Part shown: positions 1 through 64,000 of the stretch, in pieces
How positions within the stretch are numbered: the stretch's first letter is position 1
How the letters are laid out: each line of letters starts with the position of its first letter
Assembly (NCBI RefSeq): GCF_001043975.1
Contig: NZ_LABY01000059.1
Coordinates: 1 to 64,000 of the forward strand
Direction of reading: 5' to 3'
DNA from: Methylobacterium variabile
GTDB taxonomy: Bacteria; Pseudomonadota; Alphaproteobacteria; Rhizobiales; Beijerinckiaceae
DNA length: 64,000 nucleotides
Position numbers and translations under genes: made by a program
Notes under the pieces: generated by a model
The model's database searches: none
Seen by the model: only the letters and a program-made list of their open reading frames with translations
What the model was told of the DNA's origin: nothing

Positions 1-5
1 GGGGC

Positions 6-1070
6 GTGATGCGGGGGGCATCCGTGGGCGGAAGGACGGCTTGGTCGCCGGGCATCCTGTGGTGCTGCGCCGGGCTCGCCCTGCTCCTCGCGACTCTCGC
101 GCCGGCCGCGGCGGTGGACCGCACCCGCCTCGTCGCCTACACGGCGCTGGAGGTCGAGCAGCTCGACCCGATCCGCCGGGCCGTCGAGGCGGCGGTGCCG
201 GAGGTCGAGATCGCCTGGGTGCGCGCCTCGACCGGAATCCTCACCGACCGCGTGCTGGCCGAGCGGACCGCGCCGCAGGCCGATCTCCTGCTCGGGATCG
301 CGGCGACGAGCCTGCTGCAGTTCGAGGCCGCCGGGCTCCTCGACGCCTACCGGCCCGTCGGCGTCGAAGCCCTGCGGCCGTTCTTCCGCGACCCGACACC
401 GCCCTACACCTGGACCGGCATGGACGCCTATCTCGGGGTGATCTGCTTCAACGTCGAGGTGGCGGCGAAGCACCGGATCACGCGGCCGAGCTTCTGGCGC
501 GACCTGCTCGGCCCCGCCCTGCGGGGCCGGATCGTCATGCCGAACCCGGTGGCCTCCGGCACCGGCTACCTCCTCGTCGCGGCCTGGCTGCAGACCCTCG
601 GGGAGGATGCGGGCTGGGCCTTCATGGACGCCCTGCACGAGAACGTCTCGGCCTACCTGCCGAGCGGCTCGGCCCCGTGCCAGGAGGCGGCGACCGGCCG
701 CCACGCCGTGGGCCTCTCCCTCGACATGCGGGCCGCCGCCGAGAAGGCGGCGGGCGCCCCCATCGACATCGTGGTGCCGGTCGACGGCACCGGCTGGGAG
801 GCGGAGGCCTTCGCGGTCGTCGCCGGGCGGCCGCACCTGGCGCTCGCCCGACGGGTGGCCGACTGGGCGGCGAGCCGCGAGGCCAACGCGCTCTACGCCC
901 GCAGCTTCGCCATCGTGGCCTATCCGGGCGTCTCCAGCCCGGCGCCGGTCTACCCGCCCCATGCCGAGGCGCGGATGATCCGCAACGACCTCGACTGGAT
1001 GGCCCGCAACCGCGCCCGCATCCTGGCCGAGTGGAGCCGCCGCTACGGAGCCAAGGTCCGGACTCCGTGA
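6..1070 (+). CDS. ABC transporter extracellular solute-binding protein (Fe3+/2-aminoethylphosphonate class)
   Basis: This is a 354-residue secreted protein. A basic N-terminus and hydrophobic stretch (about residues 17-36, ending in APAAA) form a signal peptide. The mature part begins with a strand of the type 'RLVAYTALE', followed by 'ASTGILTDRVLAE' and 'ADLLLGIA', the usual opening of periplasmic iron or 2-aminoethylphosphonate binding proteins (type II fold). It should capture a small ligand for an inner-membrane ABC importer, but no permease or ATPase gene follows; partners may lie before the window. The start is GTG at 6 or ATG at 9. The window edge hides the ribosome-binding site and any longer N-terminus. 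The ligand cannot be inferred from the sequence. Confidence 0.75.
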   Translation: MMRGASVGGRTAWSPGILWCCAGLALLLATLAPAAAVDRTRLVAYTALEVEQLDPIRRAVEAAVPEVEIAWVRASTGILTDRVLAERTAPQADLLLGIAATSLLQFEAAGLLDAYRPVGVEALRPFFRDPTPPYTWTGMDAYLGVICFNVEVAAKHRITRPSFWRDLLGPALRGRIVMPNPVASGTGYLLVAAWLQTLGEDAGWAFMDALHENVSAYLPSGSAPCQEAATGRHAVGLSLDMRAAAEKAAGAPIDIVVPVDGTGWEAEAFAVVAGRPHLALARRVADWAASREANALYARSFAIVAYPGVSSPAPVYPPHAEARMIRNDLDWMARNRARILAEWSRRYGAKVRTP

Positions 1071-1245
1071 CGCGGCAGGGCCTCATCGCGGGCCGCGCGA
1101 GGTCCACCCCAGCTGTGCGGCCCGCAACGCCCTTGCGTCCGCTTGGAACCATCTGCGGCGAGGATCAGTCCTGACGGTCGCGCCACGGAAGCGTCCTTCA
1201 GCGCCGCCACCGCCACTGCACTGGCCGGACTGTCCGGACCCGGCC

Positions 1246-3219
1246 CTAACCTGCCCGGGAGAGCGCCGGCGCCTCCGCCGCCGCGCCCGCCCGCCGCAGG
1301 AAGTCCGGGATCGCCTCCTCGAACACCGCGTCCGCCGCCGCCCGGTCGTCCGCCGCCACCGCGGCGGCCAGGCGGTCGAGCCAGGTGGCGAGCTGGGCAC
1401 GGTCGGCGAAGACGGGCTTGGCCGCCATCACGCCGTCGATGCCGGCGAGGTTCACCATCGGCTCGTCGTGGGCGAACAGGATCTCGTTCAGGCGCTCGCC
1501 GGGCCGGGCGCCGGTGACCACCACGTCGATGTCCTCACCAGGTTCGAAGCCGGCGAGGCGGATCATCCGCTCCGCGAGGTCGCGGATGCGCACCGGCTGG
1601 CCCATCTTGAGCACGTAGACGGCGGCGCGCTGGTCGCCGGCCAGAGGTTCACGCGCCAAGCGGTCAGGGGCCCCCGGGTCGCGGGCCTCGCGGTCGGCGT
1701 GGGAGGCGGCGGTCAGCACGAGGTCGGCGGCCTCCCGCACGGTCATGAAGTAGCGCACCATGTCGGGGTGGGTGAGCGTCACCGGACCGCCGCGGGCGAT
1801 CTGCGCCTTGAACACCGGCACCACCGAGCCGACGGAGCCGAGGACGTTGCCGAAGCGCACCGCCACCAGGCGGGTCTCGTCGGCCCCGCGATCCGCATCG
1901 AGGGCCTGGGCGTACATCTCGGCGAAGCGCTTGGTGACGCCGAGCTGCGAGACCGGCTCGATCGCCTTGTCGGTCGAGATCATGACGAGCGCCCGCGCAC
2001 CCGCCGCCAGCGTCGCGTCGGCGACGTTGACCGAGCCGAAGACGTTGGTCTTGATCCCCTCGCTCCAGTCCCGCTCCAGGTAGGGCACCTGCTTGAGCGC
2101 CGCGGCGTGGAAGACGTAGTCGGGCCGGAAGTCCCTCAGCACCCGGAACAGGCGGTCGCGGTCGCGGATGTCCGCGATGACGCCGCTGACCTCCGCTTCG
2201 GTGCCGGTCAGGCCTGGGCGGCTCAGGACGCCGTGCAGGGCGGGCTCGGAGCTCTCCAGCACCAGCACGGCGCTCGCCCCGAAGGCGACGGCGCGGGCGC
2301 AGATCTCCGAGCCGATCGAGCCGCCGCCGCCCGTGACCACCACCCGCCGTCCGGTCAGGAAATGCTCCAGGCGGGGCCGGTCGATGGCGACCGTCGGGCG
2401 CAGCAGCAGGTCCTCGATCTCGATCGGGGCGAGCTCCGCCCCGCGCCCGGCATCGCCGAGGCTCGTCACCCGGGCGAGCGGCAGGCCGAGGCGCCGCGCC
2501 TTGGCGATCAGCGCCTCTGGCTCGGCCTCGGGCGCGAGCGCGCTCGGGGTCGCGACGAGGCGGCGGATCGGCACGCCGCGGGCGGCCATGCCCGCCACCA
2601 CCTCCTCGAGGTCGGAGACGGCGCCGAGCACCGGCACGCCCCGCATGGTCTGGCCCTGCTCCTCGGCCCGGGGCGAGAGGATGCCCTTCGGGTCGAGCTT
2701 GCGCACCGCGCCCGATTCGATCGCCCGCAGCACCACCTCGATGTCGTGGCCGCGGCCGATCAGCAGGGTCGGCGTGCTGGCGGCCCGCGCAAGGCTCTGG
2801 CGCGAGCGGCTGTACTTCAGGTAGCGGAACGCCAGCCGCGGGCCGCCAAGCAGAAAGATCTGCAGGACGAAGTAGAGCCCGATGGCGATCTTGCCGAAGA
2901 AGTAGATGCCGAACAGGACCGGCGAGACCAGCACGTAGTCGAGCACGAGCAGGAGAAGCGTGAGGACCGCCACCGCCCGGACGATGTTGGCGAGGTCCGG
3001 CAGCGAGGCGAAGCGCCACTTGGTCCGATAGAGCCCGAAGGCGCGGTAGACCAGGCCGGCGCAGGCCACGAAGGGCGGCAGCAGCACCGGCAGGTGGGCG
3101 AGCCGCTCGGGGAGCAGCGGGCCGTCGAACCGGATCGCGAAGGTGAGGAGCACGGCGAGGGCCGTCGCCACGAGGTCGTGGACGATGATCGTCGCGGTCT
3201 TGAGAATCTGTCTGCGCAT
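1246..3219 (-). CDS. Membrane-anchored nucleotide-sugar epimerase/dehydratase (CapD/WbpM/PglF type)
   Basis: This 657-residue protein has four hydrophobic N-terminal segments (about residues 10-30, 45-62, 82-100 and 104-125), a CoA-binding-like Rossmann domain (about 150-275) and a second NAD(P)-binding domain starting at 'VTGGGGSIGSE' (295-305). The 'STDKA' motif and the following 'GVTKR' are typical of the large short-chain dehydrogenases that act on UDP-GlcNAc (4,6-dehydratase/epimerase). The residue matching the usual catalytic Tyr (Met in WbpM/PglF) appears to be Leu. The family makes the first modified sugar for O-antigen, capsule or glycan synthesis at the inner membrane. It is divergent from two glycosyltransferase genes, which fits a polysaccharide locus. 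The Arg- and Pro-rich readings on the other strand are shadows. Confidence 0.9.
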   Translation of the reverse strand: MRRQILKTATIIVHDLVATALAVLLTFAIRFDGPLLPERLAHLPVLLPPFVACAGLVYRAFGLYRTKWRFASLPDLANIVRAVAVLTLLLLVLDYVLVSPVLFGIYFFGKIAIGLYFVLQIFLLGGPRLAFRYLKYSRSRQSLARAASTPTLLIGRGHDIEVVLRAIESGAVRKLDPKGILSPRAEEQGQTMRGVPVLGAVSDLEEVVAGMAARGVPIRRLVATPSALAPEAEPEALIAKARRLGLPLARVTSLGDAGRGAELAPIEIEDLLLRPTVAIDRPRLEHFLTGRRVVVTGGGGSIGSEICARAVAFGASAVLVLESSEPALHGVLSRPGLTGTEAEVSGVIADIRDRDRLFRVLRDFRPDYVFHAAALKQVPYLERDWSEGIKTNVFGSVNVADATLAAGARALVMISTDKAIEPVSQLGVTKRFAEMYAQALDADRGADETRLVAVRFGNVLGSVGSVVPVFKAQIARGGPVTLTHPDMVRYFMTVREAADLVLTAASHADREARDPGAPDRLAREPLAGDQRAAVYVLKMGQPVRIRDLAERMIRLAGFEPGEDIDVVVTGARPGERLNEILFAHDEPMVNLAGIDGVMAAKPVFADRAQLATWLDRLAAAVAADDRAAADAVFEEAIPDFLRRAGAAAEAPALSRAG

Positions 3220-3410
3220 CGGGAGCCGGGCGCGGTATCGGCTGGGGCTTCCGCGGTGTCAACGCGGGGGGCCCGGCGGGACGCTTGCGCCCGCGCATCC
3301 CTGGCTTTCTCGGCGGACCGGGATTTGCCAAACGCCGCCGCTCCGCCATCTGGGCATACACGACAGGAGCATCGCGGAACGGCGGTGCGATCAGGAGATC
3401 GTCGCGCCGC

Positions 3411-4538
3411 ATGCCCAGCCTCGCCTTCTACGGCTCCAGCCTGCTCTCCTCGTACTGGAACGGCGCCGCCACCTATTACCGGGGCCTGATCCGCGACCTC
3501 GCCGGCCGGGGCTGGCAGACGACCTTCTACGAGCCCGACGCCTTCGAGCGCCAGCAGCACCGGGACATCGACCCGCCGGACTGGGCTAAGGTCGTCGTCT
3601 ACCCCGCCACCGAGGAGGCGGCGCGCGCGGTGATCGCCGAGGCCGCCCGGGCCGACGTGGTGGTGAAGGCGTCGGGCGTCGGCGTCTTCGACGACCTGCT
3701 GCTCGAGGGCCTCGCCCGGGCGGCGCGGCCGGACGCGGTGCGGCTGTTCTGGGACGTCGACGCGCCCGCGACCCTGGCCGAGATCGGCGCCCATCCCGAT
3801 CACCCCCTGCGCCGGACCCTGCCGGAGCTCGATCTCGTCCTCACCTATGGCGGCGGGCCGCCGGTGGTCGCGGCCTACCGGGGCTTCGGGGCGCGGGACT
3901 GCGTGCCGATCTACAACGCCCTCGACCCCGACACCCACCACCCGGTGCCGGCGCAAGGCCGGTTCTCCGCCGACCTCGCCTTCCTGGGCAACCGGCTGCC
4001 GGACCGGGAGGCGCGGGTGGAGGAGTTCTTCCTCGGGCCCGCGGCGCAGCTGCCGGACCGGCGCTTCCTGATCGGCGGCAACGGCTGGGAGTGGCGGGCG
4101 CTGCCGGAGAACGTGCGCCGGATCGGCCACGTGCCGACGGCGGACCACAACGCCTTCAACACCTCGCCCCGGGCGGTGCTCAACATCGCCCGCGACTCGA
4201 TGGCGGCCACCGGCTGGTCGCCGGCGACCCGGGTGTTCGAGGCCGCCGGCGCCGGCGCCTGCCTCATCACCGATGCCTGGACCGGCCTCGAGATGTTCCT
4301 CGCCGAGGGCGAGGAGGTGCTGGTCGCCCGCGACGGGCGGGACGTCGCCGCCCATGTCGAGGCGCTCACCGCCGAGCGGGCCCGCGCGATCGGCGAGGCG
4401 GCGCGCCGGCGCATCCTGGCCGAGCACACCTACGCGCGGCGCGGCGCCGAGGTCGACGTGCTCCTGCGCCGGGCGCTCGCCGCCCGCCAGAGCCTCGCCG
4501 CTCCCGTTGCCGCTCCGTCGGCCGGGATGCCCGCGTGA
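3411..4538 (+). CDS. CgeB-like glycosyltransferase (first of a tandem pair)
   Basis: The protein is 375 residues from the ATG chosen here; upstream in-frame codons give an Arg-rich, non-family N-terminus. It opens with 'LAFYGSSLLSSYWNGAATYYRG', typical of CgeB/DUF3880-type proteins, and carries a GT-B C-terminal half with 'SPRAVLNIARDSMAATGWSPATRVFEAAGAG' and 'LITDAWTGLEMFLAEGEEVLVA', where a nucleotide-sugar donor would bind. It probably transfers a sugar during surface polysaccharide or glycoprotein assembly in the cytoplasm. The stop overlaps the GTG start of the next gene (GTGA, 4 bases), implying translational coupling. Donor and acceptor are unknown. Confidence 0.8.
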   Translation: MPSLAFYGSSLLSSYWNGAATYYRGLIRDLAGRGWQTTFYEPDAFERQQHRDIDPPDWAKVVVYPATEEAARAVIAEAARADVVVKASGVGVFDDLLLEGLARAARPDAVRLFWDVDAPATLAEIGAHPDHPLRRTLPELDLVLTYGGGPPVVAAYRGFGARDCVPIYNALDPDTHHPVPAQGRFSADLAFLGNRLPDREARVEEFFLGPAAQLPDRRFLIGGNGWEWRALPENVRRIGHVPTADHNAFNTSPRAVLNIARDSMAATGWSPATRVFEAAGAGACLITDAWTGLEMFLAEGEEVLVARDGRDVAAHVEALTAERARAIGEAARRRILAEHTYARRGAEVDVLLRRALAARQSLAAPVAAPSAGMPA

Positions 4539-5635
4539 GCCGGCCCCTCGACCTCGTGGTGCTGGGCCTCAGCCTGTCCTCGTCCTGGGGCAACGGCCAC
4601 GCCACCACCTACCGGGCGCTGCTCCGGGCCTTCGCGGGCCGGGGCCACCGGGTCACCTTCCTGGAGCGCGACGTGCCCTGGTACGCCGCCCACCGCGACG
4701 TCGCGGCGCCGGGCTACTGCGACCTCGTGCTCTACCCCGACCTCGCGGCCCTCGCCGACCTGATGCCGCGCGTGGCGGCGGCCGACGCCGTGATGATCGG
4801 TTCCTACGTGCCGGACGGCGTCGCGGTCGGCGAGATGGCGATCCGGACCGCGCAACGGGCGGGAATCGTCGCGGCCTTCTACGACATCGACACGCCGGTG
4901 ACCCTCGCCAAGCTCGCCCGGGGCGACCGCGAGTACCTGACGCCGGACCTGATCCGATCCTACGACCTCTACCTGTCCTTCACCGGCGGCCCGACGCTCG
5001 CCCGGCTGGAGCGCGAGCACGGCTCCCCCATGGCCCGGGCGCTCTACTGCTCGGTCGACCCGGAGCATTACGCCCCGCGTTCGGCGCCGATCCGCTACGA
5101 CCTCAGCTATCTCGGCACCTACAGCCCCGACCGGCAGCCCACCCTGGAGCGGCTGCTGATCGAGCCCGCCCGCCGGGCGCCTCACCTGCGCTTCGCCGTC
5201 GCCGGGCCGCAATATCCGGACGACATCGCCTGGCCGTCCAACGTCGAGCGCCTCGATCACGTCGGCCCGGCCGACCACCCGGCCTTCTACGCCGCCAGCC
5301 GCTACACCCTGAACGTCACCCGGGCCGACATGATCGCCGCCGGCTACAGCCCGAGCGTGCGGCTGTTCGAGGCCGCAGCCTGCGGCACGCCGCTGATCTC
5401 CGATGCCTGGGACGGGCTCGACACGGTGCTGGCCCCCGGCCGCGAGATCCTGGTGGCCGACGGTTCCGACGCGGTCCTGGCGGTCCTGGCCGACCGGGAC
5501 GAGGCCGCCCGCACGGCGCTCGCGGACGCGGCGCGGGCGCGGGTGCTCGCGCGCCACACCGCCGCCTGCCGGGCGGCGGAGCTTGAGGCCGCCCTGCACG
5601 AAGCAGGGGCTGGCGGCATCCGCGCCGCACCCTAA
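4535..5635 (+). CDS. CgeB-like glycosyltransferase (second of a tandem pair)
   Basis: This 366-residue protein is read from a GTG overlapping the stop of the previous gene. It is a clear paralogue of its neighbour: 'LSLSSSWGNGHATTYRALLRAF' matches the first protein's N-terminal block, and 'SRYTLNVTRADMIAAGYSPSVRLFEAAACGTPLISDAWDGLDTVLAPGREILVA' aligns with its C-terminal GT-B donor-binding region. The pair arose by duplication and has diverged considerably. Function is inferred as successive sugar transfer in the same pathway. The reading frame extends upstream through the previous gene without a stop, but that part is a GC-rich shadow. Confidence 0.8.
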   Translation: MSRPLDLVVLGLSLSSSWGNGHATTYRALLRAFAGRGHRVTFLERDVPWYAAHRDVAAPGYCDLVLYPDLAALADLMPRVAAADAVMIGSYVPDGVAVGEMAIRTAQRAGIVAAFYDIDTPVTLAKLARGDREYLTPDLIRSYDLYLSFTGGPTLARLEREHGSPMARALYCSVDPEHYAPRSAPIRYDLSYLGTYSPDRQPTLERLLIEPARRAPHLRFAVAGPQYPDDIAWPSNVERLDHVGPADHPAFYAASRYTLNVTRADMIAAGYSPSVRLFEAAACGTPLISDAWDGLDTVLAPGREILVADGSDAVLAVLADRDEAARTALADAARARVLARHTAACRAAELEAALHEAGAGGIRAAP

Positions 5636-5793
5636 AATACTTGCACCCTGTATCGCAACGAGGGCCCGAGCGCCGCGTTGGGAGCGGGTGCGGTCCGGGA
5701 ACAAAGATCCCGGATTCGTGAGGCGGCGGACGCAGGGCGCCCTGGCAGGTCCCCCTGCGTCCCGCCCCGCCAGGCTGAGAAGAGGGTTACCGC

Positions 5794-6819
5794 ATGAGAC
5801 ACCGCGAGAGCACGCTCGTCCTGGTCGCCGGCGGGGCGGGGTTCCTGGGGTCTCACTTGTGCGATCGACTTCTCGCCGAGGGGCACGAGGTCGTCTGCCT
5901 CGATCATTTCGGCACCGGCCGGCGCCGCAACCTGCGCCACCTCGAGCGCGAGCCGCGCTTCGACGTCGTGGCCCACGACGTGGTGCAGCCCCTGCCGGCC
6001 CGGCTGCGGCGCCAGCGCTTCGCCCGGATCTACAACCTCGCCTGCCCGGCCTCGCCGCCGCACTACCAGGCCGACCCGGAGCACACGCTGCTCACCAGCG
6101 TGCTCGGCACCCGTCACCTGCTGCTGGCGGCCGAGGAGGCCGGCGCCCGCTTCCTCCAGGCCTCGACCTCCGAGATCTACGGCGACCCGGAGATGCACCC
6201 GCAGGCGGAAGGGTACTGGGGCCACGTGAACCCGACGGGTCCCCGCGCCTGCTACGACGAGGGCAAGCGGGCGGGCGAGACCTTGTGCGCGGACTACGCC
6301 CGGGCGGCCCGCGTCGCCGTGCGGGTGGCGCGGATCTTCAACACCTACGGGCCGCGGATGCGCGCCGATGACGGGCGGGTGGTCTCGAACGTGATCTGCC
6401 AGGCGCTCGCGGGCGACGACATCACGGTCTATGGCGACGGCAGCCAGACCCGCTCGTTCTGCTACGTCGACGACCTCATCGAGGGCCTCTACCGCCTGAT
6501 GGAGCACCCGGCCGAGGCCCGGGACATCGGAGCGGTCAACCTCGGCAACCCGGTCGAGCTGACGGTGTCGGACCTGGTGCGCCGCGTCCTCGCCATGACC
6601 GGCTCGCCCTCCGCGGTGGTCAACCGTCCCTTGCCGGTCGACGATCCGCGCCGGCGCCGGCCCGACATCACCCGCGCCGGCGAGATCCTGGGCTGGACCC
6701 CCCGGGTGCCCCTGGAGCAGGGCCTGCGCGCCACCGTGATGTGGTTCTCCGACGAGGCCGAGGACGGGCCCCGGGCGAGCCTGCGGGCGGCGCAGGAGGC
6801 GCCGGCGGCCGTGGCCTGA
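5794..6819 (+). CDS. NAD-dependent UDP-glucuronate decarboxylase-like epimerase (UXS type)
   Basis: This is a 341-residue extended short-chain dehydrogenase. The Rossmann motif 'GGAGFLGSHL' lies at about residues 13-22, followed by 'TSEIYGDP' and the catalytic 'YDEGKR' (Tyr-x3-Lys). The blocks 'NLACPASPPHYQADP', 'VRVARIFNTYGPRM' and 'GDGSQTRSFCYVDDLI' are hallmarks of UDP-glucuronic acid decarboxylases, which make UDP-xylose from UDP-glucuronate using tightly bound NAD. It lies 158 bases after the glycosyltransferase pair on the same strand and would supply an activated pentose for their product. Other UDP-sugar epimerases of the same fold are possible but fit these blocks less well. Confidence 0.85.
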   Translation: MRHRESTLVLVAGGAGFLGSHLCDRLLAEGHEVVCLDHFGTGRRRNLRHLEREPRFDVVAHDVVQPLPARLRRQRFARIYNLACPASPPHYQADPEHTLLTSVLGTRHLLLAAEEAGARFLQASTSEIYGDPEMHPQAEGYWGHVNPTGPRACYDEGKRAGETLCADYARAARVAVRVARIFNTYGPRMRADDGRVVSNVICQALAGDDITVYGDGSQTRSFCYVDDLIEGLYRLMEHPAEARDIGAVNLGNPVELTVSDLVRRVLAMTGSPSAVVNRPLPVDDPRRRRPDITRAGEILGWTPRVPLEQGLRATVMWFSDEAEDGPRASLRAAQEAPAAVA

Positions 6820-6831
6820 AGCCTCTTCGCA

Positions 6832-7749
6832 TCACCGTGCTGCGTCGATCTCGCCCTCGCCCCTGACCCGCGCCAGCACCAGGTCGGTGAAGATGCGTGC
6901 ATGCGGCATCTCGGGCGCGGGCTGGCGCACCAGGGTCATCGGCGCGACCGGCGCCGGGCCGGCGATCGGCCGGTAGCGGACGCCCTCCGTCGCGAGGCGG
7001 GCCATCGAGCGGGGCACGATGGCGAGCGCGATGCCGGTCGCCACGAGGTTGACCACGGAGGCGAGCTGGGGCGCGTTCTGGGTGATGAGCGGCGAGAACC
7101 CCGCCGCCGCGCAGGCCGCCATGATGCCGTCGTAGAGCGCCCGCCCGTTGTGGCGCGGATAGACGATGAACCCCTCGCCCGAGAGTTCCGCGAGGCCGAC
7201 CGGCCCCGCCTCGGCGGCCAGCCGATGGGTGGCCGGCAACGCCACCACCATCGGCTCGTCGAACAGGTAGCGCGCCCAGAGGTCGTCGACGTCCCCCTCG
7301 CCCGGCCGCATGAAGGCGACGTCGACGCGCCCGCTGCGGAAGGCGGAGAGCAGGCTCGCGGTCGTCTCCTCCAGGAGCTCGATCTGCACGTCCGGATAGG
7401 CGCGCCGGTAGTCGCGGATCGCCCCGGTCACCAGGGGATGGAACGAGGCCGAGGAGGTGAAGCCGATGCGGATCTGGCCGACATCGCCCGTCGCGATGCG
7501 CTGCGCCCGGATCTTCGCCGCGTCGACCGCGGCCAGCACCGCCCGCGCATCGTCGGCGAAGGCTCGTCCCGGCTCGGTCAGCGCCACCCCACGCGACAGG
7601 CGCTGGAGCAGGGCCGTCCCGACCTCGTGCTCCAGGCTCTTGATCTGGTGGCTCAGCGCCGGCTGGGCGATGTTCAGGCGCTCCGCCGCCCGGGTGATGC
7701 TGAGATCGTCGGCCACCGCGACGAAGTAGCGAAGATGGCGAAGCTCCAT
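6832..7749 (-). CDS. LysR-family transcriptional regulator
   Basis: This 305-residue protein starts at the ATG giving the canonical N-terminus 'MELRHLRYFVAVADDLSITRAAERLNIAQPALSHQIKSLE', a winged helix-turn-helix (residues 1-60). A periplasmic-binding-like effector domain follows (about 90-300), including 'IRIGFTSSASFHP'. LysR proteins usually sense a small co-inducer and control a nearby, often divergent, operon. The adjacent genes (GST and Liv-type binding protein) are on the same strand and upstream, so the target is not obvious. A longer frame exists upstream but is Arg/Pro/Ser-rich and non-homologous. It ends 12 bases from the convergent UXS-like gene. Confidence 0.9.
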   Translation of the reverse strand: MELRHLRYFVAVADDLSITRAAERLNIAQPALSHQIKSLEHEVGTALLQRLSRGVALTEPGRAFADDARAVLAAVDAAKIRAQRIATGDVGQIRIGFTSSASFHPLVTGAIRDYRRAYPDVQIELLEETTASLLSAFRSGRVDVAFMRPGEGDVDDLWARYLFDEPMVVALPATHRLAAEAGPVGLAELSGEGFIVYPRHNGRALYDGIMAACAAAGFSPLITQNAPQLASVVNLVATGIALAIVPRSMARLATEGVRYRPIAGPAPVAPMTLVRQPAPEMPHARIFTDLVLARVRGEGEIDAAR

Positions 7750-7861
7750 CGCGCCGGTTCCCCCCTGTCCCCCGGTTTCCGCCGCGGCTGCCGGATCGTC
7801 GTCCGAAAGCCCTACGATAGCCGAGGTCCGGGGGGATCGCATGGGGCGCGATGGGATGGGG

Positions 7862-8452
7862 TTATCCGCGCGGCACGGTGTCCCGCACCGAGGGACGGTC
7901 GGCCTGCGCCTCGCGGAACGCCGCGACCCGGGCGCAGAGCGCGCGCCAGTCCTGGTCGGGGAAGCGGAACGCCAGGTAGTCGAGGGCGGTGATCGCCGCG
8001 ATGGCCGGGAGGCCGAAGGACCTTTCCGCCCCGGCGAAGGCCGCATCGAGGCGCTTCAGGCCCTCGCGCATGGTGCGGAAGCGCTTGATGCCGACGAGGC
8101 CTGTGTCGAAGTCCGGCGCCGACTTGCGCCCGATGATGACCGCGACGGCGGCGTCGAACACCCCGATGGCGATGCCGGCGGCCGATAACGCCTCCGGTCC
8201 GCCCGCCAGCACCGCCGGCTCCGGGCCGACAGCATCCAGATGGGTGAGGATCAGAAGCGCCTCGGTGAGCCGCGCGCCCTCGTCGGTGACGAGGGTCGGC
8301 ACGCGGCCGGCCGGGTTGGCGTCGAGGAAGGCCGGGTCGTCGGCCCAGGCGTCGACGATGGTGGTGTCGACCGCCTCGTTCAGGCCCTTCTCGATGAGCG
8401 CCATGCGGACGATGCGCACGAAGGGCGAGGTCGGGTTGGCGTAGAGCTTCAT
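7862..8452 (-). CDS. Glutathione S-transferase family protein
   Basis: This 196-residue protein opens with 'MKLYANPTSPFVRIVRMALIEKGL', the thioredoxin-like GST N-terminal domain in which the Ser/Thr-Pro-Phe segment contacts glutathione. 'NPAGRVPTLVTDEG' supplies the cis-Pro and gamma-glutamyl site, and an all-helical C-terminal domain follows. Members conjugate glutathione to electrophiles or act as isomerases in aromatic breakdown. It begins 17 bases after the stop of the Liv-type binding protein gene on the same strand, so the two are probably co-transcribed. The substrate is unknown. Confidence 0.85.
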   Translation of the reverse strand: MKLYANPTSPFVRIVRMALIEKGLNEAVDTTIVDAWADDPAFLDANPAGRVPTLVTDEGARLTEALLILTHLDAVGPEPAVLAGGPEALSAAGIAIGVFDAAVAVIIGRKSAPDFDTGLVGIKRFRTMREGLKRLDAAFAGAERSFGLPAIAAITALDYLAFRFPDQDWRALCARVAAFREAQADRPSVRDTVPRG

Positions 8453-8469
8453 GGTGCGGTCTCTCCCGG

Positions 8470-9705
8470 TCAGCCGGTGGTCAGGGGGCAGCCGCTCTTG
8501 TCGGCGGGGGTGAACAGCGTGTCGCCCGGCACCGTCTCGATGACGCGGTAGAGGTCGGCCTTGCCCTTCGACTCCTTCGGGCTCTTCACCTCGACGAGCA
8601 TCATGTCCATCACCACCCGGCCGTTCGCCTGGATGCGCGGGTTGCCGTAGAAGCCGTCGTCGATCGGCAGTTCCTTCATCGCCTTGTTGACGGCGCCGGC
8701 CTCGTCGGTCCCGGCCTTCTCGACGGCTCTGAGATAGTGCCTCACCGACGAGTAGGCGGCGGCGTGGCCCATGGTCGGCACGACGTTGCCGTTGCGGGCC
8801 ATCAGGCGCTTGGCCCAGGCGCGGCTGGCGTCGTTGGCGTCCCAGTAGAAGTTCACCGCCATGCGGATCCCCTGCGCCACGTCGAGGCCGAGCGCCACCG
8901 TGTTGTTGGTGAAGACCAGCATCGCCACCACCTTCGAGGTGATGCCGAATTCCCGCGCCTGCTTGATGGTGTTGACGAGGTCCGGCCCCGCATTGGCGAG
9001 CCCGATCACGTCGGCGCCGGAGGCCTGTGCCTGGATCAGCTGCGAGGACAGGTCGGTGGCGCCGAGGGGATGGCGGATCTCGCCCACCACCGTGCCGCCG
9101 GCGGCCTTCACGGCCTTGCCGGCGTCGGCGGCCAGCCCGTGGCCGAAGACGTAGTCGGCGGTGATGAAGGTCCACTTCTTGCCGCCGGCCTGCACCACCG
9201 CGCCCGCCACCGCGTTGGCAAGCTCGCCGGTGGAGGGCACCCACTGCGTGCCGTAGGGCGAGCAGCCGGGGCCGGAGAACTGCGAGGCATAGCCGCCGGT
9301 CACCATCGTGGTGATCTTGCGCTCCTTGGCATAGGCCTGCACCCCGAGGCCGACGGAACTGGCGCCGCCGAGCACGAAGGCGGTGACGCCGCGCTGGTCG
9401 ACGAGCTGGCGGGCGAGGCCCGACCCGATGTCGGGCTTGTTCTGGTGGTCGACGCCGATCACCTCGACCGGCCGCCCCAGCACCTTGCCGCCGAAATCCT
9501 CCGCCGCCATCGTGGCGGCGAGCACCATGTTCGGCCCGCCATTGCCGGAATACATCCCCGATAGGTCCTCGAGCACGCCGATGCGCAGGGGCGTCTGGGC
9601 GAGCGCCGGGGCGGTCAGCATGGTGGCGAACAGGCCGGCGACGGCGAGGCGTCGCGTCCAAGACGTGCAAGGAGCAGGCATGCAAGGAACGGGCGTGCGG
9701 GGCAT
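8470..9705 (-). CDS. Branched-chain amino-acid-type ABC transporter substrate-binding protein
   Basis: The protein is 411 residues from the ATG preceded by a GAGGA ribosome-binding site; a further upstream ATG gives an unlikely extension. It has a signal peptide (residues about 1-36, ending APALAQ), then 'LRIGVLEDLSGMYSGNGGPNMVLAATMAAEDFGGKVLGRPVEV', the classic type I periplasmic binding fold of LivJ/LivK-like proteins. Such proteins often bind aromatic or short-chain acids, amides or urea rather than amino acids. No LivHMGF genes are present, so it must use transporter subunits encoded elsewhere. The gene diverges from the iron alcohol dehydrogenase, and a perfect 16-bp palindrome lies in the shared promoter region. 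Confidence 0.9.
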   Translation of the reverse strand: MPRTPVPCMPAPCTSWTRRLAVAGLFATMLTAPALAQTPLRIGVLEDLSGMYSGNGGPNMVLAATMAAEDFGGKVLGRPVEVIGVDHQNKPDIGSGLARQLVDQRGVTAFVLGGASSVGLGVQAYAKERKITTMVTGGYASQFSGPGCSPYGTQWVPSTGELANAVAGAVVQAGGKKWTFITADYVFGHGLAADAGKAVKAAGGTVVGEIRHPLGATDLSSQLIQAQASGADVIGLANAGPDLVNTIKQAREFGITSKVVAMLVFTNNTVALGLDVAQGIRMAVNFYWDANDASRAWAKRLMARNGNVVPTMGHAAAYSSVRHYLRAVEKAGTDEAGAVNKAMKELPIDDGFYGNPRIQANGRVVMDMMLVEVKSPKESKGKADLYRVIETVPGDTLFTPADKSGCPLTTG

Positions 9706-9797
9706 GGGGCGTTTCCTCGGGATTCGACATCCGTCTTCCCGCGTCCGTCGAGGGACGTCGGAGCGGTGCCTGATGATCGACACGGATCTTGCGGATC

Positions 9798-9813
9798 GCC
9801 GCGATATCGCGGC
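9798..9813. promoter_or_regulatory. Perfect 16-bp palindrome in a divergent promoter region (putative operator)
   Basis: The sequence GCCGCGATATCGCGGC is a perfect dyad centred between the Liv-type binding protein gene (start 9705, minus) and the iron alcohol dehydrogenase (start 10030, plus). Its size and place suit a homodimeric repressor or activator. No regulator gene in the window can be assigned to it with confidence; it lacks the T-N11-A spacing typical of LysR sites. Confidence 0.35.
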
Positions 9814-10029
9814 TGGCGGCAGTTGAAGTCCAATAGTTTGCGCGAGGGCTCGCCATCGTTTCCCGGTATGGCATGGCCCGACCTTGGCTTCGACGCGCCG
9901 TCATCGCTGCCGCCTATGGCTCGCGACCGGTGTTTGTATTGGACGTGACGCCGGCGGATCGGCGACATCATCGGCACGATCGCGAGGGCCCGACGATACG
10001 AAGCGCCCCGCCCCGGAGGAGACGCCCGC

Positions 10030-11235
10030 ATGATCACCAGCTTCTACATGCCGACCCGGATCGTCTCGGGCGCCGGCGCGCTCGCCACCATCGGCACCCT
10101 CGCCCGCGACCTCAAGATGACGCGGGTCCTGGTCGTGTCCGATCCGGTCATCTCGGCGCAGGGCTTCCACGCCGAGGCACTGGCGGCCCTGAGCGAGGCG
10201 GGCATCGCGGTGTCGCGCTTCGACGAGTGCGGCATCGACGCCCGCTGCTCCCACATCGACGACCAGGGCGGGCGGGTGCGCCGCGAGGGCATCGACGGCG
10301 TCGTGTGCATCGGCGGCGGCTCGGTGATGTGCACCGGCAAGGGCATCGCCATCGTGGCGACGAACCAAAAGCCCATGGCGGAGTGCACCGGCGTCGGCCG
10401 GTTCGACCGCAAGGCGCTGCCGATGATCATGGTGCCGACCACTGCCGGCTCCGGCTCGGAGGTGTCGCAGTGGACGATCGTCAAGGACGAGGAGCGCCAC
10501 CTGAAGCTCCTCGGCGGCGGTCCCCTGAGCTTCCCCGACGCGGCGATCCTCGACCCCGCGACCTTGCGCTCGCTGCCGATGCACGTGGCGGCCCTGCCGG
10601 CCGTCGACGCGCTGACCCACGGCGTCGAGGCGTATCTGAGCGGCATCGCCTCGCCGCTCACCGACGCGGTGGCGCTCGCCGCGGTGCGGCTGCAGGCGGC
10701 CTCCCTGCGCGCCTCGATCAATTCCGACGACGACCGTGCCCGCGAGGACAACCTCGTCGCCTCCTGCATGGCCAACATCGCGTGCGGCAACGCCCGCCTC
10801 GGCCACGGCCACGCCCTGTCGCTGCCGCTGGAGGGCCACCTCGACCTGGCCCATCCCTACGGCGTCGGGGTGCTCCTGCCGCACGTCATCACGTTCAACC
10901 TCGCGGTGCTGCCGGCCAAGGTGAAGCCTCTCGCCGAGGCGCTTGAGGTCGAGACCACGGGCCTGTCGCGCCGGGAGATGAGTTCTGCCTGCGCCGACGC
11001 GGTCCGGGCGCTCTACGCCGATATCGGCTTTCCCGAGCGGTTCACCCCCGCGCAGCTGCCGCGCGACCGGGTGCGCGAGATGGCGCTCCGCGCCGTGCCG
11101 GGCCTCTATGCCGGCATCGCCGCCAAGGACTTCGACCCGGCGAGCGCCAACGACCGCACGATCATCGCGAGCCCGGCGGCGCGCAAGATGACGGTGAGGC
11201 AGGCGGAGGAGATCTTCGAGCGGTGCGTCGGGTGA
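10030..11235 (+). CDS. Iron-containing alcohol dehydrogenase
   Basis: This is a 401-residue protein with a GGAGGA ribosome-binding site 9-14 bases before its ATG. It has the group III (Fe-ADH) layout: an N-terminal nucleotide-binding half with 'IGGGSVMCTGKGIAI' and 'PTTAGSGSEVSQWTIV', and a helical C-terminal half with 'VDALTHGVEAYLS' and 'GHGHALSLPLEGHLDLAHPYG', which carry the Asp and His ligands for the metal. It interconverts an alcohol and an aldehyde or ketone with NAD(P)H in the cytoplasm. The gene stands alone and diverges from a periplasmic binding-protein gene. The substrate (methanol, butanol, lactaldehyde-like or other) cannot be read from the sequence. Confidence 0.9.
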   Translation: MITSFYMPTRIVSGAGALATIGTLARDLKMTRVLVVSDPVISAQGFHAEALAALSEAGIAVSRFDECGIDARCSHIDDQGGRVRREGIDGVVCIGGGSVMCTGKGIAIVATNQKPMAECTGVGRFDRKALPMIMVPTTAGSGSEVSQWTIVKDEERHLKLLGGGPLSFPDAAILDPATLRSLPMHVAALPAVDALTHGVEAYLSGIASPLTDAVALAAVRLQAASLRASINSDDDRAREDNLVASCMANIACGNARLGHGHALSLPLEGHLDLAHPYGVGVLLPHVITFNLAVLPAKVKPLAEALEVETTGLSRREMSSACADAVRALYADIGFPERFTPAQLPRDRVREMALRAVPGLYAGIAAKDFDPASANDRTIIASPAARKMTVRQAEEIFERCVG

Positions 11236-11368
11236 GAAACTCGTCGCGTCGGTCCTTACGGAAGGTGCAGATCTTCTTTCGGTGAGGTCGTTTTAACATG
11301 CGGGTCGCGTGCATTGTCCTTTTCCCCGCGTGCGGCAGGACTGTCTGGGCAATAGCAAGGGCGCGGGT

Positions 11369-11397
11369 CTTCTCCTCTCTTCGCGGGCGGGGAGAAG
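11369..11397. repeat. GC-rich inverted repeat in the gap after the alcohol dehydrogenase
   Basis: CTTCTCC and GGAGAAG form a 7-bp stem around a GC-rich loop. It sits in the 297-base gap before the porin-like mini-gene. It resembles the short palindromes scattered between genes in Methylobacterium-type genomes. A role in transcription ending or mRNA stability is possible; there is no T-run. Confidence 0.35.
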
Positions 11398-11532
11398 GCT
11401 CGCGACTCATCCGGCAACGTTGGCACGGCCGGCAAATCGCACGAGGGCGACGCGTCACGTCCCGTGTCCCCCCACGCCCTGGCGCGCTCGCCCCCGCCAT
11501 GCTTCTCTCCACCCCGAACGGGAGGGCCGGCC

Positions 11533-11862
11533 TTGCGCACGACATCGATGATCCTCGCGGCCGCCGCCTTCCTCGCGGTCCTGCCGGCCCACGCGCTCGA
11601 CGTGCGCGACCTGCCCATCGCCAAGGCCCCCGAGTCCTGCCCGCGCGAGGGGCCCGGCTTCGCCCGCCTCGTTCCCGGCGGCCCGTGCGTGCGGATCAGC
11701 GGGCGGGTGCGGGCCGAGGCCGGCACGCCGGTGCCGGCGCCTACCCTCGACGGCGCGGCGCGGGGCGTCGTCAGCGGCTCCGGCCAGGTCGCGATCGACA
11801 CGCGGACGGAGACCGAGTACGGCCCGGCCCGGGCCTATATCCGGCTCGGCACCGGGCACTGA
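11533..11862 (+). CDS. Small secreted protein resembling the N-terminus of alphaproteobacterial porins
   Basis: This 109-residue protein starts at a TTG preceded by a GGGAGGG ribosome-binding site; the next choice is ATG 11551. A signal peptide ends at about 'LPAHA'. The mature part carries the sequence signature that opens alphaproteobacterial porins: 'CPREGPGFARLVPGGPCVRISGRVRAEAG', then 'IDTRTETEYGPARAYIRLGTG'. A full porin is about 350-500 residues; here only the first strands remain, followed by a normal stop. It may be a porin remnant or a free-standing small envelope protein. The two Cys could form a disulphide. Function is unknown. Confidence 0.65.
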   Translation: MRTTSMILAAAAFLAVLPAHALDVRDLPIAKAPESCPREGPGFARLVPGGPCVRISGRVRAEAGTPVPAPTLDGAARGVVSGSGQVAIDTRTETEYGPARAYIRLGTGH

Positions 11863-11868
11863 GACCCC

Positions 11869-12357
11869 TCACAGGCTGCGTGAGAGCACCAGCGGCGCGC
11901 TGCGGCTCCGGCCGTAGGGGGAGGGCGCCGGTCGCCCGCCGTAGCCGGTGCCATATCCCTTGGGCTCGGCGCTGCGGGTGAGCTCGGTCGAGAGGTTGCG
12001 CAGCAGGCCTTCCGAGATCGCCCGGGCGGTCGCCAGCACCGCCTGGTTGGCCGAGACCGCGTCGGTGAAGCGCCCGTGGGCCTCGCGCAGGGCCGCGACG
12101 CCCTCCGGGGCGAAGCGGGCGAGCGCCACGGCGTTCGCCTTCACCGCCTGCAGGCCCTGCAGGTAGGCGCCGGCGAGGGCCGTCTTCTGCGGCGCCTCGG
12201 CCAGGCCGTCGCCCAGGCGGCCGACCCGGATGTGGTCGCTCTCGCGCCCGAGCAGGGCCTCGAGCTCGCGCATCACGCTCAGCGTCTCGGCGACCAGGCG
12301 CTCGGCGCTGCCGGCATCCGCGACCCGGACCGGAGCGGGACGGGACGTCTCAGCCAT
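11869..12357 (-). CDS. FlgN-like flagellar chaperone
   Basis: This 162-residue protein is mostly helical, with heptad-like segments ('AERLVAETLSVMRELEALLGRESDHIRVGRL' and 'LQGLQAVKANAVALARF'), and a Gly/Pro/Arg-rich tail. It resembles FlgN-family export chaperones in length, helical layout and gene position. In other bacteria these bind the hook-filament junction proteins FlgK and FlgL. Its start overlaps the stop region of the FlgJ-N-like gene by 8 bases, so it is the third gene of the flgI operon. The call rests more on context than on conserved residues. Confidence 0.55.
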   Translation of the reverse strand: MAETSRPAPVRVADAGSAERLVAETLSVMRELEALLGRESDHIRVGRLGDGLAEAPQKTALAGAYLQGLQAVKANAVALARFAPEGVAALREAHGRFTDAVSANQAVLATARAISEGLLRNLSTELTRSAEPKGYGTGYGGRPAPSPYGRSRSAPLVLSRSL

Positions 12358-12688
12358 TCGCGCCTCCCTGCAGCCGCAGCATCTCGCGCATCACCTGGTC
12401 GCCGATGCCGACGCCGCCGCTCTGCACGATCGACTGGGCGTATTCCTTGTTGAGCATCGAGCGGTAGACGCCGCCGCCGGTGCCGTTCTCGCCGAGCGGC
12501 CCGTCGGTGCCCTGCGAGCGGTTGAGCACGTCGAGGCTCTGCTCCAGGAACATCGCCTCGAAGTCCTTGGCGGTCTTCTGGATCTTGGTCTTGTCGGCGG
12601 CGGCCGACAGGCCGGAGGAGACGGCCCCGGCGAGGGCCTGGCCGACCGCCAGGCCGGCGGAGGCCGCGAGGGGAGCGAGAGGAAGCAT
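12350..12688 (-). CDS. flgJ: Flagellar rod-binding protein (FlgJ N-terminal domain, CheL-like)
   Basis: The protein is 112 residues and contains the rod-binding core 'AKDFEAMFLEQSLDVLNR', 'ENGTGGGVYRSMLNKEYAQSIVQSGGVGIGDQVMREMLRLQ'. It corresponds to the N-terminal half of gamma-proteobacterial FlgJ; the muramidase half is absent, as is usual in alphaproteobacteria, where the gene is also called cheL. It caps and assembles the rod in the periplasm. It lies 40 bases after flgI on the same strand and overlaps the FlgN-like gene by 8 bases. Confidence 0.85.
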   Translation of the reverse strand: MLPLAPLAASAGLAVGQALAGAVSSGLSAAADKTKIQKTAKDFEAMFLEQSLDVLNRSQGTDGPLGENGTGGGVYRSMLNKEYAQSIVQSGGVGIGDQVMREMLRLQGGANG

Positions 12689-12728
12689 CGGACGGTCCTC
12701 GTGTTCGAAAGGGAAGGGGAACTCGGCG

Positions 12729-13844
12729 TCACATCACTTCGATGTCGGCCTGGAGGGCGCCGGCGGTCTTGATCGCCTGGAGGATCGAGATCAGGTCCCG
12801 CGGGCCGATGCCGAGCGCGTTGAGTCCGTCGACCAGCTCGCGCAGGGTCACGCCCTCCTTGACCAGGGCGAGCTTGTTCTTGTCGCCGGCATCGACCTTG
12901 AGGGCAGTGCGCGGCACCACCACGGTCTCGCCGTTGGAGAGCGGCGCCGGCTGGCTCACCTGCGGCTGCTCGGTGATGGTGACGGTGAGGTTGCCCTGCG
13001 CCACCGCCACGGTGGAGACCCGCACGTCGCGGCCCATCACGATGATGCCGGAGCGCTCGTCGATCACCACCCGGGCGGTCTGGTCGGGCTCGACCTTGAG
13101 CTGCTCGATCTCGGTGAGCAGCCGGATCATGTTGCCCTGGTAGCGCGCCGGCACCTGCAGGGTGACGGTCGAGGGATCGGTCGGCTCGGCGGTGTCCGCC
13201 CCCATGAAGTCGTTGATCGCCGCGGCGATGCGCTTCGAGGTCGTGAAGTCCGGGTTGCGCAGGGACAGGCGCAAGCACTTCTGCTCGTTGAGCTTGAAGG
13301 CGATCTCGCGCTCGATCACCGCGCCGTTGGCGATGCGCCCGTTGGTCGGCACGCCGCGGGTGATCTTGGCCGCGTCGCCCTCGGCCTGGAAGCCCGCGAT
13401 GGCGAGCGAGCCTTGCGCCACCGCATAGGCCTCGCCGTCGGCGCCGAGCAGCGGCGTGACCAGCAGGGTGCCGCCCTGGAGCGACTTGGCGTCACCGAGC
13501 GACGACACCGTCACGTCGATGCGCGTGCCCTGCGCCGCGAAGGGCGGCAGGTTCGCCGTCACCATCACGGCGGCGAGGTTGGCGGTGCGCATGGTGGCGC
13601 CCCGGGTGTTGACCCCGAGCCGCTCCAGCATCGCCTGCACCGACTGCTTGGTGAAAGGCGCGTTGTTGAGGGTGTCGCCGGTGCCGTTGAGCCCGACGAC
13701 GATGCCGTAGCCGATGAGCTGGTTGCTCCGCATGCCCTCGACGCTGGCGAGGTCCTTCACCCGCGACAGGGCGAGGGCGGGCCGGGCCGCGACGAGGGCC
13801 GAGAGGGAAGCCAGGAAGGCGAGGACGAGGAAGCGGAGGCGCAT
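12729..13844 (-). CDS. flgI: Flagellar P-ring protein FlgI
   Basis: This 371-residue protein has a signal peptide (about residues 1-25, ending ARPALA) and the FlgI blocks 'RVKDLASVEGMRSNQLIGYGIVVGLNGTGD', 'TVSSLGDAKSLQGGTLLVTPLLGADG' and a C-terminal 'LVDGLNALGIGPRDLISILQAIKTAGALQADIEVM'. It is the full family length. FlgI subunits form the ring around the rod in the peptidoglycan layer, helped by FlgA (encoded about 5 kb away here). A sigma54-type promoter lies just upstream. The gene diverges from fliX, as in Caulobacter. Confidence 0.95.
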   Translation of the reverse strand: MRLRFLVLAFLASLSALVAARPALALSRVKDLASVEGMRSNQLIGYGIVVGLNGTGDTLNNAPFTKQSVQAMLERLGVNTRGATMRTANLAAVMVTANLPPFAAQGTRIDVTVSSLGDAKSLQGGTLLVTPLLGADGEAYAVAQGSLAIAGFQAEGDAAKITRGVPTNGRIANGAVIEREIAFKLNEQKCLRLSLRNPDFTTSKRIAAAINDFMGADTAEPTDPSTVTLQVPARYQGNMIRLLTEIEQLKVEPDQTARVVIDERSGIIVMGRDVRVSTVAVAQGNLTVTITEQPQVSQPAPLSNGETVVVPRTALKVDAGDKNKLALVKEGVTLRELVDGLNALGIGPRDLISILQAIKTAGALQADIEVM

Positions 13845-13873
13845 GACGGGGTCCCGAAACTCGGGATGTCCGC

Positions 13874-13889
13874 TGCCAGGACCGTGCCA
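13874..13889 (-). promoter_or_regulatory. Sigma54-type promoter before flgI
   Basis: Read on the minus strand, the 16 bases TGGCACGGTCCTGGCA match the sigma54 pattern TGGCACG-N4-TTGCA with one change in the -12 box. The -24 GG and -12 GC have the required spacing, and transcription would begin about 20 bases before the flgI ATG at 13844. Sigma54 control of ring genes is known from Caulobacter, where FliX and FlbD act with it. Confidence 0.65.
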
Positions 13890-14004
13890 GCGCCACGGCT
13901 GGGCGTAAGTATCTGGTAAGGTTACCGATCCGTTTCCGATGGGGGGAGCCTGCGGGCGATCCGGACCCGGTCGTTCTCGCCCCGCGGCAAGAACTGCCGC
14001 CCCG

Positions 14005-14020
14005 TTTACGGCGCATTCAC
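14005..14020 (+). promoter_or_regulatory. Degenerate CtrA-like site before fliX
   Basis: TTTA-N7-TTCAC differs from the CtrA consensus TTAA-N7-TTAAC at two positions and shares its central CGGCGC bases with the perfect site before fliL. It lies about 58 bases before the fliX ATG. The match alone is weak; the similar core and the flagellar context raise it above chance. Confidence 0.35.
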
Positions 14021-14077
14021 CATACCGGGGCGAGGTTTATCGGGCCAAAGCGAACCCCGTGACCCGGACCCGATCCC

Positions 14078-14494
14078 ATGCGTGTCGACACCCGCCTTGC
14101 GGCCGCTCCCCTGTCGGGAGCCGGGCCGCGCTCCCTGCCGGCAGGCGGCGTGTTCACCCTCGGGGCGGAGGCGGTGCGGGTCCCGACCAGCGCCGGCGGC
14201 GCCGTGCCCCTCGCCGGCCTGAGCGCCATCCTGACCCTGCAGAGCCAGGACGAGGTCTCGGGCGACCGCCGCCGCCGGGCGACGAAGCGCGGCCACGACA
14301 TCCTCGACGCCCTCGACCGCCTCAAGGCCGCGCTGCTCGGCGGCCGCGTCGCCGCAAGCGAACTGAAGGCCATCGCCGGCCGCCTCGCCGAGCGCGCCGG
14401 TAGCACGGGCGATCCGCGCCTCGACGACCTGATCGGCCACATCGAGCTGCGGGCGCAGGTGGAGCTGGCGAAGCTCGGGATGGCGGGGGGCTGA
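14078..14494 (+). CDS. fliX: Flagellar assembly regulator FliX
   Basis: This 138-residue protein has the FliX C-terminal core 'KRGHDILDALDRLKAALLGGR' and 'DPRLDDLIGHIELRAQVELAKLG'. In Caulobacter FliX links completion of the early basal body to FlbD/sigma54-driven late gene expression, and its gene is divergent from flgI exactly as here. Its presence, together with sigma54-type sites before flgI and flgF, suggests the same checkpoint. The flbD gene is not in the window. Confidence 0.9.
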   Translation: MRVDTRLAAAPLSGAGPRSLPAGGVFTLGAEAVRVPTSAGGAVPLAGLSAILTLQSQDEVSGDRRRRATKRGHDILDALDRLKAALLGGRVAASELKAIAGRLAERAGSTGDPRLDDLIGHIELRAQVELAKLGMAGG

Positions 14495-14602
14495 GGGGGC
14501 GGTTCCCGGCCGTTGACGCCCAACCCCCGATCTCCCACAACGGCGCCCGTTTGAAGACAGGCGGCCTTGCTGTCGCCGGAGACGCGCGTCACCCCGGCCT
14601 CG

Positions 14603-15979
14603 ATGCTGTTCAACTCCTTCCCGTTCCTCCTCGGCTTCCTGCCCGTCGCGCTGGCGCTCCACGCGTTCATCGCCCTGCACCGGCCGGGCTGGCGGCTGCC
14701 GCTCCTCGTCGCGCTCTCGCTGGTGTTCTACGGCTGGTGGGACCCGCGCTTCGTGCCGCTGCTCGTGGCCTCGATCGGGCTGAACTGGCTCGTCGCGCGC
14801 TGGTTCGGGCGGAGCCGGGCCGCACTGCTGATCCCGCTCGCCATCGCCGCCAACCTCGCGGTGCTGGCCCTGTTCAAGTACGCGGGCTTCCTCGCCGGCC
14901 TCGCATCCGTCCTGCCGGGACTGCACGACCTGCCGCGGCCGAGCCTCGCCCTGCCGCTCGGCATCTCGTTCTTCACCTTCCACCACGTGATGTACCTGAC
15001 CGACCTGCGCGCCGGCCGGGCGCCGCAGATGAGTCTCACGCGCTACGCCCTCTACATCGCGTTCTGGCCCCAGGTGCTCGCCGGCCCGCTGGTGCGCTGG
15101 AGCGAGATCCTCCACCAGTTCGACGAGAAGCCCTACGCCCGGCCGGACGCCGCCGAGCGGATCGGCCGCGGCCTGATGCTGCTCTGCATCGGGCTGGCCA
15201 AGAAGGTCTTCCTCGGCGATCCGCTGGCCGCCTACGCCAACCCGGTGTTCCAGGCCGCCGCCGAGGGCAAGGTGGTGAGCGTGGCCGAGGCCTGGCAGGG
15301 CACGCTCGCCTTCACCTTCCAGATCTACTTCGACTTCTCGGGCTACACCGACATGGCGCTCGGCCTCGCCCTGCTGTTCGGCATCGTGCTGCCGCAGAAC
15401 TTCGACGTGCCCTACCGCGCCACGTCGCTGCAGGACTTCTGGCGGCGCTGGCACATGACCCTGTCGCGCTTCCTGCGCGACTACCTCTACATCCCGTTCG
15501 GCGGCAACCGCCGCGGCCTGGCCGTGCAGGTCGCCGCCCTGTTCGCCACCATGACCCTAGGCGGCCTCTGGCACGGGGCCGGCCTCACCTTCGTCGCCTG
15601 GGGGGCGGCCCACGGCGCCGGCCTCGGCGCCGGCGTGCTGTGGCGCCGGGCGGGCCTACCCCTGCCGGCGCTCCTCGGCTGGGTCCTCACCTTCGCCTTC
15701 GTGGCGCTCACCTGGGTGCTGTTTCGCGCCACCAGCTTCGAGGCGGCACTCACGATGTTCAAGGGCCTCGTCGGCCTCGCGCCGGTCGGGCACGGCTTCA
15801 AGTGGCGGGCGCTCCTGCCCGCCGCCCTGGTCGCCCTCCTCGGCCCGACCGCCTGGGCGGCGGTCCACCGGCTGCCGCCCCGGCCGGCCCTGGCGGTCGC
15901 CTTCGCGGTGCTTCTCGTCGCGGTGCTGCTGCGCATCGGCGACGACGCCAATTACGAGTTCATCTACTTCCAGTTCTGA
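14603..15979 (+). CDS. MBOAT-family membrane O-acyltransferase (AlgI-like)
   Basis: The protein is 458 residues from the ATG giving the usual N-terminus 'MLFNSFPFLLGFLPVALALH'; a TTG 36 bases upstream is an alternative. About ten membrane segments are visible. Family blocks are 'GISFFTFHHVMYLTDLRAG', 'QIYFDFSGYTDMALGLALLFG', 'DFWRRWHMTLSRFLRDYLYIPFGGNR' and 'TMTLGGLWHGAGLTFVAWGAAHG', whose His is the conserved catalytic residue. AlgI-type MBOATs move acyl groups, usually acetyl, across the inner membrane to a periplasmic partner. The next gene, 15 bases on, encodes an SGNH-type protein that fits this role. The pair lies inside the flagellar cluster; the glycan it modifies is unknown. Confidence 0.9.
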   Translation: MLFNSFPFLLGFLPVALALHAFIALHRPGWRLPLLVALSLVFYGWWDPRFVPLLVASIGLNWLVARWFGRSRAALLIPLAIAANLAVLALFKYAGFLAGLASVLPGLHDLPRPSLALPLGISFFTFHHVMYLTDLRAGRAPQMSLTRYALYIAFWPQVLAGPLVRWSEILHQFDEKPYARPDAAERIGRGLMLLCIGLAKKVFLGDPLAAYANPVFQAAAEGKVVSVAEAWQGTLAFTFQIYFDFSGYTDMALGLALLFGIVLPQNFDVPYRATSLQDFWRRWHMTLSRFLRDYLYIPFGGNRRGLAVQVAALFATMTLGGLWHGAGLTFVAWGAAHGAGLGAGVLWRRAGLPLPALLGWVLTFAFVALTWVLFRATSFEAALTMFKGLVGLAPVGHGFKWRALLPAALVALLGPTAWAAVHRLPPRPALAVAFAVLLVAVLLRIGDDANYEFIYFQF

Positions 15980-15994
15980 GCCGGGGCCGATCCG

Positions 15995-17038
15995 ATGCGC
16001 GCTGATCCCCCGGCTCCGGCCGGCACCGCACTGGCCGACGGTGCGTGGCGCCGCTTCGCCGCCTGCCTCGTCGCGACGGCGGCCGCGCTGCTCCTCGGCT
16101 ACCTCGCCCTGGCGCTGGCGGTCGATCCCTACGACACCGGCCGGCCGCGGCTCCTGCACCGCGACGGCGTGCGTCCGCAGGGTCCCCGCACCGCGGCGGC
16201 GAGCCGGGGGCGCGACCCCGCCTTCACGGCGGCGGTCATCGGCAACTCGCACATCCAGCTCGTCTCGCCCGAGCGCCTGCGCAACGCCACCGGGATCCCT
16301 GTCGTGCAGCTCGCCGTGCCGGGCACCGGCCCGGGGGAGCAGCTGCTCCTCGCCGGCTACTTCCTGCGCCACCACCCCGAGGCGAGGGCCCTGGTGATCG
16401 GGACCGATTCGACCTGGTGCACCGGCGATCCCGCGCTGCCGCCCCTGCGGCCGTTCCCGGCCTGGCTCCTCGCCGAGGACTGGGCGAGCTACCTGCGCGG
16501 CCTCCTGCGCCTCGGCAGCGCCGCGGAGGTCGCCGGCCGCCTCGCCTGGGCGGCGCGGCCGGCCCCGCGCCGGGCCGCGCCGGACGGCTACTGGGACTAC
16601 GAGGCGGATTACCGGCGCCTCGGTGATCCCGATGCGCCGGACCGGGCCGCCGCCCTGGCGCGGCCGGCCCCGTCCGAGCCCGATCCGGGGGAGGGCGGGC
16701 CCGAGTTTCCGGCGGCCGCCCGCCTGCGCGACCTGGCGGAAAGCCTCGCCCCGGGCACGGCCCTGGTGCTGGTCTTCCCCCCGGTCTACGCCGCCGCGCG
16801 GGCCCGGCCGGGTACCCTCCGGGCCGCCGCCGCCGAGGCCTGCCGCGCCGCCCTCACGGCCGCCGTGGCGCCGAGGGGCCGCGTCGTCGACTGGTCCGGC
16901 GACCGGCCCGAGCTGCACGACCCGGCCCTGTTCTTCGACGCCACCCATTACCGCCAGCCGCTGGCCCGGCGCCTCGAGGCCGACATCGCCGCCGCCCTCG
17001 GAGCCCGGGGGCCGGACGCAGATGGTCCGCGACCGTGA
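15995..17038 (+). CDS. Membrane-anchored SGNH-like protein, probable MBOAT partner
   Basis: This 347-residue protein has one N-terminal membrane segment (about residues 21-43). The periplasmic domain contains 'AVIGNSHIQLV' (GNSH 83-86, candidate nucleophile Ser85) and near the C-terminus 'FFDATHYRQP', which matches the D-x-x-H of the SGNH triad. This layout is that of AlgJ/AlgX/PatB-like proteins, which accept acyl groups from an MBOAT and pass them to a polysaccharide. The overall sequence is divergent and Arg/Ala-rich in the middle. The role is inferred from motif and pairing. Confidence 0.7.
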   Translation: MRADPPAPAGTALADGAWRRFAACLVATAAALLLGYLALALAVDPYDTGRPRLLHRDGVRPQGPRTAAASRGRDPAFTAAVIGNSHIQLVSPERLRNATGIPVVQLAVPGTGPGEQLLLAGYFLRHHPEARALVIGTDSTWCTGDPALPPLRPFPAWLLAEDWASYLRGLLRLGSAAEVAGRLAWAARPAPRRAAPDGYWDYEADYRRLGDPDAPDRAAALARPAPSEPDPGEGGPEFPAAARLRDLAESLAPGTALVLVFPPVYAAARARPGTLRAAAAEACRAALTAAVAPRGRVVDWSGDRPELHDPALFFDATHYRQPLARRLEADIAAALGARGPDADGPRP

Positions 17039-17099
17039 CACGTTTGCAGCAGAACGCCGCCGGCCCATGGTCCGGACCTTGCGTGTCGGCGCAGAGACG

Positions 17100-17128
17100 T
17101 TGTGGTGGCGTCCAGCCTCTATTATAGG
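17100..17128 (+). promoter_or_regulatory. Sigma70-type promoter of dksA
   Basis: TTGTGG (17100-17105) and TATAGG (17123-17128) are separated by 17 bases. The expected start is near 17135, giving a leader of about 64 bases before the dksA ATG. The -10 lies in 'ATTATAGG', unusually AT-rich for this DNA. Confidence 0.5.
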
Positions 17129-17198
17129 GCTGCGCCAAGAGGGCTGCTGCCGTGAAGTCGGCCGCTGTCATGAGAACATCGATTATCCGAGGGGCGCG

Positions 17199-17618
17199 AT
17201 GGCGAAGATCGTGATCGAGGAGGGCTATGCCCCCAATGACGCCGAGCCCTTCATGAACGAGCGTCAGCGGGAGTATTTCCGGCGCAAGCTCCAGAGTTGG
17301 AAGCAAGACATTCTGCGCGAGGCCCAGGACACCCTGGTGGCGCTGCAGAGCGAGAACGAGAATCACCCCGACCTGACCGACCGCGCCTCGTCCGAAACCG
17401 ACCGGGCGATCGAGTTGCGCGCGCGAGACCGGCAGCGCAAGCTGATCGCCAAGATCGACTCGGCGCTCGCCCGGATCGAGGACGGATCCTACGGCTACTG
17501 CGAGGAGACCGGCGAGCCGATCTCGCTCAAGCGCCTGGAGGCCCGTCCGATCGCCACCCTGTCCCTTGAGGCCCAGGAGCGCCACGAGCGCCGGGAGCGG
17601 GTGTACCGGGACGATTGA
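17199..17618 (+). CDS. dksA: RNA polymerase-binding transcription factor DksA
   Basis: This 139-residue protein has the DksA coiled-coil region ending in the tip motif 'DLTDRAS' (D-x-x-D-x-A), which reaches the polymerase active site through the secondary channel. The C-terminal globule reads 'GYCEETGEPISLKRLEARPIATLSLEAQERHERRERV'. Only one of the four zinc-binding Cys of E. coli DksA is kept, as commonly seen in alphaproteobacteria. DksA acts with ppGpp on rRNA and amino-acid operons. The start is the ATG at the end of a clear promoter-leader; the long upstream in-frame reading is a shadow of the SGNH gene. Confidence 0.92.
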   Translation: MAKIVIEEGYAPNDAEPFMNERQREYFRRKLQSWKQDILREAQDTLVALQSENENHPDLTDRASSETDRAIELRARDRQRKLIAKIDSALARIEDGSYGYCEETGEPISLKRLEARPIATLSLEAQERHERRERVYRDD

Positions 17619-17663
17619 ACCCGGGGACGTCGGCCCAATACCTCGCCCGGAAGCCGCGCATGA

Positions 17664-17689
17664 ACCCTTCCCCGCAGAGGGGGAGGGTC
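17664..17689. repeat. Short GC-rich palindrome after dksA
   Basis: ACCCTTCCCC and GGGGGAGGGT flank a 5-6-base centre, an inverted repeat that could fold in either transcript. It is followed at about 17770-17815 by further GC-rich hairpins. Together they probably end the converging dksA and flgH transcripts, although no T-run is present. Confidence 0.4.
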
Positions 17690-17910
17690 AACGTCCAGGG
17701 CGCGAAGCGCCTCTTCCTTGACACGTGATCTGACCGGGCGGCGCGAGCCGGCTTCCCGGTCAACGGCGTTTCGGCCCCGGAAACGAGAGTCGGCCCCGGC
17801 CGGGGAGTGCCGGGGCCGCGCCGCGTCCGGGCGGCTCAAGGGGGGAGCGCGCCGCCCAGTGCGGGATCCTGAGGGGGCGTTCCGGCGAGCGGGCGTCCGC
17901 CGGAACAGCA

Positions 17911-17944
17911 CCGTTCGTCAGAACGGCTCCGTTCGTCAGAACGG
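17911..17944. repeat. Tandem 16-bp palindrome at the 3' end of flgH
   Basis: The unit CCGTTCGTCAGAACGG occurs at 17911-17926 and again, identical, at 17929-17944. Each copy is a dyad with a 6-bp stem (CCGTTC/GAACGG). The second copy contains the flgH stop codon, so the other copy looks like a local duplication of the gene end. Confidence 0.6.
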
Positions 17945-18676
17945 CAGCACGATGTCCAGGAACTGCTGGCCGTAGCGCGGCTGCTGCACGTCGGTGATCT
18001 GGCCGCGGCCGCCATAGGCGATGCGGGCCTGGGCGATCTTGCTCGAGTCGATGGTGTTGTCGGACTCGATGTCCTCCGGCCGCACCACGCCGCCGACGAT
18101 CAGCTCGCGCACCTCGAAGTTGATGCGGATCTCCTGCCGGCCCTCCAGCACCAGGTTGCCGTTCGGCAGCACCTGCGTGACGATCGCCGCCACGTTGGTG
18201 GTCACGGTCTCGGCGCGCTGCACCGAGCCGGCGCCGTCGTTGCTGGTGACGGCATCCGCCGTGAGCAGCTTCGACGGATCGGCGCCGCCCAGGAGCTTGG
18301 TCTTCGTCTCGAGGCCGAAGGCGTTGGGCAGCCCGAACGACTCGCTGCTCGAGCGCGAGCGCTTGGTCTCGTTGTTGAGGTTCGCCTTGTCGGTGACGTT
18401 GATCTTCACCGTCACGAGGTCGCCGACCTTCGCGGCGCGCTGGTCCTTGAAGAAGGCCCGCGAGCCGGTGCGCCAGAGGGAGTTCGAGGCGTAGGAGACC
18501 GGCTGGACGTCCGGCATCGGCAGCCGCACCGGGCGGTAGCCCGCCTGCGCGGTCGGGTCCTCGATCGCCGAGAGCGCCGGCTGCGCGCCGATGTTCGAGA
18601 GGCGGTCGACGGTGTTGCAGCCGGCGAGCAGCAGGGCCGCGAGGGCCGGAAGGGCGAGGCGGGAGACGGGCGTCAT
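17936..18676 (-). CDS. flgH: Flagellar L-ring lipoprotein FlgH
   Basis: This 246-residue protein has a lipoprotein signal with the lipobox LLAGC, acylated at Cys20. The mature part has FlgH blocks 'GSRAFFKDQRAAKVGDLVTVKINVTDKANLNNETKRSRSSSES' and the C-terminal 'DSSKIAQARIAYGGRGQITDVQQPRYGQQFLDIVLPF'. FlgH forms the outer-membrane bushing for the rod. It lies 12 bases after flgA, last in the flgF-flgG-flgA-flgH unit. The gene ends inside a tandem palindrome. Confidence 0.95.
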   Translation of the reverse strand: MTPVSRLALPALAALLLAGCNTVDRLSNIGAQPALSAIEDPTAQAGYRPVRLPMPDVQPVSYASNSLWRTGSRAFFKDQRAAKVGDLVTVKINVTDKANLNNETKRSRSSSESFGLPNAFGLETKTKLLGGADPSKLLTADAVTSNDGAGSVQRAETVTTNVAAIVTQVLPNGNLVLEGRQEIRINFEVRELIVGGVVRPEDIESDNTIDSSKIAQARIAYGGRGQITDVQQPRYGQQFLDIVLPF

Positions 18677-18688
18677 CGCGCGTGTCCC

Positions 18689-19753
18689 TCAGCGGGCCGG
18701 GACGGCGGCGGCGAGCCGGCCGGGCGCGGCCGCCGCCGTCACCGGGACGATCGGCGCCACGGTCACGCGGCCGGGGCCGATCACGGTGGCCTGGATCACC
18801 TTCTTGGAGACCGGGTTGACCACCCCGATCACCGCCCCGAGGGGGCCGCCCTCCCGGGCCTGGCCGCGCAGCGCCAGGACCACGCCGGGGGTCTCGTAGA
18901 CGATCGTCACCGACTCGCCGCGGGCGACGAGGTCCGGCCGGCCGAGATCGCCGGCGCGGAGCGCCGTGCCGGCGCCGAGGGGCTTCTGCGCCACCTGGCC
19001 GACGAAGGCCGCCGGGTCGGCGGCGATGTCGGCGGGCAGGCCCTCGCGCGGGCGCCGCTCGACCGCGACGTCGGGCGCGGAGAGCGTCTCGCCCCGGCCG
19101 ATCGCCCGGGTGAGCACCGCGACGTCGGCCATCTCGACCACCTGGCCGGCGACACGGAGCGAGGCCTGGCGCTCGCCCACCACCACGAGGGCGGTGACCC
19201 GGCGGCTGCGGGGATCGTAGGTCACGTCCTGGGCGGCCAGCGGGCTCGTGAGGTCCGGCGGCACGGTCAGGACCGGGGGCTCGCCCTCGAAGGCGACGGT
19301 GACGAAGCCGGCATCGAGCCCGCGGAGCTTCACGAGCGCCGCCTTCACGGCGGCCTCGATCTCCGGCGCGGCGATGCGGCGGGCCGCGCGCTGCACCGAG
19401 ATCTGGAGACGGCCGCCGCTCTCCGGCGCGTCGAGCCCGAGGCCGGCCGCCGCCTCGACGATGCGCCGCACCTGGATCGTGCCGGAGCTGCCCAGCGCCG
19501 GCGCCCGGAAGAGCGCCCTCTGGGCGAGGGCCGGCGGCGCCCCGGAGACGAGGTCGCCGAGCGTGATGACGTCGCGCTCGGCGGTGATGTCGCCCTTGAG
19601 GGAGAGGCGGGGCGACTCTGCGGCGAGCACCGGCAGGGTGAGGAGGCCGAGGGCCACGAGCGTGAAGGCGGTGCGCCCGAGGATGCCGGCGCCGAGGAGC
19701 GCGCGGCGCGCCTCCGGGGCGGGGGTGGCGGACTGGATCATCGGGGCGCTCAT
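18689..19753 (-). CDS. flgA: P-ring assembly chaperone FlgA
   Basis: This 354-residue protein has a signal-peptide region (about residues 28-45, ending LPVLAA, preceded by a longish cytoplasmic tail). The C-terminal SAF-type domain carries 'AIGRGETLSAPDVAVERRPREGLP' and 'GTALRAGDLGRPDLVARGESVTIVYETPGVVLALRGQAREGGPLGAVIGVVNPVSKKVIQATVIGPGRV', typical of FlgA. It is longer than the roughly 230-residue enteric form. FlgA helps FlgI polymerise in the periplasm. Its ATG overlaps the flgG stop (ATGA), implying coupling. A start inside the tail is possible. Confidence 0.9.
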   Translation of the reverse strand: MSAPMIQSATPAPEARRALLGAGILGRTAFTLVALGLLTLPVLAAESPRLSLKGDITAERDVITLGDLVSGAPPALAQRALFRAPALGSSGTIQVRRIVEAAAGLGLDAPESGGRLQISVQRAARRIAAPEIEAAVKAALVKLRGLDAGFVTVAFEGEPPVLTVPPDLTSPLAAQDVTYDPRSRRVTALVVVGERQASLRVAGQVVEMADVAVLTRAIGRGETLSAPDVAVERRPREGLPADIAADPAAFVGQVAQKPLGAGTALRAGDLGRPDLVARGESVTIVYETPGVVLALRGQAREGGPLGAVIGVVNPVSKKVIQATVIGPGRVTVAPIVPVTAAAAPGRLAAAVPAR

Positions 19754-20541
19754 CCGCGGAACATCTGCGAGGTGGTGGAGAGCATCTGGTCGGCGGCGGT
19801 CACGACCTTCGAGTTCATCTCGTAGGCGCGCTGCGCGGCGATCAGCGAGGAGATCTCCGAGACGGCGTTGACGTTGGCCTCCTCGAGGTAGCTCTGCTGG
19901 AGGTTGCCGAACCCCTCGTTGCCGGGGATGCCGGTGATGGGCGGGCCCGAGGCCAGGGTCTCGATGAACAGGTTGTCGCCGATCGATTCGAGGCCGACCT
20001 TGTTGACGAACCGGGCCATCTGGATCTGGCCGAGGTTCTGCGGCGCGGTCTGGCCCGGCACCATCGCCTGCACCACGCCCGAGGCGCTGATGGTGACGCG
20101 GGTGGCGTTGTTCGGCACCGTGATGTTCGGGTTCATCAGGTAGCCGTCGCGGGTGACGATCTGCCCCTGCGCGTCGAGGTCGAACGAGCCGTCCCTCGTG
20201 TAGGCGGTGCGCCCGTCCGGCATGGTAATCTGGAAGAAGCCCTCGCCGCGCACCGCGACGTCGTAGGTCTTCTCCGTCGAGGACAGCGTGCCCTGCGACA
20301 TCACCCGGGCGGTCGAGGTGGTCTTCACGCCCGAGCCGAGGGCGAGGCCCGCCGGCAGCTGGTTGTTCTGGTCGGAGGTGGCGGAGCCCGCCCGGCGCAG
20401 GTTCTGGTAGAGAAGGTCCTGGAAATGCGCCTGCTGGCGCTTGTAGCCGGTCGTGCGCAGGTTCGCGATGTTGTTCGAGATGACCTGGACGTTGAGTTCC
20501 TGGGCCGCCATGCCGGTGGCGGCGGCGTAGAGCGCGCGCAT
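19750..20541 (-). CDS. flgG: Flagellar distal rod protein FlgG
   Basis: This 263-residue protein is at full family length. The N-terminal rod/hook motif 'ALYAAATGMAAQELNVQVISNNIANLRTTGYKRQQAHFQDLLYQ' and the C-terminal 'YLEEANVNAVSEISSLIAAQRAYEMNSKVVTAADQMLSTTSQMFR' are classical. FlgG makes the distal rod that spans the P and L rings. It lies 12 bases after flgF and overlaps flgA by 4 bases. Confidence 0.96.
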   Translation of the reverse strand: MRALYAAATGMAAQELNVQVISNNIANLRTTGYKRQQAHFQDLLYQNLRRAGSATSDQNNQLPAGLALGSGVKTTSTARVMSQGTLSSTEKTYDVAVRGEGFFQITMPDGRTAYTRDGSFDLDAQGQIVTRDGYLMNPNITVPNNATRVTISASGVVQAMVPGQTAPQNLGQIQMARFVNKVGLESIGDNLFIETLASGPPITGIPGNEGFGNLQQSYLEEANVNAVSEISSLIAAQRAYEMNSKVVTAADQMLSTTSQMFRG

Positions 20542-20553
20542 CGTCGGTCCTCC

Positions 20554-21300
20554 TTACGCGGCCGAGGCGTCGGCGAGGCGCTGGATCGCCATGCCGCGCA
20601 GGGAATCGAGCCGCGAGACCGTGTCGGAGACGAGCTGGTAGACCCGGTTCACCTCCAGCATCCGGCTCATCGCCAGGACCGGGCGGACGTTCGAGCGCTC
20701 CAGCGCCCCGGGCTCGAGCCGCCCCTGCGGGCCCGCCGGCTGGGGCGCGGCGGTCGCGGAGTAGAGGTTGCCGCCGGCATTCGTCAGGCCCTGCGGGTCG
20801 GCGAAGGTGACGAGGCGGACCTTGCCGCGGTTGCCCTGGTTGGTCGAGACGGTGCCGTCCGGCCCGATCGTCAGCCCGGTCTCCTGCTGGCTGATCTGGA
20901 TGGGGCCGCCGTCGCCGAGCACCAGGTGGCCGTCGCTCGTCACGATCTGCCCCTGCGGGTTCATCTCGAAGGCGCCGTTGCGGGTGTAGCGCTCGCCCTG
21001 CGGCGTCTGCACCGCGAAGAAGGCCTCGCCGCGGATCGCGACGTTGAGCGGGTTGCCGGTGGCCTCGACGGGACCCTGGCTCAGGTCGAGGGGCGTGGCC
21101 GCGTCGATGACGTAGGACAGGCGACGGTCGGGACGCTGGAAGGTCTCCGCGCTCGCCTTCGGCATCAGGTATTCCTGGAAGCGCGTCGTGCGCGCCTTGA
21201 AGCCCGTCGTGGTGACGTTGGCCATGTTGTTGGCGATGACCTCGAGCTCGCGCCCCAGGGCCATCTGGGCCGAGAGCCCGATCAGCTGGGCATTCTGCAT
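20554..21300 (-). CDS. flgF: Flagellar proximal rod protein FlgF
   Basis: The protein is 248 residues from the ATG giving 'MQNAQLIGLSAQMALGRELEVIANNMANVTTTGFKARTTRFQEYL', the FlgF/FlgG N-terminal motif. An earlier ATG would add 14 non-conserved residues. It includes 'IRGEAFFAVQTPQGERYTRNGAFEMNPQGQIV' and a C-terminal rod helix. FlgF is part of the proximal rod. It is first in a four-gene unit (flgF-G-A-H), divergent from fliL, with a sigma54-type promoter 78 bases upstream. Confidence 0.94.
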   Translation of the reverse strand: MQNAQLIGLSAQMALGRELEVIANNMANVTTTGFKARTTRFQEYLMPKASAETFQRPDRRLSYVIDAATPLDLSQGPVEATGNPLNVAIRGEAFFAVQTPQGERYTRNGAFEMNPQGQIVTSDGHLVLGDGGPIQISQQETGLTIGPDGTVSTNQGNRGKVRLVTFADPQGLTNAGGNLYSATAAPQPAGPQGRLEPGALERSNVRPVLAMSRMLEVNRVYQLVSDTVSRLDSLRGMAIQRLADASAA

Positions 21301-21377
21301 CCGTCTCGTGCTCCCCGACGATGCGGTTCCTGTCCGGGCCACCCCGCTCCCCAGCGGCCGACCCGTTCCTTTTGGTT

Positions 21378-21393
21378 GGCAGGGCGCGTGCCA
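21378..21393 (-). promoter_or_regulatory. Sigma54-type promoter before flgF
   Basis: On the minus strand TGGCACGCGCCCTGCC has a perfect -24 element (TGGCACG) and a -12 TGC at the required spacing. The start would be about 65 bases before the flgF ATG. It would drive flgF-flgG-flgA-flgH and matches the class of site found before flgI. Confidence 0.65.
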
Positions 21394-21508
21394 GGTCGGT
21401 GCGCCGGAATTCCTGCTGTTATGGCAAATGCTTGGTTAATCGGTCGCGGGCCCCGGACCGTGACGGGATTGCCGGCCCGGCAGGTTCGACCGGGCAGAAT
21501 TTGCCGCC

Positions 21509-21524
21509 TTAACGGCGCGTTAAC
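21509..21524 (+). promoter_or_regulatory. CtrA-binding site before fliL
   Basis: TTAA-CGGCGCG-TTAAC is a perfect match to the alphaproteobacterial CtrA consensus TTAA-N7-TTAAC. It lies 68 bases before the fliL ATG. In Caulobacter the fliLM promoter is a class II flagellar promoter activated by the cell-cycle regulator CtrA, so the site suggests that this unit is early and cell-cycle controlled. Confidence 0.8.
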
Positions 21525-21591
21525 CGTCTTCCCACAATCTGCGGGTGGGTCCCGATCACGGGTTGTTCTTCAGGTTTGGACGGCGGGCGCG

Positions 21592-22104
21592 ATGGCCAGG
21601 AAGCCCAAGAAGGGTCAGGCACCAGCTCCGGAAGCCGAGGGCGAGGAGGGCGCGGCCCCCGCCGGCGGGGGCCGGAAGAAGCTCGTCATCATCGCTGCCG
21701 CCGTGCTGCTGGTGGCCGGCGCCGGGGGCGGCTTCATGGTGATGCGCAGCCGCGCCGCCCATGCCGAGAAGCCGGCCGTCGAGCAGAAGCTGCCGGTCGC
21801 CTTCATGGACATGCGCGAGATGACCATGAACCTGATCCCCGAGCCCGGGCAGACCCAGCCGCGCTTCGTGCGGCTGAAGCTCGCCCTCGAGGTGCGGGAC
21901 GCCAAGGTGGCGTCCGAGATCCAGGCGCTGATGCCGCGGGTCGAGGACACGTTCCAGGTCTTCGTGCGCGAGCTGCGGGTCGGCGACTTCGAGGCGGCGG
22001 GCGGGACCTACCGCCTGCGCGAGGAGCTGCTGCGGCGCGTCAACGTGGCGGTCTACCCCGCCAAGGTCGACGCGGTGCTCTTCAAGGACTTCATCATCCA
22101 GTAG
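21592..22104 (+). CDS. fliL: Flagellar basal-body-associated protein FliL
   Basis: The protein is 170 residues with a Lys/Glu/Ala-rich cytoplasmic tail, one membrane segment (about 31-50) and a periplasmic domain with 'MREMTMNLIPEPGQTQPRFVRLKLALEVRD' and 'RLREELLRRVNVAVYPAKVDAVLFKDFIIQ', the FliL signature. It surrounds the stator units and supports torque. It is first in the fliL-fliM-DUF6468-motE-TPR series, with a CtrA box upstream. The much longer in-frame reading upstream is a shadow of flgF. Confidence 0.93.
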   Translation: MARKPKKGQAPAPEAEGEEGAAPAGGGRKKLVIIAAAVLLVAGAGGGFMVMRSRAAHAEKPAVEQKLPVAFMDMREMTMNLIPEPGQTQPRFVRLKLALEVRDAKVASEIQALMPRVEDTFQVFVRELRVGDFEAAGGTYRLREELLRRVNVAVYPAKVDAVLFKDFIIQ

Positions 22105-22131
22105 AATCCTCGAGCGGGATTTGGTGCTTCC

Positions 22132-23346
22132 GTGGCCGGACCTGACGACACCATCGACGACGACGACTGGGCCGCCGCGCTGATCGAGCAGGGCGGGGGC
22201 GGCGACGCCTCGCTCGCCGAGGAGTGGGGCGCGGCGCTGGCGGAGCAGGGCACCGCCACCCAGGCGAGCGACATGGCGGCCGAATGGGCCAACATGATCG
22301 ACGAGGGCGAGGCCGAGAACCTCCCCGAGCTCGCCGGCAACGACCGCATCCTGAACCAGGAGGAGATCGACCAGGTCCTCGGCTTCTCGCTGAGGGAGCT
22401 CTCGGCCTCGGGCGCGGGCGGCATCCGGGCCATCGTCGATTCGGGCGTCGTCTCGTACGAGCGCCTGCCGATGCTCGAGATCGTCTTCGACCGGATGATC
22501 CGGTTGCTGTCGACCTCGTTGCGCAACTTCTTCCAGGACAACGTCGAGGTCACCCTCGACAACATCACCTCGGTGCGCTTCGGCGACTACCTGAACGCGA
22601 TCCCGCTGCCGACGCTGCTCGGCGTGTTCCGGGCCGACGCGTGGGAGAATTCGGGGCTCGTCACGGTCGAGTCGAACCTCGCCTATTCGACCCTCGACCT
22701 GCTGCTCGGCGGCAAGCGCGGCGGCACCAGCATCCGCCTCGACGGGCGGCCGTTCACGCCGATCGAGATGCAGCTCGTGCGCCGCATGGTCGAGATCATC
22801 CTCGGCGACCTCGAGGCCTCGTTCCAGCCGCTCTCGCCGGTGCGCTTCCTCATCGACCGGATCGAGACCAACCCGCGCTTCGCCACCATCACGCGGCCGG
22901 CCAACGCGGCGATCCTGATCGACCTCAAGCTCGACATGGAGGGCCGCGGCGGGCTGCTCCAGATCCTGTTTCCCTACGCCACGATCGAGCCGATCCGCGA
23001 TCTGCTGCTGCAGAGCTTCATGGGCGAGAAGCTCGGCCGCGACCACATCTGGGAGGGGCACCTCGCCACCGAGATCTTCCAGGCCGACGTCGCGGTCGAG
23101 GCGGTGCTGCACGAGATGTCGCTGCCCCTGCGCCGGGTGCTCTCGCTCGAGGTCGGCGACACCATCATGTTCGACGCCAAGCCCTCCGACCTCATCACCC
23201 TGCGCTGCGGCGACTGGGCGATGACGCAGGGGCGGATCGGACGCCTCGACGACAGCATCGCCGTGCAGGTGACCCGCCCCCTGCGCCGCGCCCGCACCAC
23301 CTTCGCGGCCTTCGAGGCCTCGATGCAGAACCGCAAGGACGGCTGA
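22132..23346 (+). CDS. fliM: Flagellar motor switch protein FliM
   Basis: This 404-residue protein starts at GTG 22132, 27 bases after fliL. An acidic N-terminal region precedes 'NDRILNQEEIDQVLGF', the GGxGG-type middle domain ('SSLRNFFQDNVEVTLDNITSVRFGDYLNAIPLPTLLGVF') and the C-terminal SpoA domain ('LEVGDTIMFDAKPSDLITLRCGDWAMTQGRIGRLDDSIAVQV'). FliM forms the C-ring with FliG and FliN and binds CheY-P. The N-terminal region is longer than in enterics, where this part holds the CheY peptide. Confidence 0.94.
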   Translation: MAGPDDTIDDDDWAAALIEQGGGGDASLAEEWGAALAEQGTATQASDMAAEWANMIDEGEAENLPELAGNDRILNQEEIDQVLGFSLRELSASGAGGIRAIVDSGVVSYERLPMLEIVFDRMIRLLSTSLRNFFQDNVEVTLDNITSVRFGDYLNAIPLPTLLGVFRADAWENSGLVTVESNLAYSTLDLLLGGKRGGTSIRLDGRPFTPIEMQLVRRMVEIILGDLEASFQPLSPVRFLIDRIETNPRFATITRPANAAILIDLKLDMEGRGGLLQILFPYATIEPIRDLLLQSFMGEKLGRDHIWEGHLATEIFQADVAVEAVLHEMSLPLRRVLSLEVGDTIMFDAKPSDLITLRCGDWAMTQGRIGRLDDSIAVQVTRPLRRARTTFAAFEASMQNRKDG

Positions 23347-23398
23347 GGTCGACCATGTCCCCCCTGAACCTGCCGCAGCCCCGGAGCGAGGCGACGCC

Positions 23399-24028
23399 GT
23401 GAGCCTGATCGTCAGCATCCTGGCCGACCTGCTGGTGGCGGTCCTGCTCGTCGCCTGCATCGTCACCTCCGTCGGCCTCGGCCGCCGCATCACCCGCCTC
23501 AAGGCCGACGAGGCGGCGATGCGCCAGACCATCGGCGACCTGATGGGGGCGACCGAGTCCGCCGAGCGGGCGATCGCCGGCCTGCGCACCACGCTCGCCG
23601 AGTGCGACCGGACGCTCGCCGAGCGCCTGCGCCTGGCCGAGCGCACCAACGCCGACCTCGCGGCCCAGCTCCAGGCCGGCGACGAGGTGCTCTCCCGCAT
23701 CGGCCGCATCGTCGCCCAGGCCCGGGCGGCGGCGCCCACCGAGATGGCGGCCCCGGCCGCGTCCGCGCAAGCCGCCGCCTTCGCTCAAGCGTTCGCCCAG
23801 GCCCCAGCCGCGCAGGGCGCCGGCGCTCCGGCCGCGCAAGGTCCCGTCGTTCAAGGTCCCGTCGTTCAAGGTCCCGTCGCGCAGGCGCCCGCTGCTCCTG
23901 CGCCGGTGCCGCCGCCCGCGCCCGAGCCGCGGCCGGTCTCCACCAGCGAGCGCCTCGGCGCCGCCGCGGCCGCCGCCCGCGCCCTGAGCGAGCGGGCCCT
24001 GAGCCGCCTCCAGGCTCAGGCCGCATGA
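23399..24028 (+). CDS. DUF6468 flagellar-cluster membrane protein
   Basis: The protein is 209 residues from GTG 23399. It has one N-terminal membrane segment (about 5-25), then a helical, probably coiled-coil region ('RITRLKADEAAMRQTIGDLMGATESAERAIAGLRTTLAECDRTLAERLRLAERTNADLAAQL'), and a low-complexity Ala/Pro/Gln tail. It matches the DUF6468 type seen next to fliM and motE in alphaproteobacteria. Function is unknown; a basal-body role is inferred. Its tail contains three 15-base tandem units encoding GPVVQ-like repeats. Its stop overlaps the motE start (ATGA). Confidence 0.75.
   Translation: MSLIVSILADLLVAVLLVACIVTSVGLGRRITRLKADEAAMRQTIGDLMGATESAERAIAGLRTTLAECDRTLAERLRLAERTNADLAAQLQAGDEVLSRIGRIVAQARAAAPTEMAAPAASAQAAAFAQAFAQAPAAQGAGAPAAQGPVVQGPVVQGPVAQAPAAPAPVPPPAPEPRPVSTSERLGAAAAAARALSERALSRLQAQAA
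23840..23884 (+). repeat. Three 15-bp tandem repeats inside the DUF6468 gene
   Basis: The unit GGTCCCGTCGTTCAA occurs three times (23840, 23855, 23870), the last copy with changed ending. In frame it gives a GPVVQ/GPVAQ pentapeptide repeat in the proline-rich tail. Such repeats change copy number easily, so tail length may vary between strains. Confidence 0.8.
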
Positions 24029-25053
24029 TCCTCGGAGCGCTCCTGCGCCGCTTCGCCGGGCTGCCGGCGGCCGGGGCCGGCGCGCCGGCCCCGGCCGCCC
24101 TCGCGGACGCGAAGGCCGGGCCCGCCGCAGCCGCCGCGAAGGCGGCCCCCACGGTGGCTGCGGCCAATGCGGCGCCCAGGATGGCTGCATCGAAGCCGGC
24201 TGCATCGAAGCCGGCCGCGTCCGGGACCGCCGCGGCGCCCGGCACGCTGCCCGTCAGGGTTCCGCCGCCGCCGGCCTCCCTCGCCGTCCTGGTGCGGCGC
24301 CTCGTCACGACCCCGGCCTGGCGCGGGCCGATGATCCGCCTGCGCCTGGTCGATGCGGTGGCGGTCGCCGCCTCGGGGCTGCTGCTGCTGAAGGTTCTCG
24401 CCCTGCTCTCCGCCGGGCCGTCCACCGGCACCCGCTTCGCCGAGCTGCTGGTCCATGCCCGCTCCGGCTACGAGCCCACCGATCCGACGATCACCGGCTC
24501 GGTCTCGCCGAAGGAGGCGGCCAAGGAGCCGGCCGCCGCGGCGCCCTCGCCGGAGCCGCCGCGCCCGGCCGGCGAGCCGGCCCCGTCCGCCGAGCGGGCG
24601 ATCCTGGAGAAGCTCGGCGCCCGGCGCGACGCCCTGCAGCAGCGCTCGCGCGACCTCGAGACCCGTGAGCAATTGATCGAGAACGCCGAGCGCAAGCTCG
24701 AGAGCCGCATCAACGACCTCAAGACCCTGGAGCAGAAGGGCGACGACGCGGCAGCCAAGCGCGCCGAGGCGGAAGCCGCGGGGCTCCGGTCCCTGGTGAC
24801 GATGTACGAGACGATGAAGCCGAAGGAGGCCGCCCGGGTCTTCGACCGGCTGCGCCTCGACGTGCTGGTGCCGGTGGTGACCGGCATGAACCCGCGCAAG
24901 ATGGCCGAGGTGCTGGCGGTGATGCAGCCCGAGGCCGCCGAGCGCCTCACCGTGGCTCTCGCCCAGCGCGCCCGGGGTGCGGGCGGGCCGAAGCCCGCCG
25001 GCGTCCCCGGCCTGCCTCCGGGCGAGCTGCCGGCGATCGACGGCGCGCGCTGA
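24025..25053 (+). CDS. motE: MotE-like flagellar stator chaperone (MgtE-N domain)
   Basis: This 342-residue protein has an Ala-rich N-terminus, a membrane segment (about 115-130), a Pro/Ala linker, a coiled coil ('ILEKLGARRDALQQRSRDLETREQLIENAERKLESRINDLKTLEQKGD') and the MgtE-N-type end 'YETMKPKEAARVFDRLRLDVLVPVVTGMNPRKMAEVLAVMQPEAAERLTVALAQ'. This architecture is that of MotE, the periplasmic chaperone for MotC described in Sinorhizobium. The ATG overlaps the previous stop by 4 bases. motB and motC are not in the window. Confidence 0.8.
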   Translation: MILGALLRRFAGLPAAGAGAPAPAALADAKAGPAAAAAKAAPTVAAANAAPRMAASKPAASKPAASGTAAAPGTLPVRVPPPPASLAVLVRRLVTTPAWRGPMIRLRLVDAVAVAASGLLLLKVLALLSAGPSTGTRFAELLVHARSGYEPTDPTITGSVSPKEAAKEPAAAAPSPEPPRPAGEPAPSAERAILEKLGARRDALQQRSRDLETREQLIENAERKLESRINDLKTLEQKGDDAAAKRAEAEAAGLRSLVTMYETMKPKEAARVFDRLRLDVLVPVVTGMNPRKMAEVLAVMQPEAAERLTVALAQRARGAGGPKPAGVPGLPPGELPAIDGAR

Positions 25054-25116
25054 CCCCGCCCCCGGTCCGTTCGCGAGCTTGGCCCGCCCGGCGCCCGATG
25101 CCGGCACGCGCCAGAT

Positions 25117-25132
25117 TTAAGCCCTCGTTAGC
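25117..25132 (+). promoter_or_regulatory. CtrA-like site before the large TPR gene
   Basis: TTAA-GCCCTCG-TTAGC matches TTAA-N7-TTAAC with one mismatch. It lies about 46 bases before the likely ATG of the TPR gene, in the 124-base gap after motE, and would give that gene its own cell-cycle-controlled promoter. Confidence 0.5.
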
Positions 25133-25177
25133 CGTGTGGCGGCATGGTGCCGGCTCGGGGTTTTCGGGCGGATCGCG

Positions 25178-28100
25178 ATGGGTTCGACGGGCAGGAGCCG
25201 CTGGTGTGCGGCGCTGATCGCGCTGGCGGGACTGGCCGCCGGCGCGAGCGCGGCCGCGGCGGCGCAGCTCGTCGCAATTCAGGGCAGCGAGCAGCGGAAT
25301 TTCGGGCGCATCGCGCTCACCTTCGATCACAGCGTGAAGGTGTTCGCCAAGGTCACCGGCGGCGTGCTGGTGGTGAGCTTCCGCGAGCCGGTGACGGGCC
25401 AGCGCGAGCGCCTGGCCACCGAGATGCCGGCCTACGTGGCGCAGGTCCGCCGCGATCCGGACGGCGCCGGCCTGCGCGTCGCGCTCCAGGCGCCCTACAA
25501 GGTCAACGTGCTGGAAGCCGGTGAGCGGGTCTTCATCGACCTCATGCCCGAGAGCTGGACCGGCCTGCCGCCTGGCCTGCCGCCGGAGGTCCTGGCCGAC
25601 CTCACCCGGCGGGCGGAGGAGCTGGGCGCGCGCCTGCGCCGGGAGGCCGCCCAGGCCCGGCGCACGGTGCCGCTGCGCCTGGAGGTGGCGCACCTGCCGA
25701 CCCTGACCCGGCTCTCCGTCCGGCTGCCGCGGGAGACCGAGGTCGGCCTGGAGCGCACCGGCTCCGAGGTCCGCCTGCGCATCCCGGGCGCCTACACGGT
25801 CGAGGCCGCGGAGGCCCGCGCGGCCCTGCGACCGGCCGCGACGGCGCTTGCCGCCGAGACCGGTGCGGAGGCCGCCCGGCTCACCCTGAAGCTCGCCGAA
25901 GGCTACACCGCGGAGGGCTACCGCGAGGACGAGTCCTACGTCCTCGACCTCGCGAAGCCCGCGGCCGCGGCGAAGGCCGGCGCCGCGCCGCAGCCCGGCG
26001 CCAAGCCGCCGGGGGCCGAGGCGTCGCAGGCCGAGTCTCCCGCCGCGCCCCTCTCCCGGTCCCAGGCCGAGGACCAAATTCCGGCCCAGGCGCCGGTCCC
26101 ATCGCCTGCCGCGGCGGAGCCGGCGCCCGTCGGGCCGGTCCAGGCGCGGATCGCCCGGGCCGGGCCGGGCCTGCGCATCGCCTTCCCGTTCGCCGCCCGG
26201 CCGCCCGCGGCCCTGTTCGAGCGCGGCGGGACCGCCACCCTCGTGTTCGAGACCACCTCCGCCATCGGCCTGCCCCCCCTGCCGGCGGGAGCGCCGGCGA
26301 GCCTCGCCGAGGGGCCGCGTGTGGAGGGCGCCTTCACGGTCCTGCGGCTGCGCCTCGATCCGGGCATCCTCGCCCAGCTCGCGGCGGGGGAGGGGCAGGG
26401 CTGGGACCTGGTGCTCGGCGACGGCAGCGCGCCGGGCGGCGACCTGCTCGCCCCGCAGCGCAGCGCCGATCCCACCGGCAAGCCCGCGGTGGCGGTGCCG
26501 CTGGCGCGCCCCGGCGGTGCGCTCTGGCTCGACCGCGACGGCGAGCGCATCGCCGTGGTGACCGCCCGGGGCCCGCGCACCGCCGGGGTCCCCAAGCGTG
26601 GCCGCTTCGTCGAGTTCGAGCTGCTGCCGAGCCGCCAGGGCGTGGCCGTCCTGGCGACGGCGGACGACGTGGCGGTGCGTCCCGGCCTTAACGAGGTGAC
26701 GATCACCCGCTCCGGCGGCCTGTCGGTCTCGCCGGCGGTGGTCGAGGCGCCGGAGGCCGGCGCGCAGGCCGCCGCCGCCCTGATGGTGCTCCCCGAGCGC
26801 TGGCGCGAGGACCAGCGCGGCGACGTGCGCGCGCGCATCCGCGCCGCCGAAGTCGCAGCGGCGACGGCGGAGCGGCCGGCCCGCTCCGCCGCGCGCCTCG
26901 ACCTCGCCCGGGTGCTCCTCGCCAACGGCTTCTCGGCGGAGGCCTCCGGCGTGCTCACCCACGCCGCCCGGGAGGACGCGGCCCTCGCGGCGGAGCGGCC
27001 GGTGCGGCTGCTCTCGGCGATCGCGGCGCTCCGCATGGGCCAGGACGCGCGGGCGGCCGGTTTCCTCAACCCCGACAGCAGGCAGGCCCAGGATGCCGAG
27101 ATGCGGCTCTGGCGGGGCATCCTGGACGTGCGCGGCCGGCGCAGCGCCGTGGCGCTCGCCGCCTTCAAGGCCGGCCTGCCGGTGATCGAGGCCTATCCCG
27201 ACGACCTGCAATTGCCGCTCTACCTCGCCGCCGCGGAGGCCGCCCTCGACGCCAAGGATCCGGCCTTCGCCCAGCGAGCCCTCACCGCCGTGGGCCCCCT
27301 CGCCGAGCGGCCCTTCGCCCGTGACCAGCTCGCCTTCCTGAAGGCGCGCTTCGCCGAGGCGATCGGCCAGGACGGCGAGGCCCGCCGCGCCTACCAGCAG
27401 CTCGCCGAGACCGGCGAGGCGCCGGTGGCCGCCCAGGCGACCCTGCGGGTGGTCGACCTCGGTCGCGCCACCGGCACGATGACGCCCGAGGAGGCGATCG
27501 ATCGCCTGGAGCGCCTGACGCTGGTCTGGCACGGCGACGCGGAGGCCGAGGCCCTGGCCCGGCTCGGCCGGCTGTACGCCGGCACCGGCCGCTGGCGCGA
27601 TGCCTTCGCGAGCGCCCGCAAGGCCAACCGCCTCTTTCCGGATCATCCGGCGACCCGGGGCCTGCACGACGACACGGTGGCCTTGTTCGCCGCCCTGTTC
27701 CTGTCGGACCGCGGCGCGAGCCTCGGGCGGATCGAGGCCCTGGCGCTGTTCTACGACTTCAAGGAGTTCACGCCGATCGGCCGCCAGGGCGACGAGATCG
27801 TGCGCCGGCTAGCCGACCGCCTCGTCGCCCTCGACCTCCTCGACGCCGCCGGCGACCTGCTGCAGCACCAGGTCGACAACCGCCTCACCGGGGCGGCCCG
27901 GGCGAGCGTGGCGGCGCGGCTGGCGACCGTCCGGCTGATGGAGGGCGAGCCGCTCAAGGCGCTCAAGGTACTGCAGAGCACGCGCCTGCCCGAGCTGCCG
28001 GCCCAGATCCGCGACGCGCGCCTGCTCCTCGAGGCCCGCGCCCTCTCCGACCTCTCGCGCACCGACCTGGCGCTGGAGCTGCTCGAGGGCAACGACGGGC

Positions 28101-28570
28101 CGGAGGCGGCGCACCTGCGCGGCGACATCCTGTGGGGCGCCCGCCGCTGGCGCGAGGCCGGGGAGGCGCACGAGGCGCTGCTCGGCACCCGCTGGCGCGA
28201 GCCCGCCCCGCTCTCGGACCCCGAGCGCGCCGACGTGATGCGGGCGGCGATCGCCTACGCGCTCGCCGAGGATACGTTGAGCCTCGACCGGCTGCGCACC
28301 AAGTACACCCCGAAGATGGCCGAGAGCCCCGACGCCCGCACCTTCGGCCTCGTCGCGGCACCGAACGCGTCGGGCACCGCGGCCTTCCGCAGCCTCGTCC
28401 GCCAGGCGACCAGCGCTGAGACGCTCACCGAGTTCCTGCGCGCCTACCGCGCCCGCTACCCCGAGAGCGCCGCGCCGGAGCGGCCGAAGGCGGGCCCGGA
28501 CGGGACGCCGGCCCCGGGCCCCGGTCCGGCGCCCGAGGCCCGTGGCAACGGCGGGCCGGCGCCAGGCTGA
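25178..28570 (+). CDS. Large secreted TPR-type protein of the flagellar/motility cluster
   Basis: The protein is 1130 residues. The ATG chosen gives a good signal peptide (about residues 1-29, ending SAAAAAQ); a GTG 42 bases upstream would add a non-signal tail. After the signal comes a small beta-rich part ('ALTFDHSVKVFAKVTGGVLVVSFREPVTG'), a Pro/Ala linker (about 270-330), a second beta-rich domain and, from about residue 550, a long helical TPR-like solenoid ('SAARLDLARVLLANGFSAEASGVLTHAAREDAAL', 'RAYQQLAETGEAPVAAQATLRVVDLGRATG', 'AEALARLGRLYAGTGRWRDAFASARKANRLFPDHP'). It is probably a periplasmic scaffold linked to motility by position. No enzymatic motif was found. Confidence 0.75.
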   Translation: MGSTGRSRWCAALIALAGLAAGASAAAAAQLVAIQGSEQRNFGRIALTFDHSVKVFAKVTGGVLVVSFREPVTGQRERLATEMPAYVAQVRRDPDGAGLRVALQAPYKVNVLEAGERVFIDLMPESWTGLPPGLPPEVLADLTRRAEELGARLRREAAQARRTVPLRLEVAHLPTLTRLSVRLPRETEVGLERTGSEVRLRIPGAYTVEAAEARAALRPAATALAAETGAEAARLTLKLAEGYTAEGYREDESYVLDLAKPAAAAKAGAAPQPGAKPPGAEASQAESPAAPLSRSQAEDQIPAQAPVPSPAAAEPAPVGPVQARIARAGPGLRIAFPFAARPPAALFERGGTATLVFETTSAIGLPPLPAGAPASLAEGPRVEGAFTVLRLRLDPGILAQLAAGEGQGWDLVLGDGSAPGGDLLAPQRSADPTGKPAVAVPLARPGGALWLDRDGERIAVVTARGPRTAGVPKRGRFVEFELLPSRQGVAVLATADDVAVRPGLNEVTITRSGGLSVSPAVVEAPEAGAQAAAALMVLPERWREDQRGDVRARIRAAEVAAATAERPARSAARLDLARVLLANGFSAEASGVLTHAAREDAALAAERPVRLLSAIAALRMGQDARAAGFLNPDSRQAQDAEMRLWRGILDVRGRRSAVALAAFKAGLPVIEAYPDDLQLPLYLAAAEAALDAKDPAFAQRALTAVGPLAERPFARDQLAFLKARFAEAIGQDGEARRAYQQLAETGEAPVAAQATLRVVDLGRATGTMTPEEAIDRLERLTLVWHGDAEAEALARLGRLYAGTGRWRDAFASARKANRLFPDHPATRGLHDDTVALFAALFLSDRGASLGRIEALALFYDFKEFTPIGRQGDEIVRRLADRLVALDLLDAAGDLLQHQVDNRLTGAARASVAARLATVRLMEGEPLKALKVLQSTRLPELPAQIRDARLLLEARALSDLSRTDLALELLEGNDGPEAAHLRGDILWGARRWREAGEAHEALLGTRWREPAPLSDPERADVMRAAIAYALAEDTLSLDRLRTKYTPKMAESPDARTFGLVAAPNASGTAAFRSLVRQATSAETLTEFLRAYRARYPESAAPERPKAGPDGTPAPGPGPAPEARGNGGPAPG

Positions 28571-29052
28571 GGATCTAGCGCCGGGCCGGGAACCCGCGGG
28601 CAGCTGCGACCAGGACCACGCCGGCGCTATCGGGCGCCGCCGGCCAGGAAGGGCCGCGATCCGCCCCCGTCACATGTGCATCGCGGGTTGGCCGGCCGCG
28701 AGGTCGTAGCCAGACTCGTCGGCCGGGTCGGAGAGGTAGGCGCAGAGCGACAGGTTGGCCAAAGGCGCTTAATCGCCGGCGAAGGCGCGGTGCTCGATCT
28801 GCTGCGCGCGGATGTCCAGGACGTCGTCCACCCACCCGCAGGTCGCGCAGCAAAGCTGGATCGGCTGCGCGACGCGGCTGAAGGGGCGCATGAAGCGATA
28901 GGTGGCCATGTGGGCGGATCAGTTTCTGGTTGCCCCAGAAATAGCCAGCGCAACACCTCGAAGTGCCCGGCCGGAAGCCCACGCGCGCGGCGGCACTCGT
29001 CCGGTCGACGGCCCGGGCCGATTCCCACTCGGTCCAGCCGGCCGGATCCCGA
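28571..29052. other. Gap after the TPR gene; no secure gene
   Basis: This stretch of about 480 bases shows only poor, Arg/Pro/Ser-rich readings. Within it, on the minus strand, one short reading (28769-28909) looks more protein-like and is listed separately. No RNA gene or clear terminator was recognised. Confidence 0.5.
28769..28909 (-). CDS. Possible small Cys-containing protein, perhaps frameshifted
   Basis: The 46-residue reading contains 'QLCCATCGWVDDV', a CxxC in a CCATC context that could bind metal. Just beyond its stop another minus-strand frame continues with sensible, acidic sequence ending 'DESGYDLAAGQPAMHM', which suggests that one base change split a longer small gene of about 75 residues. 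There is no good ribosome-binding site. It could equally be non-coding. Confidence 0.25.
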   Translation of the reverse strand: MATYRFMRPFSRVAQPIQLCCATCGWVDDVLDIRAQQIEHRAFAGD

Positions 29053-29250
29053 TCAGACCTCGCCCTCGCCCGCCGGAGCGGACCGGGGCCGCGGCTCGTC
29101 CCCGGAGGTGCTGGTGCCCGGATCGAGGGCATCGGGCTTTCGCGCGCCGTCGTGGTCGGCCGGTGACACGCCGGCCTTGGCGGCTGCCGCATCCTCGTCG
29201 CGGCGGGTCAGGTGCGGTCTGGCGGTGAGCAGATCGTCGCTGCGCGGCAT
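29053..29250 (-). CDS. Small hydrophilic protein of unknown function
   Basis: This 65-residue protein starts at an ATG 8 bases after a strong GGAGG; a second ATG 6 bases further upstream sits too close to that site. The product is charged, Asp/Ala/Pro-rich and without Cys or membrane segments ('MPRSDDLLTARPHLTRRDEDAAAAKAGVSP...'), as for an intrinsically disordered protein. No family is recognised. The good ribosome-binding site is the main support. Confidence 0.5.
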   Translation of the reverse strand: MPRSDDLLTARPHLTRRDEDAAAAKAGVSPADHDGARKPDALDPGTSTSGDEPRPRSAPAGEGEV

Positions 29251-29415
29251 GAGCATGTCCTCCGGTCGATCCAGCCCAACGCGGGGCGGTCCGGACCGGT
29301 TCGGATCACGCGGAAAGTCGATTATCGCGGCGGCAATGGTCAGGAGAGGAGCGACTTCGCGATCGGATCAGATCTCGTCCTGCTCGGGGACGGCATCAAC
29401 ACCGCTGAGGGGTGT

Positions 29416-29500
29416 TGGTGCCCAGGAGAGGACTCGAACCTCCACGGCTTGCACCACTGGTACCTGAAACCAGCGCGTCTACCAATTCCGCCACCTGGGC
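29416..29500 (-). tRNA. tRNA-Leu (anticodon CAG), copy 1
   Basis: On the minus strand the gene starts GCCCAGGTGG and ends in CCTGGGC plus encoded ACCA. The acceptor stem GCCCAGG/CCTGGGC is perfect. The anticodon stem CTGGT/ACCAG encloses TTCAGGT, giving anticodon CAG (reads CUG). The T arm is 'GGAGGTTCGAGTCCTCT' and a variable arm of Leu type is present. Length is 85 bases with CCA. It is identical to copy 2. Confidence 0.95.
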
Positions 29501-29534
29501 CCGAAGCGCTGCTGGGCAGCGCCGCGGTACGGGT

Positions 29535-29563
29535 CGTTTAGTCGGCGGCGGAGGCGGCGTCAA
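29535..29563 (-). promoter_or_regulatory. Promoter of tRNA-Leu copy 1
   Basis: On the minus strand, TTGACG (29558-29563) and TAAACG (29535-29540) are separated by 17 bases, ending about 35 bases before the mature tRNA. It lies inside the duplicated block and is identical in copy 2. Confidence 0.65.
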
Positions 29564-29565
29564 CG

Positions 29566-29873
29566 GGATTGAGCGGCGTCGGCAGAGGATGTGCACTGAG
29601 GGCGCGAGCAGGTGGGATCGCCGGACGCATGGCGACGACGCGGCGCGCAACCGGACCGCCCTTGAACCGCCAGCGGTCAGGGATCCAAGGTCCACTGCGC
29701 GGGTTCCGGGAGTCCGACGATGCCAGCGGCGCTGGGATTCGTGGAGGGCCGCATGCTCGGGCAGGGGAGAGGCAGCTGTCTTTGGGGTCTCGGCGCAGGC
29801 CTTGCCGCGCACCGGTCGCTCTCAGCCGTCGATCACGAACTCAGTCGTGTCAGGATTCACCGCATCGCGAGAA
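29566..29873. other. Spacer between the two tRNA-Leu repeats
   Basis: This 308-base segment is unique sequence. No gene, tRNA or hairpin was recognised in either strand. Confidence 0.5.
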
Positions 29874-29896
29874 GCATCAACACCACTGAGAGGTGT

Positions 29897-29981
29897 TGGT
29901 GCCCAGGAGAGGACTCGAACCTCCACGGCTTGCACCACTGGTACCTGAAACCAGCGCGTCTACCAATTCCGCCACCTGGGC
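29897..29981 (-). tRNA. tRNA-Leu (anticodon CAG), copy 2
   Basis: The gene is identical to copy 1 in all 85 bases, including encoded CCA and anticodon CAG. Confidence 0.95.
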
Positions 29982-30015
29982 CCGAAGCGCTGCTGGGCAG
30001 CGCCGCGGTACGGGT

Positions 30016-30044
30016 CGTTTAGTCGGCGGCGGAGGCGGCGTCAA
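30016..30044 (-). promoter_or_regulatory. Promoter of tRNA-Leu copy 2
   Basis: TTGACG (30039-30044) and TAAACG (30016-30021) on the minus strand have a 17-base spacer. It is identical to the copy 1 promoter and lies about 30 bases beyond the leuC stop. Confidence 0.65.
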
Positions 30045-30075
30045 CGCCGAACTCCGCCGCTCCGCGAAAAGGCCG

Positions 30076-31491
<1,416 letters not shown>

Positions 31492-31700
31492 CGGGGTGTG
31501 TGCCTTGTCACGAAGACCTGTCGGTAAGAGCCGGGTTCCGTGTCGGCTGGCCCCGGCGCATCGTCATGTAACCGTCTCATCGGCAGGCGGGTAGGGCCTG
31601 CGGCGCCGCAAGGGGATGCAGGGGCCGCAAGCGTGCGGGGACCGGTCCGTCGTCCTGTCCCGCGCCTCCGGGCGCGGCCGGTCGGGGGCGCGGCGTGTCG

Positions 31701-32591
31701 CTATTCCTTGACCGCCCCGGTCATAGCCGAGACGTAGTGCTCGACGAAGAACGAGTACAGGATCACCAGCGGCAGCGAGCCGACGAGCGCGCCCGCCATC
31801 AGCGAGCCCCAGCGGTAGATGTCGCCGTCGACGAACTCGCTCACCACCGCCACCGGCACGGTCTTGTTGTCGGTCGAGGACAGGAAGGTGAGGGCGTAGA
31901 TGAACTCGTTCCAGCACAGGGTCAGCGAGAAGATGCCGGCGGAGATCAGCCCCGGCACCGCCAGCGGCAGGATGATCTTGACCAGGATCTGCCAGCGGCT
32001 CGCCCCGTCGATCAGCGCGCACTCCTCCAGCTCGTAGGGGATGGTCTTGAAGTACCCCATCAGCAGCCAGGTCGAGAACGGGATCAGGATGGTGGGGTAG
32101 ACCAGCACCAGGGCGAAGGGCGAGTCGTAGAGCCCGTAGGCCTGGATGATGGTGGCGAGCGGGATGAACAGGATCGAGGGCGGCACCAGGTAGGCGAGGA
32201 AGATCGCCGCGCCGACCGCGACCGCGCCCTTGTAGCGGATCCGCACGATCGCGTAGGCGGCGAGCACGCTGGCGAACAGCGACAGCACGGTCGCCGCCAC
32301 CGAGATCATCATCGTGTTCCACAGCCACAACGGGTAGTGGGTCTGGAACAGGAGCTTCGAGATGTGCTTGAGCGTCGGCGAGACCACCCAGAACGGGTTG
32401 TAGGTCTCCATGTCGATGAGCTGCTCGTCCGGTTTGATGGCGGTGAGCGCCATCCAGTAGAACGGGAACAGCAGCACCACCAGGATGACGAAGAGCGGCA
32501 GGTAGACCGTGACGACGCGCTTCGGCAGCGTGTCGAGATAGGCCATGCCCTCGTTGTTGTCGGTGGTGTCGGTGGTCGTGGTCGCGGCCAT
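31701..32591 (-). CDS. Sugar-type ABC transporter permease (MalG-like)
   Basis: This 296-residue protein has six membrane segments. The cytoplasmic EAA loop reads 'ECALIDGASRWQILVKIILPLAVPGL'. It is the second permease of a CUT1 importer. It lies 16 bases after the MalF-like gene. The Thr/Asp-rich N-terminus (first 15 residues) is polar. The binding protein and the ATPase gene are upstream on the same strand. The substrate is a polyol, oligosaccharide or glycerol phosphate; motifs do not settle it. Confidence 0.92.
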   Translation of the reverse strand: MAATTTTDTTDNNEGMAYLDTLPKRVVTVYLPLFVILVVLLFPFYWMALTAIKPDEQLIDMETYNPFWVVSPTLKHISKLLFQTHYPLWLWNTMMISVAATVLSLFASVLAAYAIVRIRYKGAVAVGAAIFLAYLVPPSILFIPLATIIQAYGLYDSPFALVLVYPTILIPFSTWLLMGYFKTIPYELEECALIDGASRWQILVKIILPLAVPGLISAGIFSLTLCWNEFIYALTFLSSTDNKTVPVAVVSEFVDGDIYRWGSLMAGALVGSLPLVILYSFFVEHYVSAMTGAVKE

Positions 32592-32607
32592 CGTTGATGT
32601 TTCCTTC

Positions 32608-33552
32608 TCAGCCGGTCTGCCACTTGCGGTTCTGGAGGCCGAACCACGAGATCCCGATGGCGAAGATCAGGAACGGCACCATCGCGGTGGCGATCGCCGC
32701 ACCCTCGCCGAGGTTCCCCGAGAGGATGCCGCGCTGGTAGGACAGGGTCGCCATCAGGTGGGTCGCGTTGACGGGACCGCCGCGGGTCATCGCCCAGATC
32801 AGCTGGAAGTCGGTGAAGGTGAACAGCACCGAGAAGGTCATCACCACGGCGATGATCGGGGTGAGCAGCGGCAGGGTGATGTGGCGGAAGTTCTGCCACG
32901 GCGTGGCGCCGTCGATCGTCGCCGCCTCGTAGAGCGAGGGCGAGACGGTCTGCAGGCCGGCGAGCAGCGTGATGGCGATGAACGGCACGCCGCGCCAGAT
33001 GTTAGCGAAGGTCACGCAGATCCGCGCCATCGTCGGATCGCCGAGGAAGTCGATGTTGCGGTCGAGCAGGCCGAGATGGCGCAGCGACCACGAGATGATC
33101 GAGAACTGGCTGTCGAAGATCCACCAGAACGCCAGCGCCGAGAGCACCGTCGGCACGACGAACGGGATCAGCACGATCGAGCGGATCAGGGCCTTGAACG
33201 GCAGCCGCTTGTTGAGGAGCAGCGCCAGGTAGAGGCCGATCGCGAACTTCGCCACCGAGGCGAAGCCCGTATAGACCAGCGTGTTGAACACCGAGAGCCA
33301 GAAGACGCTGTCGTCCCACAGCCACTCGTAGTTCTCGAGCCCGACGAAGCTGCCGCCGCGCCCGATGCGGGTGTCGGTGAGCGAGAGCCAGATGCCCTTG
33401 CCGAGGGGATAGGCCAGGAACAGCAGCAGGATCGCGGCTGCCGGCAGCATGAACCAGAAGCCCAGCCATCCGCGGCTGGCCCGGAACCGGGCCCAGGCCG
33501 AGCCGGTCGTGGGCGCCGCCGAAGCGGGGCGGGCGAGGGCGATGTCGGCCAC
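32608..33552 (-). CDS. Sugar-type ABC transporter permease (MalF-like)
   Basis: The protein is 314 residues from a GTG with an AGGAGG-type ribosome-binding site; upstream codons in frame give a non-conserved extension. Six membrane segments are visible, and the EAA loop is 'YEAATIDGATPWQNFRHITLPLLTPII'. It pairs with the downstream MalG-like gene to form the membrane channel of the importer. Confidence 0.92.
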   Translation of the reverse strand: MADIALARPASAAPTTGSAWARFRASRGWLGFWFMLPAAAILLLFLAYPLGKGIWLSLTDTRIGRGGSFVGLENYEWLWDDSVFWLSVFNTLVYTGFASVAKFAIGLYLALLLNKRLPFKALIRSIVLIPFVVPTVLSALAFWWIFDSQFSIISWSLRHLGLLDRNIDFLGDPTMARICVTFANIWRGVPFIAITLLAGLQTVSPSLYEAATIDGATPWQNFRHITLPLLTPIIAVVMTFSVLFTFTDFQLIWAMTRGGPVNATHLMATLSYQRGILSGNLGEGAAIATAMVPFLIFAIGISWFGLQNRKWQTG

Positions 33553-33909
33553 GGGGAGCCTCCTCCGGGTGTTGTTTGTATCTTGCCCCTGCGGACGGGG
33601 GTCGAAAACGAAGGGCTTTAGGAACTGTAGAGCGTGCTCGACTGCGTGGGGACAGGATAGACGCTCATCGTCACGCTTCACCGAGTCATCCCGGGGCAGC
33701 GCAGCGGAGCCCGGGATCCAGAATCGCAGGTGGTGCCCTGTCCCGGGACACCCGAGCGTCTGGGTGTGCCTTCGGCACTCCGGGCTCCGCTGCGCGGCCC
33801 CGGGGTTGACGAGGAGGGTGCGAGATCCGTCGAGCCGAGTCCCACGCCCTCACGACGAACCCGAGCAGCGGCCCTGCCCCGCCGATGGAAGAGCAGGGGC
33901 GCCGGGCCG
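33553..33909. other. Intergenic region with a large imperfect palindrome
   Basis: This 357-base gap separates the binding-protein and permease genes of the ABC importer. It contains a long inverted repeat (listed separately), which could end or process the binding-protein mRNA and so keep its level above that of the membrane parts. No gene was recognised. Confidence 0.5.
33691..33803. repeat. REP-like long inverted repeat
   Basis: The left arm (33691-33715) and the right arm (33780-33803) are near-perfect complements of about 24 bases, with one mismatch; the cores are GCGCAGCGGAGCCCGG and CCGGGCTCCGCTGCGC. The spacer is about 64 bases. It is the kind of palindrome (REP/BIME-like) dispersed in Methylobacterium genomes. 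Confidence 0.75.
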
Positions 33910-35220
33910 TCAGGCCGACCGGAAGATCCGCTGCGCCTGCCGCTCGGCGGTGCGGATCGCGCTCTTCAGGTCCTCGCGGCCGGTGCAGTAGGAGGCGAAC
34001 ATGTCGACGACGACGAAGTCGGCGAGCACGGCGGCCACCTTCTCGCTCACCGGCGCGAGGCCGCCGGCGGCGAGGGTGCGGGTCGAGGCCTCGCCGAACA
34101 CCTTGTTCTTCGGGTCGGCGGTCCAGATCGGGTTGTTGGAATAGGCCTTCAGCGGATGGCAGAGATAGCCCTGCGACGCCTCAAGCCAGGAATTGTAGTT
34201 CTGGGCCTCGAGCGCGAAGGCCATGAAGGCCTTACAGGCGTTCGGCGCCTTGGTGTAGGTGTAGGCCAGGATCGGGAAGGCGAGCTGGAACTCGGTCGGC
34301 TTGCCGGACTTGCCGACCGGATAGGCGGCGTGGTCCATGTCCGCCGCGATCTCCTTCTTCTCGTTCTTGGCCGCGGCGTAGATCGAGATGCCGTTGTTGG
34401 TGAGGTAGAGGTCGCCCGACAGGAACGCCTTGTTGTTGGACGAGTCGTTCCACGACACCGTGCCGGGCACGAAGGTCTCGTAGAGCGCCTTGACGTATTC
34501 GAGCGCCTTGGCGGTCTCCGGCGAGTTGATGACGATCTTCTCGTTCGCGTCGACCAGGTAGGCGTCGTGCGACCACAGCGCCCAGTGGATCCACGAGTTG
34601 GCGTCGCCGGTGGCGTGCCCCAGCGCGAAGCCGGCCGGGGTGTTGTTCTTCTTCATCGCCTTGCACAGCTCCAAGAAGCCGGCATGGTCTTCCGGGAACT
34701 TGGTGAAGCCGGCCTTGTTCATGGCCGAGATGCGGTAGTTGAGGTAGCCGCCGTTGAACGCCATCGGGATGGCGATCCACTCGCCCTTGACCTTGCCGTA
34801 GGCTTCCGCCGCGGGCAGCCAGCCGCCGTACTTCTTGCCGAGGTAGTCCGCGACGTCGCCGACCTTGAGGCATTTCGACGGGAACAGGGCCGGGAACGAG
34901 TACAGGCCCCAGACCATGTCCGGCCCCTGGCCGGTATTGGCCGCGACCGAGGCCTTGGGCTGGATGTCGTCGAAGGACTCGCTCGTCACGCTCACCGGCA
35001 CGCCGGTCGCCTTGGTGAAGGCGTCGACGAGGCGCATGAAAGCCTCGTCCTCGGAGGGGATGAAGCGCTTCCAGCGCAGGAGCTTGAGCGAGGCGCCCTG
35101 TTCGGGCTTCCACTGGTTCTCCTGCGCCCAGGCGCGGGCGAAGCCCTCCAGGCCGGCCGCGGAGGCGAGGCCGAGGGCGGCGCCCCCCTTGAGGATCTGG
35201 CGACGGTCGAAGGCTGACAT
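33910..35220 (-). CDS. Sugar-type ABC transporter substrate-binding protein (Tat-exported)
   Basis: The protein is 436 residues, from an ATG with a GGGAGAG ribosome-binding site; an upstream codon would add 18 unlikely residues. The N-terminus 'MSAFDRRQILKGGAALGLASAAGLEGFARAWA' has a twin-arginine motif and an ALA-type cleavage site. The mature part is a type II extracellular binding protein ('FTKATGVPVSVTSESFDDIQPKASVAANTGQGPDMVWGLYSFP'), homologous to the binding proteins of CUT1 sugar importers. It captures the ligand in the periplasm for the two permeases downstream. Confidence 0.92.
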   Translation of the reverse strand: MSAFDRRQILKGGAALGLASAAGLEGFARAWAQENQWKPEQGASLKLLRWKRFIPSEDEAFMRLVDAFTKATGVPVSVTSESFDDIQPKASVAANTGQGPDMVWGLYSFPALFPSKCLKVGDVADYLGKKYGGWLPAAEAYGKVKGEWIAIPMAFNGGYLNYRISAMNKAGFTKFPEDHAGFLELCKAMKKNNTPAGFALGHATGDANSWIHWALWSHDAYLVDANEKIVINSPETAKALEYVKALYETFVPGTVSWNDSSNNKAFLSGDLYLTNNGISIYAAAKNEKKEIAADMDHAAYPVGKSGKPTEFQLAFPILAYTYTKAPNACKAFMAFALEAQNYNSWLEASQGYLCHPLKAYSNNPIWTADPKNKVFGEASTRTLAAGGLAPVSEKVAAVLADFVVVDMFASYCTGREDLKSAIRTAERQAQRIFRSA

Positions 35221-35309
35221 CGTGGCGTCTCTCCCGGGATGGTTTCGTGTCGTTGGGCAGTGTGGCCGGCCCACGGGACAGCGTCCCGCGGGCCGGCCGG
35301 AAACTTCGC

Positions 35310-36401
<1,092 letters not shown>

Positions 36402-36677
36402 CGGCTCCTCGTGTTCGTGTTCTAGTCAGGACAAGGCCGCGCGCGGCGCGCGGGCCGGAACGGCAGCGCTGCCACAGGCAGGCGACGAACACACGACAGG
36501 CGGGCCCTCGGTGGGGCGTCTGGCGCTCATGGGGGTGTTTCCTCAACCCGTAGAACGGGGCGGCCTGTCTTGCCGCCTCTCGTGTTGGCGGCCATCATCG
36601 GGCGCGCGGAGCGCAAGATCAAGCGCCTCCGCCATGCGCCCATCGTCGGATGCGCAAGAAACCACCGGGAGACAGGC

Positions 36678-37634
36678 TTGAAGTCCACAGACGTGCTGAT
36701 CATGCGGCTGATGATGCCGCTGGTGACCGACAGCCTGGAGAGGCTCTTCACCCTCCACCGCGGCGACAAGGCCGAGGACAAGGAGCGCTTCCTCGACGAG
36801 GTGGGCCCACGGATTCGCGGCATGGCGGTGAGCCACGTCCACGTGAACGATGCGCTCCTCGACCGGCTGCCGAAGCTCGAGATCGTCGCCAATTTCGGCG
36901 TCGGCTACGACACGATCGACGCCGCGGCCTGCGGGCGGCGCGGCGTGATGGTCACCAACACCCCGGACGTGCTGACGGACGAGGTGGCCGACCTCGCGGT
37001 CGGCCTGCTGCTCGCCACCGTGCGGCAGATCCCGCAGGTCGACCGCTACCTGCGCCAGGGCAAGTGGCTGGAGAAGCCCTATCCGCTCACCGGCACCCTG
37101 CGCGGGCGCACGGTCGGCATCCTCGGCCTCGGCCGCATCGGCCGGGCGATCGCCCACCGCCTCGTCGCCTTCGGGATGCCGATCGCCTATCACGGCCGCA
37201 CCCGGCAGGCGGACGTGCCCTACACCTACTATCCGTCGCTCCTCGAGATGGCGAAGGCCTGCGACGTGCTGATGGTGGTGGCGCCCGGCGGCCCCGAGAC
37301 CAAGAACATGATCGGCCGCGAGGTGCTGGAAGCGCTGGGGCCCGAGGGCGTGCTGATCAACGTCGCCCGCGGCACCCTGGTGGACGAGGACGCGCTGGCC
37401 GCGGCGCTCGCCGACGGCACGATCCAGAGCGCCGGCCTCGACGTCTTCGCCGACGAGCCGAAGGTTCCGGACGCCCTGATCGCCCAGGAGCACGCGGTCC
37501 TGTTGCCCCATGTCGGCTCGGCCTCGATTCACACGCGCAACGCAATGGGCCAGCTCGTCGTTGATAACCTGACCTCCTGGTTCCAGGGCAAGGGTCCGGT
37601 GACCCCCGTGGCCGAGACACCCTGGAAGGCCTGA
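36678..37634 (+). CDS. D-isomer-specific 2-hydroxyacid dehydrogenase (glyoxylate/hydroxypyruvate reductase-like)
   Basis: The protein is 318 residues from TTG 36678, which has a GGAGA site upstream and gives the family's usual length. It has 'NFGVGYDTIDAAACGRRGVMVTNTPDVLTDEVADLAVGLLLA', the NAD(P) motif 'GRTVGILGLGRIGRAIA', the catalytic Arg in 'LINVARGTLVDEDAL', Glu in 'VFADEPKVP' and His in 'LLPHVGSASIHTRNAM'. It reduces glyoxylate, hydroxypyruvate or a similar 2-keto acid. Divergent from the ABC importer, it could act on the imported sugar acid, but this is inference. Confidence 0.88.
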   Translation: MKSTDVLIMRLMMPLVTDSLERLFTLHRGDKAEDKERFLDEVGPRIRGMAVSHVHVNDALLDRLPKLEIVANFGVGYDTIDAAACGRRGVMVTNTPDVLTDEVADLAVGLLLATVRQIPQVDRYLRQGKWLEKPYPLTGTLRGRTVGILGLGRIGRAIAHRLVAFGMPIAYHGRTRQADVPYTYYPSLLEMAKACDVLMVVAPGGPETKNMIGREVLEALGPEGVLINVARGTLVDEDALAAALADGTIQSAGLDVFADEPKVPDALIAQEHAVLLPHVGSASIHTRNAMGQLVVDNLTSWFQGKGPVTPVAETPWKA

Positions 37635-37654
37635 CCCTACGAGAGACCCGAGCC

Positions 37655-38407
37655 ATGTGCCTGCGCCGCCTCCTCCCCGTCCTCGGTCTGGCGATCTGGG
37701 CGGGGGGCGCGGCGGCGCAGGATCTAGGCCCGCCCCGCGAGGCCGCCGGGGCGGCCGGGCCGTGGGAACTGGCCCTCGACGGCAGCTTCCGCCGCTGCGG
37801 CCTGATGCTGGCGGCGGAGGCCGGCCCGGTCGGCCAGGCCCTGCGATTTCCGGCCGGCTGCCGGCGGGCGCTCCCGGTGGTCAACGGCATCGCGGGCTGG
37901 CGCCGGGAGGGCGATCTGATCCAGTTCCTCGACCGGGAGGGCCAGCCGGTGCTGGCCTTCGCAGGCCCGGACGGCGAGGGCCCCCGCAGCGCCGAGGCCC
38001 CGAGCGGCGAGCGCTACAGCCTGGCCCAGGCCGGCGCGCGGCCGGCCGCCCCGGAGGCGCCGCTGGTGACGCCCGCGGCCCTGTCCTCCCCGCCGATCCC
38101 CCGCGACACCTGGGCCGGCGCCCCGGCGAGCGCGACCGCCGTCGCCGGCCTCTACACCCTCGACCGCTTCGTCGAGAAGGACGTCTGCCGGGTCGCGCTC
38201 AAGTCCGACGGCGCACAGGTGCAGGAGGGCTGCCGCGACCCGGGCCTCGCCCTGTTCGACCCCACGGCCTGGCACTACGATGCCGGGCGCCTCGTTCTCG
38301 TCGCGCGGCGCGGCCACAGCGTCGAGCTGATCCCGGTGGGGGAGGGGCGCTGGCGCCGCGACCCGGAGATCGGGACGACCTTCGTGCTGCGCCGGGTGGA
38401 GCCGTGA
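37655..38407 (+). CDS. Secreted protein with two AprI/Inh-type protease-inhibitor domains
   Basis: The protein is 250 residues. A signal peptide ends at about 'WAGGAAAQ'. Two similar beta-barrel-type domains follow: 'PWELALDGSFRRCGLMLAAEAGPVGQALRFPAGCRRALPVVNGIAGWRREGDLIQFLDREG' and 'GLYTLDRFVEKDVCRVALKSDGAQVQEGCRDPGLALFDPTAWHYDAGRLVLVARRG', each with a Cys pair. They match the AprI/Inh type of metalloprotease inhibitor, linked by a Pro/Ala segment. AprI protects the periplasm from serralysin-type proteases. Two copies in one chain are less usual. Confidence 0.7.
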   Translation: MCLRRLLPVLGLAIWAGGAAAQDLGPPREAAGAAGPWELALDGSFRRCGLMLAAEAGPVGQALRFPAGCRRALPVVNGIAGWRREGDLIQFLDREGQPVLAFAGPDGEGPRSAEAPSGERYSLAQAGARPAAPEAPLVTPAALSSPPIPRDTWAGAPASATAVAGLYTLDRFVEKDVCRVALKSDGAQVQEGCRDPGLALFDPTAWHYDAGRLVLVARRGHSVELIPVGEGRWRRDPEIGTTFVLRRVEP

Positions 38408-38462
38408 GCGAGCGGCTGCTCCCGCCTCTCTCCGCACCCCGAGGAGGGCGCATCGCGCGCCC

Positions 38463-40142
<1,680 letters not shown>

Positions 40143-40194
40143 GGGGGCGTCCCGTGCGGAGAGGGTGGACGCGCCGAACCCGTCGATACGAAAA

Positions 40195-40221
40195 AGCCCT
40201 CCCGCTCGGCACGGAAGGGCT
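40195..40221 (-). terminator. Rho-independent terminator in the MetRS-like leader
   Basis: On the minus strand AGCCCTTCC pairs with GGGAGGGCT across a 9-base loop and is followed by five T (40195-40191). It lies 53 bases before the start codon, so it would act as a premature terminator. Confidence 0.75.
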
Positions 40222-40258
40222 GGGTTCGGCGCTCTCGCCTGTCGCGCGCTGGCGCGCG

Positions 40259-40330
40259 TCACCCTCTCCGGCCGGACCTCGCGCGGTCGGGCCGGGTCAT
40301 TCGCAGGGTGATGGCGAAGAACGGGCGCAT
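40259..40330 (-). CDS. Possible leader peptide of the MetRS-like gene
   Basis: The 23-codon reading frame starts with ATG near the expected transcription start, so it would be translated leaderless. It encodes an Arg-rich peptide with two Met codons. Its TGA lies inside arm A of the leader structure, so a ribosome there would mask that arm. This geometry suits translation-linked attenuation, but the peptide is not obviously rich in a regulatory amino acid. Support is structural only. Confidence 0.4.
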   Translation of the reverse strand: MRPFFAITLRMTRPDRARSGRRG

Positions 40331-40336
40331 CAGGGA

Positions 40337-40365
40337 AAACTATCCTGCCGGCGGGGCGCGATCAA
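40337..40365 (-). promoter_or_regulatory. Promoter of the MetRS-like gene
   Basis: On the minus strand TTGATC (40360-40365) and TAGTTT (40337-40342) are separated by 17 bases. The transcript would start about at 40330, exactly where the leader reading frame begins. Confidence 0.55.
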
Positions 40366-40494
40366 GGAGGAGCCGGGCCCTTCGAGCGCCAGGTCTCTTC
40401 CCCGGCCGCGGCTGATCCTTGCTGCGATCCTTGCCAGGCCACCGGCCGGTGTCGGACAACCCGGCGACGATTCCCGCCCGACCAGGATCTTGCC

Positions 40495-41985
40495 ATGCAG
40501 GCCTACCGCGCCCTCGAAGCCACCTTCGCCCGCATCAGCGCCCTCGAGGACGCCTCCGGCATCCTCGGCTGGGATGCCCAGACGCTGATGCCGGACGGGG
40601 CGGCGGAGGGGCGCGGCGACCAGATCGCGGTGCTGCGCGGCCTCGCCCACGACCTCCTGACCGATCCCGCCACCGCCGACCGCCTCGCCGCGGCCGCCGA
40701 CGAGGACGGTCTCGACGACTGGCAGCGGGCGAACCTCGCCGAGATGCGCCGCGCCTACATCCACGCCGCCGCGGTGCCGCGCGACCTCGTCGAGGCGAGT
40801 TCGCGGGCGGTGTCGCGGGCCGAGATGACTTGGCGCGAGGCCCGCCGCACGGCCGATTTCGCCCTCCTGAGGCCGGACCTCGCCGAGGTGCTGCGGCTCC
40901 AGCGCGAGATCGGCCGGGCGAAGGGAGAGCGCTTGAGCCTCTCCCCCTACGACGCGCTCCTCGACAGCTACGACCCGGGCCTGCGCCAGGCCGACATCGA
41001 CCCGCTCTTCTCGGTGCTCGAGGCCGAGCTGCCGGACCTGATCGCCGCGGCGCGGGCGCGCCAGGAGGCGGCGGGACCCGCACCCGTGGCGGCGGGGCCG
41101 TTTCCGGTCGAGGCCCAGCGCCAGGTCGGGCTCGCCCTGATGCGGGCGGCGGGGTTCGACTTCGCCCGCGGCCGCCTCGACGTCAGCCTGCACCCGTTCT
41201 GCGGCGGTGCGACCGACGACGTGCGCATCACCACCCGATACGACGAGACCGACTTCGCCCGCGCCCTGATGGGCGTGCTGCACGAGACCGGCCACGCCCT
41301 CTACGAGCAGGGCCGCCCCGCCGCCTGGCGCCGCCAGCCCGTGGGCGCCGCCCGGGGCATGAGCCTGCACGAGAGCCAGTCGCTCACCCTGGAGATGCAG
41401 GCCGGCCGCAGCCGCGACTTCGTCGCCTACCTCGCACCGCTGGTGCGGGAGGCCTTCGGCGGCACCGGGCCGGCCTGGGAGGCCGACGCCCTCTACCGCA
41501 ACTACACCCGGGTCGAGCCCGGCTTCATCCGGGTCGACGCCGACGAGGTGACGTACCCGGCCCACATCCTGCTGCGCTACCGCCTCGAGCGGGCGCTGAT
41601 CCGGGGCGAGATGGAGATCGACGACCTGCCGGGGGCGTTCAACGACGGCATGCACCGGCTCCTCGGCCTCAGCGTGCCGGACGACGCCCGGGGCTGCCTG
41701 CAGGACATCCACTGGCCCGGCGGCGCCTGGGGCTACTTCCCGACCTACACCCTCGGGGCGATGATGGCCGCCCAGCTGTTCGAGGCCGCCTGCGCGGCGG
41801 AACCAGACCTGCGCCCCGGCCTCGCCCGGGGCGATTTCGCGCCGCTCGTCGGCTGGCTGCGCGCGAACGTGCACCAGAAGGGCAGCGCGCTCGGCACGCA
41901 GGAGATCCTGACGCTGGCGACCGGGCGGCCGCTCTCGGCCGACATCTTCCTCGGCCATCTGCGCCGGCGCTACCTCGATGCATGA
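40495..41985 (+). CDS. M32-family metallocarboxypeptidase (Taq-type)
   Basis: This 496-residue protein is full length for M32. It has the zinc site 'MGVLHETGHALYEQG' (HExxH), 'SLHESQSLTLEMQAGRS' with the downstream Glu ligand region, and 'GLRQADIDPLFSVLEAELPDLI' and 'QDIHWPGGAWGYFPTYTLGAMMAAQLFEAA' blocks typical of the family. It removes C-terminal residues from peptides in the cytoplasm. It is a single gene diverging from the MetRS-like unit. Confidence 0.94.
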   Translation: MQAYRALEATFARISALEDASGILGWDAQTLMPDGAAEGRGDQIAVLRGLAHDLLTDPATADRLAAAADEDGLDDWQRANLAEMRRAYIHAAAVPRDLVEASSRAVSRAEMTWREARRTADFALLRPDLAEVLRLQREIGRAKGERLSLSPYDALLDSYDPGLRQADIDPLFSVLEAELPDLIAAARARQEAAGPAPVAAGPFPVEAQRQVGLALMRAAGFDFARGRLDVSLHPFCGGATDDVRITTRYDETDFARALMGVLHETGHALYEQGRPAAWRRQPVGAARGMSLHESQSLTLEMQAGRSRDFVAYLAPLVREAFGGTGPAWEADALYRNYTRVEPGFIRVDADEVTYPAHILLRYRLERALIRGEMEIDDLPGAFNDGMHRLLGLSVPDDARGCLQDIHWPGGAWGYFPTYTLGAMMAAQLFEAACAAEPDLRPGLARGDFAPLVGWLRANVHQKGSALGTQEILTLATGRPLSADIFLGHLRRRYLDA

Positions 41986-42207
41986 AGTTCGACTTGAAGA
42001 TTAGGAATAAATTGCTAATCAAAGATCTGTGCGGGGCGATAATAAGCAAATCTTCGCACCGATCTTCGCGCCTTCGCACAATTCAGCGGCAAATTGGTCG
42101 GAAAATACATGAATTCGTCATATTGATGCTTAGACGGCTTCATTTAAGGCCGCGTAAGGTTCTGTCGTCGTAGAGGCGCGGCATCAGAACAATTCCCGGT
42201 GCGTCCC
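41986..42207. other. AT-rich gap before the chemoreceptor gene
   Basis: Base composition drops sharply here. One basic 63-codon frame (41982-42173) overlaps the previous stop (ATGA) but has no homology signs and is not annotated. No promoter motif with good spacing was found. Confidence 0.4.
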
Positions 42208-43887
42208 ATGCGCTTCACCCTGGGCAAGAAGCTCGGCATCGTCGTCGGGCTGCCGATCCTCGTCGCGGCCGGCATCGCCGCTTTCGCGATCTCCCTCTCG
42301 CACAACGAGCAGCGACGCGCGGGCGCCGTGGAGGCGGCCTGGGAGGCGGCCCTGCACACCCGCACCCTGGCCCAGCTCATCGAGCACGTCGTGGTCACGG
42401 TGCAGGCCCTGGTGGCGGCCGAGGACGTGGCCGAGGCCAAGCAGCGCTTCGGGGCGCTGCGCGGGGCGCTCGAGGCGCTCGAGGCGGAGCGCCCGGCCTT
42501 CTTCGCCGCGCTCGGACCCTACCTCGACGAGGGCGAGGCGAGGGCGCTGTCGCTCACCTTGCAGGAATTCCTGGCCTACCAGCGCGACACCGCCGAGCTC
42601 GGCCAGACCCTGTCGCCCAAGGCGGCCCAGATCCAGGCTGCCGACGAGGCGACGATCCGGAGCCGAGAGCGGATGGTGGCCCGGATCCTCACGCTCGGCG
42701 ACGCGGTGCTCGAGCGCCTCCAGTCCGAGCGCGAGGCCGTGCGGCAGGCGCGCCGCCAGGAGGCGGTGGCCCTGGTCGCGGTGCCGGTCCTCGGGCTCAT
42801 CCTCGCGGTCGCCGGCGCCCTCTGGGTGAGCCTGTCGCAGGTGCGCCGTCCGCTCCATCGCCTGCGCGGCACGATGCAGGCCCTCACCGCGGGGGACCTC
42901 GCGGTCGCCGTGCCCTTCACCCGGCGCCGCGACGAGATCGGCGAGATGGCCGCCTCGCTCGCGGTGTTCCAGGCCGCCCTGCGCGAGCAGGCGGCGGCGC
43001 AGGCGGTCGAGCGGGCCCGCGCCGGGGTCGAGCTGCGGCGGGCCGAGCGGCTGGAGGAGGCCTGCCGGGCCTTCGAGGCCCGCGCGTCGCAGGCGGCCGA
43101 GGCGCTCAACGCCTCGACCCGCGAGATGGAGCTCACCGCCGACGTGCTGTCACGGGCGGCCCACGAGGTCGAGCAGCAATCCGGCGCGGTCACCGGGGCC
43201 TCCGGCGTCGCTGCCCAGGCGGTCGACGCGGTCGAGGGCGCGTTCCGGCACTTCGCCCAATCCGCCGCCGGCGTCGGCGGCCGGGTCGGCCGGGCGAGCG
43301 AGATGGCGAGCGCGACCCTGGCGCGCAGCCAAGCCACCGCCGCCACGGTGCAGCGCCTGGTGAGCGCATCGGGCGAGATCGGCGAGGCGGCGGACCTGAT
43401 CTCGTCCATCGCCGGGCAGACCAACCTGCTCGCGCTCAATGCCACCATCGAGGCGGCCCGGGCCGGCACCGCCGGCAAGGGATTCGCGGTCGTCGCCGCC
43501 GAGGTCAAGGCCCTCGCCGGCCAGACCGCGGCCGCGACCGACCGCATCGCCGCCCAGATCGCCGCGATCCAGGGCGCGACCCGGCACACCGCCCAGGAGA
43601 TCGGGACGATCATCGAGGCGGTCGCCGAGACGAGCCGCCTCGCCGACGAGATCCGCGGCGCGATGCAGGACCAGGAGGCGACGAGCGCCGGCATCGGCCG
43701 CAACATCGACCGCGCCAGCGCCGAGGCCCGCAGCGTCGCGGCGAGCATCGACCAGGTCCGGGCCGCCTCCCTGGCGAGCGCCGCCCAGTCGGATCAGGTC
43801 CGCGCCGTCGCCGAGGTGCTGGCGCAGAACTCCGCCCTGCTGGCGGAGTCGGTCACGGCCTTCCTGGGCGAGGTCCGGGCGGCGTGA
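42208..43887 (+). CDS. Methyl-accepting chemotaxis protein
   Basis: The protein is 559 residues from ATG 42208; GTG 42199 would add three. Membrane segments lie at about 8-29 and 187-208, enclosing a helical periplasmic sensor of about 155 residues. Then come a HAMP domain ('[40 protein letters not shown]'), a coiled region and the signalling tip ('[43 protein letters not shown]'), which contacts CheA and CheW. There is no NWETF-type end, so CheR/CheB tethering is absent. The ligand is unknown. No che genes are nearby. Confidence 0.93.
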
Positions 43888-43985
43888 GGTTCGGATCGCG
43901 CCCCGTCACCGCCGCTTACTCCCGGCGGGTCCGGGCTCTCTCGCGTTCCCGGTGAGCGCGGAGCGACGTTGAGCGCCCGGAGCCC

Positions 43986-44777
43986 TCAGGCCGCCGCCCG
44001 CAGGCCGCCCTCGTCGGGCCCGACCACGCGGACCGGCTCGCCCGGGCGGGCGAGCAGGGTTCCGCCCTTCGGCACCTCGGCCCAGCCGGCGCGGCGGCCG
44101 TCGATCGGCTCGGAGACCACCGCGAGGCCGGTGCCGGTCTCGCGCCAGTACAGGCTCGGCGGGCGGCCGTCGCAGGCCCAGCGGTAGGCGGTGAGGCTCT
44201 CGCCGTCGGTGAGCACGGCAGTGAAGCGCAGGGGCTCGTCCACCCCGGCCTCGCGCATCAGGGTGCGGGCGGCCGCCAGGCTTGCCGCCATGGCGCCGAC
44301 CGGGTCCTGGTCGAGGCCGTGCGCGAGGGCGAGGAGGAAGAGGGCCTCCGAATCGGTGGTGCCCTGGCGCGCCTCGTACAGGGCGTCCGGGATCAGCGCC
44401 TCGAGCCGCCGGCGGATGCGCGGATACCCGCCGATCTGGCCGTTATGCATGAACAGGTGGCGGCCATGGGCGAAGGGGTGGCAGTTCGCCCGGGTGGTCG
44501 CGGTGCCGGTCGAGGCGCGGACATGGGCGAAGAAGGTGCGGGCGCGGATCTGCTGCGAGAGGCTGCGCAGGTTCTCGTCGGACCAGGCCGGCCGCACGTC
44601 GCGGTAGAGGCCCGGCTCCGGCCGCTCGCCGTACCAGCCGATACCGAACCCGTCGCCGTTGGTTTCGGTCTGGGCCTCCGCGGCGTGCAGCGACTGGTGC
44701 ACCAGGGAGTGGGTCGGCGCGCAGACCAGCTCGTCGAGATAAACCGGGTCGCCGTGGTAGGCGAGGAAGCGGCACAT
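43986..44777 (-). CDS. Class II glutamine amidotransferase (YafJ-like)
   Basis: The protein is 263 residues from an ATG with a GGGAGG site; it begins 'MCRFLAYHGDPVYLDELV', so removal of Met exposes Cys as the N-terminal nucleophile. It has 'ETNGDGFGIGWYG', 'FFAHVRASTGTATTRANCHPF' and 'LFMHNGQIGGY', the glutaminase-site blocks of GATase class II proteins of YafJ type. It hydrolyses glutamine-like amides; EgtC-type paralogues act on gamma-glutamyl intermediates. The partner or substrate is unknown; it is a single gene. Confidence 0.88.
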   Translation of the reverse strand: MCRFLAYHGDPVYLDELVCAPTHSLVHQSLHAAEAQTETNGDGFGIGWYGERPEPGLYRDVRPAWSDENLRSLSQQIRARTFFAHVRASTGTATTRANCHPFAHGRHLFMHNGQIGGYPRIRRRLEALIPDALYEARQGTTDSEALFLLALAHGLDQDPVGAMAASLAAARTLMREAGVDEPLRFTAVLTDGESLTAYRWACDGRPPSLYWRETGTGLAVVSEPIDGRRAGWAEVPKGGTLLARPGEPVRVVGPDEGGLRAAA

Positions 44778-45216
44778 CGGCTCTTCACCTCCCGCGGCGG
44801 ATGCCGGTCCCGCCCCGGGCCGTGCCTCGTCCGCCGCCGTCATCGGACGGTAACATTCTCCTCATCACGGTGAACAGCTCGTTAATGCACCGCAGCATGC
44901 CCAACGCGCGGGCAGGGGCCCGGCTTGCGCCCGGTGCATTCGCCGTCGCCGGACGTATAGACCTTTTGCCGGGATCAATGTCAGGATTGAACCGTTGATG
45001 CTCGCGCAGGCGTGTTCGCGTAGCCGGCTTGCGTCCGCCGTCCCGGCACACGATCCGCGCCGGGCCCGATCCCCGCTCCGTTGATTCCGCCCGCCCCGCT
45101 TCGCGCATCGGGGCGATCGGGCGATTCGCCGGGCCGCCGATCGATCCAGCGTCCATCCCGAGCCCTCGCGCGCATCCGGGAACTAACAAGACTCGAGAAA
45201 TACGACAGGAGGCTTC
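44778..45216. other. Divergent promoter region without a gene
   Basis: This gap of about 440 bases lies between the divergent glutamine amidotransferase and response-regulator genes. It contains short AT-richer patches but no consensus sigma factor site with good spacing and no RNA gene was recognised. A strong AGGAGG ribosome-binding site for the response regulator is at 45207-45212. Confidence 0.5.
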
Positions 45217-45600
45217 ATGGGCAGAGCAGCACCCACCGCTCCGATCGCCGTCGTGGTGGAGGACGATGAATCCGTTCGGGACTTCGCCGCGGCGATCCTG
45301 GAGGAGACCGATCTCGACGTGATCGCCTGCGACAGCGCCGCCGACGCGCTCGCGGTGATGCGCGAGCACGGCTCCGAGGTCGCGCTGCTGTTCACGGAGA
45401 TGCAGCTCTCGGGCGAGATGGACGGCGCCACCCTCGCCCGCACGGTGGAGCGGGACTGGCCCGACGTGCGCCTGGTGGTGACGTCCCGGCCGGGAGCTCC
45501 CCAGGCCGTGCCGGATCACGCCGTCTACATGCAGAAGCCCTGGCGGCCCCTCGACGTGCTGCTCGAGGCCGAGCGGGCGACCTTCGCCGCCGCAGCCTGA
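45217..45600 (+). CDS. Single-domain response regulator with Glu at the phosphoacceptor position
   Basis: The protein is 127 residues with an AGGAGG site. It is a receiver domain only: acidic pocket 'VEDDE' (Glu15-Asp17), switch Thr89 in 'VVTSRPG', and conserved Lys107 in 'QKPW'. The phosphoacceptor block reads 'LLFTEMQLSG', so the expected Asp is Glu61. Asp-to-Glu changes often mimic phosphorylation, so it may be constitutively active or unphosphorylated. No kinase gene is adjacent. Another possible acceptor Asp is not seen in this block. Confidence 0.9.
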   Translation: MGRAAPTAPIAVVVEDDESVRDFAAAILEETDLDVIACDSAADALAVMREHGSEVALLFTEMQLSGEMDGATLARTVERDWPDVRLVVTSRPGAPQAVPDHAVYMQKPWRPLDVLLEAERATFAAAA

Positions 45601-45605
45601 AACGC

Positions 45606-45636
45606 GAAAAGCCCGCACGCCTCGCGGCGTCGGGCT
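45606..45636 (-). terminator. Terminator of rpsU
   Basis: On the minus strand a hairpin pairs AGCCCG-ACGCC with GGCGT-G-CGGGCT (loop GCGA, one bulged base) and is followed by TTTT. It sits 53 bases beyond the rpsU stop. It may also end the converging response-regulator transcript, without a T-run on that side. Confidence 0.8.
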
Positions 45637-45689
45637 CATCGGCTCGGAACGAGCCCCGCGGCGCGTGCGCGCGGGGCCGACCGTCGATC

Positions 45690-45989
45690 TTACGCGTTGG
45701 CGGCCGGAGCTGCAGCGGCCGGGGCAGCGGCGGCCGGGGCCGGACGGCGGGGGGCGCCGACGCGGGGCTTCGGCTTCGGCGCGGCGATCAGGCCCTCGCG
45801 GATCGCGGTCTTGCGGGCCTGCTTGCGGGCGCGGCGCACAGCCTCCGCCTTCTCGCGGGCCTTGCGCACCGACGGCTTCTCGTAGGCCTTGCGCTGCTTC
45901 ATCTCGCGGAAGATGCCCTCGCGCTGCATCTTCTTCTTGAGCACGCGAAGGGCCTGATCGACGTTGTTGTCCCGAACGAGTACCTGCAA
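45690..45989 (-). CDS. rpsU: Ribosomal protein S21
   Basis: This 99-residue protein starts at TTG, with AGAGGA about 9 bases before it. It begins '[60 protein letters not shown]', the alphaproteobacterial S21 sequence, and ends with an Ala/Pro-rich tail that is longer than in E. coli. S21 sits on the platform of the 30S subunit and affects mRNA selection. Confidence 0.96.
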
Positions 45990-46313
45990 GGGTGTATGTC
46001 CTCTGTCAAAGATTCCGAATCGTGGCCGACCTTGCGCGGAACGCGCCCGGATGGCTGCCTGCCCGGCAAACCGAAATGCGCCCCACGCCCCGGACCTCTG
46101 GGGACCGGGAGGGGCTGGTCTTGCATCGCGGTCGCACCGGAGCCCGGCGCAAGCTGTCGGCGCACGGTAAGCGCCTGATCGGGGCCATACACCACTCCGC
46201 CGCGACTTCCAACCGGCGAGTGGCCGCCTGACCGAAATTTGAGCGGCCGTGCCCGGGCGCGGATCTCACCCCGGGCGCGCCCTGTCTTCTACATGAGGCG
46301 GGGCGTGGTCACG
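45990..46313. other. Upstream region of rpsU
   Basis: This gap of about 320 bases between the PHA depolymerase stop and rpsU contains the likely rpsU promoter and a leader of about 185 bases. The leader has no known autoregulatory structure that could be recognised. Confidence 0.45.
46184..46212 (-). promoter_or_regulatory. Possible rpsU promoter
   Basis: TTGGAA (46207-46212) and TATGGC (46184-46189) on the minus strand are 17 bases apart. The -10 is imperfect. Confidence 0.4.
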
Positions 46314-47543
46314 TCAAGCGTTGGCCTGAATGAAGCTGCGCACCAGCGGATAGGTCTGGTTCTCCCACTTGCGGCCGGAGAAGACGCCGTAATGGCCGAC
46401 GCCGGCCTGGAGGTGGTGGCGCTTGCGGAACGGCTTGAGGCCGGTGCAGAGGTCGTGGGCCGCCACGGTCTGTCCGACGGCGCAGATGTCGTCGCGCTCG
46501 CCCTCCACGGTCATCAGGGCGGTCCTGCGGATCGCCCGCGTATCGATGGGGTCGCCCCGGTAGGTCAGCCGGTTCCGGGCGAGTGTCGCGTCCTGGAACA
46601 CGGTCTTGACCGTCTCGAGGTAGAACTCCGCCGCGAGGTCGAGCACCGCGAAGTACTCGTCGTAGAAGGTCTCGATCTGCGCCGCCTTGGCCCGCGCCGT
46701 CGCGTCGCCCTCACCCTCGGCGAGGTGCCAGAAGAGGTCGAGGTGGCCGTGCATGTGACGCGCGGCGTTCATCGACATGAAGGCCGCGACCTGCATGAAG
46801 CCGGGATAGACCCGCCGCCCGGCCCCCGCGTGGCGGCGCGGCACGGTGGCGATCAGGTTGCGCTCGAACCACGCGATCGGCCGCGAGGTGGCGAGCTCGT
46901 TGACCTTGGTGGGGTTGATCCGGGTGTCGACGGGGCCGGCCATGAGGGTCATGCTGGCCGGGTGGGCTGCGTTGCCGCTCTCGGCCATCACGGCGGCGGC
47001 GGCGAGCGCCTGCACGGCGGGCTGGCACACCGCCACGAGGTGGGCGCCCTCGCCGATCGCCTCGAGGAACTGCACCAGATGGGCGACGTAGTCGTCGAAG
47101 CCGAAGCGGCCGGCGCTCAGCGGCACGTCGCGGGCGTTGTGCCAGTCGGTGATGTAGACGTCGTGGTCGGCGAGCAGGGTGCGGACGGTGCCGCGCAGGA
47201 GCGTGGCGAAGTGGCCCGACAGGGGCGCCACCACCAGAACCCGGGGCTGCTCGCTGACGAGGTCCTTGCGGAAGCGCAGCAGGGTGCCGAAGGGCGTGGA
47301 GACCACCGGCTCCTCGGTCACCGGCACGTCGCGGTTGCCGATTCGCACCGCCTCGATCCCGTAGGCGGGCCGGGCATGGGTGAGGCCGGCCCGCATCATC
47401 ATCCGGGCGGCGGCGGCGACCCAGGTCACGGGCGGGCCGTATCCGGCGCGCGTCCAGGGCGTCATGCCGTCGTGCAGCACCCGTCCCCAGGCGCGAGTCG
47501 CCGCGGCCGCGTCGGAGCGGACCTCGAAGGTATCGTAGAGCAT
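46314..47543 (-). CDS. phaZ: Intracellular polyhydroxyalkanoate depolymerase
   Basis: The protein is 409 residues from the ATG giving 'MLYDTFEVRSDAAAATRAWGR'; upstream in-frame readings are non-conserved. It has 'PRVLVVAPLSGHFATLLRGTVRTLLADHDVYITDWHNARDVP' and 'HLVAVCQPAVQALAAAAVM' with the likely nucleophile Cys173 in the CQP motif of the R. eutropha PhaZ type, and the C-terminal 'VGHYGVFSGRKWENQTYPLVRSFI' with the catalytic His. It breaks down stored PHB granules. PHB cycles are common in methylotrophs. Confidence 0.93.
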   Translation of the reverse strand: MLYDTFEVRSDAAAATRAWGRVLHDGMTPWTRAGYGPPVTWVAAAARMMMRAGLTHARPAYGIEAVRIGNRDVPVTEEPVVSTPFGTLLRFRKDLVSEQPRVLVVAPLSGHFATLLRGTVRTLLADHDVYITDWHNARDVPLSAGRFGFDDYVAHLVQFLEAIGEGAHLVAVCQPAVQALAAAAVMAESGNAAHPASMTLMAGPVDTRINPTKVNELATSRPIAWFERNLIATVPRRHAGAGRRVYPGFMQVAAFMSMNAARHMHGHLDLFWHLAEGEGDATARAKAAQIETFYDEYFAVLDLAAEFYLETVKTVFQDATLARNRLTYRGDPIDTRAIRRTALMTVEGERDDICAVGQTVAAHDLCTGLKPFRKRHHLQAGVGHYGVFSGRKWENQTYPLVRSFIQANA

Positions 47544-47913
47544 CGGCCCGGGCACTCCCTCACGGACGCGCACGGGGTGCGGCCCGTCACCCAGCGTAAG
47601 GCACGGTCCGATCCCCGGCGACCGGACTTTCGGCGACAAACAGCCGCCGGTTCCTGGTTCGCCTGATGCGACCCCCGTGCCAAGTCTGTCCCGTGTCGAG
47701 TTCGAGACAGGCCCCGAGCCAAGTTCGAGCCAAGTCCGAGCCAAATCTGTTCAAAGGCCGGCCGAACTCTGCGAGGATTGCTCCCGGGCATCGCAGCGCC
47801 GGTTCCGGTCGGTACGCATTCTGGCTCAGCACGCGCCTCGGGCCGGCACGAGTCTTGGATCGTCAGGGCCGACCGAGCGCGGGGCGGGTCGATCGCCCCC
47901 GGGGAGGACGAGG
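47544..47913. other. Divergent promoter region with a short tandem repeat
   Basis: This gap of 370 bases lies between phaZ (minus) and a GST gene (plus). It holds three copies of an 11-base repeat (listed separately). No promoter with clear spacing was recognised. Confidence 0.45.
47715..47747. repeat. Three 11-bp tandem repeats
   Basis: Units CGAGCCAAGTT, CGAGCCAAGTC and CGAGCCAAATC follow each other at 47715, 47726 and 47737. They lie between phaZ and the GST gene. The even 11-base phase (about one helical turn) would place copies on one DNA face, as for a regulator-binding array. Confidence 0.6.
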
Positions 47914-48567
47914 ATGGCCGAGGCGACGCTGACGATCTCAAGCCGCAACTACTCGTCCTGGTCGCTGCGGGGCTGGCTGCTCTGCCGCATGGCGGGGCTC
48001 GACCTCGCGGTCGAGGTGTTGTCCGGCGACCCGGCGAGCCGGGCCGAGCTCCTGCACCTCTCGCCGTCGTTCCTGGTGCCGCGCCTGACCCACGGCGCCG
48101 TCCGGGTCTGGGACGTGCTGGCCATCGCCCAGTACCTCGCCGAGGTGTGGCCGCGGGCCGGGCTGCTGCCGGAGGCGCTGCCGGCCCGGGCTTGGTCGCA
48201 CGCGATCTCGGGCGAGATGCACGGCGGCTTCATCAACCTGCGCTCGGCGCTGCCGATGAACCTGCGGGCCCGCTACGCCGACTTCAAGCTCTGGGGCGGC
48301 GCCCAGGCCGACATCGCCCGGGTCGTCGAGATCTGGCAGGAGGCTCTCAGGGCGCACGGGGGACCGTTCCTGTTCGGGAGGCGGCCGGTGGTGGCGGACG
48401 CGATGTACGCCCCGGTCTGCACCCGCTTCGTCACCTACGGCGTCGCCCTGCCGCCCGACTGCGCCGCCTACCGCGACGCGATCATGGCCTGGGACCTGAT
48501 GCGCGAGTGGATCGCGGCGGCGGCGGACGAGCCGGAGGAGATCGAGGAACTCGACATGGAGTTCTGA
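47914..48567 (+). CDS. Glutathione S-transferase family protein
   Basis: The protein is 217 residues from an ATG following GGGGAGGACGAGG. It begins 'MAEATLTISSRNYSSWSLRGWLLCRMAGL', a GST N-terminal domain with Ser as candidate catalytic residue, followed by a helical C-terminal domain with an acidic end. A reading that starts earlier is in the same frame but lacks homology. It is probably cytoplasmic. The substrate is unknown. Confidence 0.85.
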   Translation: MAEATLTISSRNYSSWSLRGWLLCRMAGLDLAVEVLSGDPASRAELLHLSPSFLVPRLTHGAVRVWDVLAIAQYLAEVWPRAGLLPEALPARAWSHAISGEMHGGFINLRSALPMNLRARYADFKLWGGAQADIARVVEIWQEALRAHGGPFLFGRRPVVADAMYAPVCTRFVTYGVALPPDCAAYRDAIMAWDLMREWIAAAADEPEEIEELDMEF

Positions 48568-48584
48568 ACGGCATCCTCGGCCGC

Positions 48585-49724
48585 CTACCGCGCCCCGCTC
48601 GAGAACCGGTACGTGATGATGTTCCGGTACGTCGCCCCCGGATCGAGCCGTGCGCTGCCGAATGCGGGCTGGTTCGGGGTGTCGGGAAACACCTGCGGCT
48701 CGAGCGCCAGCGCGTCCGACTGGCGGTAGGACAGGCCCGACTTGCCGACCGCCGTCGCGTCGAGGAAGTTGCCGGCGTAGAACTGCACGCCGGGCTGATT
48801 GCTCGACACCTCCATCACCCGGCCCGAGGCCGGGTCCTCGACGCGGGCCACGAGGTGGGCCTCGTTGGTCGGGGCCGCCGTCACGACGAAGTTGTGGTCG
48901 TAGCCGCGCCCGCGCACGATCTGCGGGTCGCGACCGTCGCGGATGCGCGCGCCGATCGCCGTCGCCGTCCGGAAGTCGAACGGCGTGCCGTTCACCGGGG
49001 CGATCTCGCCGGTCGGGATCAGGGTGTCGTCGACCGGGGTGTAGCGCTCGGCCGGGATCGTCAGGACATGGTCGAGGATCGTCCGGCCGGAATTCTCGCC
49101 CGCGAGGTTGAAGAAGCTGTGGTTCGTCAGGTTGACGATGGTCGGCTTGTCGGTGGTCGCCCGGTACTCCACCGCGAGGGTGCCGGCGGCGTCGAGGGCG
49201 TAGGTGACGCTCGCCGTCAGGGTGCCGGGATAGCCCTCCTCGCCGTCCGGGCTGACGTAGCGCAGGGTGATCGAGGGGGTGGCGCCGTCCTTGACCTCGG
49301 TGACGGTCCACAGCCGCTTGTCGAAGCCCTCGCGGCCGCCGTGGAGCGCGTTCGGGCCGTCGTTGCGGGCGAGCGTGTACGCCGTGCCGTCGAGGCTGAA
49401 GCGGCCGGCGCGGATGCGGTTGGCGTAGCGCCCGACGCTGACCCCGAAGTAGTTCGGGGCCTTGAGGTAGCCGGCGAGATCGGCGTAGCCGAGCACGACG
49501 TCCGCCGCCCGGCCCGTCCGGTCCGGCACCTCAAGGGTGCGCAGCAGCGCCCCCCAGGTGAGGATCCGCGCGGTGAGCCCGCCATTCGCGAGCGTCACCT
49601 CCTCGACCGCGCGCCCGTCGGGCAGGCTCCCGAACGGCGCCCTCCGGGCCTCTCCGGCCGCTGCCGGCACGAGACCCGCCGGCAGGGCGCAGGCGCAAAC
49701 GAGCGCCGTGATCCATGCACGCAT
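48585..49724 (-). CDS. galM: Secreted aldose 1-epimerase (mutarotase)
   Basis: This 379-residue protein has a signal peptide (about residues 1-23, ending PAAAG). The domain includes 'GVSVGRYANRIRAGRFSLDGTAYTLARNDGPNALHGG', 'TNHSFFNLAG' with the catalytic His and 'YDHNFV' and 'VSSNQPGVQFYAGN', all typical of galactose mutarotases. It interconverts alpha and beta anomers of aldoses, here in the periplasm. It converges with a GST gene. Confidence 0.93.
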   Translation of the reverse strand: MRAWITALVCACALPAGLVPAAAGEARRAPFGSLPDGRAVEEVTLANGGLTARILTWGALLRTLEVPDRTGRAADVVLGYADLAGYLKAPNYFGVSVGRYANRIRAGRFSLDGTAYTLARNDGPNALHGGREGFDKRLWTVTEVKDGATPSITLRYVSPDGEEGYPGTLTASVTYALDAAGTLAVEYRATTDKPTIVNLTNHSFFNLAGENSGRTILDHVLTIPAERYTPVDDTLIPTGEIAPVNGTPFDFRTATAIGARIRDGRDPQIVRGRGYDHNFVVTAAPTNEAHLVARVEDPASGRVMEVSSNQPGVQFYAGNFLDATAVGKSGLSYRQSDALALEPQVFPDTPNQPAFGSARLDPGATYRNIITYRFSSGAR

Positions 49725-49840
49725 CCGCGTTCCCTCCGTCGCGCCGCCTCGCGCGGGCGGCTGGACCGGCGCGCCTCACGCGGGCACCGGGCGATATACT
49801 CATACAAATAGGAGGGCGGATGGCAATGCCCCAAGGTGAG

Positions 49841-50323
49841 TCAGGCGCCGTCGGCCCGGGCCGCGTCGCGCCAGGCGAGCACCACCCGCTCCAGCTCGGC
49901 CACGTCCCCGGGGGGCAGGCGGCCGAGGGTGCGGGCGACGTAGGCCGTCTGGGCCGCGATGCCGGCGCGGGCGAGCGCCAGCCCGGCCTCGGTCAGGTGC
50001 AGGGCGTGGGAGCGCCGGTCGCCGGGGATCGGGCGGCGCTCGACCAGGCCGGCCTCGACCAGCCGGTCGATCAGGCCCGAGACGTTGCCCTTCGTGACGT
50101 AGAGCCGCTCGGCGAGGTCCTGCTGGGTCAGGCCCTCGCGCTCCGACAGGGTCGACAGCACGTCGAATTGCGGGATCGACAACCCGACCGCCTTCAGCTC
50201 CGCCGCCACCGCCGCGGAGACGCGCCGGTGCAGGCGGATGAAGCGGAACCAGACCCGCAGCGGGTCGGCCTCGGCCGGGGAGCCGCTTCCGGGCAGGGGG
50301 TGGGGGCGCGAGGATGCCGTCAT
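49841..50323 (-). CDS. MarR-family transcriptional regulator
   Basis: The 160-residue protein has the winged-helix core 'SIPQFDVLSTLSEREGLTQQDLAERLYVTKGNVSGLIDRLVEAGLVERRPIPGDRRSHALHLTEAG', including the wing 'DRRSHAL'. MarR proteins are usually dimeric repressors released by phenolic or lipid-like ligands. It is divergent from the acyl-CoA synthetase gene (about 186 bases), its probable target. Confidence 0.92.
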   Translation of the reverse strand: MTASSRPHPLPGSGSPAEADPLRVWFRFIRLHRRVSAAVAAELKAVGLSIPQFDVLSTLSEREGLTQQDLAERLYVTKGNVSGLIDRLVEAGLVERRPIPGDRRSHALHLTEAGLALARAGIAAQTAYVARTLGRLPPGDVAELERVVLAWRDAARADGA

Positions 50324-50509
50324 GGCGATAGTTTACATCAGAACCATCTCGGCGCCACGCCCGGCCGCCGCCGATCCCCGGGATGCGCCCAGGCACCGCT
50401 CTAGCCGCCCCGGCACCGCTGCCATAAGCTGCCCGCAAGACCGCGGGCACCAAGCCCCGGTGATCGAGGGCGCGCCCGCGAGCGTCCCCAGAGGGAAGGA
50501 AGACACGCC

Positions 50510-52138
50510 ATGCTCGGCCTGATGCAGGACTGGCCCCTGCTGATCCACCGCGTCATCGACTACGCCGCCGTGCAGCACGGTGCCCGCCCGGTCATCTCGC
50601 GCTCGGTCGAGGGGCCGATGCACCGGACGAACTACGCCGAGGTGCGGCAGCGGTCCTTGCGCCTGTCGAAGCGCCTCGCCGCCGACGGCATCCGCCTCGG
50701 CGACCGGGTCGCGACCCTGGCCTGGAACACCTGGCGCCACCTCGAGGCTTGGTACGGCATCACCGGCATCGGCGCGATCTACCATACGGTGAACCCGCGC
50801 CTGTTCGAGGAGCAGATCGCCTACATCATCAACCACGCCGAGGACCGTATCCTGCTCCTCGACCTGACCTTCGTGCCCTTGATCGAGCGCCTCGCCGACA
50901 AGCTCCCGACGATCGAGCGCTACGTCGTCCTCACCGACGGCGCCCACATGCCGCAGACGAGCTTGCGCAACGCCGTCGCCTACGAGGACTGGCTGGCGGA
51001 GGCCGACGACGATTTCGCCTGGGCGACCTTCGAGGAGAACACCGCCGCGGGCCTGTGCTACACCTCCGGCACCACCGGCCTGCCGAAGGGCGTGCTCTAC
51101 TCGCACCGCTCGAACGTGCTCCTGGCGCTGATGGTGAACAACCCGGCCTTCATCGCGCTCAAGCCCACCGACATGGCGATGCCGGTGGTGCCGCTGTTCC
51201 ACGCCAATGCCTGGGGCTTCACCTTCGCGGCGCCGATGTCCGGCGCCGGGCTGGTCATGCCGGGCCCGAAGCTCGACGGTGCCTCGGTGCTCGAGATCCT
51301 GGAGACCACCGGCGTCACCGTGACGGCGGCGGTGCCGACCGTCTGGCTCGGCCTGCTCCAGCACCTCGACGCGACCGGCAAGCGCCTGAGCCACCTGAAG
51401 CGGGTGGTGATTGGCGGCTCGGCCTGCCCGCGGGCGATGACCGAGCGCTTCGAGCGCGATTTCGGCGTCACCGTCGACCACGCCTGGGGCATGACCGAGA
51501 TGAGCCCGATCGGCTCCTACTGCTCGCTCAAGCCCGAGGTCGCCCACCTCGAGGGCGACGCCCGCCTCGACCTCAAGATGAAGCAGGGCTACGCCCCCTT
51601 CGGCGTCGACTTCCGCCTCACCGACGACGAGGGCCGCGACCTGCCCTGGGACGGCACGACCTTCGGGCGCCTGAAGGTCGCGGGGTTCGCCGTCGCCAAG
51701 GCGTATTTCCGCAGCGACGAGCCGATCCTCGACGATCGCGGCTTCTTCGACACCGGCGATGTCGCCACCATCGATTCGCACGGCTACATGGCGATCACCG
51801 ACCGCTCGAAGGACGTGATCAAGTCCGGCGGCGAGTGGATCTCCTCGATCGACCTCGAGAACCTCGCGGTCGGCCACCCGGACGTGGCGGAGGCCGCGGT
51901 GATCGGCGTGCAGCATCCGAAATGGGACGAGCGTCCGCTGCTCATCGTGGTGCCGAAGGAGGGCAGGGTACCCGACAAGGCCGACATCCTGGCCTTCATG
52001 GCGCCGCGCATCGCCAAGTGGTGGATGCCCGACGACGTGGTGGTGGTGCAGCAGATCCCCCACACCGCCACCGGCAAGATCCAGAAGACGGCCCTCCGCG
52101 ACCAGTTCCGGGACTACCGCCTGCCGGGGGCGGCCTGA
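50510..52138 (+). CDS. Medium/long-chain fatty-acyl-CoA synthetase (AlkK-like)
   Basis: The protein is 542 residues. It has the adenylation P-loop '[20 protein letters not shown]', '[33 protein letters not shown]', '[16 protein letters not shown]' and '[41 protein letters not shown]'. It activates a fatty or aryl acid with ATP and CoA. The best match in type is the AlkK-like medium-chain ligases. The divergent MarR gene suggests substrate-responsive control. Confidence 0.93.
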
Positions 52139-52368
52139 CGCCGCCCCGCGGGAGCGGGCATTCCTCGGGTGCCCGCTCCACCCCTGCGACGCATCCGGCC
52201 CGAGCCTGCGAGCGCCTCGCGTCGGCGGGAGAGCCTCGTCCGTGCGGCCAACCGCGACGGCGCCGAGGGGGCGATCCACGGGTCCGGACGGGCCTGTGGC
52301 ACGCTTCTCCTCCGTCGTTGACGGCGTTCTTTGATATCGTGAATGGCATCAGCTGCTTCGCAGGGAGA
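52139..52368. other. Region between the acyl-CoA synthetase and the CRISPR
   Basis: These 230 bases include a less GC-rich patch from about 52315 to 52360 directly before the first repeat, where a CRISPR leader would be expected. No gene or clear promoter was recognised. Confidence 0.4.
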
Positions 52369-52458
52369 GGCTCCCCCGCCTACGCGGGGATCGACCCATC
52401 GGCATGGTTTGCGCCCGTGACCGGCCCGCGGCTCCCCCGCCTACGCGGGGGCCGACCC
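52369..52458 (+). CRISPR. Orphan mini-CRISPR, two type I-E-like repeats and one 32-bp spacer
   Basis: Repeat 1 is 52369-52397 and repeat 2 is 52430-52458, each 29 bases, beginning GGCTCCCCCGCCTACGCGGG and ending CGACCC; they differ only at positions 22-23 (AT against GC). The interval is a 32-base unique spacer (52398-52429). A 29 + 32 base period and a CCCCGC-CTAC-GCGGGG hairpin are hallmarks of type I-E arrays. The changed second copy would be the leader-distal repeat. No cas gene is in the window. Two copies cannot prove an array. Confidence 0.7.
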
Positions 52459-52486
52459 TTGCACGGAGGCATCTTCTTCAGCCCAT

Positions 52487-54232
52487 TCAAGCCATCGCGC
52501 AGGCCACCGCGAACAGCGCCAGGCCCACCGCCATCCACGTCACGTAATCGCTCACCAGCCCGCTGTGCAGCGCCTGCAGCCCCCCGAAGGCCGCCCGCTC
52601 GACGCCGGTGATCCGCCGCATCGTCCGTGACAGCGCGCGGCGGCGTGCGAGGGCGAGGGCCAGGAAGCCGAGCGTCAGCCCGATCGGCGCGAGGTTGCCG
52701 AGTTCGGCCGGCGGCAAGACCAGGGGAGGCGCCGCCGGATCGGCGAGGCGCGCCGCCGCGGCGCCGAGGAACGGCGCGACGGTGTCGTAGGGCGCGAGCG
52801 CCAGGGCGACGAGGGCGAGGGCCGGCAGGGCCATCAGCCAGAGCGGACGGTCGGGCTTCTCGCGCTCGCGCTCGGTCGGAGCGAGGAGCTCCGGCCCGGG
52901 CACGCCGCTGGCGCGCAGGAAGATCCGGGCGGCGGCGCGCAGCACCGCGCCGCCGGTGAGGGCGGTGGCGAGGGTCGTGCCGGTGGTGACGAGCGGGCCG
53001 GCCTCGTGCTCCATCAGCCCGGTTGCGCCGTGCATCAGCCCGAGGGGCAACCCGCCGAGGAGGAGCCCGCCGAGCCCCATCGCCAGGGCCGGCGACCACA
53101 GGCCCCGGCCCTGGCCGTAGAGCACGATCTCGTCGGCCGAGTGCCGCAGGGCAAGCAGCGTGCCCGCCACCATGAACAGCGCGCCCTTCACCAGGCCGTG
53201 GCCGACCATGTAGAGGAGCAGGCCCGCCTTCGCGGTGCCGCTGTCGGCCGCGAGCGCCGTCAGCATGATGCCGAGATGCGCGATGGTGGAGAAGGCGAGC
53301 AGCCGCTTGAGGTGGCGCTGCGCGAAGGCCATCAGGCCGGCGACGAGGGCGGTGGCGAGGCCGAGCCACAGCATCAGCCCGTGCACCAGCCCCATGACGG
53401 CGGGATCGCCGGCGAAGACCTGCGCCACCAGCTTGGCGAGGCCGAACAGGCCGAGGCTCACCATCGCGCCGGAGAAGATCACCGAGACCGGGCTCGGCGC
53501 GACGGCGTGGGCATCGGCGAGCCAGAGATGGAACGGCAGGATTGCTGCCTTGGTGAGGAGGGCCCCGGCCACCAGCACGAAGCCGCCGGTCACGACCGGG
53601 TCGCCGACGATCCCGGCGACGACCCGGCCCATGGCGGCGAAGTCGAGGGTGCCGGTGCGGGCGTAGAGCAGCCCGGTTCCCGCCAGCATCAGGAAGCTCG
53701 CGAGCGCGTTGGTGACCGTGAAGGTGAACGCGCCCTCCAGCGCGCTGCGGCCGAGCGGGTAGGCCGTGAGCGCGAAGGCCGCGACGCTCATCAGCTCGAA
53801 CCAGACGAACAGGTTGAACAGGTCGCGCGTGAGGCAGAAGCCGACCATCGCCGCGAGGAACAGCAGCATCAATACCTGGAAATGCGCGTGCTCGGCGTCG
53901 AAATAGCCCCAGGCGAAGACGAAGGCGGCGGCAAACAGCAGGCCGCAGAAGGCCGCCAGGGCGGCGCTCGCCGGATCGGCCTGGAAGCCGATGCCGAGGA
54001 CGACGCCCGGCCGATGCGCGGCGTCGGGCGTCCAGCCGCCGAACCAGTGCCGCACCGGCCCGTCGAGGCTGTGGCGGGCGAGCCAGGCGCACAAGCCGCA
54101 GACGGCGAGCGCGGTCAGGATCGCGACGACCTTCGGCAGGCGCGGCGGCAGCCAGTGGGCGAGGCTGAGCATCAGCGTCGCGACGCCGAGGGGCAGCAGC
54201 ACCGCGATGGCGAGAGCGGCGTCGGGGTTCAC
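52487..54232 (-). CDS. mrpD: Mrp/Mbh-type antiporter subunit D (ND4/ND5-like)
   Basis: The protein is 581 residues from a GTG overlapping the mrpC stop (GTGA). It has about 14-15 membrane segments and the proton-channel subunit blocks '[38 protein letters not shown]' with a conserved Glu, '[37 protein letters not shown]' and '[42 protein letters not shown]'. It is longer than the usual 500-residue MrpD. It is the only large antiporter-like subunit here, the last gene of the operon. Confidence 0.9.
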
Positions 54233-54603
54233 CGGCTGGACCGCTCGGGCGTGGATTCGGGCGGGCGCAGGGGGCGCAGGACCTGCGGATCGAGGGTGTG
54301 GCGGCGCTTCTGCACCTGGACGGCGACGGCCAGCAGCAGCGCCGACACGGCGGCGCCGACCACGATGTCGGTGAGCACCAGCGCCTGCACGATCGGGTCG
54401 ACCGCCGGCGTGCCGGGCGGGTGGTCGTAGAAGATCGGCGGCCCGGCGCCGTCCACGAAGCCGAGGCCGAGGAGCAGCACGTAGGTCGCCGACTGGCACA
54501 CGGTGAGGCAGCCGACGAGGTGCACGGCGTGGCGCGAGGTGGCAAGTCCGTAGAGCCCGATCCCGAACAGCCAGGCGGCGACGAACCAGGGCAATGCGCT
54601 CAT
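54229..54603 (-). CDS. mrpC: Mrp/Mbh antiporter subunit C (NuoK-like)
   Basis: The protein is 124 residues with three membrane segments and the NuoK-like sequence '[39 protein letters not shown]' and '[29 protein letters not shown]'. It overlaps mrpB by 4 bases (ATGA) and mrpD by 4 (GTGA). The C-terminal tail is polar. Confidence 0.9.
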
Positions 54604-55376
54604 CGGCCTTCCTCGTCGGGCACGGAATCGTGGTCGGGCGCGCGGGTCTCCTCCATGAACTCGAGGAGCAGGAGCCCGAAGCTGCCGGTCACCGACAGGG
54701 CGACCGCGGCGTTGACCACGATCATCAGCCCGCCGGAATAGAGGTCCTTGAGGGTGCCGAGGGGCAGGATGTTCTCCAGGGCCGGCCGGCCCATGGCGAG
54801 CGGCAGGGCCGCTGCCAGGACGTAGAGCAGCGCGCCGCCGCCCTCGAGCAGGGCGAGCACCGGCCCGCGCACCAGCGCCCGCCACACCGCGTAGCCCTCG
54901 CCGAGATAGAGGAGCAGCAGGCCCGAGGCGATGATCACCCCGCCCTGGAAGCCGCCGCCCGGCGTCGTCATGCCGTGGAGCACGACGGAGAGGCCCAGCA
55001 GCAGGGTGAGCGTCGCGGCGATCCGGCAGGTCAGCACCGTCGCGTCGGCGCGCGGGATCACCGGTCGCCCTGGCACGTGGCCCGCCCGCTCGGCCCCGCT
55101 CTCGCCGCGGGCGCCGCGCAGGAGCACCGTCGCGCCGGTCACGGCGCAGAGCAGCATGCATTCCTCGCCTAAGCTATCGATGCCGCGCACGTCGAAATTG
55201 ACCGCCGCGACCATGTTGGTGACGTGTCGCAGCTCCGGCAGCAGGGCGTTCACCGCCTGCCCGTAGGGCGAGATCGGCGCGCCGAAGCCCGGCAGGGCGA
55301 GGGCGACGTGGGCGACGGCCGGCGCCAGCGCCAGGAGCGCGAGGATGAGCACCACGAGGCGGAGCCGCACGCTCAT
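54600..55376 (-). CDS. mrpB: Fused MbhE-like and MrpB (MnhB) antiporter subunit
   Basis: The protein is 258 residues. The first part (about 1-90) has a hydrophobic segment and '[38 protein letters not shown]', the MbhE/MrpA C-terminal type. The rest is the MnhB domain: '[37 protein letters not shown]' and '[31 protein letters not shown]'. In ordinary Mrp operons the first part belongs to the end of MrpA. It overlaps its neighbours by 4 bases each. Confidence 0.85.
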
Positions 55377-55618
55377 CGGCCGACCCGGTCGGTGGCGATG
55401 GCGGCGAGCGCGACCAGGAACAGGAACGGCGTCACCGCCGTGCCGACGGCGATCTCCGACAGGGCCACGTCGGGCGCCTCCAGCGCCAGGAACAGCAGCC
55501 CGAGGACGAGGCCGTTGCCGGCGAGCGCGTAGACCTGCCGCCTGGGGTCGCGGGTGATCACCACGAGCAGGCCCGAGAGGGCGGCGAGGATCAGGAGACC
55601 GGCGACGAGCCAGGTCAT
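55373..55618 (-). CDS. MbhD-like antiporter subunit (DUF4040)
   Basis: The protein is 81 residues with three membrane segments. 'VYALAGNGLVLGLLFLALEAPDVALSEIAVGTAVTPFLFLVALAAI' is the DUF4040/MbhD signature, with the conserved Glu-Ala-Pro-Asp-Val-Ala-Leu. In MrpA this is a C-terminal part; here it is a separate gene. It overlaps the mrpB start by 4 bases. Confidence 0.85.
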   Translation of the reverse strand: MTWLVAGLLILAALSGLLVVITRDPRRQVYALAGNGLVLGLLFLALEAPDVALSEIAVGTAVTPFLFLVALAAIATDRVGR

Positions 55619-55642
55619 ACAGTGATTCTCATGCAGGGATCC

Positions 55643-55927
55643 TCATCGCCGCTCCCCGTCGCGGATGTGCAGCGCGTGACCGGTGACGTGCGAGAGGAGC
55701 GCACCGATGAGCAGGGTCGCCAGCCAGATCGCGGTGCATTTCAGCGCTCGCGGCGAGAGACCGTCGGTGAGCCAGGCGGCGAGGACGAGGGCTGCGCCCC
55801 CGGCGACGTTGACGAACGTGACGGTGTGCAGGCGCCCCAACGGGGTCGTGAGCCGCCAGAGCGCCAGGGTGCCGATCCAGGCGGCGAGCACCGCGAGAGC
55901 GAGACAGAGCCCGACGAGGACGCTCAC
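55643..55927 (-). CDS. mrpG: Mrp/Mbh antiporter subunit G (MnhG)
   Basis: The protein is 94 residues with three membrane segments and 'RLTTPLGRLHTVTFVNVAGGAALVLAAWLTDG', typical of MnhG/PhaG. It overlaps mrpF by 4 bases. Confidence 0.87.
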   Translation of the reverse strand: MSVLVGLCLALAVLAAWIGTLALWRLTTPLGRLHTVTFVNVAGGAALVLAAWLTDGLSPRALKCTAIWLATLLIGALLSHVTGHALHIRDGERR

Positions 55928-56178
55928 AGCCAGCGCTCCTGGAACACGGCGAAGAGCAGGGTGCCGGGCAGGGTCAGCACCGCGAGGACGAGCCCGAGGT
56001 CGATCGTGGCGGGTTGGTCGAGGGCAAAGCTCATCACGACGAGGAGCAGCACCGCGACCGAGGTGGCGAGCTGCACCGCGACGAGGCGGAAGGCGAGGGC
56101 GCCGCGGGCCGCTGCCGCGACCGCGAGGCCGAGGGCAGGCAGCAGCGCGAGAGCGGCGGCGAGCCAGAGCCCCGTCAT
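55924..56178 (-). CDS. mrpF: Mrp/Mbh antiporter subunit F (MnhF)
   Basis: The protein is 84 residues with three membrane segments. The sequence ('RLVAVQLATSVAVLLLVVMSFALDQPATIDLGLVLAVLTLPGTLLFAVF') fits MnhF: a conserved Asp-rich loop between helices 2 and 3. It starts within the mrpE stop (ATGA). A longer upstream reading is a shadow of mrpE. Confidence 0.85.
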   Translation of the reverse strand: MTGLWLAAALALLPALGLAVAAAARGALAFRLVAVQLATSVAVLLLVVMSFALDQPATIDLGLVLAVLTLPGTLLFAVFQERWL

Positions 56179-56642
56179 GCCAGCCACCGCGGATCGGCCG
56201 GCGGGGGCGTCTCGCCGAGGGCGTGGATCAGCACCTCGTCGCGACCGGGATCGGCGCGCAGCACGAAGCTGTCGGGCGCGAGCGAGGCGAGGAGCACGGC
56301 CCCGGCCCGCCGGGCCCGCTCGGCCGGCTCGTCCTCCGGCCCGCGCCGGAACGGCCGGCGGTGAGCGTGACCCGGATGGGTGCCGACGAGGATCGCGCGC
56401 GCCAGTACCGCGCCGGTGCGCAGGGTCGCGGGTCCCAAGCCCGCGAGCGCCCGGCCCCAGGGGGCGAGGTGGGCGCACGAGACGCGAAAGTGCCGCTTCG
56501 CAGCGGTGCGGATCCGCCAGGCCCAGGCCGTCATCAGGCTCGCCACGACGATCCCGGTCGCCACCTCGTGGGAGCCGGCTTCGCCGGCGAGCAGGAGGTA
56601 GAGGGCGAGCGTGCCGAGCCAGGTGAGGGCGCTGCGGAGCAT
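56175..56642 (-). CDS. mrpE: Mrp/Mbh antiporter subunit E (MnhE)
   Basis: The protein is 155 residues with a hydrophobic N-terminal part and a hydrophilic C-terminal domain, with 'APDSFVLRADPGRDEVLIHALGE' typical of MnhE. It is the first gene of the operon. The order E, F, G, MbhD, MbhE-B, C, D is that of the archaeal Mbh/Mbs antiporter module. Confidence 0.82.
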   Translation of the reverse strand: MLRSALTWLGTLALYLLLAGEAGSHEVATGIVVASLMTAWAWRIRTAAKRHFRVSCAHLAPWGRALAGLGPATLRTGAVLARAILVGTHPGHAHRRPFRRGPEDEPAERARRAGAVLLASLAPDSFVLRADPGRDEVLIHALGETPPPADPRWLA

Positions 56643-56901
56643 CGTCGGGGGCGTCCGGTGTTCGTAGAAGGTCTAACGCCCTCGAGGCTTTCGCGTTCGC
56701 CGGCTGGTGCCGCACGAAAGCCGTCTCACGCCGCTCCGCTGGGGTGAATCGGTTGATACCCTCCTGGCCAGCGTCAGGCGCTCCTGCCTGCGACCGCTCG
56801 ACACTGGCGCCACTGACAACCCTTCGTCGCAAATGTCAGGCGCGCGACACTGGTCCCGGCGAGGTGGAGGAGCGCGTACGCTCCTCCGGTGAGTTGGGAT
56901 G

Positions 56902-58035
56902 TCAGCCCTTTGTGATGGTTTGACGGGTGGCGCGGAGCGAAGACATGAGCGGATCGCCCACGTCGAGGTGGCCTTGCACGAGATGGCGTGGCGTGAGCGC
57001 CAGCCAGTTGTTCAGCGACACGTCGCGATATTCCGGCTTATGGAAGATGTTGAGCACGCGCATCGGCTCGTCGCCGATGTTCTCAATGTAATGGGCAAGG
57101 GTCTTGGGGACGTAGCCCACGTCTCCGGCCGCAAAATCAAATGTCCGAGCGTTGTTGACCGCATCGAAGACGGTCATTCGTGCTTTCCCGCTGATGTAAT
57201 ATTGAAGCTCATCCGCTTCAGGGTGCCAGTGTATCTCTCGCATGCCGCCAGGTTCGAGGTCGATGAACAGGGCAGCCAGATTGGTGACCTTGAAGTTCGA
57301 CGAGTCGACCACGGTGCCTGCCCCGCCCGGATAGCGGGTCGGCTGAACCTGGGAGGCGCGGAAGACATATTTATCGGTGAAGGACGCGTTGCCCAGAGCA
57401 CGTCGCACCTCCTCGAGAGGCGGCGGAACCGGCAGGCGGAAGATGTACTTCTCGTGGTCCGGAAGGCCATTGAACGCTTCCTTCGGCACGCCGAAGTTCC
57501 GGGACAGGACCTCGGTCGGGTTGTGAGCGAACAATTCCGTCACGAGGAAAGTCTCGTTCTCGGAGAAGTTGCCGTCGTTGAAGACGAGCACGAACTCGGT
57601 GCCTTCTTCGAGGCCCTGGATGGCATGGGGAATGCCGGGCGGCGCCAGCCACAGATCGCCCGCCTCCAGATCCTCGATCAGCGTGTTGCGGTCGTGGTCC
57701 ACCAAGTAGAAGCGCACCTTGCCCTGCAGCACATAGGCCCACTCGGTTTCCTTGTGCCAGTGAAGCTCGCGCACCACGCCCGGAGGGAGGCGCATGTCGA
57801 CGATCGCCAGTTCCTTCAGAGCGCCCATCTCGCGCTGAGTCACCTCGCGCGCCCAGCCGCCGTCCTCGAGGCGCATGTGGGCCATGGAGAAGGGGAACTT
57901 GAGGTTCGGAATGCCGCCGTGATCCGATTCCGGTGGCATGAAGAGGTCGGGATTCTGCGCCTCGACCGCGGGATTGCGCGGCCCCACGATCGTGGCGCCT
58001 TTGCTGCCGCGGATCGGTTCTTTCAACTCGGTCAT
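56902..58035 (-). CDS. oxdC: Bicupin oxalate decarboxylase
   Basis: The protein is 377 residues from an ATG with GGAGG five bases upstream; the earlier GTG overlaps that site. Two cupin domains each carry a Mn site: His92, His94, Glu98, His137 and His269, His271, Glu276, His315, which align with Bacillus OxdC. The active-site lid reads SENET (158-162), close to the SENST of OxdC, in which the Glu is needed for decarboxylase rather than oxidase action. It makes formate and CO2 from oxalate. There is no signal peptide, so it is cytoplasmic. It is in a likely operon with a DUF1275 gene. Confidence 0.93.
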   Translation of the reverse strand: MTELKEPIRGSKGATIVGPRNPAVEAQNPDLFMPPESDHGGIPNLKFPFSMAHMRLEDGGWAREVTQREMGALKELAIVDMRLPPGVVRELHWHKETEWAYVLQGKVRFYLVDHDRNTLIEDLEAGDLWLAPPGIPHAIQGLEEGTEFVLVFNDGNFSENETFLVTELFAHNPTEVLSRNFGVPKEAFNGLPDHEKYIFRLPVPPPLEEVRRALGNASFTDKYVFRASQVQPTRYPGGAGTVVDSSNFKVTNLAALFIDLEPGGMREIHWHPEADELQYYISGKARMTVFDAVNNARTFDFAAGDVGYVPKTLAHYIENIGDEPMRVLNIFHKPEYRDVSLNNWLALTPRHLVQGHLDVGDPLMSSLRATRQTITKG

Positions 58036-58089
58036 GCTTTCCTCCACGCGAGAAGTAGATGCCGTGGTCCGGCTCCATCCGAAATCCGG

Positions 58090-58833
58090 TCAGCCGATCA
58101 GGCCCCCGGGCGTCGGGTCAGGATCCACCTTCCTGGATTCCCCGAAGGCAATCAGGCCGATGATGAGGGCGATCGCGGCGGGCAGAAAAATCGCGGCGCC
58201 GGCAAACTGCTGGTCGACGAGGTAGCCGATGGCACCACCGCCCGCGAAACCGAGAAGAGTCAGGAAGAATATTCCTGCCCAGCTCAGGTTCGACTTGCCC
58301 TTGGGCCCAGTCTCCGAGAACAAAGACTGCACGACAAAGTTGAACGCCATCTGGACCACGAATGTAACGGCCACTGCACCGAACAGCATGCCGCGGGCCT
58401 TGTGGAAGGCGTTCCCCTGTGCGCCGGCGACGAAACTGATGCCGTAGGCGATGTATTGCGGCTCAACAGCGCCGGAGCGTGCGCCGAGGCCGAGGCCGAC
58501 GAGCACGGCGCAGATCGCGAGCAACACGATCGGCGTAAACACCTCGCCCTTGCGTAACATGCTGGTCATCAGCGCGCCGCACACGGCGGAGCCAATGCCG
58601 AAGGCAAGCACGGACAGAGCAGAGAAGGAGAAGGCCTGCCAATCTCCTTGCACGAGGCGGTACCCGCTCTGCACGACGTTGCCAGACTGCACCGTCGCGA
58701 AGGTCTGAGCCTGGGACAGGGTCCAGGCGTCCATCGAGCCGGCCATCAGAGCCAGGAGAAAGCCGGTATACGGCCGCTCCATGAGTGGATACCGGGCAAT
58801 CGCCGGATGATCCATTGCGACTGTGCCGTCCAT
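58090..58833 (-). CDS. DUF1275 (YoaK-like) membrane protein
   Basis: The protein is 247 residues with about six membrane segments and the family blocks 'GFLLALMAGSMDAWTLSQAQTFATVQSGNVVQSGYRLVQGDW' and 'GISFVAGAQGNAFHKARGMLFGAVAVTFVVQMAFNFV'. DUF1275 function is not established; it is an integral membrane protein that could transport small molecules. It lies 54 bases upstream of oxdC on the same strand, so it may deliver oxalate or export formate. This is inference. Confidence 0.85.
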   Translation of the reverse strand: MDGTVAMDHPAIARYPLMERPYTGFLLALMAGSMDAWTLSQAQTFATVQSGNVVQSGYRLVQGDWQAFSFSALSVLAFGIGSAVCGALMTSMLRKGEVFTPIVLLAICAVLVGLGLGARSGAVEPQYIAYGISFVAGAQGNAFHKARGMLFGAVAVTFVVQMAFNFVVQSLFSETGPKGKSNLSWAGIFFLTLLGFAGGGAIGYLVDQQFAGAAIFLPAAIALIIGLIAFGESRKVDPDPTPGGLIG

Positions 58834-59052
58834 GCACGCGCCCTCCCGAGCTACGATGGCGGAAAATTTGACTAGTGTGTTTCAGTTGCAGATTTTATCG
58901 GAAAAATAAAAGAATATTATCGGGCGAAAAATTACATTTGAGATAAGAATATGTTATTTTTGCTGTAGTTTTACTTTGATATATATCAAAAAATTGAAAT
59001 TATATTTGAATTTTGTCTGTGGTCTAGATCGGACATCCGGAAGCGAGTCACA

Positions 59053-59190
59053 CCCAAATGCCTGGCTGGCGTCGAGCGCGACGGCTGACGTATCGTTGCG
59101 AGCCAGCTTGTCGTAGCGTTTGGCGATGCGGCGGAAGTCATTGAAGCGGCGGACAGTCGCAACGCTGCGCCAGCGTTCGCGAGAGTGCCG
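59053..59190 (-). pseudogene. Remnant of an IS5-family transposase (C-terminus)
   Basis: The minus-strand sequence 'VRRFNDFRRIAKRYDKLARN' is the well-known C-terminal block of IS5-type transposases (RRIATRYDKLARNFLAAV). It is followed by the degraded 'DTSAVALDASQAFG'. The rest of the gene and the inverted repeats are missing. It differs from the intact IS5 element nearby. Confidence 0.7.
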
Positions 59191-60204
59191 CTCGTCGTGC
59201 CGCATTGTGCAGCCTGCGGGCGCCTGCGCCGGGGATGCTGGGAGTGATGCCTTCGCCGCACCTCGGCCGGGGCGGCCAGCATGCCCCGCCGGATGCCGCG
59301 CCGTGACCACCTGTCGAAGCGGCTGCAATCCGTGGTGCGCGGCCCGTACCCGGCTGGGCAGCCGGGCCGACGGGAGCCGCAGGCGGGATTCCGGAGATGA
59401 TCCGTTGGTCGTCCTCGCGCTCGGGTTCGTTGAGCGGCATGAACTGATCAGCTCCTCTGCGGTGGTCCACGGTCAACGCTTGTGCAGGACCGGCTTCGGG
59501 CGACGGAGGAGGAGGCCGATGCCCGGATGTCGATCTGGATCCCCTGGCCCCGACGACGCTGTGCGACCTGGGCGAGCATATTGATCAGAAGCCCATTGGA
59601 ATCGCTCCGAGTGAAGTGCATGGGCGGCTTCCTGAACGAGTAAGGCCTGGCTTTTCAGCCAATTTATTAGTGACCGGAGAAATTTTTGCCTTCAACCCAT
59701 AGCAGTAATCCAATGAGCATGGCTAGATCCAGAAAAAATACAATTTGTTACTTTATCAAACAACACAATTCACCCATAAGTTGTTGTACCAATTGTCAAT
59801 TCGCGCCAGGCTTGGCTTCAGTGAATGCTCCCAGCCCACGGCGGCGCTGAAATTTTTTTCGCAGAATTCAACGTGGGGTTGGTGTCGAATCGCAGCGCTT
59901 GAGTTGTACGAACCGCTCCCCGTCGCATCGTGATCCGCCCATGTGAGAGTAGTCCGCCCTGAGTTGCGGCCTCTGGGCAAAGACGAGGACGGACGGTTGG
60001 GAGCGAAGCGGCCCAGGCCCGAGGAAGCCGCGGCCCAGCGACGGGCAGGCGGAGGTGTTGATCGCGTAGGACACCGACCCGAGTCGATGACCGCTGCGGA
60101 ATGTTCCGACGATGAGGCTGACAGCCATGGTCAGCAGGGACGCCCGGTCCCGGCCGACCTCTGAAAGCGCTCGTGACGCTCCGGCTGTAGCACTCGCCTG
60201 ACCA

Positions 60205-60480
60205 CTACAACTCGCCCTCGTCCGGCGTCTGCCATTCCAGGCTCAGTCGCTGATTTTGAGCAGAGTTGTCGGAAATGGCTGGGGCGCCAGGATTCTCACC
60301 TAAGCGGCAGCCCGCGTAAGTCGTTGACTCAGCAGCACTAAACGGCGTTACAGCTGCGTTGTCATACATTGATGTGCGACAACGTGCAACTCGTCGTTGG
60401 CTCAATATTGCGGACGTCAGTTCGGCTTGGTCAGCATGTAATGAATGGCCGAATGTGGCCGGCTGAGGTTTGCCCTTCAA
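60205..60480 (-). CDS. Unrecognised 91-codon reading
   Basis: The reading ends 'SLEWQTPDEGEL' and has a mixed composition unlike GC-rich shadows. No family was recognised and no ribosome-binding site stands out. It could be a remnant gene. Confidence 0.2.
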   Translation of the reverse strand: MKGKPQPATFGHSLHADQAELTSAILSQRRVARCRTSMYDNAAVTPFSAAESTTYAGCRLGENPGAPAISDNSAQNQRLSLEWQTPDEGEL

Positions 60481-60522
60481 AGTCGAATTGGAGCTAACTA
60501 TGAGGTGTAGTCAGAATTCTAG

Positions 60523-61373
60523 AGGGTGTTACGGACCTACGAGGGCACCAAATTGGCGGCGATGCAGTCCCGCCGTGCCTACCCCTCCGATGTCAGCGAT
60601 GAAGAATGGGCGCTGGTCGCCCCCTACCTGACCTTGCTTCCCGAAACGGCCGCTCAGCGCGAGCACAGTCTGCGGGAGGTGTTCAACGGGCTGCGCTACG
60701 TCGTGCGCTACGGCGTGGCTTGGCGCGCGATGCCCCACGATCTGCCGCCCTGGCACGCCGTGTATGACCAGGCGCAACGCTGGCTGAAAGCGGGCTGCTT
60801 CGAGAGTTTGGTCCACGACCTGCGCGCCGTGCTGCGCTTGGCTTCGGACCGGACCGAGGAACCTTCGGCCGTGGTGCTCGACAGCCGGACGCTCCGCTCG
60901 ACGCCCGAGAGTGGCGCTCGCGCCGCCTGGGACGGACACAAGCGCACCCGCGGTTCGAAGCTGCACGCGGCGGTCGATACGCTCGGCCAAGTGCTGGCGC
61001 TGCATGTCACACCCGCCGATGCCGATGACCGCGCCGCCGTGGCCGCGCTGGCTGATGCCGTGCAGGAGGCCACCGGCGACAGCGTGGATCTCGCCTATGT
61101 CGATCAGGGCTACACCGGCGAGCGCGCGGCGAAGGCGGCGGCTGATCACGGCATCGCCCTGGAAGTGGTGAAGCTGCCCGAAGCCAAGCGCGGCTTCGTC
61201 CTGTTGCCACGCCGGTGGGTGGTCGAGCGCGCCTTCGCCTGGATGGCCCGCTTCCGCCGCTTGGCCCGCGACTACGAACGCCTGCCGGCTACCCTGGCCG
61301 GGCTGCACCTCGTCGCCTTCAGCGTCCTACTGCTCCGCAGGGCTGCCGATTTCGCAGCAGTCCGTAACAGCCT
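60523..61373 (+). mobile_element. Intact IS5-family insertion element
   Basis: The element is 851 bp. The terminal inverted repeats AGGGTGTTACGGAC and (reverse) AGGCTGTTACGGAC match at 13 of 14 bases. CTAG occurs directly on both sides (60519-60522 and 61374-61377), as expected for a 4-base target duplication. One transposase gene fills the element. The transposase stop codon lies inside the right CTAG. Confidence 0.85.
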
Positions 61374-61377
61374 CTAG
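60562..61377 (+). CDS. IS5-family DDE transposase
   Basis: The protein is 271 residues from the ATG giving 'MQSRRAYPSDVSDEEWALVAPYL'; GTG 60526 would add 12. The DDE residues are Asp107 ('VLDSRTLRS'), Asp181 ('YVDQGYTG') and Glu222 ('VVERAFAWMARFRRLARDYE'). The YREK-like region is therefore R-x3-E-type. The last codon is followed by TAG supplied by the CTAG target. There is no frameshift, so it is probably active. Confidence 0.92.
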   Translation: MQSRRAYPSDVSDEEWALVAPYLTLLPETAAQREHSLREVFNGLRYVVRYGVAWRAMPHDLPPWHAVYDQAQRWLKAGCFESLVHDLRAVLRLASDRTEEPSAVVLDSRTLRSTPESGARAAWDGHKRTRGSKLHAAVDTLGQVLALHVTPADADDRAAVAALADAVQEATGDSVDLAYVDQGYTGERAAKAAADHGIALEVVKLPEAKRGFVLLPRRWVVERAFAWMARFRRLARDYERLPATLAGLHLVAFSVLLLRRAADFAAVRNSL

Positions 61378-62060
61378 GGCCCGAAGCGAAGTCTACTCAG
61401 GATCTCCTGTTCAGCATAACTACTGTTTTCCTCTAACGATGTTGTGAGTTCATCTAAACGATCCCACCTTTTGGTTTGTTCTCTGAGGGCAGAAGACTGA
61501 GAGTGATGCGTGATTCTGTATAGCATCGGCATATCGCAGAACCGAATTACTCTATGTCCTTCTATAAGATTACCACTGCCCAATTTCTTGAGGATTGCGT
61601 GGTGTAGGGCGTATGCAAAATACCTTTCCGACCTAGTCGGAAATTTGGTTCCGTAATCCGCAAATAATCTCTCCGCAAACGGAACGCCGGAATCGATTCT
61701 GTTTGTGAGGGCTGGGTATATTTTTCCTGATGCTCTAACCATATCGGCAATCTTCATGAAATCGCCGTATGCGGTGTCGACATTAAAATCGCCAAAAATT
61801 GCCTTCTCCATGAATACTCCCGAAGCATGGATTAGGATTTGATTTTCAATTGAAATTTCTGAAGTATCAGAAGGAGAAGGGGCAAATATAGATCCTATGT
61901 TATAATCTTCATGTATCGCTATATAAGCTGTGCTTATACCTATGCGGCGGTATGCAATCACATGCCCAATTTCATGCATGATTACACCCGATTTAGTCTG
62001 ATGTTTTGCACTGAGTTCTTCGCGGCTCAACATCAGGAGATTTTTCTTGAAGATTTTCAT
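61374..62060 (-). CDS. AT-rich stand-alone FtsH/M41-like zinc metallopeptidase
   Basis: The protein is 228 residues. 'VIMHEIGHVIAYRRIGI' has HExxH (His29, Glu30, His33). It is followed by 'ILIHASGVFMEKAIFG' and 'VDTAYGDFMKIADMV', which align with the FtsH blocks GGRAAEELIFG and GA-NDL-AT-IA-MV; Asp100 is the candidate third ligand, 67 residues after His33 (74 in E. coli FtsH). There is no ATPase domain and no membrane segment. Base composition is much more AT-rich than the host. Its stop lies in the CTAG at the IS junction, converging with the transposase. ImmA/IrrE-type metallopeptidases share HExxH and are an alternative. Confidence 0.6.
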   Translation of the reverse strand: MKIFKKNLLMLSREELSAKHQTKSGVIMHEIGHVIAYRRIGISTAYIAIHEDYNIGSIFAPSPSDTSEISIENQILIHASGVFMEKAIFGDFNVDTAYGDFMKIADMVRASGKIYPALTNRIDSGVPFAERLFADYGTKFPTRSERYFAYALHHAILKKLGSGNLIEGHRVIRFCDMPMLYRITHHSQSSALREQTKRWDRLDELTTSLEENSSYAEQEILSRLRFGP

Positions 62061-62235
62061 GGCTCAGACCTTCATTTTACTGTAGTTGACGACACTGCTA
62101 ATAATTGTGCCATTATAATTCTAATGACAAACGTAGCATTTATCGCGAATTTGCAATTTTATAATAATATATTTATTGTGAATCGATATAATTCAGTTCA
62201 ATAAGTTTTGCACGTCGTTCAATGTAAGTGCATCA
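62061..62235. other. AT-rich gap between the M41-like gene and traG
   Basis: The base composition changes abruptly at about 62220, where AT-rich DNA ends against the GC-rich traG. This marks an insertion boundary. No direct repeat or attachment site was recognised. Confidence 0.4.
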
Positions 62236-63900
62236 TCAGCTTTGTCCGACCGGGGCTACAGAGTTGATCAGACTTAAGAAGCGTGGGTCGGAATGAGCCA
62301 CGGTTTTGTGCAAGCGGATCGGATGGCGCGGATAAGCGGCACTGTTGGCGAACACCAGAAGCTCTCGGCTCGGCATGCTGGTCAGGGCCTGAGCCGGGAC
62401 CAACCGCGCGGCCTGCGGTGTCAGGGCAATGCTGCGCTGACCCTGCCCCTCGGCGGGCCGGGTCAGCGTCTCGACCCGGGCGGTGTAGTCGCCGAGCGCC
62501 CGCGACCAGCGCTCGCTCGCGTCGGGATCGACCGCCGGCACGTCGAACACAGTCACGATCTCGGCGGTGTTGAGGATGGTGTCGGCCCCCGCCTGCCCGT
62601 AGAGGCCGACAATCTGCGAACGGTCCTGCCACAGAGTCCAGAGCGAGGCGCCGTAGCCCGGAAGCTCGGCAGATGCAGTCAGGATCTCGGAGAACCGCCC
62701 GAGGGCTGCGGCCTCGTCGATCATCACCAAGATGCGTTCGGCCGGCCGGTTGCGGCGCACGCTCGTGAACAGATCGCTGAGGAACCAGCGCAGCAGCGGC
62801 GCCAGCAGATCTTTGTACTCGGGCGGCACCGCCACGAACAGATCGACCCGGCCGGTGGCGAGGTCGGCGAAGTCGAAGCTGGTGGCGCCGACGAGATGGC
62901 GTAGGCGCGCGTCGGCGAGCCATTGGAAGGCCTGGGCGCAGGTGGCGACGAGCGGGTCGCGGGTCTTCGGATCGGCCTTGAGGATCTCCAGGGCGCTCAG
63001 CGCGGCGGGGGCCGGTCGCAAATGTTCGAGTTGCGCGATCAAAGTATCAGGGTCGGCGATCAGCGCCTGGACCTGTGCGACGCTGCGGGTGCCGCGCTTC
63101 AGGGTGACTAGGAGTGCACCGGTGATGAGATCGATCGCCCGGTTGCGGAAGTAGGCGGCAGCCTCGCCGTCGCCGCCCGGTTCGGGAAGGAGGGCGGCAG
63201 CGGTATGCTGAAGATAGAGCACATCCTCCGGATCGCGGTCAGCAAGGGGATTCCATCGGTCCGTGCCTCCCACGAGGTTCAGCGGATCGAGACAAATGAC
63301 ACGCCTGCCGATGGCGCGGCGCCGCTCGGCCGTAGCCCTGTAAAGTTCGCCCTTCGGATCGAAGACGACCGCGGGCCCGGACCAGGCGTTCGGCTCGGGA
63401 TAGGCCAGGTTCGGGATCAACGCGCCGGAGGTCTTGCCCTTGCGCGGTGGCGCGATGGTCGCGAGCGTGCCCTGGACGGCGACGCGCACCGCGCGCCCGG
63501 TCTCCGGGTCGAGGCCGAGTTCGAGGCCTCGACCCATCGCGGCGCGCTCGGCGGCGGTCGCGAAGCGCGCCCCCCCGAACAGGTCGGAGGCGTCGCGCCG
63601 GGGCGCGGCCTTCGATCCGGCGAAGCGCCAGCCGATCATCAAGGCAATCGGTGCGAGCACCGCCATCAGCGTCCAGAAGCCGCTCGCGAACGCCGGCGCG
63701 CGGCCGATGAGCATCGCCCAGTACAGTTCCACGATCGCATCGAGCTGCCCGGTGCGCCAGAGCGCGAACCACATGCCCGGGCGCATGGCCTCACTCGGCC
63801 AGAGGGTTGGATCGAGCCCGTGCACGACGAGCGCCGCAGTGGGGTAGCCAAGAAGCAGGATCGCGATCGTCAGGACGACGATCTTCAATGCGAAGGACAT
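62236..63900 (-). CDS. traG: Conjugative coupling protein TraG/VirD4
   Basis: The protein is 554 residues. N-terminal membrane segments lie at about 5-27 and 72-92. Walker A is 'APPRKGKTSGALIPN' (about 150-163) and Walker B 'RILVMIDEAAALG' (389-401), with 'VVFDPKGELYRATAERR' and 'PGYGASLWTLWQDRSQI' between and after. It is the type IV coupling ATPase that brings DNA-relaxase complexes to the secretion channel. The rest of the transfer system is not in the window on its downstream side. Confidence 0.93.
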   Translation of the reverse strand: MSFALKIVVLTIAILLLGYPTAALVVHGLDPTLWPSEAMRPGMWFALWRTGQLDAIVELYWAMLIGRAPAFASGFWTLMAVLAPIALMIGWRFAGSKAAPRRDASDLFGGARFATAAERAAMGRGLELGLDPETGRAVRVAVQGTLATIAPPRKGKTSGALIPNLAYPEPNAWSGPAVVFDPKGELYRATAERRRAIGRRVICLDPLNLVGGTDRWNPLADRDPEDVLYLQHTAAALLPEPGGDGEAAAYFRNRAIDLITGALLVTLKRGTRSVAQVQALIADPDTLIAQLEHLRPAPAALSALEILKADPKTRDPLVATCAQAFQWLADARLRHLVGATSFDFADLATGRVDLFVAVPPEYKDLLAPLLRWFLSDLFTSVRRNRPAERILVMIDEAAALGRFSEILTASAELPGYGASLWTLWQDRSQIVGLYGQAGADTILNTAEIVTVFDVPAVDPDASERWSRALGDYTARVETLTRPAEGQGQRSIALTPQAARLVPAQALTSMPSRELLVFANSAAYPRHPIRLHKTVAHSDPRFLSLINSVAPVGQS

Positions 63901-63954
63901 CGATGGTGGATTCCGTCGATCAGCGGTTTGAGCGCAGGCGAGAGGTCATTCAGC

Positions 63955-64000
63955 TCAGGGGGCTGTGGCGAGGAGGCTCAAGGGCACGCGCGCCTCCGCG
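63955..64000 (-). other. Possible C-terminal end of a gene upstream of traG
   Basis: A minus-strand reading is open from the window edge to a TGA at 63955-63957 (ending 'LSLLATAP'). It may be the 3' end of a conjugation gene (a relaxase often precedes traG). It is too short to be sure. Confidence 0.25.

What the first reader, a model, noticed from the sequence alone, without database searches (positions are those of the whole stretch)
52369..52458. Orphan two-repeat CRISPR with type I-E geometry
Two 29-base repeats match at 27 positions, are separated by exactly 32 bases, and carry the short CCCCGC/GCGGGG stem of I-E repeats. The changed copy sits at the far end from a less GC-rich leader-like stretch. 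No cas genes lie within the window. It could be a relic of a lost system, or an array served in trans.
Basis: partly seen in the sequence, partly recalled or inferred. Interest (0 to 1): 0.72.

Follow-up and report, generated by a model that had tools for sequence, protein, structure and literature searches.

The report
Relic of a lost CRISPR system
This Methylobacterium genome keeps a two-repeat stump of a type I-E CRISPR immune system whose working genes appear to be lost, a real but ordinary fossil that still has its leader and scraps of the genes that once stood beside it.

Summary
In detail: two 29-base repeats (27/29 identical) 32 bases apart at 52369-52458, with no comparable pair in the window. 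They are a genuine type I-E array. Nine other genomes of the genus carry this repeat (up to its loop) together with Cas7e, in arrays up to 54 repeats, and the 19 arrays I aligned share a leader motif. The window's draft genome (97.66% complete) gave no match to Cas8e, Cas7e or a I-E Cas1. A DNA search with a complete relative operon finds convincing traces in three places only: 24 nt of the cas2 3' end plus leader and array here, a decayed four-repeat array on contig C174, and the first ~85 nt of cas3 on contig C401. So pieces of both ends of the lost operon survive apart. The array sits in a gene junction not found in the relatives checked. Its spacer is unique and no protospacer was found. 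Best reading: a non-functional relic of a deleted I-E system, not an array served in trans; a new example of a known kind. One relative (G031) shows an intermediate, with cas3 fused in frame to cas2.

The parts
52298..52321 (+). remnant of the 3' end of cas2 (type I-E), stop codon TGA at 52319-52321
   Evidence: 20 of 24 nt identical to the cas2 end of G031 and G107, in register with stop codon and leader; for the last 30 nt 1 of 300 shuffles scored as well, but for the whole stretch 52139-52321 65 of 300 did, and for 52139-52297 alone 186 of 300
52322..52368 (+). CRISPR leader, AT-richer than surroundings
   Evidence: motif shared by the 19 arrays aligned; last 60 nt before the repeat 51/60 identical to the G031 relic locus
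52369..52397 (+). I-E repeat 1, leader-proximal, equals the consensus of relatives such as G011 and G036
52398..52429 (+). 32-nt spacer
   Evidence: no protospacer found
52430..52458 (+). I-E repeat 2, leader-distal, two substitutions
52139..52486 (.). 348-bp gene junction that holds the array; the two flanking genes were not neighbours in the relatives compared
50510..52138 (+). flanking gene: acyl-CoA ligase (AMP-binding family); not part of CRISPR
52487..54499 (-). flanking gene: Mrp-type cation/proton antiporter subunit D-like; not part of CRISPR
   Evidence: NCBIfam matches below cut-off

Best explanation
[quoted passage not shown] Shown: an I-E array with a leader shared across the genus, no I-E effector or adaptation genes found in the assembly, and fragments of both ends of the operon (24 nt of the cas2 3' end beside the leader here, about 85 nt of the cas3 5' end on contig C401). 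Inferred: an ancestor had a full cas3-cas8e-cas11-cas7-cas5-cas6-cas1-cas2-leader-array locus, as G106 and G011 do; the operon was removed and its ends parted by deletion and rearrangement, leaving the last cas2 codons, leader and two repeats between unrelated genes. Without Cas6e and Cascade the array could at most be transcribed, not processed or used; without Cas1e-Cas2e it cannot gain spacers. It is drifting by mutation.
For: Repeat and 61-bp geometry. In 111 genus genomes the repeat pattern hits 20; the 8 genomes with ten or more hits all have Cas7e, and genomes without Cas7e have at most 5 hits. Leader shared by the 19 arrays aligned. Own genome: no Cas8e, no Cas7e, only a Cas1c. The G106 operon holds all eight I-E genes, G011 likewise (8 of 8 by tblastn). 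As DNA it matches the own genome at 16 places: the window array, three pieces of C174, C401:565-673 (82%, E 3.5e-21), and eleven short matches; tested with the eight Cas proteins under composition adjustment, only the C401 piece is significant (E 2e-5; next best 0.12). It reads as the Cas3 N-terminus. Junction not found in relatives. G031 shows an intermediate relic.
Against: Repeat 1 is intact and the leader keeps its shared core, which would also fit a recently or weakly used array; window decay is only two bases in repeat 2. The genome is a 562-contig draft at 97.66% completeness, so a cas locus in a gap cannot be excluded. The Cas1 family used sees I-E Cas1 weakly (it missed G002, which has Cas7e), so absence of Cas1e rests mainly on the DNA search. 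The cas2 remnant is only 24 nt; over the whole upstream stretch 65 of 300 shuffles score as well, and a cas2 profile did not report it. The own-genome places where relatives' neighbours of the flanking genes now lie hold no array or leader remnant, so the path of the rearrangement is not reconstructed. Four of 13 Cas7e genomes lack this repeat, and G024 has Cas7e but only short arrays.
Confidence: 0.88

Rival explanations
1. A living remote array served in trans by I-E Cas proteins encoded elsewhere in the cell.
For: Relatives keep arrays far from cas: G011 has a 36-repeat array about 2.5 Mb from its cas-adjacent array. Repeat 1 and the leader core are intact here.
Against: No Cas8e, Cas7e or I-E Cas1 match in the assembly; a full operon used as DNA query finds only scraps; the genome's other I-E array is degenerate (mismatches 4, 2, 5, 7).
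Confidence: 0.06
2. A relic array kept because its transcript has another role, for instance as a small regulatory RNA.
For: Leader core and first repeat still match relatives. Regulatory roles have been suggested for some orphan arrays (passages of PMC5294841).
Against: The spacer has no second match in its own genome and none in 110 relatives at up to 3 mismatches; no sigma-70-like promoter in 52139-52500 by a simple scan.
Confidence: 0.04
3. Not CRISPR: a REP/BIME-like palindromic element or a chance pair.
For: The repeat is a GC-rich partial palindrome in a 71% GC window.
Against: Exact 61-bp geometry, unique spacer, shared leader, and the same repeat in long arrays of genomes that have I-E cas genes.
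Confidence: 0.01
4. The junction of array, acyl-CoA ligase and antiporter gene is an assembly artefact, and the array really lies elsewhere or is longer.
For: Draft assembly; the leader-repeat unit occurs twice in the genome.
Against: The two own leaders differ (39 of 60 nt identical), and the 348-bp junction has other sequence on both sides of the array. Reads were not available.
Confidence: 0.06

Closest known systems
   Same: Same repeat, varying mostly in the loop; 32-nt spacers; leader directly after the cas2 stop codon (five loci read)
   Different: They have cas genes beside an array (all eight genes checked in G106 and G011); here the operon is gone and two repeats remain at this site
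Orphan or isolated CRISPR arrays thought to be remnants of lost systems (PMC5294841, passages read)
   Same: Array without cas genes; remnant is one of the recognised explanations
   Different: Here scraps of both ends of the former operon can be identified
G031 I-E relic locus (contig C48)
   Same: Closest leader (51/60 nt), one surviving repeat, Cascade genes and cas1 gone
   Different: Keeps most of cas3 fused in frame with most of cas2

Membership tests
CRISPR array | Near-identical direct repeats separated by spacers of regular length | tested here: met
   27/29 identity, 32-nt spacer; only two repeats, so regularity rests on one interval
CRISPR array | Spacer is not conserved chromosomal sequence | tested here: met
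   found once, in the own genome, among 111 genomes at up to 3 mismatches
CRISPR array | Leader at one end shared with related arrays | tested here: met
   19 arrays aligned; arrays of G013, G067 and G100 were not aligned and show no such motif
CRISPR array | Spacer matches a mobile element | tested here: inconclusive
   phages: one partial match at E 3; plasmids: best E 0.2; IMG/VR exact 24-nt pattern: none
Type I-E CRISPR-Cas (complete, functional) | Cas8e, Cas11, Cas7e, Cas5e, Cas6e and Cas3 in the genome | tested here: not met
   no Cas8e or Cas7e match; operon DNA search gives only remnants; the other four not searched as families; draft genome
Type I-E CRISPR-Cas (complete, functional) | Cas1e and Cas2e for adaptation | tested here: not met
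   only a Cas1c with a premature TAG; the family used sees Cas1e weakly, the DNA search is the stronger test; cas2e reduced to tails
Type I-E CRISPR-Cas (derived relic) | Repeat goes with I-E cas genes in relatives | tested here: met
   9 of 13 Cas7e genomes carry it; all 8 genomes with ten or more hits have Cas7e
Type I-E CRISPR-Cas (derived relic) | Fragments of the lost cas operon present | tested here: met
   cas3 5' end at C401:565-673; cas2 3' end here, 24 nt
REP/BIME element | Many scattered copies at irregular spacing | tested here: not met
   with the patterns used, only the two array sites in 7.43 Mb carry the repeat
crRNA-producing array | Processed crRNAs of about 61 nt | not testable with these tools
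   needs small RNA-seq

The most novel reading that the evidence does not exclude
Leader-array cassettes of the I-E system, carrying the tail of cas2 with them, are copied and moved around Methylobacterium genomes. They would act as recombination points that both dismantle the cas operon and join distant genes, so the array here would mark a rearrangement it helped to cause.
Probability: 0.12. Interest if true: 0.45.

Novelty: new member of a known kind. Interest (0 to 1): 0.22.

Why it matters
It is a readable fossil of how an I-E system disappears: the operon goes, while a leader and its first repeat outlast the cas genes. The genus (111 genomes searched) offers complete systems, an intermediate with cas3 fused to cas2, and bare arrays, so the order of loss could be worked out. 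It also warns that a two-repeat array with an intact leader core need not be functional.

Tried and rejected
Pattern hits on C59, C76, C82 (3 mismatches; 1-2) and C179 (2) were set aside as different palindromes; only C82 was printed in context, without an array.

Array or leader remnants at the own-genome sites where relatives' neighbours of the flanking genes now lie (C5, C95, C554): none at up to 8 repeat mismatches or 15 leader mismatches except one 8-mismatch hit in C5; the window itself has eight such 7-8-mismatch hits on its minus strand, so I take it as background.

A longer cas2 pseudogene between acs and leader looked plausible in a pairwise alignment but was no better than shuffles beyond the last 24 nt, and a cas2 DNA profile did not report it. 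A cas2-tail trace before the site-A arrays beat shuffles in own C174 (0 of 300 as good) and G002 (0 of 100), but not in G001, G024, G011, G106, G031 or the second G106 array (22, 13, 7, 41, 72 and 63 of 100), so the moving-cassette idea stays weak.

Eleven short further matches (E 1.2e-7 to 7.7e-4) were checked with the eight G106 Cas proteins: none significant with composition adjustment; without it and without masking, cas6e and cas11 gave many low-complexity matches everywhere, which I discount.

A deletion linking array and antiporter gene, suggested by G107 where they lie about 44 kb apart in the same relative order, was not tested further. Rfam: no match at E up to 1 in 52200-52600. No plasmid or phage record resembles 52298-52486 at E 0.001. 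The first of two genome contigs pattern scans found nothing, the second 4 records. In one search I translated cas3 in a wrong frame; searches use the right one. Six paper searches were run: 2, 26 (20 listed), 5, 0, 7 and 989 papers (8 listed, none of the 8 with the phrase Cas3-Cas2 fusion). By title none of those listed concerned Methylobacterium I-E relics. Only passages of PMC5294841 were read.

Full report
What is there. Two 29-nt repeats at 52369-52397 and 52430-52458 match at 27 positions and enclose a 32-nt spacer. The pair is alone in the window: the core occurs at no third place with up to 3 mismatches, 0 of 100 shuffles gave two matches, and no other 29-mer pair at spacing 50-70 reaches 26/29. 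The repeat forms the short CCCCGC/GCGGGG stem. The array lies in the 348-bp gap between an acyl-CoA ligase gene (50510-52138, +) and an Mrp antiporter subunit D-like gene (52487-54499, -).

Whole genome. G000 is a 7.43-Mb draft of 562 contigs, 97.66% complete. With the patterns used, the repeat occurs in two places: here and on contig C174, where four repeats with 31- or 32-nt spacers miss the consensus at 4, 2, 5 and 7 positions (part of the 5 is a one-base shift). Both arrays have the same leader motif just upstream of the first repeat. Hits on C59, C76, C82 and C179 were set aside (only C82 seen in context).

Relatives. The genus searches covered 111 genomes, own included. The repeat pattern at up to 3 mismatches hits 20 of 111; some are single hits that I take as background (G050, G051, G081, G084, G087) or divergent repeats (G013, G067). 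Cas7e matches in 13 of 111, of which 9 also carry the repeat and 4 (G016, G030, G032, G105) do not. All 8 genomes with ten or more hits have Cas7e; genomes without Cas7e have at most 5. The longest array chained has 54 repeats (G072). In G106 eight ORFs match Cas3e, Cas8e, Cas11e, Cas7e, Cas5e, Cas6e, Cas1e and Cas2e models, followed by leader and array; G011 encodes all eight as well.

Leader. In the 19 arrays I aligned, a motif running roughly TCTTTGAyATyGTGAAT, CAG, TT, GG and AGA lies directly before the first repeat, with a variant in G010, G024, G072, G101 and G002 (cas site). I did not align the arrays of G013, G067 and G100; they show no such motif. The window's last 60 nt before the repeat are closest to the G031 relic locus (51 of 60) and share 39 of 60 with the other own leader (ungapped counts; G011 site A scores low through a one-base gap). 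In the five cas loci read, the leader begins right after the cas2 stop codon. In the window the match runs 24 nt into that cas2 end, 20 of 24 identical to G031 and G107. For the last 30 nt, 1 of 300 shuffles scored as well; for the whole stretch from acs to the stop codon 65 of 300 did; for the part upstream of 52298 alone 186 of 300. So the 24 nt are supported by position and register, and nothing is shown beyond them.

The missing operon. Cas8e and Cas7e gave no match. The only Cas1 match is on C549 and is subtype I-C with an in-frame TAG, beside Cas2c, Cas4 and a ten-repeat array. The Cas1 family sees I-E Cas1 weakly and missed G002, so this is weak evidence by itself. The 9.6-kb G106 locus as DNA query gives 16 matches in the own genome: the window array, three pieces of the C174 array, C401:565-673 (82% over 109 nt, E 3.5e-21), and eleven short matches at E 1.2e-7 or weaker. 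I tested those eleven places, plus C401 and C174, with the eight G106 Cas proteins: under composition adjustment only Cas3 on C401 is significant (83% over 23 aa, E 2e-5; next best E 0.12), while the G011 control returned 8 of 8. The C401 piece covers about 20 nt before cas3 and its first 85 or so; it reads LSQDVLWAKRDAEGRSHSLVGHSANV against FSQDDLWAKRDAAGRWHSLVGHSADV in G106. An ORF towards the contig end has a weak, below-cut-off match to IS630 transposases; the ORF between it and the remnant has none. Thus the first codons of cas3 and the last codons of cas2, the two ends of one operon, survive on different contigs.

The junction. In G064 the two lie on one contig about 680 kb apart; in the other four they lie on different contigs, which in drafts is weaker. 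By nucleotide comparison, the short-chain dehydrogenase region that follows acs in G064 is shared by 6 of 19 other acs loci, with a further stretch in 2 more; the cytochrome c cluster that follows the antiporter gene in G064 is shared by G107 and G016, 3 of 10 genomes in all; the own genome has neither at this place. Its copies lie on C5, and on C95 and C554, without array remnants. So the array marks a junction not seen in the genomes compared; whether the array took part in the event is not shown, and a misassembly cannot be excluded without reads.

Site A. The C174 array sits at a place that also holds arrays in G001, G024, G031, G011, G106 and G002, between a VIT1/rubrerythrin gene and a DUF374 gene. 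It is an old remote array site. With cas it can be long (36 repeats in G011, 34 in G002; 17 and 14 in two chains in G106); in G001 and G031, without Cas7e, it has 5 and 2 recognisable repeats, but G024, which has Cas7e, also has only 2.

Spacer. It occurs once in the own genome and in none of the 110 others at up to 3 mismatches. Phage records gave one 20-nt partial match at E 3, plasmids nothing better than E 0.2, and IMG/VR no exact match to a 24-nt pattern with four free bases. Three C174 spacers tested with 24-nt patterns with three free bases gave none. No target is known.

How it works, or rather does not. With no Cas6e, Cascade, Cas3, Cas1e or Cas2e found, the array cannot be processed, used or extended (established knowledge of I-E systems, applied here). 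I conclude that it is a relic under decay. The C174 array shows decay plainly; the window array, with two changes in repeat 2, shows little. Passages of PMC5294841 describe isolated arrays as remnants or remote partners. Searches combining Methylobacterium with CRISPR terms listed 2 and 7 papers, none on this matter by title.

Score. The finding is correct, well explained and ordinary in kind. The most unusual by-product is the in-frame Cas3-Cas2 ORF in G031, a likely deletion scar.

Noticed in passing
L099:5892-8657 (G031 contig C48): A 921-aa ORF carries Cas3 HD, DEAD and Cas3 C-terminal domains followed by Cas2, all over Pfam cut-offs: the I-E operon is deleted so that cas3 is fused in frame to cas2, followed by leader and one repeat.
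   Followed up: partly
L096:9717-12455 (G000 contig C549): A separate I-C-like remnant: ten-repeat array, Cas2c (68 of 95 profile positions), Cas1c with a premature TAG, Cas4; no effector family among the few neighbouring ORFs tested.
   Followed up: partly
L137:565-673 (G000 contig C401): About 85 nt of the cas3 5' end with its upstream bases, near an ORF weakly like IS630 transposase at the contig end.
   Followed up: yes
L126 and L127 (G000 contigs C95 and C554): The own genome has two copies, 90% and 88% identical to G064, of the cytochrome c cluster that follows the antiporter genes in some relatives.
   Followed up: no
L015 (G013) and L021 (G067): Arrays with divergent I-E-like repeats and many degenerate copies in genomes without a Cas7e match.
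   Followed up: no
G107 contig C49: 45476-45892 and 89454-89675: The antiporter gene and the I-E array lie about 44 kb apart in the same relative order as in the window, where they are adjacent.
   Followed up: partly
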